Shown: positions 1 to 36,619 of the stretch, piece after piece
How the letters are laid out: every line of letters starts with the position of its first letter
How positions within the stretch are numbered: the first letter of the stretch is position 1
From: Chloroflexota bacterium
GTDB lineage: Bacteria; Chloroflexota; Limnocylindria; P2-11E
Assembly (NCBI GenBank): GCA_005882765.1
Contig: VBDV01000121.1
Span: 1 to 36,619 of the forward strand
Length of the DNA: 36,619 bases
Direction of reading: 5' to 3'
Notes under the pieces: model-generated
Told to the model about the DNA's origin: nothing
Seen by the model: the letters and a program-made list of their open reading frames with translations, nothing else
Databases searched by the model: none
Made by a program: the position numbers and the translations under genes

Positions 1-183
1 CGCGATATGTAGCTCGGAGTCGCCGTAGCTCGCCGCCGTGTCGAGATGATTGAGGTCGTAGCGGAGCACGAGCTCGACCGCCCGGTCGGCCTCGGCCTCG
101 GTCACCTTCCCGAGTGCGGCCCCGCCAAAAAGGGTGCGGCGGCTTTCGTGTCCGGTGCTGCCGAATGGAGCGCTCGGTATCAC
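1..183 (-). CDS. Aldo/keto reductase, N-terminal part (runs off left edge)
   Basis: The minus strand from position 183 to the window edge reads as 61 uninterrupted codons starting with GTG. The frame contains [18 protein letters not shown] and then [11 protein letters not shown], the signature around the catalytic Asp and Tyr of aldo/keto reductases (D48 and Y53 here). These NAD(P)H enzymes reduce aldehydes and ketones in the cytoplasm. The GTG start is favoured because TATCGT lies 7 nt upstream, a spacing seen before several other genes in this window, and there is no Shine-Dalgarno sequence, so the mRNA is probably leaderless. The gene is divergent from the acyl-CoA ligase. The C-terminal NADPH-binding part is outside the window, so the substrate cannot be guessed. 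Confidence 0.8.
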
Positions 184-190
184 GCGGCAA

Positions 191-196
191 ACGATA
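191..196 (-). promoter_or_regulatory. Leaderless -10 element for the aldo/keto reductase
   Basis: TATCGT on the minus strand fits TANNNT and lies 7 nt before the GTG at 183, so transcription should start at or next to the start codon. This is inferred from spacing only; no clear -35 is visible. Confidence 0.45.
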
Positions 197-218
197 GTTC
201 GGGGCGCGTTTTGAAGCC

Positions 219-250
219 TAGAATCGCCCCGGCCACGGGACCGGGGAGGA
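219..250 (+). promoter_or_regulatory. -10 box and Shine-Dalgarno of the acyl-CoA ligase
   Basis: TAGAAT at 219-224 resembles a -10 box. GGGGAGGA at 243-250 is a strong ribosome binding site five nt before ATG 256. It decides that start over the longer open frame beginning at 46. Confidence 0.6.
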
Positions 251-255
251 AAATC

Positions 256-1839
256 ATGGCGCTCGCCTCGACACGACCCACCACGAAGGCATTCACCTAC
301 CGCGAGATCACTCTCCAGGACCGTCTGCGGGAGGTTGCGCGCGAGGTCGGCGACAAGCCGGCGCTCCTGATGGGCGACCGCAGCGTCAGCTTCCGCGAGA
401 TCGACCAGCTGAGCGACCGGCTCGCGGCGGCGCTCGCGAAACGGGGTGTCCGCCCCGGAGACCGGGTGACGATCTTCATGCCGAACTGCGTCGAATTCGT
501 CATCGCCTTCTACGGAACGCTGAAGATCGGCGGGGTGGTGAATCCGATCAACGCGCAGTCAAAGGAGCGCGAGGTCCGCTTTCAAGTCGACGACGCGGGA
601 GCGACCGCGGTCCTGTATCACGCGGCCCTCGCACCGGTTGTGGACGCCGTCCGATCCGAACTCAAGGGCGTTCGTGCGTTCGCGGTGACCGGCGACGCCG
701 CGCCGAGCGGCGTCGAGCGGCTCAACGACCTGCTCATGGCCGACGGACCGGACGTCAGCGTGTCGGCTCACGTCGGGATGAACGATCTCGCCGCGCTCCC
801 GTACACGAGCGGGACGACGGGATTCCCGAAGGGCGTGATGCTGACGCACGCAAACCTCACCGCGAACCAGCAGCAGTTCTTCGCCGCGGTCCCCGTTCGC
901 CGCGACGACGTCTTCCTGAACGTCCTCCCCTACTTCCACATCTACGCGCTCAACCTGTTGATGACCGGCGCGATCAGCCTCGGCGCGACGCAAGTGATCA
1001 TGCCGCGCTTCGACATGGTCGAGTACTGCACGCTCGTGGAGCGGCGCCGGGCGACGGTCTGCTTCATCGTGCCGCCGATCGTCCTCGGGCTCGCGATGAG
1101 TCCCGAAGTCGAGAAGCACGACTTCTCGTCGGTGCGCTTTTTCTTCAGCGGCGCCGCCCCGCTCGCTCCCGATCCCGCGAAGCGGATGATCCAGCGCATC
1201 GGCAAACCGATCATCCAGGGCTACGGTCTCACCGAGACCTCGCCGGTAACGCACGCGAATCCCATTGAAGCCGCCGTCCTCGAGTCGATCGGGCGTCCGG
1301 TCCCGGGCACGGAGGACAAGATCGTCGACCTCGAGACCGGCACGAAGACGCTCCCGAACGGCGAGGTCGGCGAGATCTGCGTTCGCGGGCCACAGGTGAT
1401 GAAGGGCTACTGGAACAAACCTGTGGACACGGCGGACGTCATCCGCGACGGGTGGTTCCACACCGGGGACGTCGGCCGGCGCGACGACAAGGGATACGTC
1501 TTCATCGTCGATCGCAAGAAAGAGTTCATCAAGTACAAGGGATTCGGCGTCGGGCCGGCCGAGGTCGAGGCGGTCCTCTGCGAGCATCCTGCGGTCGCCG
1601 ACGCCGGAGTCATCGGAAAGCCCGACGAAGAGGCGGGCGAGATCCCGAAGGCTTTCGTCCAGCTGCGCCCGAACACCCAGGCCACGGCGGAGGAGCTCAT
1701 CGCCTTCGTGAAGGAGCGGATCGCCGATTACAAGCGCGTGCGCGAGGTCGAGTTCATCGAGAAAGTGCCGCGCACGGCGTCCGGGAAAATACTTCGCCGG
1801 GAGCTTGCCGACCTCGAGCGTCGCCGCGCTAGCCCTTGA
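256..1839 (+). CDS. AMP-forming acyl-CoA synthetase (long-chain fatty acid / 4-coumarate-CoA ligase type)
   Basis: This 527-residue protein is normal length for the ANL superfamily. It activates a carboxylic acid with ATP to an acyl-adenylate and transfers it to CoA. Visible motifs in order are the AMP/phosphate loop [11 protein letters not shown] (about 182-192), GYGLTETSP (about 320), the hinge region [10 protein letters not shown] (about 400), [19 protein letters not shown] (about 419-437), and [13 protein letters not shown] with the catalytic Lys near 510. ATG 256 is chosen for the GGGGAGGA site just upstream. There is no signal peptide, so it is cytoplasmic. Its last 11 nt overlap the convergent permease gene. 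Substrate chain length cannot be read from the sequence; the [10 protein letters not shown] segment is typical of fatty-acyl and coumaroyl-CoA ligases. Confidence 0.93.
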
Positions 1840-2650
1840 CTCCGCCGATCCGGATTCCCTCGATGAAGTGACGCTGGAAAGCAAAGAACACGGCGATCAT
1901 GGGGATAGCCGCGACGGCGGCGCCCGTCATGAGCATCCCGTAGTCGGTGTTGAACTCCCCCTGCAGGGTGGCCAAACCAACCTGCACCGGGTATTTCGAT
2001 GGATCGCGCAGGATCACGAGCGGAAAGATGAAGGCGTTCCAATAGCGTTGGAACGTGAAGATAGCGAGCACCGCAAGAGCGGGACGTGAAAGCGGCACGA
2101 TGATGTGCCGGTACACCTGCCACTCGGACGCACCGTCGACGCGCGCTGCGTGTTCGAGCTCGGTCGGCAGTGTCTGGATGAACTGCTTCATCAGGAATAT
2201 GCCGAACACGTCAGCCAATCCCGGAAGGATCACGCCGGGATAGGTATCGAGCAGCCCTAGGAAACGCAGGATGAAGAAAACCGGGATCAGGGTCACCTGC
2301 GCCGGCACCGTGAGCGTGCTCACCACCAGCCAGAACATCACGTTCTTTCCCGGAAAGCGCCGCTTCGCGAACGCGTATCCGGCCATGGAATCAAAGAGAA
2401 GGTGGAACGCGGTGATCACGCCGGCGATCACCACGGTGTTGAACAGCCACCGAACGATCGGCGTCGTCTCGAAAAGCCGCACGTAGTTCGCGGTCGTTAG
2501 CTCCCGCGGCACGATCTCGGGCGGCACCCGCACCACGTACTGGGTCGGTGACAGTGACGTCAGGAACAGCCAGTACAACGGGAAGAGCGAGAGCCCGCCC
2601 GCAAGGAGCAGAACGACATGGACTGGAAGGCGCTGCCTAATACTCGACAT
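1829..2650 (-). CDS. Carbohydrate ABC transporter permease, MalG/UgpE type
   Basis: This 273-residue integral membrane protein has about six hydrophobic segments and the cytoplasmic EAA loop (HAARVDGASEWQVYRHIIVPLSRPA, split around residues 175-200) that contacts the ATPase subunit. It is the second permease of a CUT1-type sugar importer. The frame is open further upstream, but ATG 2650 is preferred: it overlaps the end of the first permease gene by 14 nt, and the upstream residues are Arg/Ser-rich shadow sequence. No ATP-binding subunit is encoded nearby; CUT1 systems often share a distant MsmK-like ATPase. The sugar is not predictable. Confidence 0.92.
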   Translation of the reverse strand: MSSIRQRLPVHVVLLLAGGLSLFPLYWLFLTSLSPTQYVVRVPPEIVPRELTTANYVRLFETTPIVRWLFNTVVIAGVITAFHLLFDSMAGYAFAKRRFPGKNVMFWLVVSTLTVPAQVTLIPVFFILRFLGLLDTYPGVILPGLADVFGIFLMKQFIQTLPTELEHAARVDGASEWQVYRHIIVPLSRPALAVLAIFTFQRYWNAFIFPLVILRDPSKYPVQVGLATLQGEFNTDYGMLMTGAAVAAIPMIAVFFAFQRHFIEGIRIGGVKG

Positions 2651-3551
2651 CGGACCGAAGCGAGCGGAACTGCACCACCGCAACAACGAGCGCCATTCCG
2701 AAGAGGACCACCGCCATCGCACTCGCCAGCCCGTAGCGCCCGAACTGGAACGCCGTGGAGTAGATGAGCTGCACGATCGTGATCGTCGCGTTATTCGGCC
2801 CGCCGCCGTTCGTCATGATGTACACGCGCTCGAATAGCTGGAACGCGAGGATCGTGTAGATCACGACCAGGTAAAGCGTTGTCGGCCGCAAAAGCGGCAC
2901 CGTGATGTGGCGCCACTTCGAAAACCAGCTCGCGCCGTCGAGGTCCGCAGCCTCGTAGAGTTCGCGTGGGAGCGACCCCATCGCCGCGGAGTAGAGGACC
3001 ACGCCGCCGCCCGGGATCGTCAACACGGCGCTCAGGATCACCGCGATGAGCGCCTGATCCGAGCTTCCGATCCACAGGTAGGGGCCAAGCCCGACCGTGC
3101 CCAGCGCCGTGTTCGCGAGGCCGTACGGATTGGCGTTGAAGATCCAGCGCCACACCATCGCCACGAGGATCGCCGAGTTCACGAGGGGCAAATAGAAAAG
3201 CGCGCGGTAGAAGACGTGTGCCCTCGGGCCGAGCGGTTGGATGAGGCTAGCGACGACGAGGGCGAGCGTGATCTGCGCCGCGACGACGACCGTCGCGTAC
3301 AGGATCGTGTTTCCGACCGCCTGTATGAAGACGGGATCGGCCGCGAGGGTCTCGAAGTTCGCGAGCCCGATGAACTCGCCGCCGGTCACCCGCGCGTTCT
3401 GTAGCGACAGCACCAGCCCCTGGACCACCGGCAGCAGCGTGAACACGACGAACAGCGAGAACGTCGGGAGCACGAAGATGTACGACCAGCCATAACGTCG
3501 CAGCACCGCGGCGAAACTGCGTCGCCGCCGCGATGCAGCGGTCGCGCTCAT
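2637..3551 (-). CDS. Carbohydrate ABC transporter permease, MalF/UgpA type
   Basis: This 304-residue first permease of a CUT1 importer has an Arg-rich cytoplasmic N-terminus, a first membrane span near residues 22-45 (YIFVLPTFSLFVVFTLLPV) and five more spans. The EAA loop LYEAADLDGASWFSKWRHIT followed by VPLLRP is near residues 200-225. ATG 3551 follows the stop of the binding-protein gene by two nt, so the two are translated together. It forms a heterodimeric channel with the next permease and receives substrate from the lipoprotein upstream. Confidence 0.93.
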   Translation of the reverse strand: MSATAASRRRRSFAAVLRRYGWSYIFVLPTFSLFVVFTLLPVVQGLVLSLQNARVTGGEFIGLANFETLAADPVFIQAVGNTILYATVVVAAQITLALVVASLIQPLGPRAHVFYRALFYLPLVNSAILVAMVWRWIFNANPYGLANTALGTVGLGPYLWIGSSDQALIAVILSAVLTIPGGGVVLYSAAMGSLPRELYEAADLDGASWFSKWRHITVPLLRPTTLYLVVIYTILAFQLFERVYIMTNGGGPNNATITIVQLIYSTAFQFGRYGLASAMAVVLFGMALVVAVVQFRSLRSDVEY

Positions 3552-3553
3552 GT

Positions 3554-4903
3554 TTATTTGTTGGCTTCGTCCAGCAGCTTCTGCGCCTGCGGCGCCACCT
3601 CGTCGAGTGCCTGCTTCGGCGTCTTCTTGCCCTCGAGCGCGGCGTCACGCGCCGGCCGCAGGTACTTCTGGTCGATCTCCGACCACGTGCTCACGTTGGG
3701 CAGCACGTAGGTAAAGGCGCCCATCGTGGCGACCTTCGCCTTCGCCGGGTGATAGTCGCCGTAGATGCCTGCCGCGGACTTTCGGCCCGCAGGGGCGAGC
3801 CAGTACTCGACAGGCGGCGTCTGCTTTTTGAGGTCCGGTCCGATGTCCGGCCCGGTGAGGTACTTGGCAAACGCATGGGCAGCGGCCTTCTTGTCCGCGT
3901 CCGACTGCTCGCGCACGGCGATGAAGCCGACGCCGCCCCACGCGGTCTGGTCGCCCTTCGCCTTTGGGAAGTTGGCGATGTCCCAGTTCGTTCCGAACTT
4001 CCACTTCGCATCGGCGTTGAGCACGTTGATCATTGCGCTCGGTCGCTGGAGGATCGCCACCTCACCGGCGATGAAGCGCGCCTGCGAGTCGTTGGGGTTC
4101 AGCGTCAAGAAGTCGGGCGGCATGACTTTCTGCTGTGCGAGCGCGACCCACTTCTCGAGACCGCTCACCGCGTCTGCGCTGTTGAACGTCCAGGTCTTGA
4201 TGGAGGTGTCGTACGGCCGGCCGCCGTCGATGAGCATGAAGGCGAACTCGTCGTTCGCATGCGCGAAGCCGTAGATCTGCTTGCCGTCGGCGCGCTTGAA
4301 GGTCAGCTTCTTCGCCGCGGCGAGGAACTCGTCATATGTCCAGTTTCCATTCGCCGGGGGCGTGACGCCGGCCTCCTTGAAGAGGTCGAGGTTGATGTAC
4401 TCGAACCACGGCACGATCCACAGCGGATACGCCACCACCGTGCCCTTGTATGTCGTGGCCTTGAGGGCGCTCGGGTTGAAGTCGTTGCGCTCGGCGTCGG
4501 TGAGCGTCGGCTGGGACAGCTGACCGGCCGCGGCGTACTTCAGCACGTCGCCACCGGTGGTGTGGAACACGTCGGGACCGGCGTGCTGCTGCAGGATCGC
4601 GATGTCGAACTTCTGGTCCGTTTCGGCGCCGAACGGACCGCCCTGGATCGCGATGGTCACATTTGCGGCACGGTCCTTATATGCCTTCACGGCCGCATCG
4701 GACGTGATCGTTTCGGCGGACTGGGTGCCGGCGGCGTAGTTGCGGCGCCACCACTCGATGCTGACGGGCTTCGGCGCCGGGCTGACGCCAGCAGAACTCG
4801 GGCTCGGGCTTGGCGTCGCGGTGGGTCCGCATGCCACGACCACGCCAACTGCGGCCAACGCTTCCAGGAAACGCCGGCGATTCATCACTCCGCCACCGGT
4901 CAT
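3554..4903 (-). CDS. Extracellular sugar-binding lipoprotein (family 1 solute-binding protein)
   Basis: This 449-residue substrate-binding lipoprotein belongs to the sugar importer encoded just downstream. ATG 4903 is selected because GGGAGG lies 7 nt before it; ATG 4885 (MNRRRF) is an alternative. The N-terminus has RRRF, a short hydrophobic stretch and the lipobox VVAC, then a Thr/Ser/Pro linker, so the mature protein should be lipid-anchored outside the membrane. The rest shows the family 1 pattern, with GPDVFHTTGGDVLKYAAAG, a Trp-rich middle (PLWIVPWFEYINLDLF) and NWTYDEFLAAAKKLTF. The aromatic content suits a sugar ligand, but identity is unknown. Confidence 0.92.
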   Translation of the reverse strand: MTGGGVMNRRRFLEALAAVGVVVACGPTATPSPSPSSAGVSPAPKPVSIEWWRRNYAAGTQSAETITSDAAVKAYKDRAANVTIAIQGGPFGAETDQKFDIAILQQHAGPDVFHTTGGDVLKYAAAGQLSQPTLTDAERNDFNPSALKATTYKGTVVAYPLWIVPWFEYINLDLFKEAGVTPPANGNWTYDEFLAAAKKLTFKRADGKQIYGFAHANDEFAFMLIDGGRPYDTSIKTWTFNSADAVSGLEKWVALAQQKVMPPDFLTLNPNDSQARFIAGEVAILQRPSAMINVLNADAKWKFGTNWDIANFPKAKGDQTAWGGVGFIAVREQSDADKKAAAHAFAKYLTGPDIGPDLKKQTPPVEYWLAPAGRKSAAGIYGDYHPAKAKVATMGAFTYVLPNVSTWSEIDQKYLRPARDAALEGKKTPKQALDEVAPQAQKLLDEANK

Positions 4904-4910
4904 CTGAAGA

Positions 4911-4942
4911 CCTCCCCCCGCTTGGATCAGCCGCTGACTATA
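4911..4942 (-). promoter_or_regulatory. Internal promoter and RBS for the sugar ABC operon
   Basis: Between the two binding-protein genes the minus strand has TATAGT (4942-4937), close to the -10 consensus, and GGGGGGAGG (4919-4911), a strong ribosome site. The sugar transporter may therefore be transcribed independently of the genes before it. No clear -35 was identified. Confidence 0.5.
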
Positions 4943-4949
4943 GAAGGGT

Positions 4950-6710
4950 CTATTTCGTCCAGTCGGCGGCGTTGTACATCTCCGAGTCCCAGGGCGACGG
5001 GTCCACACCTTTGAGCGACTTCGCGACCGCGCTCGTCACGGCGGCTCGCTGGACAAGCGGGATCACGGCCACGTCTTGGATCAGGACATCGTTGGCCTGT
5101 CGCGCGATGTCCGCGCGCTTGGCGGGATCGCTCTCGCTGAACAGGCGCACGACGAGCGCGTCGAAGTCCTTATTCGAGTAGCGCGCGCGGTTTCCGAGGA
5201 GCCAGCTATTGGCCCTGGCGGCCATCTGTCCGCTCGTCCAGCCAGAGGTGAGGTACGCCGTCGGGTCGGGGTCGCCGCCATCGGCGTACGTCTGCACGTC
5301 CGCCCAGAAGCGATCGGCACCACCGGGCGACGTATTCGAAAAGAAGGTGGTGAACGGCTCGGAGCGAAGGTCGACCTGAAAACCGATGCTCTCCCAGTCC
5401 TTCTTCAGCAACGTTTGTGTGAGCTCCCGGCGTGCGTTGACGTTCGTTTGGAAGAGCACCTTCAGCTTCACCGTGCCTTTCGCACGGATCCCATCGGCGC
5501 CTTTGGTCCACCCGGCCCGATCGAGCTCAGCATTCGCGGCATCCACATCGAACTTGCAGGCATCGAATCCTTTGGTGTTCGGCGAGCTGATCGCGTCCGG
5601 CGCGGCGAGCACGTTGCACGTCGCCTTCCCGAACAGCCCGTCTCCGTAGATCTTCTGCGCGATCGCGTCACGGTTCGTCGCCATCGCCAGCGCGCGGCGG
5701 ACGGACTTGTCCGCCAGGAACGGGTGTTTCGTGTCGGGCTCGGCGCGTTTGTCGCCGAGCGACGCGTCGGGGTTGGAGAAATTGAGATCGAGGCGCTCGA
5801 CGCTCGAACCGAAGACCGTCAGGAGAGCGGCGGTCTGCGAGTTCTGCGCAAGGGTGCGAAGTGTGGTCGGCTCGACCTGAAGGTTCCAGGCGTAGTCGAT
5901 GTCCCCGGTCTGGAAGACCGCGCGCGCGGCGGCCTCGGGGTCGGTGCCGCCTTTGAAAGTCACCGATTTGAAGAACGGCTTGTTCGCATCGCGGAAGCTG
6001 TCGTTGAGGTCGAAGGTGGCGACGTCGCTGATCTTGAAGTCGCGGACCTTGTAGGGACCGGTGCCGATGGGCTTGAGGTCCGCGGCGCAGCCTGCCACGT
6101 TGGCGCCGAGACAGCTCTTGTACTGATCTCTCTGGAGGATGGCGCCCTGCACCCCGACGCCCCACTGGAAGACGTTCGGATGGGGCGACCGGTACGTGAC
6201 GACGACGGTGTTCGCGTCACGGGCCACGACGCTCTGAACGCCGTCGCAGCGATCGAATGTCGTCGCGGCCGTCGCCGGGTCGCATTGGTATTGGTAGGTG
6301 AAGGCGACGTCGTCGGCCGAGAACGGCGTGCCGTCCGACCACTTCACGCCCTGGCGGAGCTTCCAGGTCACGCTTGTGAAGTCCTTCGCGATACCGCTAT
6401 TCGCCACGGTCGGGATCTCGGCGGCGAGGCCGTTGGCGATCGGCTGACCGTCCTTTCCGAGCGAGGCCAGCGGTTCGAGCACCAGTCGGGCGGCGTCGCT
6501 GTCCTTGGGACCGGTGGCCTGATGCGTATTGAGTGTTCTCGGCGGCTGCCAGTACAGGATCTTGAGATCGCCGCCGGCGCCGCGCTGCGACACGAGCGCG
6601 CCCGATGACGGGCTCGGCGTGCCGCTGCGGGTGGCGTCCGTTGGCTGCGGCACGCACGCGGCAAGGGCGAGGACGGAAGCAGCCGTGAGCGCCGGCACGC
6701 GGATGGGCAT
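4950..6710 (-). CDS. Peptide/nickel-type ABC substrate-binding lipoprotein (family 5)
   Basis: This 586-residue lipoprotein has a signal peptide and lipobox LAAC (Cys19), then a Ser/Thr/Pro linker. The body has the family 5 signature: TWKLRQGVKWSDGTPFSADDV near residues 115-135, IGTGPYKV near 215, ALAMATNRDAIAQKIYG near 340, and a C-terminal region rich in aromatic and charged residues. Such proteins bind oligopeptides or other large ligands. Its ATG overlaps the stop of the hydrolase gene by one nt (TGATG), so the two are coupled. No DppB/DppC-type permease or ATPase lies in the window; the next permeases are of sugar type, so its transport partners must be elsewhere. Confidence 0.9.
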   Translation of the reverse strand: MPIRVPALTAASVLALAACVPQPTDATRSGTPSPSSGALVSQRGAGGDLKILYWQPPRTLNTHQATGPKDSDAARLVLEPLASLGKDGQPIANGLAAEIPTVANSGIAKDFTSVTWKLRQGVKWSDGTPFSADDVAFTYQYQCDPATAATTFDRCDGVQSVVARDANTVVVTYRSPHPNVFQWGVGVQGAILQRDQYKSCLGANVAGCAADLKPIGTGPYKVRDFKISDVATFDLNDSFRDANKPFFKSVTFKGGTDPEAAARAVFQTGDIDYAWNLQVEPTTLRTLAQNSQTAALLTVFGSSVERLDLNFSNPDASLGDKRAEPDTKHPFLADKSVRRALAMATNRDAIAQKIYGDGLFGKATCNVLAAPDAISSPNTKGFDACKFDVDAANAELDRAGWTKGADGIRAKGTVKLKVLFQTNVNARRELTQTLLKKDWESIGFQVDLRSEPFTTFFSNTSPGGADRFWADVQTYADGGDPDPTAYLTSGWTSGQMAARANSWLLGNRARYSNKDFDALVVRLFSESDPAKRADIARQANDVLIQDVAVIPLVQRAAVTSAVAKSLKGVDPSPWDSEMYNAADWTK

Positions 6711-7675
6711 CAGAGCTCGCCGATTGCCAGAAGCAGTCCGTTCTTCTTGATCGCCGGGCTCGTGACGATGAAGAGGACAACTCCGCCCACGGGAGCGGTC
6801 ACGGCCGCGAGCGGTTCACCGACGAGATCGGTCATGTCGCCGAGGAGGTCACGCGGCTTCACGAGCTGGGCGACGCGGACGTGGCTGTGGAAGATCCCTT
6901 CGACCGGCGAGCGCAGCCACTCAAAGCTTTTCACGACCGTCGGCGGCTCGACGCGTTCGGGGCGGCCGCTGAGCAATCCGATCGTGCGAAGGACGTTCGT
7001 GACGCCGGTGACGTGCCGCGCGACGTCTTCCTCGATGAGGAGCCCGCGTCCGCCGGACTCGGCGATCATCGACGCGACGCCGTTCAGCGCCGCCACGGCG
7101 AACAGTGAACCGGGCCGCTCGCTCGTGGGCATGCCCTTCACGGCCCAGCGGGCGCCGTACGCGTCGGCCATCCCGCGGATGCGCTCGTCCAGCGCGGGCG
7201 TCCCCGTTTCGCGGTAGATGACGAATGGCTCCAGGTCCTCGATCAGATCGCCGGCGTGGAGATCGATCGAGTAATCGCACTTCGTGATGATCTCGGCAAG
7301 GAGGTGGTGCGCGAATCGCTCGCCCCATGTTCCGTCCGGTTTTCCCGGGAAGAGCCGGTTGAGATTGTCCCCGTCCTCGGGATTCACGTAGATGCTGCGT
7401 TCGTAGAACCCCGGTCGATTGAGGAGCGGAAGGATGAGGATGGTGCCTCGGACCGCGTCAGGCGAGATCGTTCGTCCGAGGCGGATGGCCGCCTCGATCC
7501 CGGTGTACTCGGCCGCATGGATCCCGGCGGTGATGAGCACGATCGGCCCGGCCTGGAGGCCCGCGATCGCGATGTAGGGCCACTCGTACTTCGCGAGCCC
7601 CTCGTCGCCCGAAAACGTAAAGGTCCCTGTCGCACGCTCGCCTGCGCCTGGGATCGCGATCGGCCCGATCTTCAC
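6710..7675 (-). CDS. Succinylglutamate desuccinylase / aspartoacylase family zinc hydrolase
   Basis: This 321-residue protein shows the M14-like zinc site of the AstE/AspA family: GIHAAEYTG gives ligands His53 and Glu56, and SIDLHAGD near residue 139 gives the second His. The family removes acyl groups from N-acyl amino acids. The C-terminal part is beta-rich with PVGGVVLFIVTSPAIKKNG, like the biotinyl-lipoyl-like end of this family. The GTG start at 7675 has GGAGG four nt upstream. Coupling to the peptide-type binding protein suggests that the imported compound is deacylated by this enzyme, which is inference. The acyl donor is unknown. Confidence 0.87.
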   Translation of the reverse strand: MKIGPIAIPGAGERATGTFTFSGDEGLAKYEWPYIAIAGLQAGPIVLITAGIHAAEYTGIEAAIRLGRTISPDAVRGTILILPLLNRPGFYERSIYVNPEDGDNLNRLFPGKPDGTWGERFAHHLLAEIITKCDYSIDLHAGDLIEDLEPFVIYRETGTPALDERIRGMADAYGARWAVKGMPTSERPGSLFAVAALNGVASMIAESGGRGLLIEEDVARHVTGVTNVLRTIGLLSGRPERVEPPTVVKSFEWLRSPVEGIFHSHVRVAQLVKPRDLLGDMTDLVGEPLAAVTAPVGGVVLFIVTSPAIKKNGLLLAIGEL

Positions 7676-7770
7676 CCGCCCTCCATCAAATTACGTAGTC
7701 CGTTCCTCATCCAGTTGGGGGATTGTGACGATTCGCTTGTTCCAGGACTCTTGTCGCGAGGCAGGATGTG

Positions 7771-8622
7771 ATGATCCCTCACGGGACAGCACACGACAGG
7801 GCGACCGCTATCGCCGGGCTCGCCGTTGCTCTGGTGGTCCTAGTCTCCTGCGGCGCGGCGGCCCCCGCTGGACCCACCGCGGAACCTCTGGACGGAACGT
7901 ACACGGCGAGCGGCGGCGGCGGCGCGCTTCCCGCCGTTCAGGCGCTCACCGCCCGATTCCACGAGCTTCATCCGGAAACCACCTGGATCGTGTCCGAAAG
8001 TGGTTCGAACTCGGCTATTAAGCTCGTGCTCTCCAAGACCATCGATGTCGGCTTCGTGAGCCGCGCCCTGACCGACCTGGAAAAGCAGACCGTGACGGGC
8101 ATCCCGATCGGTTTCAGCGGGACGGCCGTAGTGGTCAACGCGGCCAATCCGTTGTCGAACCTCAGCAAGGAGGACCTTCGCCGGATCTACACCGGCGAGG
8201 TCACCAGCTGGGTGGACCTCGGTGGCAGCGAGCTGATGATCCGGCCATACATCCGCGAGCCGAACGCCGCGACTCGCCAGACCTTCGAGGCCTTTGTCTT
8301 CGGAGGAGCGACCGCCACCTACGGCAGGAATGTGATCCAGCAGACCGAGGTCGAGGCGATGCTGGCTGCTGTGAACTCGTTCCCCGGCTCGATCGGGATT
8401 GCCAGCACCGGTTCTCGAACCGCAAGTGACAAGCGCGTCAAGATGATCAGCATCGACGGCGTCGTGCCGACCCAGGAGACCATCGCGAGCAACGAATACA
8501 AGATCGTTCGCCCGCTCGCAGTCATCTACTCGAATACCGCCGAGATCAAGCCCGCCGTCCGCGCATTCTTCGATTTCGTAAAGAGCGCGGAGGGTCAGCG
8601 GATCGCCGCCGCGGCGTACTAG
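7771..8622 (+). CDS. PstS-like phosphate-type substrate-binding lipoprotein
   Basis: This 283-residue lipoprotein has an N-terminal hydrophobic segment ending in the lipobox VLVSC, then a PstS-like fold: YTASGGGGALPAVQALTARF, WIVSESGSNSAIKLV (the SGS anion-binding region), IDVGFVSRALTDLEK, and LSKEDLRRIYTGEVTSW, the classic PstS sequence before the hinge. ATG 7771 is preferred over the adjacent in-frame GTG 7768; GAGG lies about nine nt upstream. No pstC, pstA or pstB gene is present, so it is an orphan binding protein. It could bind phosphate, another oxyanion, or act as a sensor. Its stop shares a CTAG palindrome with the convergent oxidoreductase stop. Confidence 0.88.
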   Translation: MIPHGTAHDRATAIAGLAVALVVLVSCGAAAPAGPTAEPLDGTYTASGGGGALPAVQALTARFHELHPETTWIVSESGSNSAIKLVLSKTIDVGFVSRALTDLEKQTVTGIPIGFSGTAVVVNAANPLSNLSKEDLRRIYTGEVTSWVDLGGSELMIRPYIREPNAATRQTFEAFVFGGATATYGRNVIQQTEVEAMLAAVNSFPGSIGIASTGSRTASDKRVKMISIDGVVPTQETIASNEYKIVRPLAVIYSNTAEIKPAVRAFFDFVKSAEGQRIAAAAY

Positions 8623-9881
8623 GAAACCGACCGGCGGTAGCGTTCCATATCCACCGCCTCGCCGCTCACTCGCGACTGCTCGGCGGCGAAGGCCATGAGG
8701 TGGCTCATCACGGACTCGCGGGCCGAGGTCAGCACGCCCGCGCGATCGCCTCGCAACGCGCCGACGAACGCGCGCGTCAGCCCTTCGTCCCCACCACCGT
8801 GGCCACCGACGCCCCGAGGCTTCGAGATGTGCTCGGATGTGCCGCTGCGGTGGTCGTGGATCTCGAACTCGCCGCGACTCTCGTTGGCGAGGAGCGTCGC
8901 GCGGGTGCCGTCGATGCGTACGGTGCGGCCTTCGACGTGCGATGACCCCTGCATCGTCAGGCTCACGGAGAGCCCGCCGGCGAAACGCATGAGCACAACC
9001 TGATGGTCAACGACATCGTTGTCGCAGCGGTAGACGCACCGACCGTAGGGGCCCGTCTCAAGCCCTCTCATCACGCCCTCGGGCGTGCGGTCCACGGTGA
9101 CCGCGGCGACCGCGAAGCTGTTCGCGTTCTCTCGGAGGCGGTCGAGGTACACGCGCGGCGCGAAGTACGGGCAGTCGTCGGCGATCGGACAGCCATCCGT
9201 GCAGCGGTCAGGTATCTCCGCGCCTACCGCCTGCCGTGTGAAATGCGTGAGGGAGCCGGATGAGGAGAGGCGCTCGCACCGGCCGAAGATCCACACGAGC
9301 AGATCCAGATCGTGGCAGCACTTGGTGAGGATGATCGGGCCGCCTCGCTGGCTGTTGCCCCAGTTTCCCCGAACGTAGCTGTGCGCGAAATGCCAGTAGA
9401 CGAGGTTCTCCCGCCAGTCGACCGACACGATCGCCCCGAGACGGCCCGACACGATGATGTCGCGGAGTGCGACGAAGAATGGCGCATAGCGCAGCACGTG
9501 CGCGATCTGGAGGAGGCGCCCTGCTGACTCGGCCGCGCTCGCGATCTCGAGGCACTCGCGCGGTGTAATCGCGATCGGCTTCTCGAGGAGCATGTCGTAC
9601 CCGGCCGCGAGCAGCCCGAGCGTGCTCGCGCGGTGCGTGCGCTCGAGCGTCGCGTTGACAAGGCCCGCCGCGAGCGGCGGGCGACTGGCGATCTCTTCCC
9701 ACGACCGGAACTGGCGCTCGGCGGGGATCCGGTGTGCGTTCGCGAACCGCGCGCGGCGCGCATCGTCTGGCTCGACGACGGCGACGAACTTGGCCTCGTT
9801 CGGGTTTCGCTCGGCGAAAGCGCCGTAGGCGAGATACCCGCGGTTTCCGGCGCCGACCATGACCAGCTCGACGGGCCGCAT
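8619..9881 (-). CDS. Gfo/Idh/MocA family NAD(P)-dependent oxidoreductase
   Basis: This 420-residue enzyme has an N-terminal Rossmann fold (ELVMVGAGNRGYLAYGAFAE) and the family motif LLEKPIAITPREC near residue 100, whose Glu-Lys-Pro contributes to catalysis. Family members oxidise or reduce sugars, inositols and related polyols. Around residues 225-245 there is a Cys-rich segment, CTDGCPIADDC (CX3CX5C), followed by PYFAPRVYLD. A similar insert occurs in some uncharacterised Gfo/Idh proteins and might bind a metal, which is inference. ATG 9881 is supported by TAGCCT 7 nt upstream. The substrate is unknown; the neighbouring sugar importer is about 4 kb away and not in the same operon. Confidence 0.9.
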   Translation of the reverse strand: MRPVELVMVGAGNRGYLAYGAFAERNPNEAKFVAVVEPDDARRARFANAHRIPAERQFRSWEEIASRPPLAAGLVNATLERTHRASTLGLLAAGYDMLLEKPIAITPRECLEIASAAESAGRLLQIAHVLRYAPFFVALRDIIVSGRLGAIVSVDWRENLVYWHFAHSYVRGNWGNSQRGGPIILTKCCHDLDLLVWIFGRCERLSSSGSLTHFTRQAVGAEIPDRCTDGCPIADDCPYFAPRVYLDRLRENANSFAVAAVTVDRTPEGVMRGLETGPYGRCVYRCDNDVVDHQVVLMRFAGGLSVSLTMQGSSHVEGRTVRIDGTRATLLANESRGEFEIHDHRSGTSEHISKPRGVGGHGGGDEGLTRAFVGALRGDRAGVLTSARESVMSHLMAFAAEQSRVSGEAVDMERYRRSVS

Positions 9882-9888
9882 CGCCCGA

Positions 9889-9894
9889 AGGCTA
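9889..9894 (-). promoter_or_regulatory. Leaderless -10 element for the Gfo/Idh gene
   Basis: TAGCCT on the minus strand is 7 nt before ATG 9881, the spacing of a leaderless promoter. It lies in the 24-nt gap after the upstream small gene, so the oxidoreductase can be transcribed on its own. Confidence 0.5.
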
Positions 9895-9905
9895 GCGGGT
9901 GCGGG

Positions 9906-10343
9906 TTATTCGACCTTTGCGATGGTCTGGCCGTCCTCCGAGAGCGTGAACACGTACCAGACGTCCTTCTGGCCGTGGCGCATGACAAACACGAACTGGC
10001 TGGTGCCGACGGATCCGAGGTAGCGAATGCTCGTGCAATCCAGACCGTTGTCGTGCAGACGCTGGAACTGCGCGTCGATGTCCGCCTGCGTCACCGCGAG
10101 GGCCGGATCCGTCCGTTCCACGACGTACGCGGAATCGCCCGCGCACAAAGCGCCGGCGTACTGCGTGACCCAACCGGGGGCAGCGCTCCCGCGGCCGTGG
10201 CGCAGATCGGCGACCTCGCCGCGCATGAGGGCCACCTCGTCCTTCGAGGTAAAGAAGTTTCCCATCGAGTCCTTGAGCGGACCGGGTCCGCTCGCACCCG
10301 TCAGCAACACCAGCCCAAAGACGGCGGTAATGAGAAGCTTCAT
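9906..10343 (-). CDS. Small secreted protein of unknown function
   Basis: This 145-residue protein starts with MKLLITAVFGLVLLTGASG, a clear export signal without a lipobox Cys. ATG 10343 is chosen because GGAAGGA lies just upstream; the longer open frame above it is Arg-rich and unlikely. The mature part has two Cys and ends in FVMRHGQKDVWYVFTLSEDG then QTIAKVE, a beta-strand pattern. I do not recognise the family. It is divergent from the VirB11-like ATPase and is followed by the Gfo/Idh gene. Confidence 0.65.
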   Translation of the reverse strand: MKLLITAVFGLVLLTGASGPGPLKDSMGNFFTSKDEVALMRGEVADLRHGRGSAAPGWVTQYAGALCAGDSAYVVERTDPALAVTQADIDAQFQRLHDNGLDCTSIRYLGSVGTSQFVFVMRHGQKDVWYVFTLSEDGQTIAKVE

Positions 10344-10388
10344 GGTCCTTCCCCGTACCTGGGCACGCCGTGTGCCAGGGCGTCCACG

Positions 10389-10394
10389 TAGCAT
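10389..10394 (+). promoter_or_regulatory. Leaderless -10 element for the VirB11-like ATPase
   Basis: TAGCAT is followed by six nt and then ATC 10401. The same TAGNNT plus six nt arrangement precedes the start codons at 11718 and 26432. The TAG is also the in-frame stop bounding the reading frame. Confidence 0.4.
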
Positions 10395-10400
10395 CCGGAC

Positions 10401-11036
10401 ATCGCAACAGAGCTACGCCTCGACGACCTTGTCGCCAATCGGACGATGTCGCCGGACATCGCCCAAACGCTGCGCGAAGTTGGGCGCGGTAAACGTTCGT
10501 TGATCGTCGTCGCGGTGCCACGTCTTGCCGGGAAGAGCACCGTCTTGCGCGCCATCCTCGCGGAGCGTCCCGCGTCGACCCCGGTCCTGACGCTCGCCGA
10601 AGATGGTGACGTCGTCGATCACCTCATCCAGCGGAGCGCAGGTGGGTACCTCGTGATTCCCGAGATAACCCAGAGCGCCGCGATGCCCGGCTACGTGTGG
10701 GGCGCCGATGTTCGCCGGATCTTTCAGCTGGCAAGAGAGAACGTCTCGCTCGCGGCGACCCTGCATGCCGACGGGCCGGACGACGCATTCGCGCAGATCT
10801 GCGAAGGCTGCGGGGTGCCCGACGGTGACGCCTCGAAGATCGCCTTCGCCGTCTCGCTCCGATCGATCGGCCGCTGGGAGGAGCCGACGCGACGCGTGGT
10901 CGCATCCGTCCACGAGATCAGTGGTGTCGAGCGCGGCCGGCCGAAAGCGCGACTGCTCTATCGGTGGGACGAGGGGCGCGACGCGTTCGTCAAGGGAACA
11001 CGTGACGCTGGGAGCGGACGAGCCGGGCGGGCGTGA
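10401..11036 (+). CDS. VirB11/PilT-like secretion-type ATPase domain protein, small and solitary
   Basis: The frame encodes 211 residues from ATC 10401, or 196 from ATG 10446. The upstream part, LRLDDLVANRTMSPDIAQTL, matches the linker that precedes the ATPase core in VirB11/PilT/CpaF proteins, which argues that the true start is above the ATG. The core has LIVVAVPRLAGKSTVLRAIL, a P-loop with the final GKST (44-47) but Val/Pro where the first Gly is expected. It also has SLAATLHADGPDDAFAQI, like the conserved TLHAN segment of PilT/VirB11. The N-terminal domain and full C-terminal half of secretion ATPases (300-400 residues) are absent and no pilus gene is nearby. The 3' end overlaps the AraC gene by 47 nt. 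It may hydrolyse ATP weakly or only bind it. Confidence 0.6.
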   Translation: MATELRLDDLVANRTMSPDIAQTLREVGRGKRSLIVVAVPRLAGKSTVLRAILAERPASTPVLTLAEDGDVVDHLIQRSAGGYLVIPEITQSAAMPGYVWGADVRRIFQLARENVSLAATLHADGPDDAFAQICEGCGVPDGDASKIAFAVSLRSIGRWEEPTRRVVASVHEISGVERGRPKARLLYRWDEGRDAFVKGTRDAGSGRAGRA

Positions 11037-11718
11037 GGCCCGTCAGGCGGCGGCACTCACGGGACATGTGCGCCTGGTCGGCGTAGCCGGCGGCGGCCGC
11101 AAGAGCGGCGAGGCCTACCTCCGGCGACCGACGCGCCAAACCCAGAAGCCTCTGAAGCCGGAGGACGCGCACGAGGTGTTTCGGGCCGTACCCGACCTCG
11201 TTCACACAGCGCCGGAAGAGCTGACGCTCGGAGAGGCCGACCTCCCGCGCGATGGCGCTCACGCTCCAGCGATGTCCCGCGAGCTCCACCACTCGCGGGA
11301 TGAGACGGTCGGGTCCCGCGCCGGCGCGGCCGCGCTCGATCAACACGGCGGAAAATTCGGACATCACACGGTCGCCACCGGCTGAGGCCAGTCGCATCGC
11401 CGCCAGATCGGCTGCCGTGCCCCAAAGATCCTCCAGCGGAACCGTCCGATCCGCGAGCGCGTCCGCCGTCTCGCCGAGCATGGCGCGGGTCGACCCCGGC
11501 GTCAGCCGAACTCCGACAGACGTACCCGGGCGAGCCTCGGGCATCGCTTCGGACCGTGTCCGCGGGCCGAACACGACCAGCTCGGAACCGTCCCACACGA
11601 TGTCGATCGAGCCATCCGGGTGGACCCCATCCGCGTGCGATCCAACGGTGACCGTTTCTTGCCACGTCGCCGCGACCCATGTCGCGAGCTCCCGCGATGC
11701 CATTGTGGCTTCGTACAT
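10990..11718 (-). CDS. AraC-family transcriptional regulator with DUF6597-type N-terminal domain
   Basis: This 242-residue protein has an N-terminal half of the DUF6597 type (HPDGSIDIVWDGSELVVFGP and VGVRLTPGSTRAMLG) and a C-terminal AraC DNA-binding domain (about 150-240) with WSVSAIAREVGLSERQLFRR and AALAAAAGYADQAHMSRECR as the two helix-turn-helix motifs. ATG 11718 is supported by TAGAGT six nt upstream, a leaderless arrangement. It is divergent from the MFS carrier, whose start is 58 nt away, so it probably controls that gene or itself through the shared region. The ligand is unknown. Confidence 0.88.
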   Translation of the reverse strand: MYEATMASRELATWVAATWQETVTVGSHADGVHPDGSIDIVWDGSELVVFGPRTRSEAMPEARPGTSVGVRLTPGSTRAMLGETADALADRTVPLEDLWGTAADLAAMRLASAGGDRVMSEFSAVLIERGRAGAGPDRLIPRVVELAGHRWSVSAIAREVGLSERQLFRRCVNEVGYGPKHLVRVLRLQRLLGLARRSPEVGLAALAAAAGYADQAHMSRECRRLTGLTPARLVRSQRHVFP

Positions 11719-11724
11719 CGCTCG

Positions 11725-11730
11725 ACTCTA
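11725..11730 (-). promoter_or_regulatory. Leaderless -10 element for the AraC-type gene
   Basis: TAGAGT on the minus strand, then six nt, then ATG 11718. The TAG is the in-frame stop 12 nt before the start codon, so it marks both promoter and frame boundary. Confidence 0.55.
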
Positions 11731-11776
11731 GGCCGGGCAGCGACGCGTCCGATTCGTACAAGTCGACGGCGGAGAC

Positions 11777-13054
11777 GTGCGGCTACGCTCGAACGCTCTG
11801 ATCGACCTTTCGCCGCTCCGCCAGTCACGCTCGTTCCGGCTGCTGTGGACTGGCCAGCTCGTGTCGCTCACCGGTACGCAGCTGCGACTCGTCGCCATCC
11901 CCTACCAGGTCTATCTGATCACGGGCTCGTCCCTGGATGTCGGACTCATCGGTCTCTTCCAGGCGATACCGCTCATTTCGCTCGCGCTCTTCGGCGGAGT
12001 GATCGCCGATCGCGTCGACCGCCGGCGCTTGCTCATCGTCACTCAGATCGGACTCGCGACGTGCTCGGCCGGGCTCGCGATCGGGACGCAGCTCGGGTTC
12101 GCGAACGTGGCCTACCTCTACGCGTTCACGGCCCTCGGCGCGGCGTTCTCGGCGCTCGACGGTCCGGCCCGCGGCGCCCTGACTCCGAGCCTCGTGCAGC
12201 GGGAACAGCTGCCCGCGGCGATGGCGCTCAACCAGGTGCTCTTCCAGACCGCCTCAATCGCGGGGCCGGCGATGGCCGGCGTCGTCATCCTCACCTTCGG
12301 CGTGGCCGGCGCGTACTGGATCGACGTCGCGTCGTTCCTCGTCGCACTCGTGGCCGTGACGCAGCTGGTTGCGCCGCCACGCGAAGTGCGCGTCCACCCG
12401 CCAGTCGGTCGGGCGCTCGTCGAGGGGCTCGCGCACTTCCGGGCGAGCCGGATCCTCTTCGGCACGATGCTGCTCGACTTCCTCGCGACGTTCTTCGGTT
12501 CGCCGCGCGCGCTTTTCCCGTTCTACGCCGATCGAGTCTTCGCGGTCGGTCCCGAGGGCCTTGGACTGCTCTTCGCCGCGCCCGGGATCGGCTCGCTCAT
12601 CGCAGCGCTCACGTCGGGATGGACGAAGCGGATCCAGCGCCAGGGAGTCGCGGTGCTCCTCGCGGTCGCAGCGTGGGGTCTCGCGATCGCGGCGTTCGGC
12701 CTGATGAACGATGGCCTCTTCATTCCCGCCCTCGTCTTCGTCGCGGTCGCACAAGGCGCCGACACGATCAGCGCGATCTTCCGCAGCACCATCCTGCTGA
12801 CCGTCGTTCCCGATCACCTGCGCGGGCGGCTCGTCGCGATCAGCTCCATGTTCTTTCTGGGCGGCCCGTACCTCGGTCAGGTCGAATCGGGGGTCGTCGC
12901 GGACGTCATATCGCCGATGTTCTCGGTCGTGTCCGGCGGTGTCGCGACCTTACTCAGCGTCGTCGGGATCGCGCTCTGGGCGCCGGAGGTTCTCTCTTAC
13001 GGAACTCCGGCGCCCGAACGTAGCGTTGAGAGGGGGCCTAGCCGCGGCGCATGA
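11777..13054 (+). CDS. MFS transporter, DHA3/EntS-like
   Basis: This 425-residue membrane protein has about twelve hydrophobic spans. The start FRLLWTGQLVSLTGTQLRLV and the loop GVIADRVDRRRLLIVTQIG after span 2 are typical of the MFS_3 group, which includes the enterobactin exporter EntS and many drug exporters. GTG 11777 is the first start in frame; the GGCGGAG just before it is close for a Shine-Dalgarno site. It is divergent from the AraC-type regulator. Its last 17 nt overlap the convergent small membrane protein gene. A second carrier of the same group lies at 19613. Confidence 0.88.
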   Translation: MRLRSNALIDLSPLRQSRSFRLLWTGQLVSLTGTQLRLVAIPYQVYLITGSSLDVGLIGLFQAIPLISLALFGGVIADRVDRRRLLIVTQIGLATCSAGLAIGTQLGFANVAYLYAFTALGAAFSALDGPARGALTPSLVQREQLPAAMALNQVLFQTASIAGPAMAGVVILTFGVAGAYWIDVASFLVALVAVTQLVAPPREVRVHPPVGRALVEGLAHFRASRILFGTMLLDFLATFFGSPRALFPFYADRVFAVGPEGLGLLFAAPGIGSLIAALTSGWTKRIQRQGVAVLLAVAAWGLAIAAFGLMNDGLFIPALVFVAVAQGADTISAIFRSTILLTVVPDHLRGRLVAISSMFFLGGPYLGQVESGVVADVISPMFSVVSGGVATLLSVVGIALWAPEVLSYGTPAPERSVERGPSRGA

Positions 13055-13280
13055 GCGCGCGAAGGTTCGTCAGCGCAAGGAAACCGAACGCCGCCGCTGC
13101 CGCGATGCCGACCATCAGGACGGCGCTGCCCGTCGTGAGCCAGTCGCCCGAGCGGTCTGACCCAACGAGCTTCGCCGTGACGCCGGCGGTCGCGATCGCC
13201 GTGGAGTAGTACGCGAGTGCGAGGCCCATGATCGCGAAGCCAATGAACGCCAGAGCTTTCGGCCATGTGGGGTTCTTCAT
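13038..13280 (-). CDS. Small two-span membrane protein
   Basis: This 80-residue protein has two hydrophobic segments, ALAFIGFAIMGLALAYYSTA and VLMVGIAAAAAFGFLALTN, and a basic tail LRALMRRG. ATG 13280 is the only reasonable start. The family is not recognised. It overlaps the end of the MFS gene convergently by 17 nt. Confidence 0.6.
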   Translation of the reverse strand: MKNPTWPKALAFIGFAIMGLALAYYSTAIATAGVTAKLVGSDRSGDWLTTGSAVLMVGIAAAAAFGFLALTNLRALMRRG

Positions 13281-13398
13281 GGCGATGCATTCAATTTGGG
13301 CCGCACGTTTCGGTCAATGTCGCCGTGGTACCAGAGTTATCTCGCAACGAAATCGATCCTTCGCCGTTGTGCTTTAGGCGGCCTGACCGCGGGCGGAG

Positions 13399-13404
13399 TA
13401 GGCT
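13399..13404 (+). promoter_or_regulatory. -10 element for the M20 dipeptidase
   Basis: TAGGCT, ten nt before ATG 13415, would give a leader of only three or four nt. The same hexamer serves the gene at 22130. Confidence 0.4.
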
Positions 13405-13414
13405 GCTTTTCTCC

Positions 13415-14761
13415 ATGAAGACGCAAGCCTCCTCGGCGACGCTGCGCGATCGCGTCAGCGACGACATGCCGCGGATCCGCGCCGAGCTCGAGACGCTGGT
13501 GCGCATTCCGTCGATCAGCCACCCGGGGCACGACCCGTCACAGCTGGGCCGTTCGGCCCAAGCGACCGCGAAGATCCTTCGCGATGCCGGGTGCGAAACG
13601 AAGATCGTCGAGATCGAAGGCGTTCCCGCGGTCATCGGTCACGTCGCGGCTCCGGCCGGCGCACCCACCGTCCTCCTCTACGCGCACCACGACGTCCAGC
13701 CGACCGGCGGTCGAGATCTCTGGCACTCGGATCCGTTCGACCCGATCGAGAAGAACGGGCGGCTCTACGGCCGCGGGACGTCGGACGACAAGTGCGGCGT
13801 GGTCATGCACGCGGGTGCACTTCGGGCGCACGACTCGCAGCCTCCCGTCGGCGTGACGGTGTTCGTGGAGGGCGAAGAGGAATGGGGCTCACCGAATCTC
13901 GGAAAGTTCCTGAATGAGTACGGCAGCGAGCTTCGCGCCGACGCGGTCATTCTCGCGGACTCGGGGAACTGGCGCACCGGCCAGCCGGGGCTCACGATCT
14001 CTCTCCGCGGCATCGTCGCCTGCGATATCGAAGTGCGGACCCTCGATCACGCGGTGCACTCCGGCGAATTCGGCGGGCCCGTCCCCGACGCCCTCACCGT
14101 GCTTGCGAAGACACTCGCCACACTCCACGACGAGCGCGGTAACGTCGCCGTCGCGGGGATCGCGCGCGGAAAGGCGGATCCACTGGACCTTGAGGAGGCC
14201 GAGCTTCGGAAGCAGGTCGGCCTCCGGCCCGGCACGAAGCTCATCGGCGAGGGCGGCATCACCGACCGTATGTGGATGAAGCCATCGATCTCGATTCTCG
14301 GGATCGACGCGCCGAGGCTCACCGAATCGACGAACCAGCTCGTGCCGTCGGCGAAAGCCCGCGTCTCTATGCGTATCCCGCCGGGTCAGGACGCGGACGC
14401 CGCTCTCAAGGCGCTCGCCGAGCATCTCCGGACTCATGTGCCATGGGGCGCGGAGGTGTCGATCACGCCGCGCGGCTCCGGGAAGCCGTACAAGCTCGAA
14501 GGACAGGGCGCGGCGTACGACGCGATGCGCCGTGCGATGAAGGAAGCATTCGATCGCGACCCGGTTTTCATGGGGGCCGGCGGGACGATCCCCTTCGTCG
14601 CCGACTTCGCCAAGGCCTTCCCGAAGGCGACGCTGCTCCTCACGGGCGCGGGCGACCCCTTCTCCAACGCGCACTCCGAGGACGAGAGCGTCGATCTCAA
14701 AGATCTCGAGCGCTCGACACTCGCGGAGGCTCTCTTCTTCGAATACCTCGCCTCCAGATAA
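13415..14761 (+). CDS. M20 family metallo-dipeptidase (carnosinase/PepV-like)
   Basis: This 448-residue cytoplasmic metallopeptidase has the M20 zinc ligands in sequence: YAHHDVQP (first His), YGRGTSDDKCG (bridging Asp), and EGEEEWGS (catalytic Glu with ligand Glu). A dimerisation domain with LDHAVHSGEFGGPVPDAL follows, and near the C-terminus AHSEDESVDL carries the last His. Length and motifs match dipeptidases that release C-terminal residues from dipeptides. ATG 13415 is chosen although the frame is open upstream, because alignment with the family begins with RVSDDMPRIRAELETLVRIP. It stands alone, between two small genes. Confidence 0.92.
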   Translation: MKTQASSATLRDRVSDDMPRIRAELETLVRIPSISHPGHDPSQLGRSAQATAKILRDAGCETKIVEIEGVPAVIGHVAAPAGAPTVLLYAHHDVQPTGGRDLWHSDPFDPIEKNGRLYGRGTSDDKCGVVMHAGALRAHDSQPPVGVTVFVEGEEEWGSPNLGKFLNEYGSELRADAVILADSGNWRTGQPGLTISLRGIVACDIEVRTLDHAVHSGEFGGPVPDALTVLAKTLATLHDERGNVAVAGIARGKADPLDLEEAELRKQVGLRPGTKLIGEGGITDRMWMKPSISILGIDAPRLTESTNQLVPSAKARVSMRIPPGQDADAALKALAEHLRTHVPWGAEVSITPRGSGKPYKLEGQGAAYDAMRRAMKEAFDRDPVFMGAGGTIPFVADFAKAFPKATLLLTGAGDPFSNAHSEDESVDLKDLERSTLAEALFFEYLASR

Positions 14762-14797
14762 GCCCCGCGCGGCACGCGGCGTGCGGCATCGGCGGCT

Positions 14798-15241
14798 ATG
14801 AAGGATCGCCAGAACACCGACGACATCGCCGATTCCGAGATCGAACTCGAGCCTTTCGATAAACCGGTCGAGACCGACCCCACCGAAGCGGTCGAGGAGG
14901 CGGAGCCGTATTTCCCGCCGACCGATCCCGTCCTCCGCACGGATCACTCGGGCGAGACACGGATCGCGAGCGGTTTCGGGTCAGGCGAAACGCCCGCGCA
15001 GGAGCCACAGGCAACCGTCGCCGATGCCCCACCCGACGAAGCGCTCGAGGACCTCGTCCACCGCGCGCTGCGCCTCGACGCGAGCACTGCGCAGCTGCAT
15101 CTCAAGGTGGGCGTGCTTCAGGGAGGGGTGCGCCTGCGGGGACCGGTCGAAGACGAAGCCGATGCCGAGAACGCGCTAGCGGTCGCGGGCGACGTCCCTG
15201 GCGTTGTCGAGGTCATCGACGAGCTGACTCGCCCCGAGTAG
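14798..15241 (+). CDS. BON-domain protein with acidic N-terminal extension
   Basis: This 147-residue protein has a BON domain in its last 65 residues (LEDLVHRALRLDASTAQLHL then GGVRLRGPVEDEADAENALA and VPGVVEVIDEL). BON domains are found in OsmY-like proteins and bind membranes or ligands. The first 75 residues are strongly acidic and Pro-rich, predicted disordered. There is no signal peptide, so it should be cytoplasmic. The 3' end overlaps the convergent small membrane protein gene by 66 nt. It is likely stress-related, by family association only. Confidence 0.75.
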   Translation: MKDRQNTDDIADSEIELEPFDKPVETDPTEAVEEAEPYFPPTDPVLRTDHSGETRIASGFGSGETPAQEPQATVADAPPDEALEDLVHRALRLDASTAQLHLKVGVLQGGVRLRGPVEDEADAENALAVAGDVPGVVEVIDELTRPE

Positions 15242-15376
15242 ACGGATGACCGCCGCGCCTGTCGAGCACGCGGCCATCAAAGTGACCGCCGCGAGCGCGC
15301 TCTCGCCGCCACGGAGAGCAGCGAGCGCGAAGCTGCAGCCCAGCGCGAAGAGCGCGGACGCGAGGAGGGACCGCAT
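15176..15376 (-). CDS. Small membrane protein coupled to the repeat protein gene
   Basis: This 66-residue protein has hydrophobic segments LLASALFALGCSFALAAL and ALAAVTLMAACSTGAAVI. Its ATG directly follows the stop codon of the repeat protein gene (TAGATG), and GAGGGG lies about five nt before it inside the previous gene, so it is probably translated by coupling. The C-terminal 22 residues lie in the overlap with the BON gene and may be poorly constrained. Function is unknown. Confidence 0.5.
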   Translation of the reverse strand: MRSLLASALFALGCSFALAALRGGESALAAVTLMAACSTGAAVIRLLGASQLVDDLDNARDVARDR

Positions 15377-16099
15377 CTAGCCCCTCGTCCGAAGCAGGGT
15401 GATGCACGTGCTCTTGAAGGCGCTGAGCGCAACTTCGAACGTCTTGGGGTCACCCGTCTTCAGCGTCTTCAGGGCCTCGTACTTCGCGAGGCAGTCCTTC
15501 ACTTTCGGGTCGGATGTGTCGAGCTTTGGCGCGGTGGTCGGCTTTGGTGTCGCCGTCGGTTTCGCCGTCGCGGTCTTCGCTGGCGGGACGAGGAGCGACC
15601 GGTACTTGGTGACAAAGGCGTCGGTCGAAAGCCCGCTCGCGGCGATCGCGCGATCGCACGCCTCCTTTGTGTTCGTCGCGCCACGCCTGTAGCGAGCGAC
15701 GCACTCGCTCAGCAGCGCCTCGAACGAGACGGTCGTCGGCACCGTGGTGGCCGAGGTTCGCGTGGTGTACGTGGGTGCCGGCTTCTCGGTCTTCGGCGCC
15801 GGCGGGACCAGGAGCGAGCGGTACCTGGCGGCGAAGGCGTCCGTGGTGAGGCCGCTTGCGGCGATCGCCTTGTCGCATGCTTCCTTGGTGTTCGTCGCGC
15901 CCCGCTTGTAGCGCGCGACGCATTCACTCAGCAGCGCTTCGAAGGAACGGGTGGTGGTCGCGACCTCGTGCGCGGGAGGGTTCGGCACGCGGTGCTCCGA
16001 CGTCGCGACGGCAGTGCCCGCACCGTACGCGCTCGCGATGATCCCAAGCGCGAGCACCGGCTTACCGAGCGCCGCGACACCGAACATGTGCAAGAACAT
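15377..16099 (-). CDS. Exported or membrane-anchored protein with two near-identical 50-residue Cys repeats
   Basis: This 240-residue protein has an N-terminal hydrophobic segment (about 7-30). Residues 52-101 and 125-174 are two copies of a unit starting SFEALLSECVARY and ending YRSLLVPPA, each with two Cys. They differ at about six positions, mostly Lys/Arg and Thr/Ser. A Thr/Pro/Lys linker follows, then a third Cys-pair segment (KDCLAKYEAL, FKSTCITLL). ATG 16099 has an AAAGGGG site upstream. I do not recognise the family. Each unit could form a small helical pair held by a disulfide, which is inference. It lies downstream of the sigma/DUF5667 operon, separated by a hairpin repeat cluster. 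Confidence 0.75.
   Translation of the reverse strand: MFLHMFGVAALGKPVLALGIIASAYGAGTAVATSEHRVPNPPAHEVATTTRSFEALLSECVARYKRGATNTKEACDKAIAASGLTTDAFAARYRSLLVPPAPKTEKPAPTYTTRTSATTVPTTVSFEALLSECVARYRRGATNTKEACDRAIAASGLSTDAFVTKYRSLLVPPAKTATAKPTATPKPTTAPKLDTSDPKVKDCLAKYEALKTLKTGDPKTFEVALSAFKSTCITLLRTRG
15578..15946 (-). repeat. Internal duplication within the repeat protein gene
   Basis: Positions 15946-15797 and 15727-15578 (minus strand) encode the two 50-residue units. The two DNA copies differ at many third codon positions but the proteins are almost the same, so the duplication is old and kept by selection. Confidence 0.8.
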
Positions 16100-16206
16100 T
16101 CGCTCGCCCCTTTCATCGACCCCATCGGGATCGCCTTGATCGGGGAACGCAGCGGCGACAGGCTCAGTACATCCCTCTGCGGTCATCCCCCGCCCGGCGG
16201 CACGGG

Positions 16207-16397
16207 CGAGGGGCAGTGCCGGGGGTCTCCTGAGCGAGCGGCCCCTAACGGGCGGTCCAGAGCGATCGCCCCGGGGCCGAGCGAGGGAGACCCCGGCGCT
16301 GCCCCTCGATGCAGACCGCGATCCCACCGGGGCCGAGCGAAGAAGACCCCGGCGCTGCCGGTCGGTGCAGACCGCGAAGAAGACCCCGGCGCTGCTC
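16207..16397. repeat. Intergenic hairpin-forming repeat cluster
   Basis: Two direct copies of a unit with GGGGCCGAGCGA, then GACCCCGGCGCTGC, then GCAGACCGCG start at 16271 and 16327 (period 56). A third partial copy starts at 16378. An inverted, slightly diverged copy occupies 16207-16245. Each direct unit can fold as CCGGGG/CCCCGG with a 14-nt loop (16271-16296 and 16327-16352). It lies in the gap between the DUF5667 gene and the repeat protein gene, both on the minus strand, so it may end or reduce read-through, or be a REP-like element. Confidence 0.7.
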
Positions 16398-16404
16398 CGA
16401 CGAA

Positions 16405-17286
16405 CTAGCGGAGCGTGATGATGCCTAGCGCGACCTCGGTGCCGGCCACGGTGACCGTGACCTTGCCATGGAGGGTCCCGCCTCGCGCGGCGTCGTAGGT
16501 CCGGAAGTAGAACGTGATCGATTGACCCTTCTTCGCGGTGAACTGGAGGTCGACCCGGCCCTTGATCGAGCCCGCGACGCAGATCCCGTCGAGGGACGTC
16601 GAAACGCACGCGCCATCGACCCCCGTACCGTCCGCGTAGAGGACGTACCCATACGCGTGGACGCTCATCGGCGTGGGCGGCGGAGTGAGCGACGGTTTCG
16701 TCGTCGTCGTTGTCGGCTTCGGCGTTGGCGTGCGAACGATCGTCGGCCGCGGCGTCGCGGGCGTCGGAGAATCCGTCGGCGATGCGCTCGTCTCAGGTGT
16801 CGGGCTCGGCGACGGCAATGTGATCACGGTGCTCGCCGAAGGCTCGGGCGACTGCTCGGGCCCGGGCGAGATCTGATTGAGCAGCCGCAGCGCCTCGCTC
16901 TGCGCACTCCGCGCGCGCGATGCAGCGAGGACGTTGCCCGTCGCCTCGAACCGCGCCGCTTCCTCGAGGCGCTCGGCGTAGAGCTGGCTCAGGTATTCGA
17001 CCGGATCGGATTGGAACGAGACGAGCGCATCCTCGACCGCGACGCGCGCGTCGTAGAGAGCGCTGTCGGCGGTGGCTCGCATCGTCGAGAACGCGACGAC
17101 GACGACCAGCGCGGCGACCGCGAGCGCGCGAGCAAATCCGGGAATGGCAAAGCGGGAAGGCCGGCGCGAAGCGGCACGCTCCGTCCATGCGAGCTGCAGC
17201 CGCTTCCGAATCTCCTCCGCTGCGACGTCATCCATCCGCGCACGTTTGAGGCCGCCGAGCGCGCGGGCGAGGGAGTCCTGCATCAT
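16405..17286 (-). CDS. Membrane-anchored ECF sigma partner (DUF5667-like) with extracellular beta domain
   Basis: This 293-residue protein has a cytoplasmic N-terminus (about 1-48), one membrane span (ALAVAALVVVVAFSTM, about 53-70) and a DUF5667-like helical segment (LYDARVAVEDALVSFQSDPV through RLLNQI). A Pro/Thr/Ser linker (about 143-205) leads to a C-terminal domain of about 88 residues with two Cys and a beta pattern (YGYVLYADGTGVDGACV to VALGIITLR), resembling carboxypeptidase-regulatory-like or Ig-like modules. ATG 17286 overlaps the sigma stop as ATGA. Such pairs usually mean the membrane protein holds the sigma factor, and the outer domain may sense the envelope. This is inference; no zinc-binding anti-sigma motif is seen. 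Confidence 0.75.
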   Translation of the reverse strand: MMQDSLARALGGLKRARMDDVAAEEIRKRLQLAWTERAASRRPSRFAIPGFARALAVAALVVVVAFSTMRATADSALYDARVAVEDALVSFQSDPVEYLSQLYAERLEEAARFEATGNVLAASRARSAQSEALRLLNQISPGPEQSPEPSASTVITLPSPSPTPETSASPTDSPTPATPRPTIVRTPTPKPTTTTTKPSLTPPPTPMSVHAYGYVLYADGTGVDGACVSTSLDGICVAGSIKGRVDLQFTAKKGQSITFYFRTYDAARGGTLHGKVTVTVAGTEVALGIITLR

Positions 17287-17915
17287 TCCGCCGCGTCCGC
17301 GCCCGAAAAGCGCTCGAACAATGAGAGCTCGCCCATCCTGTCGAGCTCCTTGCGAAGACGATCGACCGCGCGGTGCTGCAGCGTGCGCACCGCACCTTCG
17401 CTCCGACCAGTCATGCGTCCCACATCTGCGGCACCGTACCCCTCGACAAAACGCAGGAGCAGGACCTCGCGATAGTCGGGCTTCAGCTTTGACATGGCAT
17501 TGAAGAGGACGTCTCGTTCGATGGAGCGCGCGGCCTCGGCCTCGACGTTCTGGCCGGACTCGGGGTGGTTCACGAGCTCGTCGATCGACATGTCCGGCCT
17601 CGTGCGGCGGCTCTTGTCGATCGCGGCATTGCGCGCGATCCGGAAGAGGAACGCGACGAACGGCAGTCCGCGGTCCTCGTATCGGTCGAGCGCTTCCATC
17701 GCGCGGATGAACACGTCAGCTACCAGGTCCTCCGCCTCGTGTTTCGCCCCCGTCCTCGACAAGCAGTACCGAAAGACCGGGTTGCGATAGCGCTCGTAAA
17801 GCTGGCCGAACGCTGAGGCGTCCCCGGTCTGGGCGGCTTTGACGAGCGCGGCGTCGATACCGCGCTGTTCTGTTCCTCTTGCCGTCTCACCGGTGACGCC
17901 GGCGTCCTGGACGAT
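17283..17915 (-). CDS. ECF-type RNA polymerase sigma factor; start codon problem (in-frame TAA at codon 6 of the likely start)
   Basis: The conserved regions are complete: sigma-2 (DAALVKAAQTGDASAF through EAEDLVADVFIRAMEALDRY and LFRIARNAAIDKSRR) and sigma-4 (AMSKLKPDYREVLLLRFVEG, AADVGRMTGRSEGAVRTLQH). The first canonical start in the uninterrupted frame is TTG 17762, which would delete half of sigma-2. In frame upstream, ATG 17933 has GGAAG five nt before it, but codon 6 is TAA (17918-17916). The span given starts at the codon after this TAA (ATC), which is not a known good start. It may be a recent nonsense mutation, a sequence error, or a leader with restart. The downstream DUF5667 gene overlaps by ATGA. 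Confidence 0.7.
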   Translation of the reverse strand: MVQDAGVTGETARGTEQRGIDAALVKAAQTGDASAFGQLYERYRNPVFRYCLSRTGAKHEAEDLVADVFIRAMEALDRYEDRGLPFVAFLFRIARNAAIDKSRRTRPDMSIDELVNHPESGQNVEAEAARSIERDVLFNAMSKLKPDYREVLLLRFVEGYGAADVGRMTGRSEGAVRTLQHRAVDRLRKELDRMGELSLFERFSGADAAE

Positions 17916-17969
17916 TTACGGGCTCCGGGGCATCTGGTCTTCCAACGACGCTAGGTAGCTTTCGATACA

Positions 17970-17983
17970 CCCCCGTATGGGGG
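17970..17983. promoter_or_regulatory. CCCCC-GTAT-GGGGG dyad in a divergent promoter region
   Basis: A perfect inverted repeat of five C and five G with a four-nt centre lies between the sigma gene and the divergent small membrane protein gene (starts about 37-81 nt apart from it). C/G-tract dyads flanked by AT-rich ends are recognised by CsoR/RcnR-family metal repressors. The resemblance is only to the general pattern, and no csoR gene is in the window. Confidence 0.4.
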
Positions 17984-18014
17984 CGGTCTCAGCGGTTTTT
18001 CACGGCGATTTCTC

Positions 18015-18338
18015 ATGAGCGCGGGCTACGAGTGGCGCAAAATCCGACACGTGACCACCGAGTGGGCGATCCTCATCTGGCTCGCGATCGGAGCGGGGAT
18101 CGCCGGAGGGGTCTTCCTCGTCGCGCGGTCCGCGGTGCAGATCGGAAGCGTCGCGTATCGCGTCATGGAGAAAGAGCTCTCGCGTGAAGCCGCGACCCGT
18201 CAGACCGCGTTGCTCTCGCTCGCGATCATCGCGGCCCTCGCCGTTACGGCGGTGATCGCGGGGTACGCGATCTTCGCGGTCTTCGGTCAACTCCTCGAAA
18301 GCGGCGGAGCCATCAACACGCTCAACAACGGCTCCTGA
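18015..18338 (+). CDS. Small two-span membrane protein
   Basis: This 107-residue protein has two clear membrane segments (WAILIWLAIGAGIAGGVFLV, about 17-36, and LSLAIIAALAVTAVIAGYAI, about 67-86) separated by a charged loop with MEKELSREAATRQ. The family is not recognised. ATG 18015 has no strong Shine-Dalgarno sequence. It is divergent from the sigma gene across the CCCCC/GGGGG dyad and is followed by a strong hairpin. Confidence 0.65.
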   Translation: MSAGYEWRKIRHVTTEWAILIWLAIGAGIAGGVFLVARSAVQIGSVAYRVMEKELSREAATRQTALLSLAIIAALAVTAVIAGYAIFAVFGQLLESGGAINTLNNGS

Positions 18339-18344
18339 CAAGCG

Positions 18345-18372
18345 AAGAGCGCCGGACTCAGCCGGCGCTCTT
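18345..18372. terminator. Perfect 11-bp hairpin between facing genes
   Basis: AAGAGCGCCGG (18345-18355) pairs with CCGGCGCTCTT (18362-18372) across a six-nt loop. It ends the plus-strand small membrane protein gene and lies downstream of the minus-strand miniprotein pair. The A and T ends give short U tracts in both directions, so it may act as a bidirectional intrinsic terminator. Confidence 0.65.
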
Positions 18373-18406
18373 GCATGTTCCACGTGCGATTCAGTTGTCG
18401 CGCGAA

Positions 18407-18556
18407 TTAAGCTGGGGGCTTCCTGACGTCGCCACCCTTGTCGGGTATGTCGGTGGGCCCTTCGATGTTCGGGTTATCGACTGGGGCTCCGCCCTTCTTG
18501 CCGACGTCGTCCGGTCCGTACTCACCCGGACGCTTCGGCAGATCCTTCTCTTGCAT
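18407..18556 (-). CDS. Hydrophilin-like miniprotein, copy 2 (MQEKDLPKRP...)
   Basis: This 49-residue protein has no hydrophobic segment and is rich in Gly, Pro, Lys and Asp. It begins MQEKDLPKRPGEYGPDDVGK and ends DKGGDVRKPPA. Its ATG shares a base with the stop of the miniprotein before it (TAATG), so the two are translationally coupled. Both begin MQEK and contain DVGKKGG, so they look like a diverged tandem duplication. The composition is like desiccation- or stress-related hydrophilins, but that is inference from composition only. Confidence 0.6.
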   Translation of the reverse strand: MQEKDLPKRPGEYGPDDVGKKGGAPVDNPNIEGPTDIPDKGGDVRKPPA

Positions 18557-18726
18557 TAGTACTTCTTCTCGGTCCCCGGCTGCGATGGCTTCTCGCTGCC
18601 GACATCGCCACTGCCGCCCTTTTTGCCGACGTCGCCCTGGCCACCCTGCTTGCCGGACTCGTCCGGCCACTGCTTCTGCGGGCCACCCGTGTCGCCTTGA
18701 CCCGGCTGGTCCTTCTTCTCCTGCAT
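18556..18726 (-). CDS. Hydrophilin-like miniprotein, copy 1 (MQEKKDQPGQ...)
   Basis: This 56-residue, very hydrophilic protein is rich in Gly, Lys, Gln, Asp and Ser, with repeated GKQGG, DVGKKGG and SGDVG elements, and ends EKKY. ATG 18726 has GGAGG ten nt upstream. It is too short and compositionally biased to assign, but the SD, the TAATG coupling to a second MQEK...DVGKKGG protein and the shared sequence make it convincing as a real gene. KGG repeats recall the GsiB/con-10 stress protein type, although the spacing differs. Confidence 0.6.
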   Translation of the reverse strand: MQEKKDQPGQGDTGGPQKQWPDESGKQGGQGDVGKKGGSGDVGSEKPSQPGTEKKY

Positions 18727-18865
18727 CTTCACATGGCCTCCGCACAGATGTCGCCTCGAAAAGGCGCACCGGACGATCGAGCATTCGCCATGCCGTTGGC
18801 TCTCGTGAAACGCTCACTTGCGGCGCGACCCGACATCTGTAACGAACTTGAGCAGCGTCTGAAGA

Positions 18866-19279
18866 TCAACCGAGTCGCGACGCGAGCGAGCGCACTCGTT
18901 TCTCGATGCCGTCGCGGACCTTACGGAATGCGGCGAGACGCTGGTCGTCGTCACCGCCGGCGAGCGCGGGATCCGGGAACGACCACCGCAGCTTCAAACC
19001 GGAACGCGGCGGGATCGGGCAGTTGGCGTCACACACCGTGACGACGACGTCCCAGCCCTCGCCGACTTCGTCGACCGATTTGCTGCGCTGATCGGAGATG
19101 TCGATGCCGACTTCCCGCATCGCGCGCACAGCGAGAGGGTGGATCGTCGTGGCTTTCGTGCCGGCGCTCTCCACGGCAAAGCGATCGCCGGCGTACGTCC
19201 GGAGGAAGGCTTCGGCCATCTGGGAGCGCGCGGCGTTGTGAGAGCAGAGGAAGAGGACGCGCTTCACGCCCTCAAGCAT
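18866..19279 (-). CDS. arsC: Arsenate reductase / low-molecular-weight tyrosine phosphatase family protein
   Basis: This 137-residue protein has the phosphatase loop LCSHNAARSQMAEAF, giving the nucleophile Cys12 and Arg18 (CX5R). The general acid Asp103 lies in SFPDPA. A second Cys pair, Cys83 and Cys87 in VTVCDANCP, fits the disulfide relay of thioredoxin- or mycothiol-coupled arsenate reductases, though the spacing is tighter than in the Staphylococcus enzyme. It would reduce arsenate to arsenite in the cytoplasm. No arsenite efflux gene or ArsR is in the window, so a role in protein dephosphorylation remains possible. ATG 19279 is taken; GTG 19267 is an alternative start. Confidence 0.85.
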   Translation of the reverse strand: MLEGVKRVLFLCSHNAARSQMAEAFLRTYAGDRFAVESAGTKATTIHPLAVRAMREVGIDISDQRSKSVDEVGEGWDVVVTVCDANCPIPPRSGLKLRWSFPDPALAGGDDDQRLAAFRKVRDGIEKRVRSLASRLG

Positions 19280-19282
19280 GGC

Positions 19283-19312
19283 GGCGGCGCCGAGCTCGCG
19301 CTCAGCGCCGCC
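19283..19312 (-). promoter_or_regulatory. 8-bp hairpin directly before arsC
   Basis: GGCGGCGC (19283-19290) and GCGCCGCC (19305-19312) pair with a 14-nt loop. On the arsC mRNA this stem ends three nt before ATG 19279 and would hide the ribosome entry region. It also lies after the small membrane gene at 19335, so it could weaken read-through. Confidence 0.4.
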
Positions 19313-19334
19313 ACCAGAGTCACCGTGTATGCGA

Positions 19335-19529
19335 TCAGACGATGGACAGGATGTCTAGGAAGGACCGCGTGTTCGTGGGTGTGCCCCTGAAGATCTGCGG
19401 ACCGGCGTAGAAGATCAGAACGAGGACGATGAGGATGAGCAGGATGATCCCGATGATCATTCCGGCGCCAAATCCACCATCGTTCGACACGACCGGCCCA
19501 CTCGGGGGGTTCACGTTGACCTGGCCCAT
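19335..19529 (-). CDS. Small single-span membrane protein
   Basis: This 64-residue protein has a Gly/Asn-rich N-terminus (MGQVNVNPPSGPVVSNDGGF), one membrane segment (IIGIILLILIVLVLIFYAG) and a polar tail. GAGGAGG seven nt before ATG 19529 is one of the best ribosome sites in the window, so expression is probably high. No family is recognised. It sits upstream of arsC on the same strand. Confidence 0.7.
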   Translation of the reverse strand: MGQVNVNPPSGPVVSNDGGFGAGMIIGIILLILIVLVLIFYAGPQIFRGTPTNTRSFLDILSIV

Positions 19530-19598
19530 TTAGAACCTCCTCGTGCTAAGTCGCTCGTATCTCTCGCAAGCAGCGTGCCGCCAGGCCTCGCTCGTTCG

Positions 19599-19604
19599 TA
19601 TGCT
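19599..19604 (+). promoter_or_regulatory. -10 element for the second MFS gene
   Basis: TATGCT, eight nt before ATG 19613, is consistent with a leaderless or nearly leaderless transcript. Confidence 0.4.
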
Positions 19605-19612
19605 CGCCCGCT

Positions 19613-20878
19613 ATGCGGCTCGGCCCGCTCCGTCATCCGTGGTTCGCCGCCTTCTCCGGCTCCGTCGGCCTCGGCGGGATCGGCGATGAGGTCGCGCGTC
19701 TCGCATTACCCCTCCTCATCCTCGACCTGACCCACTCGATCGCCGCGGCGGCGACGCTGCGCCTCGTTCAAGCGCTTCCCTATGTCTTCTTCGGCGGCAT
19801 CCTCGGCGTTCTGATCGATCGCGCGGACAAACGAAAGCTCCTGATCGGCTGCGACGCGCTGAGCGTCGCGCTGACGCTCACGATCCCCGTGTCGGTCGCG
19901 GCCGGCGTGTTCTCACTCAACCTCCTGTACGTGATCGGATTCCTTCTCGGCACCGTCGAGGTCGCCTGGGGCGTGACCACGGACTTCAGCGTCATCCCCG
20001 CCCTTGTCGAGCCGGGCGAGCTCACGAGCGCGAACGCCGCCTACTTCGGCATCGACCGTTTCGCGCGCATCCTCGGGCCGACGATCGGAGGCCTTGCGAT
20101 CGCCGCGTTCGGCACGGCCAACGCGATGTACATCGCATCACTGGCGTTCGTTCCCACGCTCTTCGTGTTCTTCCTGATGCCGCCGATCTACGACCTCCAC
20201 CGTCCGACGGCGCGGATCACCCCGCGGGTGATCGCGTCGGAGATGGCCGACGGCTTCCGGTTCGTGTTCGAGAACCGGATCCTGCGATGGCTGCTCGTGC
20301 TGATGTTCATCGCGAACCTCGGTCAGCAGGGCATCCAGACCCTCCTCCTCTACGTCCTCCGCGAAGAGAACGGCCTCGACGAGGTCAGCATCGGGCTGGC
20401 CCTCTCGCTCGCCGGCGCCGTCACCGTGCTCGCAAGCGTCATCGCACCTCGGCTGGCGCGGGGACGGCCGCTCGGACACACGCTGCTCGGCTCCGCCGCA
20501 GCGGCCGGCGTGATCGTTTCGCTCATGGCGCTCGCGCGCGACTGGCGCCTCATCGTCGCGGGCTTCGCGGCGCGTGAGACCGCCTGGATGGGATTCATCA
20601 TCTACGCCTTCGTGCCGAGGCAGCGTGAGGTGCCGGCCCATATTCGCGGACGCGCGAACGGCGCGTTCCGAACGCTCGTGCTCGTCTCGAACAGCTTCTC
20701 CGCGCCATTCCTCTCGTTCGTCGTCGCGATCGCGAGCTCGTCGACGGCGTTCGCGGTCGCCGGCATCTCCGCGCTCGTGGCTGTCGCGGTCACGTACTTC
20801 ACCCCGCTCCGTGAGTACAACCTGAACGAGCCAGGCAGCAGCGAAAACACGCTCGCAGAGCCCGCCGCCGCCGAATGA
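19613..20878 (+). CDS. MFS transporter, DHA3-like
   Basis: This 421-residue carrier has twelve predicted spans. The loop GILGVLIDRADKRKLLIGCD after span 2 is the DHA3/MFS_3 signature also seen in the protein at 11777, but the two are clearly diverged. ATG 19613 is the first start and has TATGCT eight nt upstream. The stop overlaps the next gene's ATG as ATGA, so it is co-translated with the metallo-beta-lactamase-fold protein. The substrate is not predictable; the pairing may mean export of a product or of a compound handled by the hydrolase-like partner. Confidence 0.9.
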   Translation: MRLGPLRHPWFAAFSGSVGLGGIGDEVARLALPLLILDLTHSIAAAATLRLVQALPYVFFGGILGVLIDRADKRKLLIGCDALSVALTLTIPVSVAAGVFSLNLLYVIGFLLGTVEVAWGVTTDFSVIPALVEPGELTSANAAYFGIDRFARILGPTIGGLAIAAFGTANAMYIASLAFVPTLFVFFLMPPIYDLHRPTARITPRVIASEMADGFRFVFENRILRWLLVLMFIANLGQQGIQTLLLYVLREENGLDEVSIGLALSLAGAVTVLASVIAPRLARGRPLGHTLLGSAAAAGVIVSLMALARDWRLIVAGFAARETAWMGFIIYAFVPRQREVPAHIRGRANGAFRTLVLVSNSFSAPFLSFVVAIASSSTAFAVAGISALVAVAVTYFTPLREYNLNEPGSSENTLAEPAAAE

Positions 20879-21699
20879 GGTCGTACATCTGCACGACCTG
20901 CGCGGTGCAGCAGGCGCCGAGCGAGGCGCCGCCGAAGCATTGCCCCATCTGCGAGGACGAGCGGCAGTACGTGCGACAGGGCGGCCAAGCCTGGACCACG
21001 ATCGAAGAGCTTCGCCTGATGGAGCACCGGATCGAGCTGCGCGAGCTCGAGCCGGGCCTCGTCGGCGTGGGCGTGACGCCCTCGCTCGGCATCGGCCAGC
21101 GTGCCCTGCTCGTGCGGACGGCGAACGGCAACGTCCTCTGGGACTGCGTCGGCTACATCGATGACGAGGCCGTCGCCGCGATCCGCGCGCAAGGCGGAAT
21201 CAGCGGCATCGCGTTCTCGCATCCGCATTTCTACGGCGCCATGGTCGAGTGGAGCCACGCGTTCGGTGGAGCGCCGATCTACGTCCCGGCCGCGGATCGC
21301 GAGTGGGTGCAGCGCGACGACCCCGCGATCGTCACGTGGCGGGGGACGCGTGAGCTCGCGCCCGGCGTCACGCTCGTCCAATGCGGCGGCCACTTCGATG
21401 GAAGCGCCGTGCTGCACTGGGCGGCTGGAGCCTCCGGCCGTGGCGCGCTTCTGGTTGGAGACACGATCACGGTCGTGCCCGATGTCCGTTTCGTGAGCTT
21501 CATGCGGAGCTATCCCAATCTCATCCCGCTTCCGGCCGACGAGATCCGCCGGATCGTCGCCCGCGTACGGCCGTATCACTTCGATCGCATCTACGGCGGT
21601 TGGTGGGATCGGGTGGTGCGTTCGGGCGGGATCGGTGCGGTCGAGAAGTCGGCCGAGCGGTACCTGCGATGGGTCGGGGCGGATCCGCGGCTCGGCTAG
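20875..21699 (+). CDS. Metallo-beta-lactamase-fold protein with N-terminal zinc ribbon
   Basis: This 274-residue protein begins with a CX2C...CX2C knuckle (Cys6, Cys9, Cys23, Cys26; CTTC and CPIC), probably a zinc ribbon or rubredoxin-like element. The rest has the metallo-beta-lactamase plan: SHPHFYGAMVEW in place of the THxHxDH motif (His116 and His118 kept, the DH pair replaced), GGHFDGSAVLHW (His173) and LLVGDTI (Asp196). Loss of the second metal's ligands suggests a single-metal or non-hydrolytic protein. Its ATG overlaps the MFS stop. The convergent basic protein shares a CTAG stop palindrome with it. Confidence 0.82.
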   Translation: MRSYICTTCAVQQAPSEAPPKHCPICEDERQYVRQGGQAWTTIEELRLMEHRIELRELEPGLVGVGVTPSLGIGQRALLVRTANGNVLWDCVGYIDDEAVAAIRAQGGISGIAFSHPHFYGAMVEWSHAFGGAPIYVPAADREWVQRDDPAIVTWRGTRELAPGVTLVQCGGHFDGSAVLHWAAGASGRGALLVGDTITVVPDVRFVSFMRSYPNLIPLPADEIRRIVARVRPYHFDRIYGGWWDRVVRSGGIGAVEKSAERYLRWVGADPRLG

Positions 21700-22085
21700 T
21701 GCGCGGGGGCCTTCCGCGCTTCCTTCGCTCGGCGGGTCCCCGGGTCCGGTGGCCGATTGCCGGCGCGCCGGGATGGTCTCGCGTCACGCATCTCGGCGGC
21801 GTGGTCGTGAGCTCCGCCGCGCGGCTCGCGTTTGCCATAGCGTGTCTCTGTGGGCGGCGCGGATGTGGGTTTCGCCGGATGGGTGCGGATCGGCATGGTC
21901 TCCTGATCGAGCTCCTCGCGTATCCGCGGCGGTAGCTTCCCGCCGCCGCTGCCGAGGGCGGCGGCTTTGCGCGCGGAGATCACTTTCGCCGGAGGTTTGT
22001 GCGGTCGCGAGCGACTCGGCACCGTCTCGGGCTCGATCCCGGACACCGTGAAGGTGCGAAGCTTCGTTCCTCGAGGTCTCGGCAC
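21696..22085 (-). CDS. Basic, probably disordered protein
   Basis: This 129-residue protein is rich in Pro, Arg, Lys and Ala, starts MPRPRGTKLRTFTVSGIEPE (with GTG) and has no hydrophobic segment. Evidence that it is real: GAGGAG sits five nt before GTG 22085, and the gene ends in a CTAG palindrome shared with the facing gene's stop. The predicted pI is very high, so nucleic-acid binding is possible, but no domain is recognised. Confidence 0.45.
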   Translation of the reverse strand: MPRPRGTKLRTFTVSGIEPETVPSRSRPHKPPAKVISARKAAALGSGGGKLPPRIREELDQETMPIRTHPAKPTSAPPTETRYGKREPRGGAHDHAAEMRDARPSRRAGNRPPDPGTRRAKEARKAPAH

Positions 22086-22116
22086 GGGATCTCCTCGTGC
22101 AGAGCGCGTGCCCCGT

Positions 22117-22122
22117 TAGGCT
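22117..22122 (+). promoter_or_regulatory. Leaderless -10 element for the YiiX-like gene
   Basis: TAGGCT, then seven nt, then ATG 22130. It supports that start over the longer open frame beginning at 22097. Confidence 0.55.
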
Positions 22123-22129
22123 GCTTCCG

Positions 22130-22708
22130 ATGATGAAAGCGAGATTCGAGCACGTTCCACCAGGCCAGACGGATCCCGATCCTCTGCCCGGAGACTTCAT
22201 CCTCACCCACGGCGGAGAGTTCTTCAGCCGCGTGATCCAGTTCGGCCAGGGGCTCCGGTTCTCGGGCAAGGACGCGCCGTACACCTACTGGAATCACAGC
22301 GCGCTCATCGTGTCGGCCGACGGCGGGATCATCGAGGCGCTCGGACCCGGCGTGCGACGCAATACGCTCGTCGCGTACCACGGCACTCAGTACACGGTCG
22401 TGCATATCGATGCCTCGAACGAGGACCGCAAAGAGATGGTCGCGTTCGCGGAGCACTGGGTCGGTGGGCAGTACGACTGGGCCACGATCGTGAGCATCAC
22501 CCTCTCGCTCCTCACCGGCGCCAAGTTCAGCTTCGGATTCGCGGGACAGCAGATCTGCAGCGGGCTCGTCGCACGCGCGCTCGAGCGCACGACCGCGATC
22601 TTCGATCAGGAGCCATCGCATGTCATGCCGGCCGAGCTGGCGAAGATGTTCGCGGTCACGCCACCGCCGCCGAATACGCCGAAAGGCAAGCCGGTGCGGT
22701 GCTCATGA
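22130..22708 (+). CDS. YiiX/NlpC-like permuted papain-fold cysteine hydrolase
   Basis: This 192-residue protein matches the permuted papain-like YiiX/YebB group. LPGDFILTHGGEFFSRVIQFGQ gives the early GD motif, NHSALIV holds His56, IIEALGPGV holds Glu69, and QQICSGLVARAL holds Cys143, the order expected for a permuted Cys-His-polar triad. The group includes amidases acting on lipids or peptides. There is no signal peptide. ATG 22130 is chosen because TAGGCT lies seven nt upstream. It is followed by the lipoprotein dioxygenase on the same strand. The substrate is unknown. Confidence 0.78.
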   Translation: MMKARFEHVPPGQTDPDPLPGDFILTHGGEFFSRVIQFGQGLRFSGKDAPYTYWNHSALIVSADGGIIEALGPGVRRNTLVAYHGTQYTVVHIDASNEDRKEMVAFAEHWVGGQYDWATIVSITLSLLTGAKFSFGFAGQQICSGLVARALERTTAIFDQEPSHVMPAELAKMFAVTPPPPNTPKGKPVRCS

Positions 22709-22726
22709 ACGTCCTACCCAAGTCTT

Positions 22727-22736
22727 AGAGCGCTCT
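22727..22736. promoter_or_regulatory. AGAGCGCTCT palindrome before the dioxygenase
   Basis: A perfect 10-bp palindrome lies between the YiiX-like gene and the dioxygenase, about 16 nt before the latter's start. It could be an operator or part of the promoter. It is short, so chance is possible. Confidence 0.3.
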
Positions 22737-22752
22737 TACCGCCACCCCTTGC

Positions 22753-23409
22753 ATGATGTTCCGCATGCGACTCGCTGCTGCAACAGTTCTCGCGGTCCTC
22801 ATCGCCGGATGCGCCGGCACGACCGCCGTCACGCCGAGCGCATCGCCGGTCGCGACGTCGACGGTCACTGCGACCACCGCGCCGACGGCATCGTCGGCGA
22901 CCGCGACGCAGGCGACGACGGCCGCGATCTCGTGCACGGCCCCGGCGCAGCCGCTCGTCGAGCTGACCGAGGGTCCGTACTACAAGGCGAATCCGCCACA
23001 GAACGCCACGCTGCGCACTGCGGGAGTCGCGGGCACGCCGCTGACACTGACGGGATACGTCGTCTCGACGTCGTGCCAGCCGATCGCGGGCGCGAAGCTC
23101 GACTTCTGGCAGGCCGACGGGAACGGCAACTACGACAACTCGGGCTACACCCTCCGCGGGTGGCAGCTCACCGACGCGAACGGGGCGTACCGCCTCGAGA
23201 CAGTGATTCCGGGGCTCTATCCAGGGCGCACCGAGCACATCCACTTCAAGGTCACCGTCAACGGAAAGACCTACACCTCGCAGCTCTTCTTCCCGGGCGT
23301 CTCGCAGAACGAGGGCGACTCGATCTACAGCTCGCGGATGCTCGTGACGCTGAACACCTCGACCAGCCCCGTGACCGGCACCTTCACGTTCGTCGTCAAC
23401 ACCGCTTAG
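22753..23409 (+). CDS. Lipoprotein of the intradiol ring-cleavage dioxygenase family
   Basis: This 218-residue protein has a signal peptide with lipobox LIAGC (Cys20), a Thr/Ala/Ser linker (21-60) and an intradiol dioxygenase domain. The four non-heme iron(III) ligands can be placed: Tyr127 (GNYDNSGY), Tyr156 (GLYPGR), His162 and His164 (EHIHFKV). The conserved [15 protein letters not shown] and [20 protein letters not shown] segments are present. Cytoplasmic relatives open catechols between the hydroxyls. A lipid-anchored extracellular form suggests attack on phenolics outside the cell or a non-catabolic role. No catechol-pathway genes are near. The start may be ATG 22753 or the next ATGs in frame. 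Confidence 0.85.
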
Positions 23410-23436
23410 GGCCCATTCGGCCTCGCGTTTCACGGC

Positions 23437-23451
23437 GTTTCGAGTCGAAAC
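23437..23451. promoter_or_regulatory. GTTTCGA-G-TCGAAAC palindrome upstream of typA
   Basis: A perfect 7-bp inverted repeat with one central base lies about 40 nt before the typA start. It suits a dimeric repressor operator. It is not a close match to a known box I can name. Confidence 0.4.
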
Positions 23452-23491
23452 ACTCACTCGGGCGCTGTCTCCATGCCCGACAATTAGTCAT

Positions 23492-25327
<1,836 letters not shown>

Positions 25328-25331
25328 TCCG

Positions 25332-25859
25332 TCACTTTGCGCCGCATGGGACGCCGAGCATCTCGTTGATCCGCTGCTTGAGCTCGAGCTCCTGCGCGCG
25401 CGTCGCGGCCTGCGCTTCGACGGCCATCTGTTTCGCTCGTTCCTGAGCCGCGAGGCACTCCGGGCTCATCTGCGGCGCCGGTTTGATCATGGGATCGCTT
25501 CCCGGGACGACCGGCTTGTTTGTGAGCGGGACCTTCTCGCCCTTCGCGTTGCACGTCTGACCGACGAGTTCGGCCGCCTTCTGCTTGAACTGCATCTGCT
25601 GCTCGACGGTCGCGTTCTTCACGCTTTCGAACCAGATCTCCACTTTCGCCAGGACGTCGGCGCACGAGAGGCCAGCCGCGTCGGCCGTCCCGTTGACGTC
25701 GGCGGCGAACGCAAAGCCTCCGGCCGAGACCAGGACCGCCAGACCCGCGGCCACAACTCGACTTGCGGAACGCCGACGCGGAACTCGTGGTGGAGGAAGC
25801 ACGCCAAGAAGACGCTCGTCGAAGACCCGCTGCAAGGTGGCGTCGTGCTCGTCGATCAT
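25332..25859 (-). CDS. Membrane-anchored partner of the second ECF sigma factor
   Basis: This 175-residue protein has a cytoplasmic N-terminus (about 1-32, with PPPRVPRRRS), one membrane span (VVAAGLAVLVSAGGFAFAAD) and an extracellular helical part with four Cys (LSCADV, GQTCNAK, SPECLAAQ, GVPCGAK). Its ATG overlaps the sigma stop by four nt (ATGA). It has no zinc-binding anti-sigma signature. Position and topology argue that it regulates the sigma factor. The C-terminus lies four nt from the end of typA. Confidence 0.65.
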   Translation of the reverse strand: MIDEHDATLQRVFDERLLGVLPPPRVPRRRSASRVVAAGLAVLVSAGGFAFAADVNGTADAAGLSCADVLAKVEIWFESVKNATVEQQMQFKQKAAELVGQTCNAKGEKVPLTNKPVVPGSDPMIKPAPQMSPECLAAQERAKQMAVEAQAATRAQELELKQRINEMLGVPCGAK

Positions 25860-26350
25860 TTCGTTCCTCCCAAAAGGCGTTCGCGCAGAAGCCCGGCCGC
25901 CTGGTGAGCCGTGGCGGCCACGGTCCCAGGCGCGATCTGCAAAAGCTCGGCGGTCTCGGCTTGGGACAATCCGAGGACGTAGCGGCTGACGATGACCTCC
26001 CGCTGCCGTTCGGTCAGCTTGGCGAGCTCGACGAGTAGATCGATCTCGCCGTCACGGCTCGCGATGTGGGCGGCGTGACGCAGCGCGGCGAGTGGCCGAA
26101 AGATCCGGTTCCGCCAGCGATGGCGCTTCCAGGCCCGGGAGGCGACGACGAACATCCACCCTTCCGGCTTCGCGACGACGCCGTGCTCGCCGAGCGCATC
26201 TTCGAACGCGTCCTGAAGCGCGTCCGCAGCATCCTCCGGACTTGCACCCAGGGCGATCAGCGCGCGGTAGACCTTCGGGTACGACGCTTCGCATGCGAGC
26301 AGCCACTCCGCGCGAGTGAGACCTTGGGGAACCTCCCGCACAAGCGCCAC
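25856..26350 (-). CDS. ECF-type RNA polymerase sigma factor
   Basis: This 164-residue sigma factor has region 2 (VYRALIALGASPEDAADALQ, DAFEDALGEHG, WMFVVASRAWKRHRWRNRIF) and region 4 (LAKLTERQREVIVSRYVLGL, SQAETAELLQIAPGTVAATA). GTG 26350 is preferred because AGGA lies seven nt upstream; the longer open frame above is mostly low-quality sequence. It is coupled to its membrane partner by ATGA. It is divergent from the leaderless miniprotein at 26432, with 81 nt between starts, so a shared promoter region may be autoregulated. Confidence 0.8.
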   Translation of the reverse strand: MALVREVPQGLTRAEWLLACEASYPKVYRALIALGASPEDAADALQDAFEDALGEHGVVAKPEGWMFVVASRAWKRHRWRNRIFRPLAALRHAAHIASRDGEIDLLVELAKLTERQREVIVSRYVLGLSQAETAELLQIAPGTVAATAHQAAGLLRERLLGGTK

Positions 26351-26419
26351 CTGCACGTCCTGAAGTGTCGCTGGTCGAGCGAATCGTTTAGCCGTCGCTC
26401 TGGCCTTTGTCTTGCGGCA

Positions 26420-26425
26420 TAGACT
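26420..26425 (+). promoter_or_regulatory. Leaderless -10 element for the 58-residue membrane protein
   Basis: TAGACT, then CCAATC, then GTG 26432. The TAG is an in-frame stop exactly 12 nt before the start codon. Confidence 0.5.
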
Positions 26426-26431
26426 CCAATC

Positions 26432-26608
26432 GTGACCGACGCCATTGCCGTCCCGGAGACACCCGCGGAGCCGCCACGGCCGAGCCGGGTGTGGCGGATG
26501 GCGCTCCTGGTCGTCTCGGTCCAGCTCGTTCTCATCGCCTTCGGCATGGTCTTTTTCACCGCCCTGGGCTTCGCCGACACCGCCACCGGGGGCTGCGGCG
26601 GGGGCTGA
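26432..26608 (+). CDS. Small single-span membrane protein with GGCGGG tail
   Basis: This 58-residue protein has a Pro-rich N-terminus (VPETPAEPPRPSRVW), one membrane span (MALLVVSVQLVLIAFGMVFF) and a short tail ending TATGGCGGG with a single Cys five residues from the end of the span side. The GTG start fits a leaderless promoter six nt upstream. It is divergent from the sigma operon and precedes the lipoprotein gene by 83 nt. The Gly/Cys tail is unusual and might be a modification or anchoring site, which is speculation. Confidence 0.55.
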   Translation: MTDAIAVPETPAEPPRPSRVWRMALLVVSVQLVLIAFGMVFFTALGFADTATGGCGGG

Positions 26609-26691
26609 TAGCCCCGAACAGAGCCGCGCCCCGAGTTGCGACGGACCTGCAGACTTCGCGCGGACGTGCTCCGCCCGCATCCTCACCGAGA

Positions 26692-27306
26692 ATGGCACAC
26701 CAGTCTTGGCGGGCCGGGCTCGTCGCGATCGTTTTCCTCGTCACCGGTTGCGGTGACACGAGTGGCGTGGCGTCGTCGGCCGCGACGGGCGCCGAGGCCG
26801 CGAGCCCGTCCGCAGTCGCCACAACGCCGGTCCCCTCCGCGGCCGCGACGGCGAGTGCGCCCCAGACGCCGTCGCCTACCGCGCCTACGAGTCCGCCGCC
26901 GACATCCCCGCCGACTCTCGCTCCGAAAACGCCGACGCCCGCAACGCCGACTCCTCGACCGCCAACCTCAACGGCCACGGTCATCCCGCCGCCGCAAACA
27001 CAAGTCGGACCAACGCCTACGTGGACGGCGACGCCGAATCCGTCGCTCCCGCCGGGCGTGAGTGGGTGCCTCTCGAATCGCGCGCGCAGCACGACCGACT
27101 GTGTCGCGCGGCATCTGCCGCCTGGAGCGGGCGTCACCGAGACCGTCAACGAAGTCGGGATGCGCACCTTCGTCGTGAACTGGCTCCCGCCGGTCGATGT
27201 GAACGGAAACGTGCCGTTTCCTTATAACCGGCCCAGTGCCGGCAAGACGATCTTCACGACAAGCGCGGGCGGCGTGACAGTGACGTTCGAGGTGGATTTC
27301 GTCTAA
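26692..27306 (+). CDS. Pro/Thr/Ser-rich lipoprotein with C-terminal beta domain
   Basis: This 204-residue lipoprotein has a signal peptide ending at lipobox LVTGC (Cys20), then about 100 residues of Ala, Pro, Thr and Ser acting as a wall-spanning linker. A C-terminal domain of about 75 residues has GCLSNRARSTTDCVARHLPP (probable disulfide) and VTVTFEVDFV at the end. ATG 26692 is chosen because the signal peptide starts there; the frame is open further upstream. The family is not recognised. The low-complexity linker resembles that in the DUF5667 protein. Confidence 0.7.
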   Translation: MAHQSWRAGLVAIVFLVTGCGDTSGVASSAATGAEAASPSAVATTPVPSAAATASAPQTPSPTAPTSPPPTSPPTLAPKTPTPATPTPRPPTSTATVIPPPQTQVGPTPTWTATPNPSLPPGVSGCLSNRARSTTDCVARHLPPGAGVTETVNEVGMRTFVVNWLPPVDVNGNVPFPYNRPSAGKTIFTTSAGGVTVTFEVDFV

Positions 27307-27730
27307 GCGAGGTGGTGGGCGGTTTTCACGATGAGGTCCGCTTACGGCGCATGTGGCGGCGGCGCCACCGTCTCTTCCGGGCCTTCCAAGCCGGCAGTGT
27401 CATAGACCACCAGCGCAACGAATGCGTTGCGAGGTAGACCGTTTTTCGCAGACGCTCACGCGTCCCGAAGTAGATCGCCCAACGGCTTGGCTTCCGTGTC
27501 ATACGACTTCTCGGCAATGGGCCCAGACAGCCCGCTACCACCTGGACAAGGGAGGGTCCGGTTTCGCGCGTCCGAATGAGGTCATGCTCGGCAAATAGAA
27601 TCGTCCGGTCGAGTGGCCTCCGGTAAGGGCCGATACGCGCGTTGCGGCCTCTTTTAAAGAGGGCACCATAGAACCGTGCTCCGCCGGACCACTCGGCTCT
27701 AGAGTTTGTCCAGCCCTAGGCGACCGGCCA
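27307..27730. other. Long non-coding stretch with two palindromes
   Basis: About 420 nt carry no convincing gene; open frames here have shadow-like Arg/Trp-rich products. It contains CGCAACG-AATG-CGTTGCG (27414-27431) and CCTCTTT-T-AAAGAGG (27648-27662). The base composition is more AT-rich than the flanking genes. I see no tRNA or recognised RNA. It may hold regulatory sites for the regulator downstream or an unrecognised small RNA. Confidence 0.5.
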
Positions 27731-27746
27731 TAGATTCGCCTAGATT
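27731..27746 (+). promoter_or_regulatory. Tandem TAGATT elements before the HTH regulator
   Basis: TAGATTCGCC and TAGATTTGCG are consecutive ten-base direct repeats (27731-27740, 27741-27750). The second TAGATT lies six nt before ATC 27753. They may be overlapping -10 boxes or a one-turn operator repeat. Confidence 0.45.
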
Positions 27747-27752
27747 TGCGGT

Positions 27753-28397
27753 ATCTCAAAAACAACCACACTCGAGCGCGGTGACTGGCTGACGCTGGGG
27801 GAAGCGAGCCGGATCCTCGGCGTCGATCCCGACACGCTCCGGCGGTGGGCCGACTCCGGAAAGATCGAGGTCTTCACGACGCCCGGCGGACACCGTCGGT
27901 TCATGCGCTCGTCGATCGACGCCATGCTGCCCCGCCCTCGTCAGGCGCGGCGCCAGTCGCTCTCCGCTCTCGGCGAAGCCCCGGATCGCGTCTCGGCGGA
28001 GTTCCGCAAGCGCGTTCGCGTCGACCTCGCCGATCAGGATTGGTACGGGCGCTTCGATGAGGACTCCCTGCGGTGGTTCCGCGAGCGCGGCGTGCGGATG
28101 AGCGACCTCCTGCTCGGGCATCTCGACACGACGCGCGCGGCCGGGCGCGATCAGCTCATGGCACAGGCCGAGGTGCTCGGACGCGAGTACGGGGTCGAGG
28201 CGCGGCGGCACGGACTGTCACTTGGCGAAGGCACTCAGGCATTCCTCTTCTTCCGCGCGCGTTTCATGGCTGAGATCGCGAACGTCGCGCGCCGGCGCGG
28301 GCTCGTCTCGGAACAGGCGGCGCTCCTCTTCGAGGAAGCGGACCGCGCGCTCGATCGCGTGATCCTCGCGCTCATCGCAGGGCACCAGTCGCCTTGA
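27753..28397 (+). CDS. MerR/excisionase-type HTH regulator with helical C-terminal domain
   Basis: The frame reads 214 residues from ATC 27753, or 202 from CTG 27789. The N-terminus has a full helix-turn-helix (WLTLGEASRILGVDPDTLRR, WADSGKIEVFTTPGGHRRF). ATG 27903, the first canonical start, would cut this off, so the true start is non-canonical (ATC supported by TAGATT six nt upstream; CTG 27789 also possible). The C-terminal 150 residues are helical (DWYGRFDEDSLRWFRERGVR, GTQAFLFFRARFMAEIANVA) and recall RsbR-type N-terminal sensor domains. The gene is joined to the M20D gene by a TTGA overlap, so it probably regulates this operon. Confidence 0.75.
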   Translation: MSKTTTLERGDWLTLGEASRILGVDPDTLRRWADSGKIEVFTTPGGHRRFMRSSIDAMLPRPRQARRQSLSALGEAPDRVSAEFRKRVRVDLADQDWYGRFDEDSLRWFRERGVRMSDLLLGHLDTTRAAGRDQLMAQAEVLGREYGVEARRHGLSLGEGTQAFLFFRARFMAEIANVARRRGLVSEQAALLFEEADRALDRVILALIAGHQSP

Positions 28398-29608
28398 GCG
28401 ACCCGAAGGCGCTCGCGCAGCGCGCGATCAAGGCGATCGATGAGCGGCGCGATGCGCTCTTCGCGCTGTCGCGCGCCATTCACGCGAAACCGGAGCTGGC
28501 ATACGAGGAACGCGAGGCCTCGCTCCGGATCACCGAGTTCCTCGAGGGGGCGGGATTCGCCGTGCAGCGCGGCTACAAGAACGTCGAGACCTCGTACCGC
28601 GGCGACGCGAAGGGTCGAGCGCCCGGGCCAACGGTCGCGATCCTCCAGGAGTACGACGCGCTCGCCGAGATCGGGCACGCCTGCGGGCACAACCTCATCG
28701 CCATGATCGGCGTCGCCGCATCCGTCGGAGTGCGCGCGGTGATGGACCAGCTCCCGGGCAAGCTCTCCGCAATCGGCACGCCGGCGGAGGAGGGCGGCGG
28801 CGGGAAGGTTGCGCTCATTCGCGCTGGCGGCTTCGACGACGTGGACGTCGCGATGATGATCCACCCGACCTCCGGCCGATCGCTCGCGGGCCGGCATTCG
28901 CTCGCGTCGAACCGCGTGATGGTCGAGTTCCGCGGTCGATCCGCGCATGCGGCATCGCAGCCAGATCTCGGGATCAACGCACTTGATGGTGTGCTGCAGC
29001 TCTTCAACAACGTGAACGCGATGCGCCAGCAGCTGCGGCCGGATGCGCGCGTGCACGGAATTATCACGAACGGGGGCAGCGCGGCGAACGTGATCCCAGA
29101 CTACGCGGCCGCGCGGTTCTCCATCCGCGCTCTCGATCGCGGTTACCAGCAGGAGGTGCTCCGGCGTTTCACTGCGTGCGCCGAGGGCGCGGCAAAGGCG
29201 ACCGGAACGAAGCTCACGGTGACCGTCAACGAGAACGCGGGGTACGAGAACATGGTCTTCTCCACCCCCCTCGCGGACCGGTGGACGCATCACATGCGGT
29301 CCCTTGGCGTCCAAGTGTTCGAGGCGCGCGACGACGAGCGCGTCGGCTCGACCGACATGGGGAACGTCATGCAGGTCCTCCCGGCAATCCATCCATACAT
29401 CGCGATCTCGCAGGAATCGATCCCCGGTCACTCGATCGCCTTCCGCGAGGCCGTCGCCGGCCAGGAGGCGCACGAAAACGCGCTCATCGCGGCGAAGGCG
29501 CTCGCGCTCACCGCAATCGACGTGCTGGCCGAACCCGATGTCCTCCGCAAAGCGCGCAGTGAGTTCGAGGAGCGGCGCGCGCGCGGGATCGTGAAAGGCC
29601 GCAGCTGA
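28394..29608 (+). CDS. M20D-type amidohydrolase (aminobenzoyl-glutamate / N-acyl amino acid hydrolase-like)
   Basis: This 404-residue zinc amidohydrolase has the M20D metal site: EYDALAEIGHACGHNLIAM (Asp, His, Cys and His ligands), GTPAEEGGGGKV (catalytic Glu) and MMIHPTSG. A dimerisation domain with GRSAHAASQPDLGINALDGV follows, and SQESIPGHSIAFREA (last His) is near the C-terminus. Relatives cleave hippurate, N-acyl amino acids or p-aminobenzoyl-glutamate. The start is TTG 28394, which overlaps the regulator stop (TTGA). It is followed by an MFS carrier joined by CTGA, so uptake or export of the acyl compound and its hydrolysis are likely regulated together. Confidence 0.88.
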   Translation: MSDPKALAQRAIKAIDERRDALFALSRAIHAKPELAYEEREASLRITEFLEGAGFAVQRGYKNVETSYRGDAKGRAPGPTVAILQEYDALAEIGHACGHNLIAMIGVAASVGVRAVMDQLPGKLSAIGTPAEEGGGGKVALIRAGGFDDVDVAMMIHPTSGRSLAGRHSLASNRVMVEFRGRSAHAASQPDLGINALDGVLQLFNNVNAMRQQLRPDARVHGIITNGGSAANVIPDYAAARFSIRALDRGYQQEVLRRFTACAEGAAKATGTKLTVTVNENAGYENMVFSTPLADRWTHHMRSLGVQVFEARDDERVGSTDMGNVMQVLPAIHPYIAISQESIPGHSIAFREAVAGQEAHENALIAAKALALTAIDVLAEPDVLRKARSEFEERRARGIVKGRS

Positions 29609-30753
29609 AGCTTTCGCGCGACATCTGGCTCCTCAGCGGAGCACAGGTGCTGTTCGGATGCGGGTTCGGGCTTCTGTCAGCGGTCTGGCCGCTGTATCTC
29701 CGGGAGCTCGGCGCGAGCGCGCAGGAGATCGGGATTGTCTTCGGAGCCGGAAATCTGGTCGCCGTTCTCTGCTTCCTGCCCGCCGGATATCTCGCCGATC
29801 GCATCGGTCGGAAGCCCGTCATCACCGCGGCGTGGCTCTGCGCAGCGCTTGGTGTCGCGACATTCGTGCCGCTCACGGACTGGCACGGCGCGTTCGTCGG
29901 ATCGGCACTCTACTGGTCCGGGACCGCGGGGTTGCCGCTCATCATCGCGTACGTCACGTCGACCACACCGCGCAGCGAGCTTGGTCGCGCGCTCGGAATC
30001 GTGCTCGGCGCGTACTTCGCCGGAAACATCATCGGCGCCCCGATCGCAGGGGTGCTCGCGGCATCGGTCGGCTTCCGCGCGGCCATCGCGATCGCGGCCG
30101 CCCTACTCGCCGGGTCTGCCGCCCTGACGTTCGGTCTGCGATCCATCCCACCCCACGTCGAACGCGGACCCTTCCGGCCACCGCGCGCATTTTGGATTCT
30201 TCTGGCGATCACGCCGTTCGCGGCGATGCTCTCGATCGTGTCGCTGGCGTTCCTTCCGGTGTACCTGCGCGAGGTCGCCGCGATCCCGCTCGATCGCCTC
30301 GGTATCTATCTCGGCCTCGTGTCGGTCGGGGCCGCCGGACTCGCGGTGGCCGCAGGCCGGTTCGCGGACGCGTTCGGCGCTGTGCCGGCCCTGCTCGGTG
30401 CCGCGGGCATGATGGCCGCGGCCAGCGTGCTCATGGCACTTTCGGGGAGGGCGGAGCCGCTTGTCGGGATCGCGGCGCTCCTCCTCGGGGCGACGCAGGC
30501 GGCGAACCCGGTCGTCGCCTCCGCCGTGGAGCGCATCATTCCGCCGGCGCGCGCGGCGCAGGGCTACGCGACGTATCAGGTCGCGTTCGCGCTCGGATTC
30601 GGAGCGGGAGGTACGGTCGCCGGTTTTCTCTACGAGGCCGATCCGCTCCTGCCATTCATCGCCAGTGCCGCGCTGGCGTTGCCGGTCGCGGCGATCGTCG
30701 CCGCGGTGCTCGCGGGCGCCACTCCGAGCCTCAGGTCGACCGAGGTGTCGTAG
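29605..30753 (+). CDS. MFS transporter, probable CTG start
   Basis: The frame gives 382 residues from CTG 29605 or 368 from GTG 29647. It has about twelve spans: AQVLFGCGFGLLSAVWPLYL (span 1), GYLADRIGRKPVITAAWLCA (loop 2-3, the MFS signature), and a central loop with IPPHVERGPFRPPRA. CTG 29605 overlaps the amidohydrolase stop as CTGA and has AAAGG six nt upstream; the extra residues LKLSRDIWLLSGA extend span 1 naturally. GTG 29647 would begin inside it. It is the last gene of the regulator-amidohydrolase-carrier operon. Its 3' end overlaps the cyclase gene convergently by 23 nt. Confidence 0.82.
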   Translation: MKLSRDIWLLSGAQVLFGCGFGLLSAVWPLYLRELGASAQEIGIVFGAGNLVAVLCFLPAGYLADRIGRKPVITAAWLCAALGVATFVPLTDWHGAFVGSALYWSGTAGLPLIIAYVTSTTPRSELGRALGIVLGAYFAGNIIGAPIAGVLAASVGFRAAIAIAAALLAGSAALTFGLRSIPPHVERGPFRPPRAFWILLAITPFAAMLSIVSLAFLPVYLREVAAIPLDRLGIYLGLVSVGAAGLAVAAGRFADAFGAVPALLGAAGMMAAASVLMALSGRAEPLVGIAALLLGATQAANPVVASAVERIIPPARAAQGYATYQVAFALGFGAGGTVAGFLYEADPLLPFIASAALALPVAAIVAAVLAGATPSLRSTEVS

Positions 30754-33415
30754 CGGCCGAGTCCTCGAGTGCGTACGCGATGCCCGCGGTGAGGTCCATC
30801 GCGCCGCCGCGCTCGAATGCTGGCCGCAACTCCGGTGCGAGGTCCTCCGGTTTCGTACGGGCGTCCTGGCGCGAGATATCACCAAGGAGCCCGGTGCCGG
30901 CGCGGCGCGAGATCGCGTACGCGAGTCCGATGAGTGTGGCCTGCTTCTCGCGCTGTCCCTGCGCTCCCGCCAGCTCCGCGGAGTCGCTCGCGATGATGCC
31001 GAGGCCGGTCAGGTCGTTGTCCGCCTCGAAGATCGACGCGGCCTCGCGGAAGTCGGCGCTCGCCTTCGCGAACTGGCTCATCTTCAAGTGGATCATCCCG
31101 GTCAGATGCAACGACCAGGCAAGGTCGAAGCGGTTCGTGCCCGCGCGGTGCACGGCGAGCGCTTCGCTGGCGGCCGCGAGCGCACGCTCTAAGACGCTCG
31201 GGTCGATCTCTCCGCGTCGGCCCAGCTGAAGGAACGTCGCCACACCCCAGCTCGCGCGGCCGAGGCCGGCGGCGTTCCCGACACGCTTCCACTTCTCGCG
31301 GGCGGTATCGAGGAGCCTCAGCGCACGGTCGTTGTCGCGCAGCGGGACGCCGTAGATAAATGCGAGGTTGTACGCAGCGTTCGCCTGGTCTTCGAGATCA
31401 CCGTGCGCATCGGCGAGCTCGAGCGCCTTCGCATACGTGTCGAGTCCTTTCGGAATGTCGCCGCGCCAGTACGCGATGCCGCCCGCAGCCTCGTACGCTC
31501 GCATACGTACGAGCGGCGGTACGTTCTCGAACCCTAAAGCGAGGACGCGGTCGCACCACTGCGCCGCCTCGGTGAGATGGCCGCGCACCTGCCAGAAGCG
31601 CCACAGCGCGAACGTCATCCGCGATGCGTGCTCGGCACGTCCACGGCCGATGGCCCAATCAAGCGCTGCGCGTATGTTGTCGTGGTCGGCCTCGAGGAGG
31701 TCGAGCCACCTCTTCTGGCCCTCGCCTTGAAGATGCGTCCGCGCTTCCTCGGCCAGGGCCAGGTATGCGAGGGCGTGCCGCTCCGCGATCTCGTCGCGCT
31801 CGCCACTCTCCGCGAGCTTTTCGAGCGCGAACTCGCCGATCGTCACCAGCATGCGGAAGCGAGGCTCGCCTCCGACTTCCGACTGGCGCACCAAGCTCTG
31901 CTCGACGAGCGCGCTCAGGACCTCGAGGATGTCGCGCCCGAGCTCGCCCCCAGGACAGCCGACCGCCTCGATCTGCGGAAGCATCCCCCCGGAGACGAAG
32001 ACGCCGAGCCGCGCGAAGAGCCGACGCTCAGGTACCTCGAGGAGATTCCAGCTCCACTCGATGGCGCCGCGGAGCGTCCGCTGGCGTTCGGGGAGATCCC
32101 GGGCGGTCGAGGCGAGAACGTCCAACCCCTGCCGTAGCTTCGGCAGCATCGCCTGCGGCGTGAGGACCTTCACGCGAGCCGCCGCGAGCTCAATCGCGAG
32201 TGGGAGGCCGTCCAGCCGGTAGACGATCTCGGCGATGGGTGCGGCGTTCTCCGGAGTGACGCGGAAGTCGGGCCGCACCGCCATCGCGCGCTCCACGAAG
32301 AGCCGGACGGCGTCGGATTGCGCGAGGACCTCGAGCGCTGGGAGGCGTTCGGGGTCTGGGAGATCCAGCGGCGGCACCGGAAACTCCTGCTCGCCGGCGA
32401 TGCGAAGCGGCGCCCTGCTCGATGCGATGACCTTCAGCACCGGACTCGCGCCTAGAAGCTGACCCACGACGGTCGCGGCGCCGAGGATCTGCTCGAAGTT
32501 GTCAAGCACGAGGAGCATCTGTTTGCCGCGAACGTGATCGATTACGCGCGTAAGTGGAGCCTCGGAGCCCGAGACCTGAACACCGAGCGAGTGCGCGATG
32601 GTCGATGGCACGAGCTCGGGGTCGGTTATCGGCGCAAGCGGGACGAAGAACGTGCCATCGCCGAATCCATTCGCCGCCTCCTCGGCGATGCGCAGCGAGA
32701 GTCGGGTCTTTCCCGTCCCTCCGGGCCCGGTGAGCGTGACGAGTCGCGCCTTCTCGAGGAGTCGCTGACCTTCGGCGATCTCGCGCTCGCGGCCGATGAA
32801 GCTCGACGGCTGCGCCGGCAGGAACGTCGCGGCGCGATCGAGTGTCCGAAGCGGCGGAAAGTCGGGAACGCACCCGGTGATCACGAGCTGGAAGAGGTGC
32901 TCAGGCGTAGCGAGATCTTTCAGCCGGAATTCGCCGAGATCGCGGATCGACACGCCGTCGCCAAGATCCGGACGCGCCAGGGTGGCGGTCGCGTCGGTCA
33001 ACAGCACCTGACCGCCGTGGCCCGCGGCGGCGACGCGTGCCGCGCGGTTCACGTCTATGCCGACGTAGTCGGCACCCGCATCGGCTGTCGCGGGGCGGCC
33101 CTCGCCGGTGTGCATGCCCATGCGCACGCGGACAGTCGCGCCGTGAGGAAAGGTCGCGGCGGCAAGTGCGCGCTGCGCCGCGGCGGTCGCCCGGACGGCC
33201 TTCGCCGCGACCGGGAAGACCACAAAGAGCGCATCCCCCTCGACGCGGATCTCGACGCCGCCGTCTTTGAAAGCGTCGCGGAGGATGCGCGTGTGCGTCT
33301 CGAGGACATCCTGGTAGCGGTCGGTGCCGAGCTCGGTCTGGAGCTTGGTCGAGCCCTCGATGTCGGTGAATAGGAATGTCAGGGTGCCGGCCGGCAACCC
33401 CCTCCCCGCACTCAT
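30731..33415 (-). CDS. Class III adenylate/guanylate cyclase with NB-ARC ATPase and TPR domains
   Basis: This 894-residue multidomain regulator has a class III cyclase domain (about 10-180) with FTDIEGST (metal Asp18), RVEGDALFVVF (metal Asp61) and VNRAARVA (Asn123, Arg127). Arg57 stands where adenylate cyclases have the base-selecting Lys. A LuxR/NB-ARC-like ATPase follows (about 205-480), with Walker A GPGGTGKTR (230-238), LLVLDNFEQ (Walker B), SSRAPL, and GLPLAIELAAAR. The C-terminal half is helical TPR-like repeats (about 600-860). Such proteins make cAMP in response to signals read by the ATPase/TPR part. It is divergent from the cNMP-fold gene, with 63 nt between starts. Confidence 0.92.
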   Translation of the reverse strand: MSAGRGLPAGTLTFLFTDIEGSTKLQTELGTDRYQDVLETHTRILRDAFKDGGVEIRVEGDALFVVFPVAAKAVRATAAAQRALAAATFPHGATVRVRMGMHTGEGRPATADAGADYVGIDVNRAARVAAAGHGGQVLLTDATATLARPDLGDGVSIRDLGEFRLKDLATPEHLFQLVITGCVPDFPPLRTLDRAATFLPAQPSSFIGREREIAEGQRLLEKARLVTLTGPGGTGKTRLSLRIAEEAANGFGDGTFFVPLAPITDPELVPSTIAHSLGVQVSGSEAPLTRVIDHVRGKQMLLVLDNFEQILGAATVVGQLLGASPVLKVIASSRAPLRIAGEQEFPVPPLDLPDPERLPALEVLAQSDAVRLFVERAMAVRPDFRVTPENAAPIAEIVYRLDGLPLAIELAAARVKVLTPQAMLPKLRQGLDVLASTARDLPERQRTLRGAIEWSWNLLEVPERRLFARLGVFVSGGMLPQIEAVGCPGGELGRDILEVLSALVEQSLVRQSEVGGEPRFRMLVTIGEFALEKLAESGERDEIAERHALAYLALAEEARTHLQGEGQKRWLDLLEADHDNIRAALDWAIGRGRAEHASRMTFALWRFWQVRGHLTEAAQWCDRVLALGFENVPPLVRMRAYEAAGGIAYWRGDIPKGLDTYAKALELADAHGDLEDQANAAYNLAFIYGVPLRDNDRALRLLDTAREKWKRVGNAAGLGRASWGVATFLQLGRRGEIDPSVLERALAAASEALAVHRAGTNRFDLAWSLHLTGMIHLKMSQFAKASADFREAASIFEADNDLTGLGIIASDSAELAGAQGQREKQATLIGLAYAISRRAGTGLLGDISRQDARTKPEDLAPELRPAFERGGAMDLTAGIAYALEDSAATTPRST

Positions 33416-33443
33416 CCTGCTTTGATTCTGCGCTATCTGCCGT

Positions 33444-33470
33444 TTGCCAAGACGCGGGCGAGCCTATAGA
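33444..33470 (+). promoter_or_regulatory. -35/-10 promoter of the cNMP-fold gene
   Basis: TTGCCA (33444-33449) and TATAGA (33465-33470) are near consensus with a 15-bp spacer, eight nt before ATG 33479. The region is shared with the divergent large cyclase. Confidence 0.5.
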
Positions 33471-33478
33471 CAACAGCG

Positions 33479-33904
33479 ATGCGCTCGGCGGCCGACGACA
33501 TCAGCGAAACGCTCGCCGGCCTCGCGATCTTCGCCGATCTCTCCCGCCCCGAGGTCGAGCGGATCGCCCACACGCTCGAGGAGCGCTACTTCGCTCAGGA
33601 CGAGCGAGTTCTCCGCGAGGGCCTCTCCGGCTCGGCCTTTTACATCATCCTCGACGGCGAGGCCGCGGTGATCGCGGGTGGTAAACGCGTGAATACGCTC
33701 GGGCGCGGCGAGTTCTTCGGGGAGATCTCCGTCCTTCTGGGTGAGGCCCCGGTGGCGGACATCATCGCGGCGCGGCCACTCCGTTGTCTCGTCCTGCCCG
33801 GCGAGCTCTTGAAGGAATTCCTGCAGACGAACCCACGCGTCTGCTACCGCATCCTCGTGGCGGAAGCCCGCAAGCTCGCGAACGCGACGCGGAGGGGCGG
33901 CTGA
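33479..33904 (+). CDS. Single-domain cyclic-nucleotide-binding-fold protein
   Basis: This 141-residue protein is one CRP/PKA-type cNMP-binding domain, with no DNA-binding part. Visible are LAIFADLSRPEVERIAHTLE, the beta-roll VLREGLSGSAFYIILDGEAA, and the phosphate cassette FFGEISVLLGEAPVADIIAA (about 79-98). The cassette keeps Phe-Gly-Glu but has Pro-Val-Ala where family members have Arg-x-Ala, so the phosphate-binding Arg is missing. It may not bind cAMP in the usual way. The stop overlaps the next gene's CTG as CTGA, so it is translated with the flavoprotein and probably acts as its partner subunit. Confidence 0.85.
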   Translation: MRSAADDISETLAGLAIFADLSRPEVERIAHTLEERYFAQDERVLREGLSGSAFYIILDGEAAVIAGGKRVNTLGRGEFFGEISVLLGEAPVADIIAARPLRCLVLPGELLKEFLQTNPRVCYRILVAEARKLANATRRGG

Positions 33905-35391
33905 CGGAGCGACCGCATCCACCCGGCGACTATCCGGTCGTTCTCGTCGGCAGCGGACCCGGCGGCCTGCAGATCAGCTACTCGCTCTCGCGACTCGGCG
34001 TGAAGCATGCCGCGATCTCGGCCGACGAGAACGCCGGCGGCATGTTCCGCAAGTGGCCGTTCTTCCAGCGCCTGCTCTCTTGGACCAAGCCGTATGCCCC
34101 GTTCGAGCAGGGCACGCGCGAGTACGAGCGCTACGACTGGAACAGCCTGCTTCCCGAAGAGAAGGCGTGCCGCGCACTCATGTGCTCGATGATGGACGGC
34201 ACTTCGTACTACCCCTCGCGCCCCGAGATGCAACGTAACCTCGAAGCGTTCGCCGAGCGCACCGGCGTCGCCGTGCGTTACGGCTGCCGCTGGACCGGAA
34301 CCCGGCGCGACGGCGATCGCTGGGTCCTCGAGACGAGCGACGGCGAGTACCGCTGCCAGGTCCCGATCTTCGCTGTGGGTGTGGCCGAGCCGTGGCGTCC
34401 GCAGATGCCCGGTATCGAGGACGTCCCGCATTACGCCGAGACGCGTCCTGCGGAGACCTATGCGGGCCGGCGCGTCTTCATCGTTGGCAAAGAGAACTCA
34501 GGATTCGAGCTTGCGACGGGATTCCTCCAGTGGGCGAAGCAGATCGTCCTCGCGTCTCCATCGCCGGCGAAGCTCTCGATCAACACGCGCTCGCTCGTCG
34601 GAGTCCGCGCGCGCTATGTGCAGCCGTATGAGGATCACGTCCTCGCGGGCGGCGTCATCGTGCTCGACGCGTCGATCGAGCGCGTCGAGCGGACCGGTAA
34701 GACGTTCCGCGTGCACACCCGAAAGGCAGAAAGCGCCGTCGAGCTCGTCTTCGAGGTCGACGACGTCATCGCGGCGACGGGTTTCACTAGCCCGATCCAA
34801 GATCTCGCCAAGCTCGGCGTCGCGACGGTCGGCCGCAACAAGCTCCCCGCGCAGACGCCGTTCTGGGAGAGCGCGTCGGTCCCGGGCGTGTATTTCGGCG
34901 GGACGATCCACCAGGCATCGCCCGGCCTGCGCAAGCACGGCCTGCCCAGTAACTCAGGCGGCGTGAACGGGCATCGCTACAACGGCCGGATCCTCGCGCG
35001 CCACGTCGCTAAGAAGCACTTCGGCATCGACCCCGAGCGGCCGGTCATCGCCCGCGCCGAGATCGTGTCCTATCTATTGCACGAGGTTACGAACGCGCCG
35101 GAGCTGTGGCACCAGAAGTCGTATCTCGCGCGCGTGCTCGTCCAAGATCCCAAGCGCGGGATCGTCGACGACGGGATCGTCCCGCTCCAGAGCTTCGTCG
35201 ACTCAGGTCCGGCAGACGGCGCCGCCGCGACGCTCGAGGAGAATCCCGCGGGCGACATCTACCCGGTCCTCTACACCCGCCGCGGTGGCATAAGCGCCGA
35301 GCACGCCCTGCCGCCGCACCCGCTGCACGACTTCCGCACGCGCGACCACGAGAAGGCGGTCGTTGCTGCGCTCGAGGGTCTGCTCCTCTAG
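33901..35391 (+). CDS. FAD/NAD(P)-binding flavoprotein (COG2072-like), CTG start
   Basis: This 496-residue protein starts at CTG 33901, with GGAGG five nt upstream and a CTGA overlap; no ATG, GTG or TTG is suitably placed in frame. The FAD Rossmann motif is YPVVLVGSGPGGLQ (Gly17-x-Gly19-x-x-Gly22) and the NAD(P) site RRVFIVGKENSGFELA; FAVGVAEPWRPQMPG and ATGFTSPI complete the monooxygenase/K+-transport-flavoprotein pattern. There is no CxxC, so it is not a thioredoxin reductase; CRALMC is a CX4C. Fusions of cNMP domains to flavin reductases are known in actinobacteria, so coupling to the cNMP-fold protein suggests a ligand-controlled redox enzyme. The substrate is unknown. Confidence 0.85.
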   Translation: MTERPHPPGDYPVVLVGSGPGGLQISYSLSRLGVKHAAISADENAGGMFRKWPFFQRLLSWTKPYAPFEQGTREYERYDWNSLLPEEKACRALMCSMMDGTSYYPSRPEMQRNLEAFAERTGVAVRYGCRWTGTRRDGDRWVLETSDGEYRCQVPIFAVGVAEPWRPQMPGIEDVPHYAETRPAETYAGRRVFIVGKENSGFELATGFLQWAKQIVLASPSPAKLSINTRSLVGVRARYVQPYEDHVLAGGVIVLDASIERVERTGKTFRVHTRKAESAVELVFEVDDVIAATGFTSPIQDLAKLGVATVGRNKLPAQTPFWESASVPGVYFGGTIHQASPGLRKHGLPSNSGGVNGHRYNGRILARHVAKKHFGIDPERPVIARAEIVSYLLHEVTNAPELWHQKSYLARVLVQDPKRGIVDDGIVPLQSFVDSGPADGAAATLEENPAGDIYPVLYTRRGGISAEHALPPHPLHDFRTRDHEKAVVAALEGLLL

Positions 35392-35407
35392 AGGAGTTTC
35401 CGGCGGC

Positions 35408-36256
35408 TTGCAGGCGGAGATTAGCCTGCGGCTGGTGGCGCCCCGGCTGAGCGCTGAAGCGGAGTGGCGGGAGTTTCTCACGCACGGGAACCCCGGCCTG
35501 CAGCGGCTGCGCGCCCTGTTCCGACGAGTGCCGGAGGATCCTCGGTGCGTTTCCTGCTGTGCGCCTTTCAAAGGGCCAGTGGCGCCGTTGTTTCGGGCGC
35601 TTGGGTTCACGCGCTTCGACAAGAACCCGCGCTGGTGCGCAAACTGCTTCGGCCATCTCGTCAAGCATCAGATCGGCGGGGCCGTCGTCGAGATCTCGAT
35701 GCTCTTCGCCGACGTGCGCGGATCGACACCGATGGCCGAATCGATGGCGCCGACGCAGTTCCACACGATCATCGACCGCTTCTACGCCGAAGGCACGCGC
35801 GCGCTGATCGCGCACGACGCGCTGATCGAGCGGTTCATGGGCGACCAGATCGTCGCGTATTTCGTGCCCAGCTTCGCGGGTGCCGCCCACGCCCGTCGTG
35901 CGATCGACGCGGGCCTGGCGCTCCTCGAAGCGACGGGTCACGGCGATCCGGGCGGACCGTGGATACCGGTGGGGGTCGGTGTTCATACTGGCGACGCGTT
36001 CGTGGGAACCGTCGGTGACCCACGTCAGGTCGTCAACTTCACCGCCCTGGGTGACGCAGTGAATCTCGGCGCGCGTCTCGCATCGGCTGCCATCGACGGA
36101 GCGCTCGTGGTGAGCGAAGCGTCCGCGTCTCTCGGCGGACTACCTAAAGACGCCGGCGACCGCCGGTCGGTCTCCGTCAAAGGAAAACACGACGCGATCG
36201 CGGTGCGTGTCCTCACAGTGGCGGCCTCCAAGGCGATTCTTCAGTCCGCGCGTTAA
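35408..36256 (+). CDS. Class III adenylate/guanylate cyclase with N-terminal Cys cluster
   Basis: This 282-residue protein is measured from TTG 35408; GTG 35435 (273 residues) is also possible and has no better site. The N-terminal part has CVSCC and CANC (Cys47, Cys50, Cys51, Cys77, Cys80 in the TTG numbering) separated by APFKGPVAPLFRALGF, a pattern that may bind zinc or an iron-sulfur cluster. The cyclase domain follows: SMLFADVRGSTPMAE (Asp102), ERFMGDQIVAYF (Asp146), and VNFTALGDAVNLGARLASAA. As in the large cyclase, Arg (142) replaces the usual base-selecting Lys. It lies 16 nt after the flavoprotein and is probably in the same operon. Confidence 0.88.
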   Translation: MQAEISLRLVAPRLSAEAEWREFLTHGNPGLQRLRALFRRVPEDPRCVSCCAPFKGPVAPLFRALGFTRFDKNPRWCANCFGHLVKHQIGGAVVEISMLFADVRGSTPMAESMAPTQFHTIIDRFYAEGTRALIAHDALIERFMGDQIVAYFVPSFAGAAHARRAIDAGLALLEATGHGDPGGPWIPVGVGVHTGDAFVGTVGDPRQVVNFTALGDAVNLGARLASAAIDGALVVSEASASLGGLPKDAGDRRSVSVKGKHDAIAVRVLTVAASKAILQSAR

Positions 36257-36268
36257 TCGCGCCCGACG

Positions 36269-36619
36269 CTACTTGCCGTCGGTGAGACCGATGACGTTCC
36301 CGTCGAGGTCGCTGAAGAGCGCGATCGTCGTGGTCGGTCCGACCTTCGTCGTCGGGAATACGACCTTCCCGCCGGCGTCGGTCGCCTTCTTCAGCGTGGC
36401 GTTCAGATCGCGCACAACGACGTAGAACGTGACGAAGGGCTTGGGCCCGCGGAGCGGACCGATCCCGCCGCCGATTCCCTTGCCGCCCGCGTCGGTGTCG
36501 ACGAACGTGTAGCCGGTCTGGGGGACCTCGTTCATCTTCCAGCCAAACACCGATGTGTAGAACCGGCGAGCCTTCGCGGGATCCGCGCTGTTTATCTCGA
36601 AATTGGTGACCGGATCGCC
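36269..36619 (-). CDS. VOC/glyoxalase-family protein, N-terminus outside the window
   Basis: The minus-strand frame stays open to the right edge (116 residues seen). It reads DPVTNFEINSADPAKARRFY, TSVFGWKM, then GGGIGPLRGPKPFVTFYVVV, KVVFPTTKVGPTTTIALFSD and LDGNVIGL, the betaalphabetabetabeta pattern of vicinal-oxygen-chelate proteins such as glyoxalase/bleomycin-resistance/dioxygenase relatives. The start lies beyond 36619; GTG 36550 would delete the first strand and is not the start. The function cannot be narrowed; many such proteins are of unknown role. Confidence 0.8.
   Translation of the reverse strand, partial: GDPVTNFEINSADPAKARRFYTSVFGWKMNEVPQTGYTFVDTDAGGKGIGGGIGPLRGPKPFVTFYVVVRDLNATLKKATDAGGKVVFPTTKVGPTTTIALFSDLDGNVIGLTDGK

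What the first reader, a model, noticed from the sequence alone, without database searches (positions are those of the whole stretch)
30731..36256. Cyclase / cNMP-fold / flavoprotein / cyclase locus as a possible second-messenger-linked redox module
Seen: a class III cyclase fused to NB-ARC and TPR domains is divergent (63 nt) from a single-domain cNMP-fold gene, which is coupled (CTGA) to a flavoprotein and followed 16 nt later by a second class III cyclase with a Cys cluster. Two makers, a candidate sensor and an oxidoreductase lie side by side. Fusions of cNMP domains to flavin reductases are known; here the parts are separate. Inference: the large cyclase signals, the cNMP-fold protein tunes the flavoprotein, and the second cyclase reports redox through its Cys cluster.
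Basis: partly seen in the sequence, partly recalled or inferred. Interest (0 to 1): 0.7.

Follow-up and report, generated by a model that had tools for sequence, protein, structure and literature searches.

The report
Conserved cyclase, cNMP-fold, flavoprotein gene module
In a group of uncultured soil bacteria a flavin enzyme is always encoded next to a small protein shaped like a cyclic-AMP receptor, and usually next to a large cyclase, but the receptor's cyclic-AMP pocket has lost its key residue, so the partnership is real while the obvious cAMP-sensing explanation is probably wrong.

Summary
Three form a real, deeply conserved module; the fourth does not. In related genomes of Chloroflexota and of MAGs labelled Dormibacterota and Actinomycetota, the flavoprotein (FLAV) has the single-domain cNMP-fold gene (cNMP1) immediately upstream wherever sequence exists. 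The cyclase/NTPase/TPR gene (NBcyc) is adjacent in 42 of 53 loci, in two main arrangements; an even phylum sample gives cNMP1 28/28 and NBcyc 23/28. The second cyclase is absent from the same place in five same-genus loci, and its Cys cluster is common in unlinked cyclases, so it is an insertion.

The cAMP-sensor idea is weakened. cNMP1 lost the cyclic-phosphate-binding Arg (invariant Pro91) and gained an invariant Asp94. A second cNMP gene with a canonical pocket joins NBcyc in about a dozen loci, but not in the window's family. NBcyc keeps its metal Asps and transition-state Arg, but its substrate Lys is Arg or Gly. FLAV is YpdA-like, lacks CxxC and has an extra C-terminal domain.

Best reading: a dedicated cNMP1·FLAV two-subunit oxidoreductase, controlled from a STAND-type cyclase locus but not by cAMP binding to cNMP1. 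New variant of the known CNB–pyridine-nucleotide oxidoreductase association.

The parts
30731..33415 (-). NBcyc: class III cyclase domain (aa 11-166, 33385-32918), STAND/AAA-type NTPase (about aa 206-310, 32800-32486), TPR region (aa 743-797, 31189-31025)
   Evidence: Pfam. Metal Asps and transition-state Arg 42/42 and P-loop Lys 39/39 across module homologues; substrate Lys replaced by R/G in 41/42; transition-state residue N (16) or H (26)
33416..33478 (.). 63-nt divergent intergenic region between NBcyc and cNMP1
   Evidence: sequence
33479..33904 (+). cNMP1: stand-alone cNMP-fold protein, 141 aa, no HTH or other domain
   Evidence: PF00027; AlphaFold2 pLDDT 91.6 and Foldseek hits to PKA/PKG/HCN/CRP CNB domains
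33716..33769 (+). phosphate-binding cassette FGEISVLLGEAPVADIIA: Glu82 kept, Arg position = Pro91 (33749-33751), Asp94 (33758-33760)
   Evidence: no Arg in any of 51 homologues; P91 and D94 invariant in the 31-row alignment A2; register from the HMMER alignment to PKG GERALLYDEPRSATIIA
33891..33903 (+). GGAGG (33891-33895) and CTG start codon (33901) of FLAV inside the end of cNMP1
   Evidence: the start codon itself is inferred
33901..35391 (+). FLAV: FAD/NAD(P)-dependent oxidoreductase, YpdA/Bdr-like core without CxxC, plus an extra C-terminal alpha/beta domain (about aa 400-496, 35098-35388)
   Evidence: Pfam, alignment A1, PDB sequence search, AlphaFold2 and Foldseek
35408..36256 (+). cyc2: unlinked class III cyclase inserted between FLAV and the glyoxalase gene; NOT part of the module. 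Cys cluster at 35546-35647
   Evidence: absent from the FLAV-glyoxalase junction in L031, L032, L036, L038, L075; 78% DNA match to G012:C78 with no shared flanks

Best explanation
cNMP1 and FLAV make a dedicated two-subunit NAD(P)H-dependent flavoprotein: cNMP1 is its regulatory or structural subunit, produced at matched amounts by translational coupling. cNMP1 does not work as a cAMP/cGMP receptor, because its pocket has lost the Arg that holds the cyclic phosphate; the pocket is either filled by a protein segment or used for a ligand without a cyclic phosphate. NBcyc is a STAND-type sensor (NTPase plus TPR) whose class III cyclase domain either makes a cyclic nucleotide read by a different, canonical receptor (cNMP2 where present) or acts as a nucleotide-dependent switch; it sets the expression or activity of the cNMP1-FLAV pair. 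Shown: conserved linkage and co-occurrence, loss of the Arg, conservation of catalytic residues, YpdA-like fold without CxxC. Inferred: physical complex, direction of signalling, NAD(P)H use and substrate.
For: cNMP1 occurs in the same genomes as FLAV: cNMP1 matches above 130 bits in 25 of the 26 FLAV-bearing genomes among 61 relatives (the exception, G006, is cut by a contig end), and nothing between 70 and 131 bits elsewhere. cNMP1 is directly upstream wherever sequence exists, and in 28 of 28 loci from an even phylum sample. NBcyc is adjacent in 42 of 53 loci: 29 divergent and 13 co-directional downstream (L071 is counted as downstream after allowing for its split FLAV match). The downstream loci form one supported clade, so the link survived a rearrangement. 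The Arg position is an invariant Pro, whereas cNMP2 (14 aligned) and most other cNMP proteins of the same genome keep Arg. A published survey notes that families lacking this Arg can bind other ligands (PMC2246266). FLAV's closest solved folds are YpdA/Bdr and small flavin monooxygenases.
Against: No physical interaction is shown; no complex could be modelled. Loss of the Arg does not prove loss of binding: Glu82 and the Gly-rich loop are kept. NBcyc is not next to the pair in family f4 (G032, G034, G056) or in G053. Module NBcycs intermix with non-module paralogues in the tree, so cNMP1-FLAV can exist without it.
Confidence: 0.5

Rival explanations
1. One reading: NBcyc makes cAMP/cGMP, cNMP1 binds it and tunes FLAV; the second cyclase reports redox through its Cys cluster.
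For: Three of the four genes are conserved together. NBcyc keeps both metal Asps and the transition-state Arg. The cNMP1 fold is a CNB domain with Glu82 kept.
Against: The PBC Arg is missing in all 51 cNMP1 homologues. The substrate Lys is replaced in 41 of 42 NBcycs. cyc2 is absent from the locus in five same-genus relatives, and its Cys cluster is common to unlinked cyclases.
Confidence: 0.15
2. The cNMP1 pocket was re-purposed for a different small ligand (a nucleoside, a nicotinamide-derived or other purine compound), and this ligand gates FLAV, as nucleosides replaced cAMP in trypanosome PKA.
For: The pocket Glu82 and flanking residues are invariant although Arg is lost, with a new invariant Asp94. 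There is a published precedent of a CNB domain that lost Arg and binds nucleosides (PMC10959531).
Against: In the trypanosome proteins the key change is Glu at the Ala202 position; cNMP1 has Ser84 there. No ligand is known.
Confidence: 0.2
3. Pocket blocked by an intrinsic or partner peptide, as in KCNH channels, so that cNMP1 is purely a protein-protein adaptor for FLAV.
For: The KCNH PBC consensus GENFWLYGTKSNADVRA also lacks Arg and has Asp at the same position as cNMP1 Asp94 (PMC2246266). hERG CNBHD does not bind cAMP and its pocket is filled by a short strand (PMC4812329).
Against: No aromatic self-ligand strand is evident after the C-terminal helix of cNMP1 (model); the Trp tail seen in other lineages is missing in the window.
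Confidence: 0.2
4. A Pycsar-like or other anti-phage module: a cyclase senses infection and a CNB-linked effector (here a flavoprotein draining NAD(P)H) responds.
For: PADLOC PycC/PycTIR models match weakly at domain level. STAND sensors and class III cyclases occur in defence (own knowledge).
Against: No TIR or membrane effector; matches are at superfamily level; no defence-model match among eight neighbouring window ORFs; the module is mostly single-copy and clade-wide.
Confidence: 0.07

Closest known systems
Bact_Pyrredox family of CNB proteins (tandem CNB fused to a pyridine nucleotide-disulphide oxidoreductase; PMC2246266, Table 1)
   Same: A CNB domain and a pyridine-nucleotide oxidoreductase work as a unit.
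   Different: Separate genes here; single CNB; PBC Arg lost (the family consensus GEMGLISGRRRGATVRA keeps it); flavoprotein without CxxC and with an extra C-terminal domain; a cyclase gene alongside.
YpdA/Bdr bacillithiol disulfide reductase (PDB 7a76, 7a7b, 7apr)
   Same: Best Foldseek match (TM-score 0.79 by target length), TrxR-like core without CxxC, N-S-containing second nucleotide motif.
   Different: About 18% identity, 496 versus about 325 aa, an extra C-terminal alpha/beta domain, an obligate cNMP-fold partner gene.
Mclx/Rv0386 family and AfsR-like proteins (cyclase + AAA/NB-ARC)
   Same: N-terminal noncanonical class III cyclase followed by a STAND-type NTPase.
   Different: TPR C-terminus; no LuxR HTH domain found.
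Response-regulator/TrxR-like + cNMP-histidine kinase + NBcyc operon in relatives (L155, L159, L165)
   Same: The same NBcyc family beside a cNMP-domain protein and a CxxC-less pyridine-nucleotide oxidoreductase.
   Different: The cNMP domain is canonical and part of a histidine kinase; the flavoprotein carries a receiver domain.
Pycsar
   Same: Class III cyclase beside a CNB-domain protein.
   Different: No TIR or membrane effector; PBC Arg lost; NTPase and TPR on the cyclase.

Membership tests
Canonical cNMP receptor (CNB domain) | CNB beta-roll fold | tested here: met
   PF00027; AlphaFold2 and Foldseek
Canonical cNMP receptor (CNB domain) | phosphate-binding Arg in the PBC | tested here: not met
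   Pro91 in the window; no Arg in any of 51 homologues
Canonical cNMP receptor (CNB domain) | binds cAMP or cGMP | not testable with these tools
   needs ITC or similar
Active class III adenylyl/guanylyl cyclase (NBcyc) | two metal Asps and transition-state Arg | tested here: met
   42/42
Active class III adenylyl/guanylyl cyclase (NBcyc) | substrate-specifying Lys | tested here: not met
   R or G in 41/42; R in the window
Active class III adenylyl/guanylyl cyclase (NBcyc) | transition-state Asn | tested here: inconclusive
   N in the window, H in 26 of 42 homologues
YpdA/Bdr bacillithiol disulfide reductase | TrxR-like two-dinucleotide-domain fold without CxxC | tested here: met
YpdA/Bdr bacillithiol disulfide reductase | NCBIfam YpdA model cut-off (339.9 bits) | tested here: not met
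   32.6 bits
Thioredoxin reductase | redox-active CxxC | tested here: not met
   only Cys129 is nearly invariant
CNB-oxidoreductase fusion (Bact_Pyrredox) | CNB and oxidoreductase in one polypeptide | tested here: not met
   separate overlapping frames in the loci examined
Pycsar | CNB fused to a TIR or membrane effector | tested here: not met
   no such domain by Pfam; PADLOC matches cover only CNB and cyclase parts
Mclx (cyclase-NB-ARC-LuxR) | C-terminal LuxR HTH | tested here: not met
   only TPR found

The most novel reading that the evidence does not exclude
cNMP1 is a CNB domain that gave up cyclic nucleotides and became the obligate ligand- or protein-gated subunit of a new flavoprotein family, while a STAND-type cyclase beside it signals through an unusual nucleotide or as a nucleotide switch. 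The same cyclase family recurs with other cNMP/flavoprotein sets, which would make it a general, undescribed signalling-to-redox module of these soil bacteria.
Probability: 0.3. Interest if true: 0.72.

Novelty: new variant of a known kind. Interest (0 to 1): 0.55.

Why it matters
It gives a clean, testable case of a cNMP-fold domain kept under strong selection without its cyclic-phosphate anchor, as the fixed partner of an uncharacterised flavoprotein. If confirmed, it shows what such degenerate CNB domains do in bacteria, and warns against annotating a cyclase next to a cNMP domain as a cAMP circuit. It also points to a recurring link between STAND-type cyclases and pyridine-nucleotide oxidoreductases in uncultured soil Chloroflexota.

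Tried and rejected
cyc2 as a module member: rejected. Cys cluster as a redox reporter: rejected as specific to this locus, because unlinked cyclases share it. Thioredoxin reductase identity: rejected, no CxxC. Pycsar: considered, matches only at domain level. An in-frame cNMP-FLAV fusion: not seen. Module-specific NBcyc clade: not clean, since ungrouped paralogues fall among module members. An early hand alignment put Val at the Arg position; the HMMER alignment to PKG corrected it to Pro91. Distance correlations among the three proteins are confounded by shared ancestry and are not used. Literature searches found no description of this module, but the library holds open-access papers only.

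Full report
Observation. FLAV's CTG has a GGAGG 5 nt upstream and no nearby in-frame ATG/GTG/TTG, so it probably starts there; other lineages show an in-frame GTG in the overlap. The genome is a 2.7-Mb draft whose close relatives are MAGs labelled Chloroflexi or Candidatus Limnocylindrales.

Conservation. A scan of one genome per species gave 48 loci, most labelled Chloroflexi, with a few labelled Dormibacterota or Actinomycetota. cNMP1 sits directly upstream of FLAV in every locus that retains that sequence (rows flagged as lacking it are contig ends, frameshifts or slightly wider gaps). Among 61 relatives, strong cNMP1 matches (at least 131 bits) occur in 25 of the 26 FLAV genomes, the exception being a cut contig, and the next matches are at 70 bits. 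In an even sample of 400 genomes of the phylum, 37 have FLAV; of the 28 loci read around those matches, 28 have cNMP1 and 23 have NBcyc within about 1.5 kb. In the larger set NBcyc is adjacent in 42 of 53 loci: 29 divergent upstream, 13 downstream. The downstream arrangement is one supported clade. This is far above what 12 cyclase genes in a 2.7-Mb genome would give by chance. NBcyc is not adjacent in family f4 or in G053.

The fourth gene. In five same-genus loci FLAV is followed directly by the glyoxalase gene, with no cyc2. The closest cyc2 relative found (80% identical, G012) lies on another contig and shares no flanks with the window. The CxxC...CxxC cluster is present in unlinked cyclases of the same type. 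cyc2 is therefore an insertion and not part of the module.

cNMP1. The fold is a normal CNB domain. Its phosphate-binding cassette reads FGEISVLLGEAPVADIIA. Aligned by HMMER to PKG (GERALLYDEPRSATIIA), the cyclic-phosphate Arg is Pro91, and Asp94 follows three residues later; both are invariant in alignment A2, and no homologue of 51 has the Arg. Glu82 is invariant. In the same genome most other cNMP proteins keep the Arg. A second cNMP gene with a canonical cassette (cNMP2) lies beside NBcyc in about a dozen loci, but not in the window's genus or family among the loci read. Published work links loss of this Arg to other ligands or none: the survey of CNB families (PMC2246266), trypanosome PKA responding to nucleosides (PMC10959531), and hERG, whose pocket is filled by a strand and which does not bind cAMP (PMC4812329). 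The KCNH consensus shares the Asp at the same position.

NBcyc. Both metal Asps and the transition-state Arg are invariant in 42 homologues, and the NTPase P-loop Lys is present in all 39 with sequence. The substrate Lys is R or G in 41, and the transition-state Asn is N in 16 (including the window) and H in 26. Activity is possible but not predictable. Rv0386, with a related architecture, is an active cyclase with unusual substrate selection (cited in PMC3938503 and PMC4452763). In the tree, module NBcycs are one side of a branch among the labelled groups, but unlabelled paralogues fall inside.

FLAV. Profile and fold searches place the core with YpdA/Bdr, TrxR-like proteins and small flavin monooxygenases. 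There is no CxxC; Cys129 alone is nearly invariant. About 95 C-terminal residues form an extra alpha/beta domain with no Pfam match. Substrate unknown.

A wider theme. In three f4 genomes an NBcyc homologue ends an operon of a response regulator fused to a CxxC-less TrxR-like flavoprotein and a cNMP-histidine kinase with a canonical Arg (the missing CxxC was checked in L165 only). In five others it lies some kilobases from a dihydrolipoamide-dehydrogenase-like gene. An Actinomycetota-labelled MAG has cNMP1-FLAV near a cNMP2 gene and a TPR-cyclase. A cyclase, a cNMP domain and a flavoprotein thus come together in more than one form.

Mechanism. The best-supported reading is a dedicated cNMP1-FLAV oxidoreductase whose cNMP-fold subunit is not a cAMP receptor, controlled from a locus with a STAND-type cyclase. 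Linkage and residue changes are shown; the complex, signal and substrate are inferred. Rivals are the cAMP-tuned model, a re-purposed ligand pocket, a blocked pocket (adaptor), and a Pycsar-like system (weak domain-level matches only).

Novelty. CNB domains fused to pyridine-nucleotide oxidoreductases are known (PMC2246266). The split, Arg-less, cyclase-linked form with this flavoprotein was not found in the literature searched. It is filed as a new variant of a known kind.

Noticed in passing
L155:2326-9136, L165:445-7505, L159:1699-8454: Operon of [response regulator + TrxR-like flavoprotein, CxxC-less where checked], [cNMP + histidine kinase] and an NBcyc homologue in family f4 genomes: a second cyclase/cNMP/flavoprotein architecture.
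   Followed up: partly
L109:7537-9279, L111:1757-3451, L112:10817-12826: MFS transporters fused to a C-terminal cNMP domain with canonical Arg lie close to the cNMP1-FLAV pair in genomes without an adjacent NBcyc.
   Followed up: partly
window:33891-33903: Likely CTG start codon of FLAV with a GGAGG 5 nt upstream, kept across the genus; gene callers limited to ATG/GTG/TTG would misplace the start.
   Followed up: partly
L073:1397-7503: In a MAG labelled Actinomycetota, cNMP1-FLAV lies opposite a second cNMP gene and a TPR protein with a C-terminal cyclase domain.
   Followed up: partly
L148, L151, L153, L154, L156: NBcyc homologues some kilobases from a dihydrolipoamide-dehydrogenase-like flavoprotein in five f4 genomes.
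   Followed up: no
L077:2519-3921, L078:2395-3839: FLAV split over frames in two MAGs; assembly error or decay not resolved.
   Followed up: no
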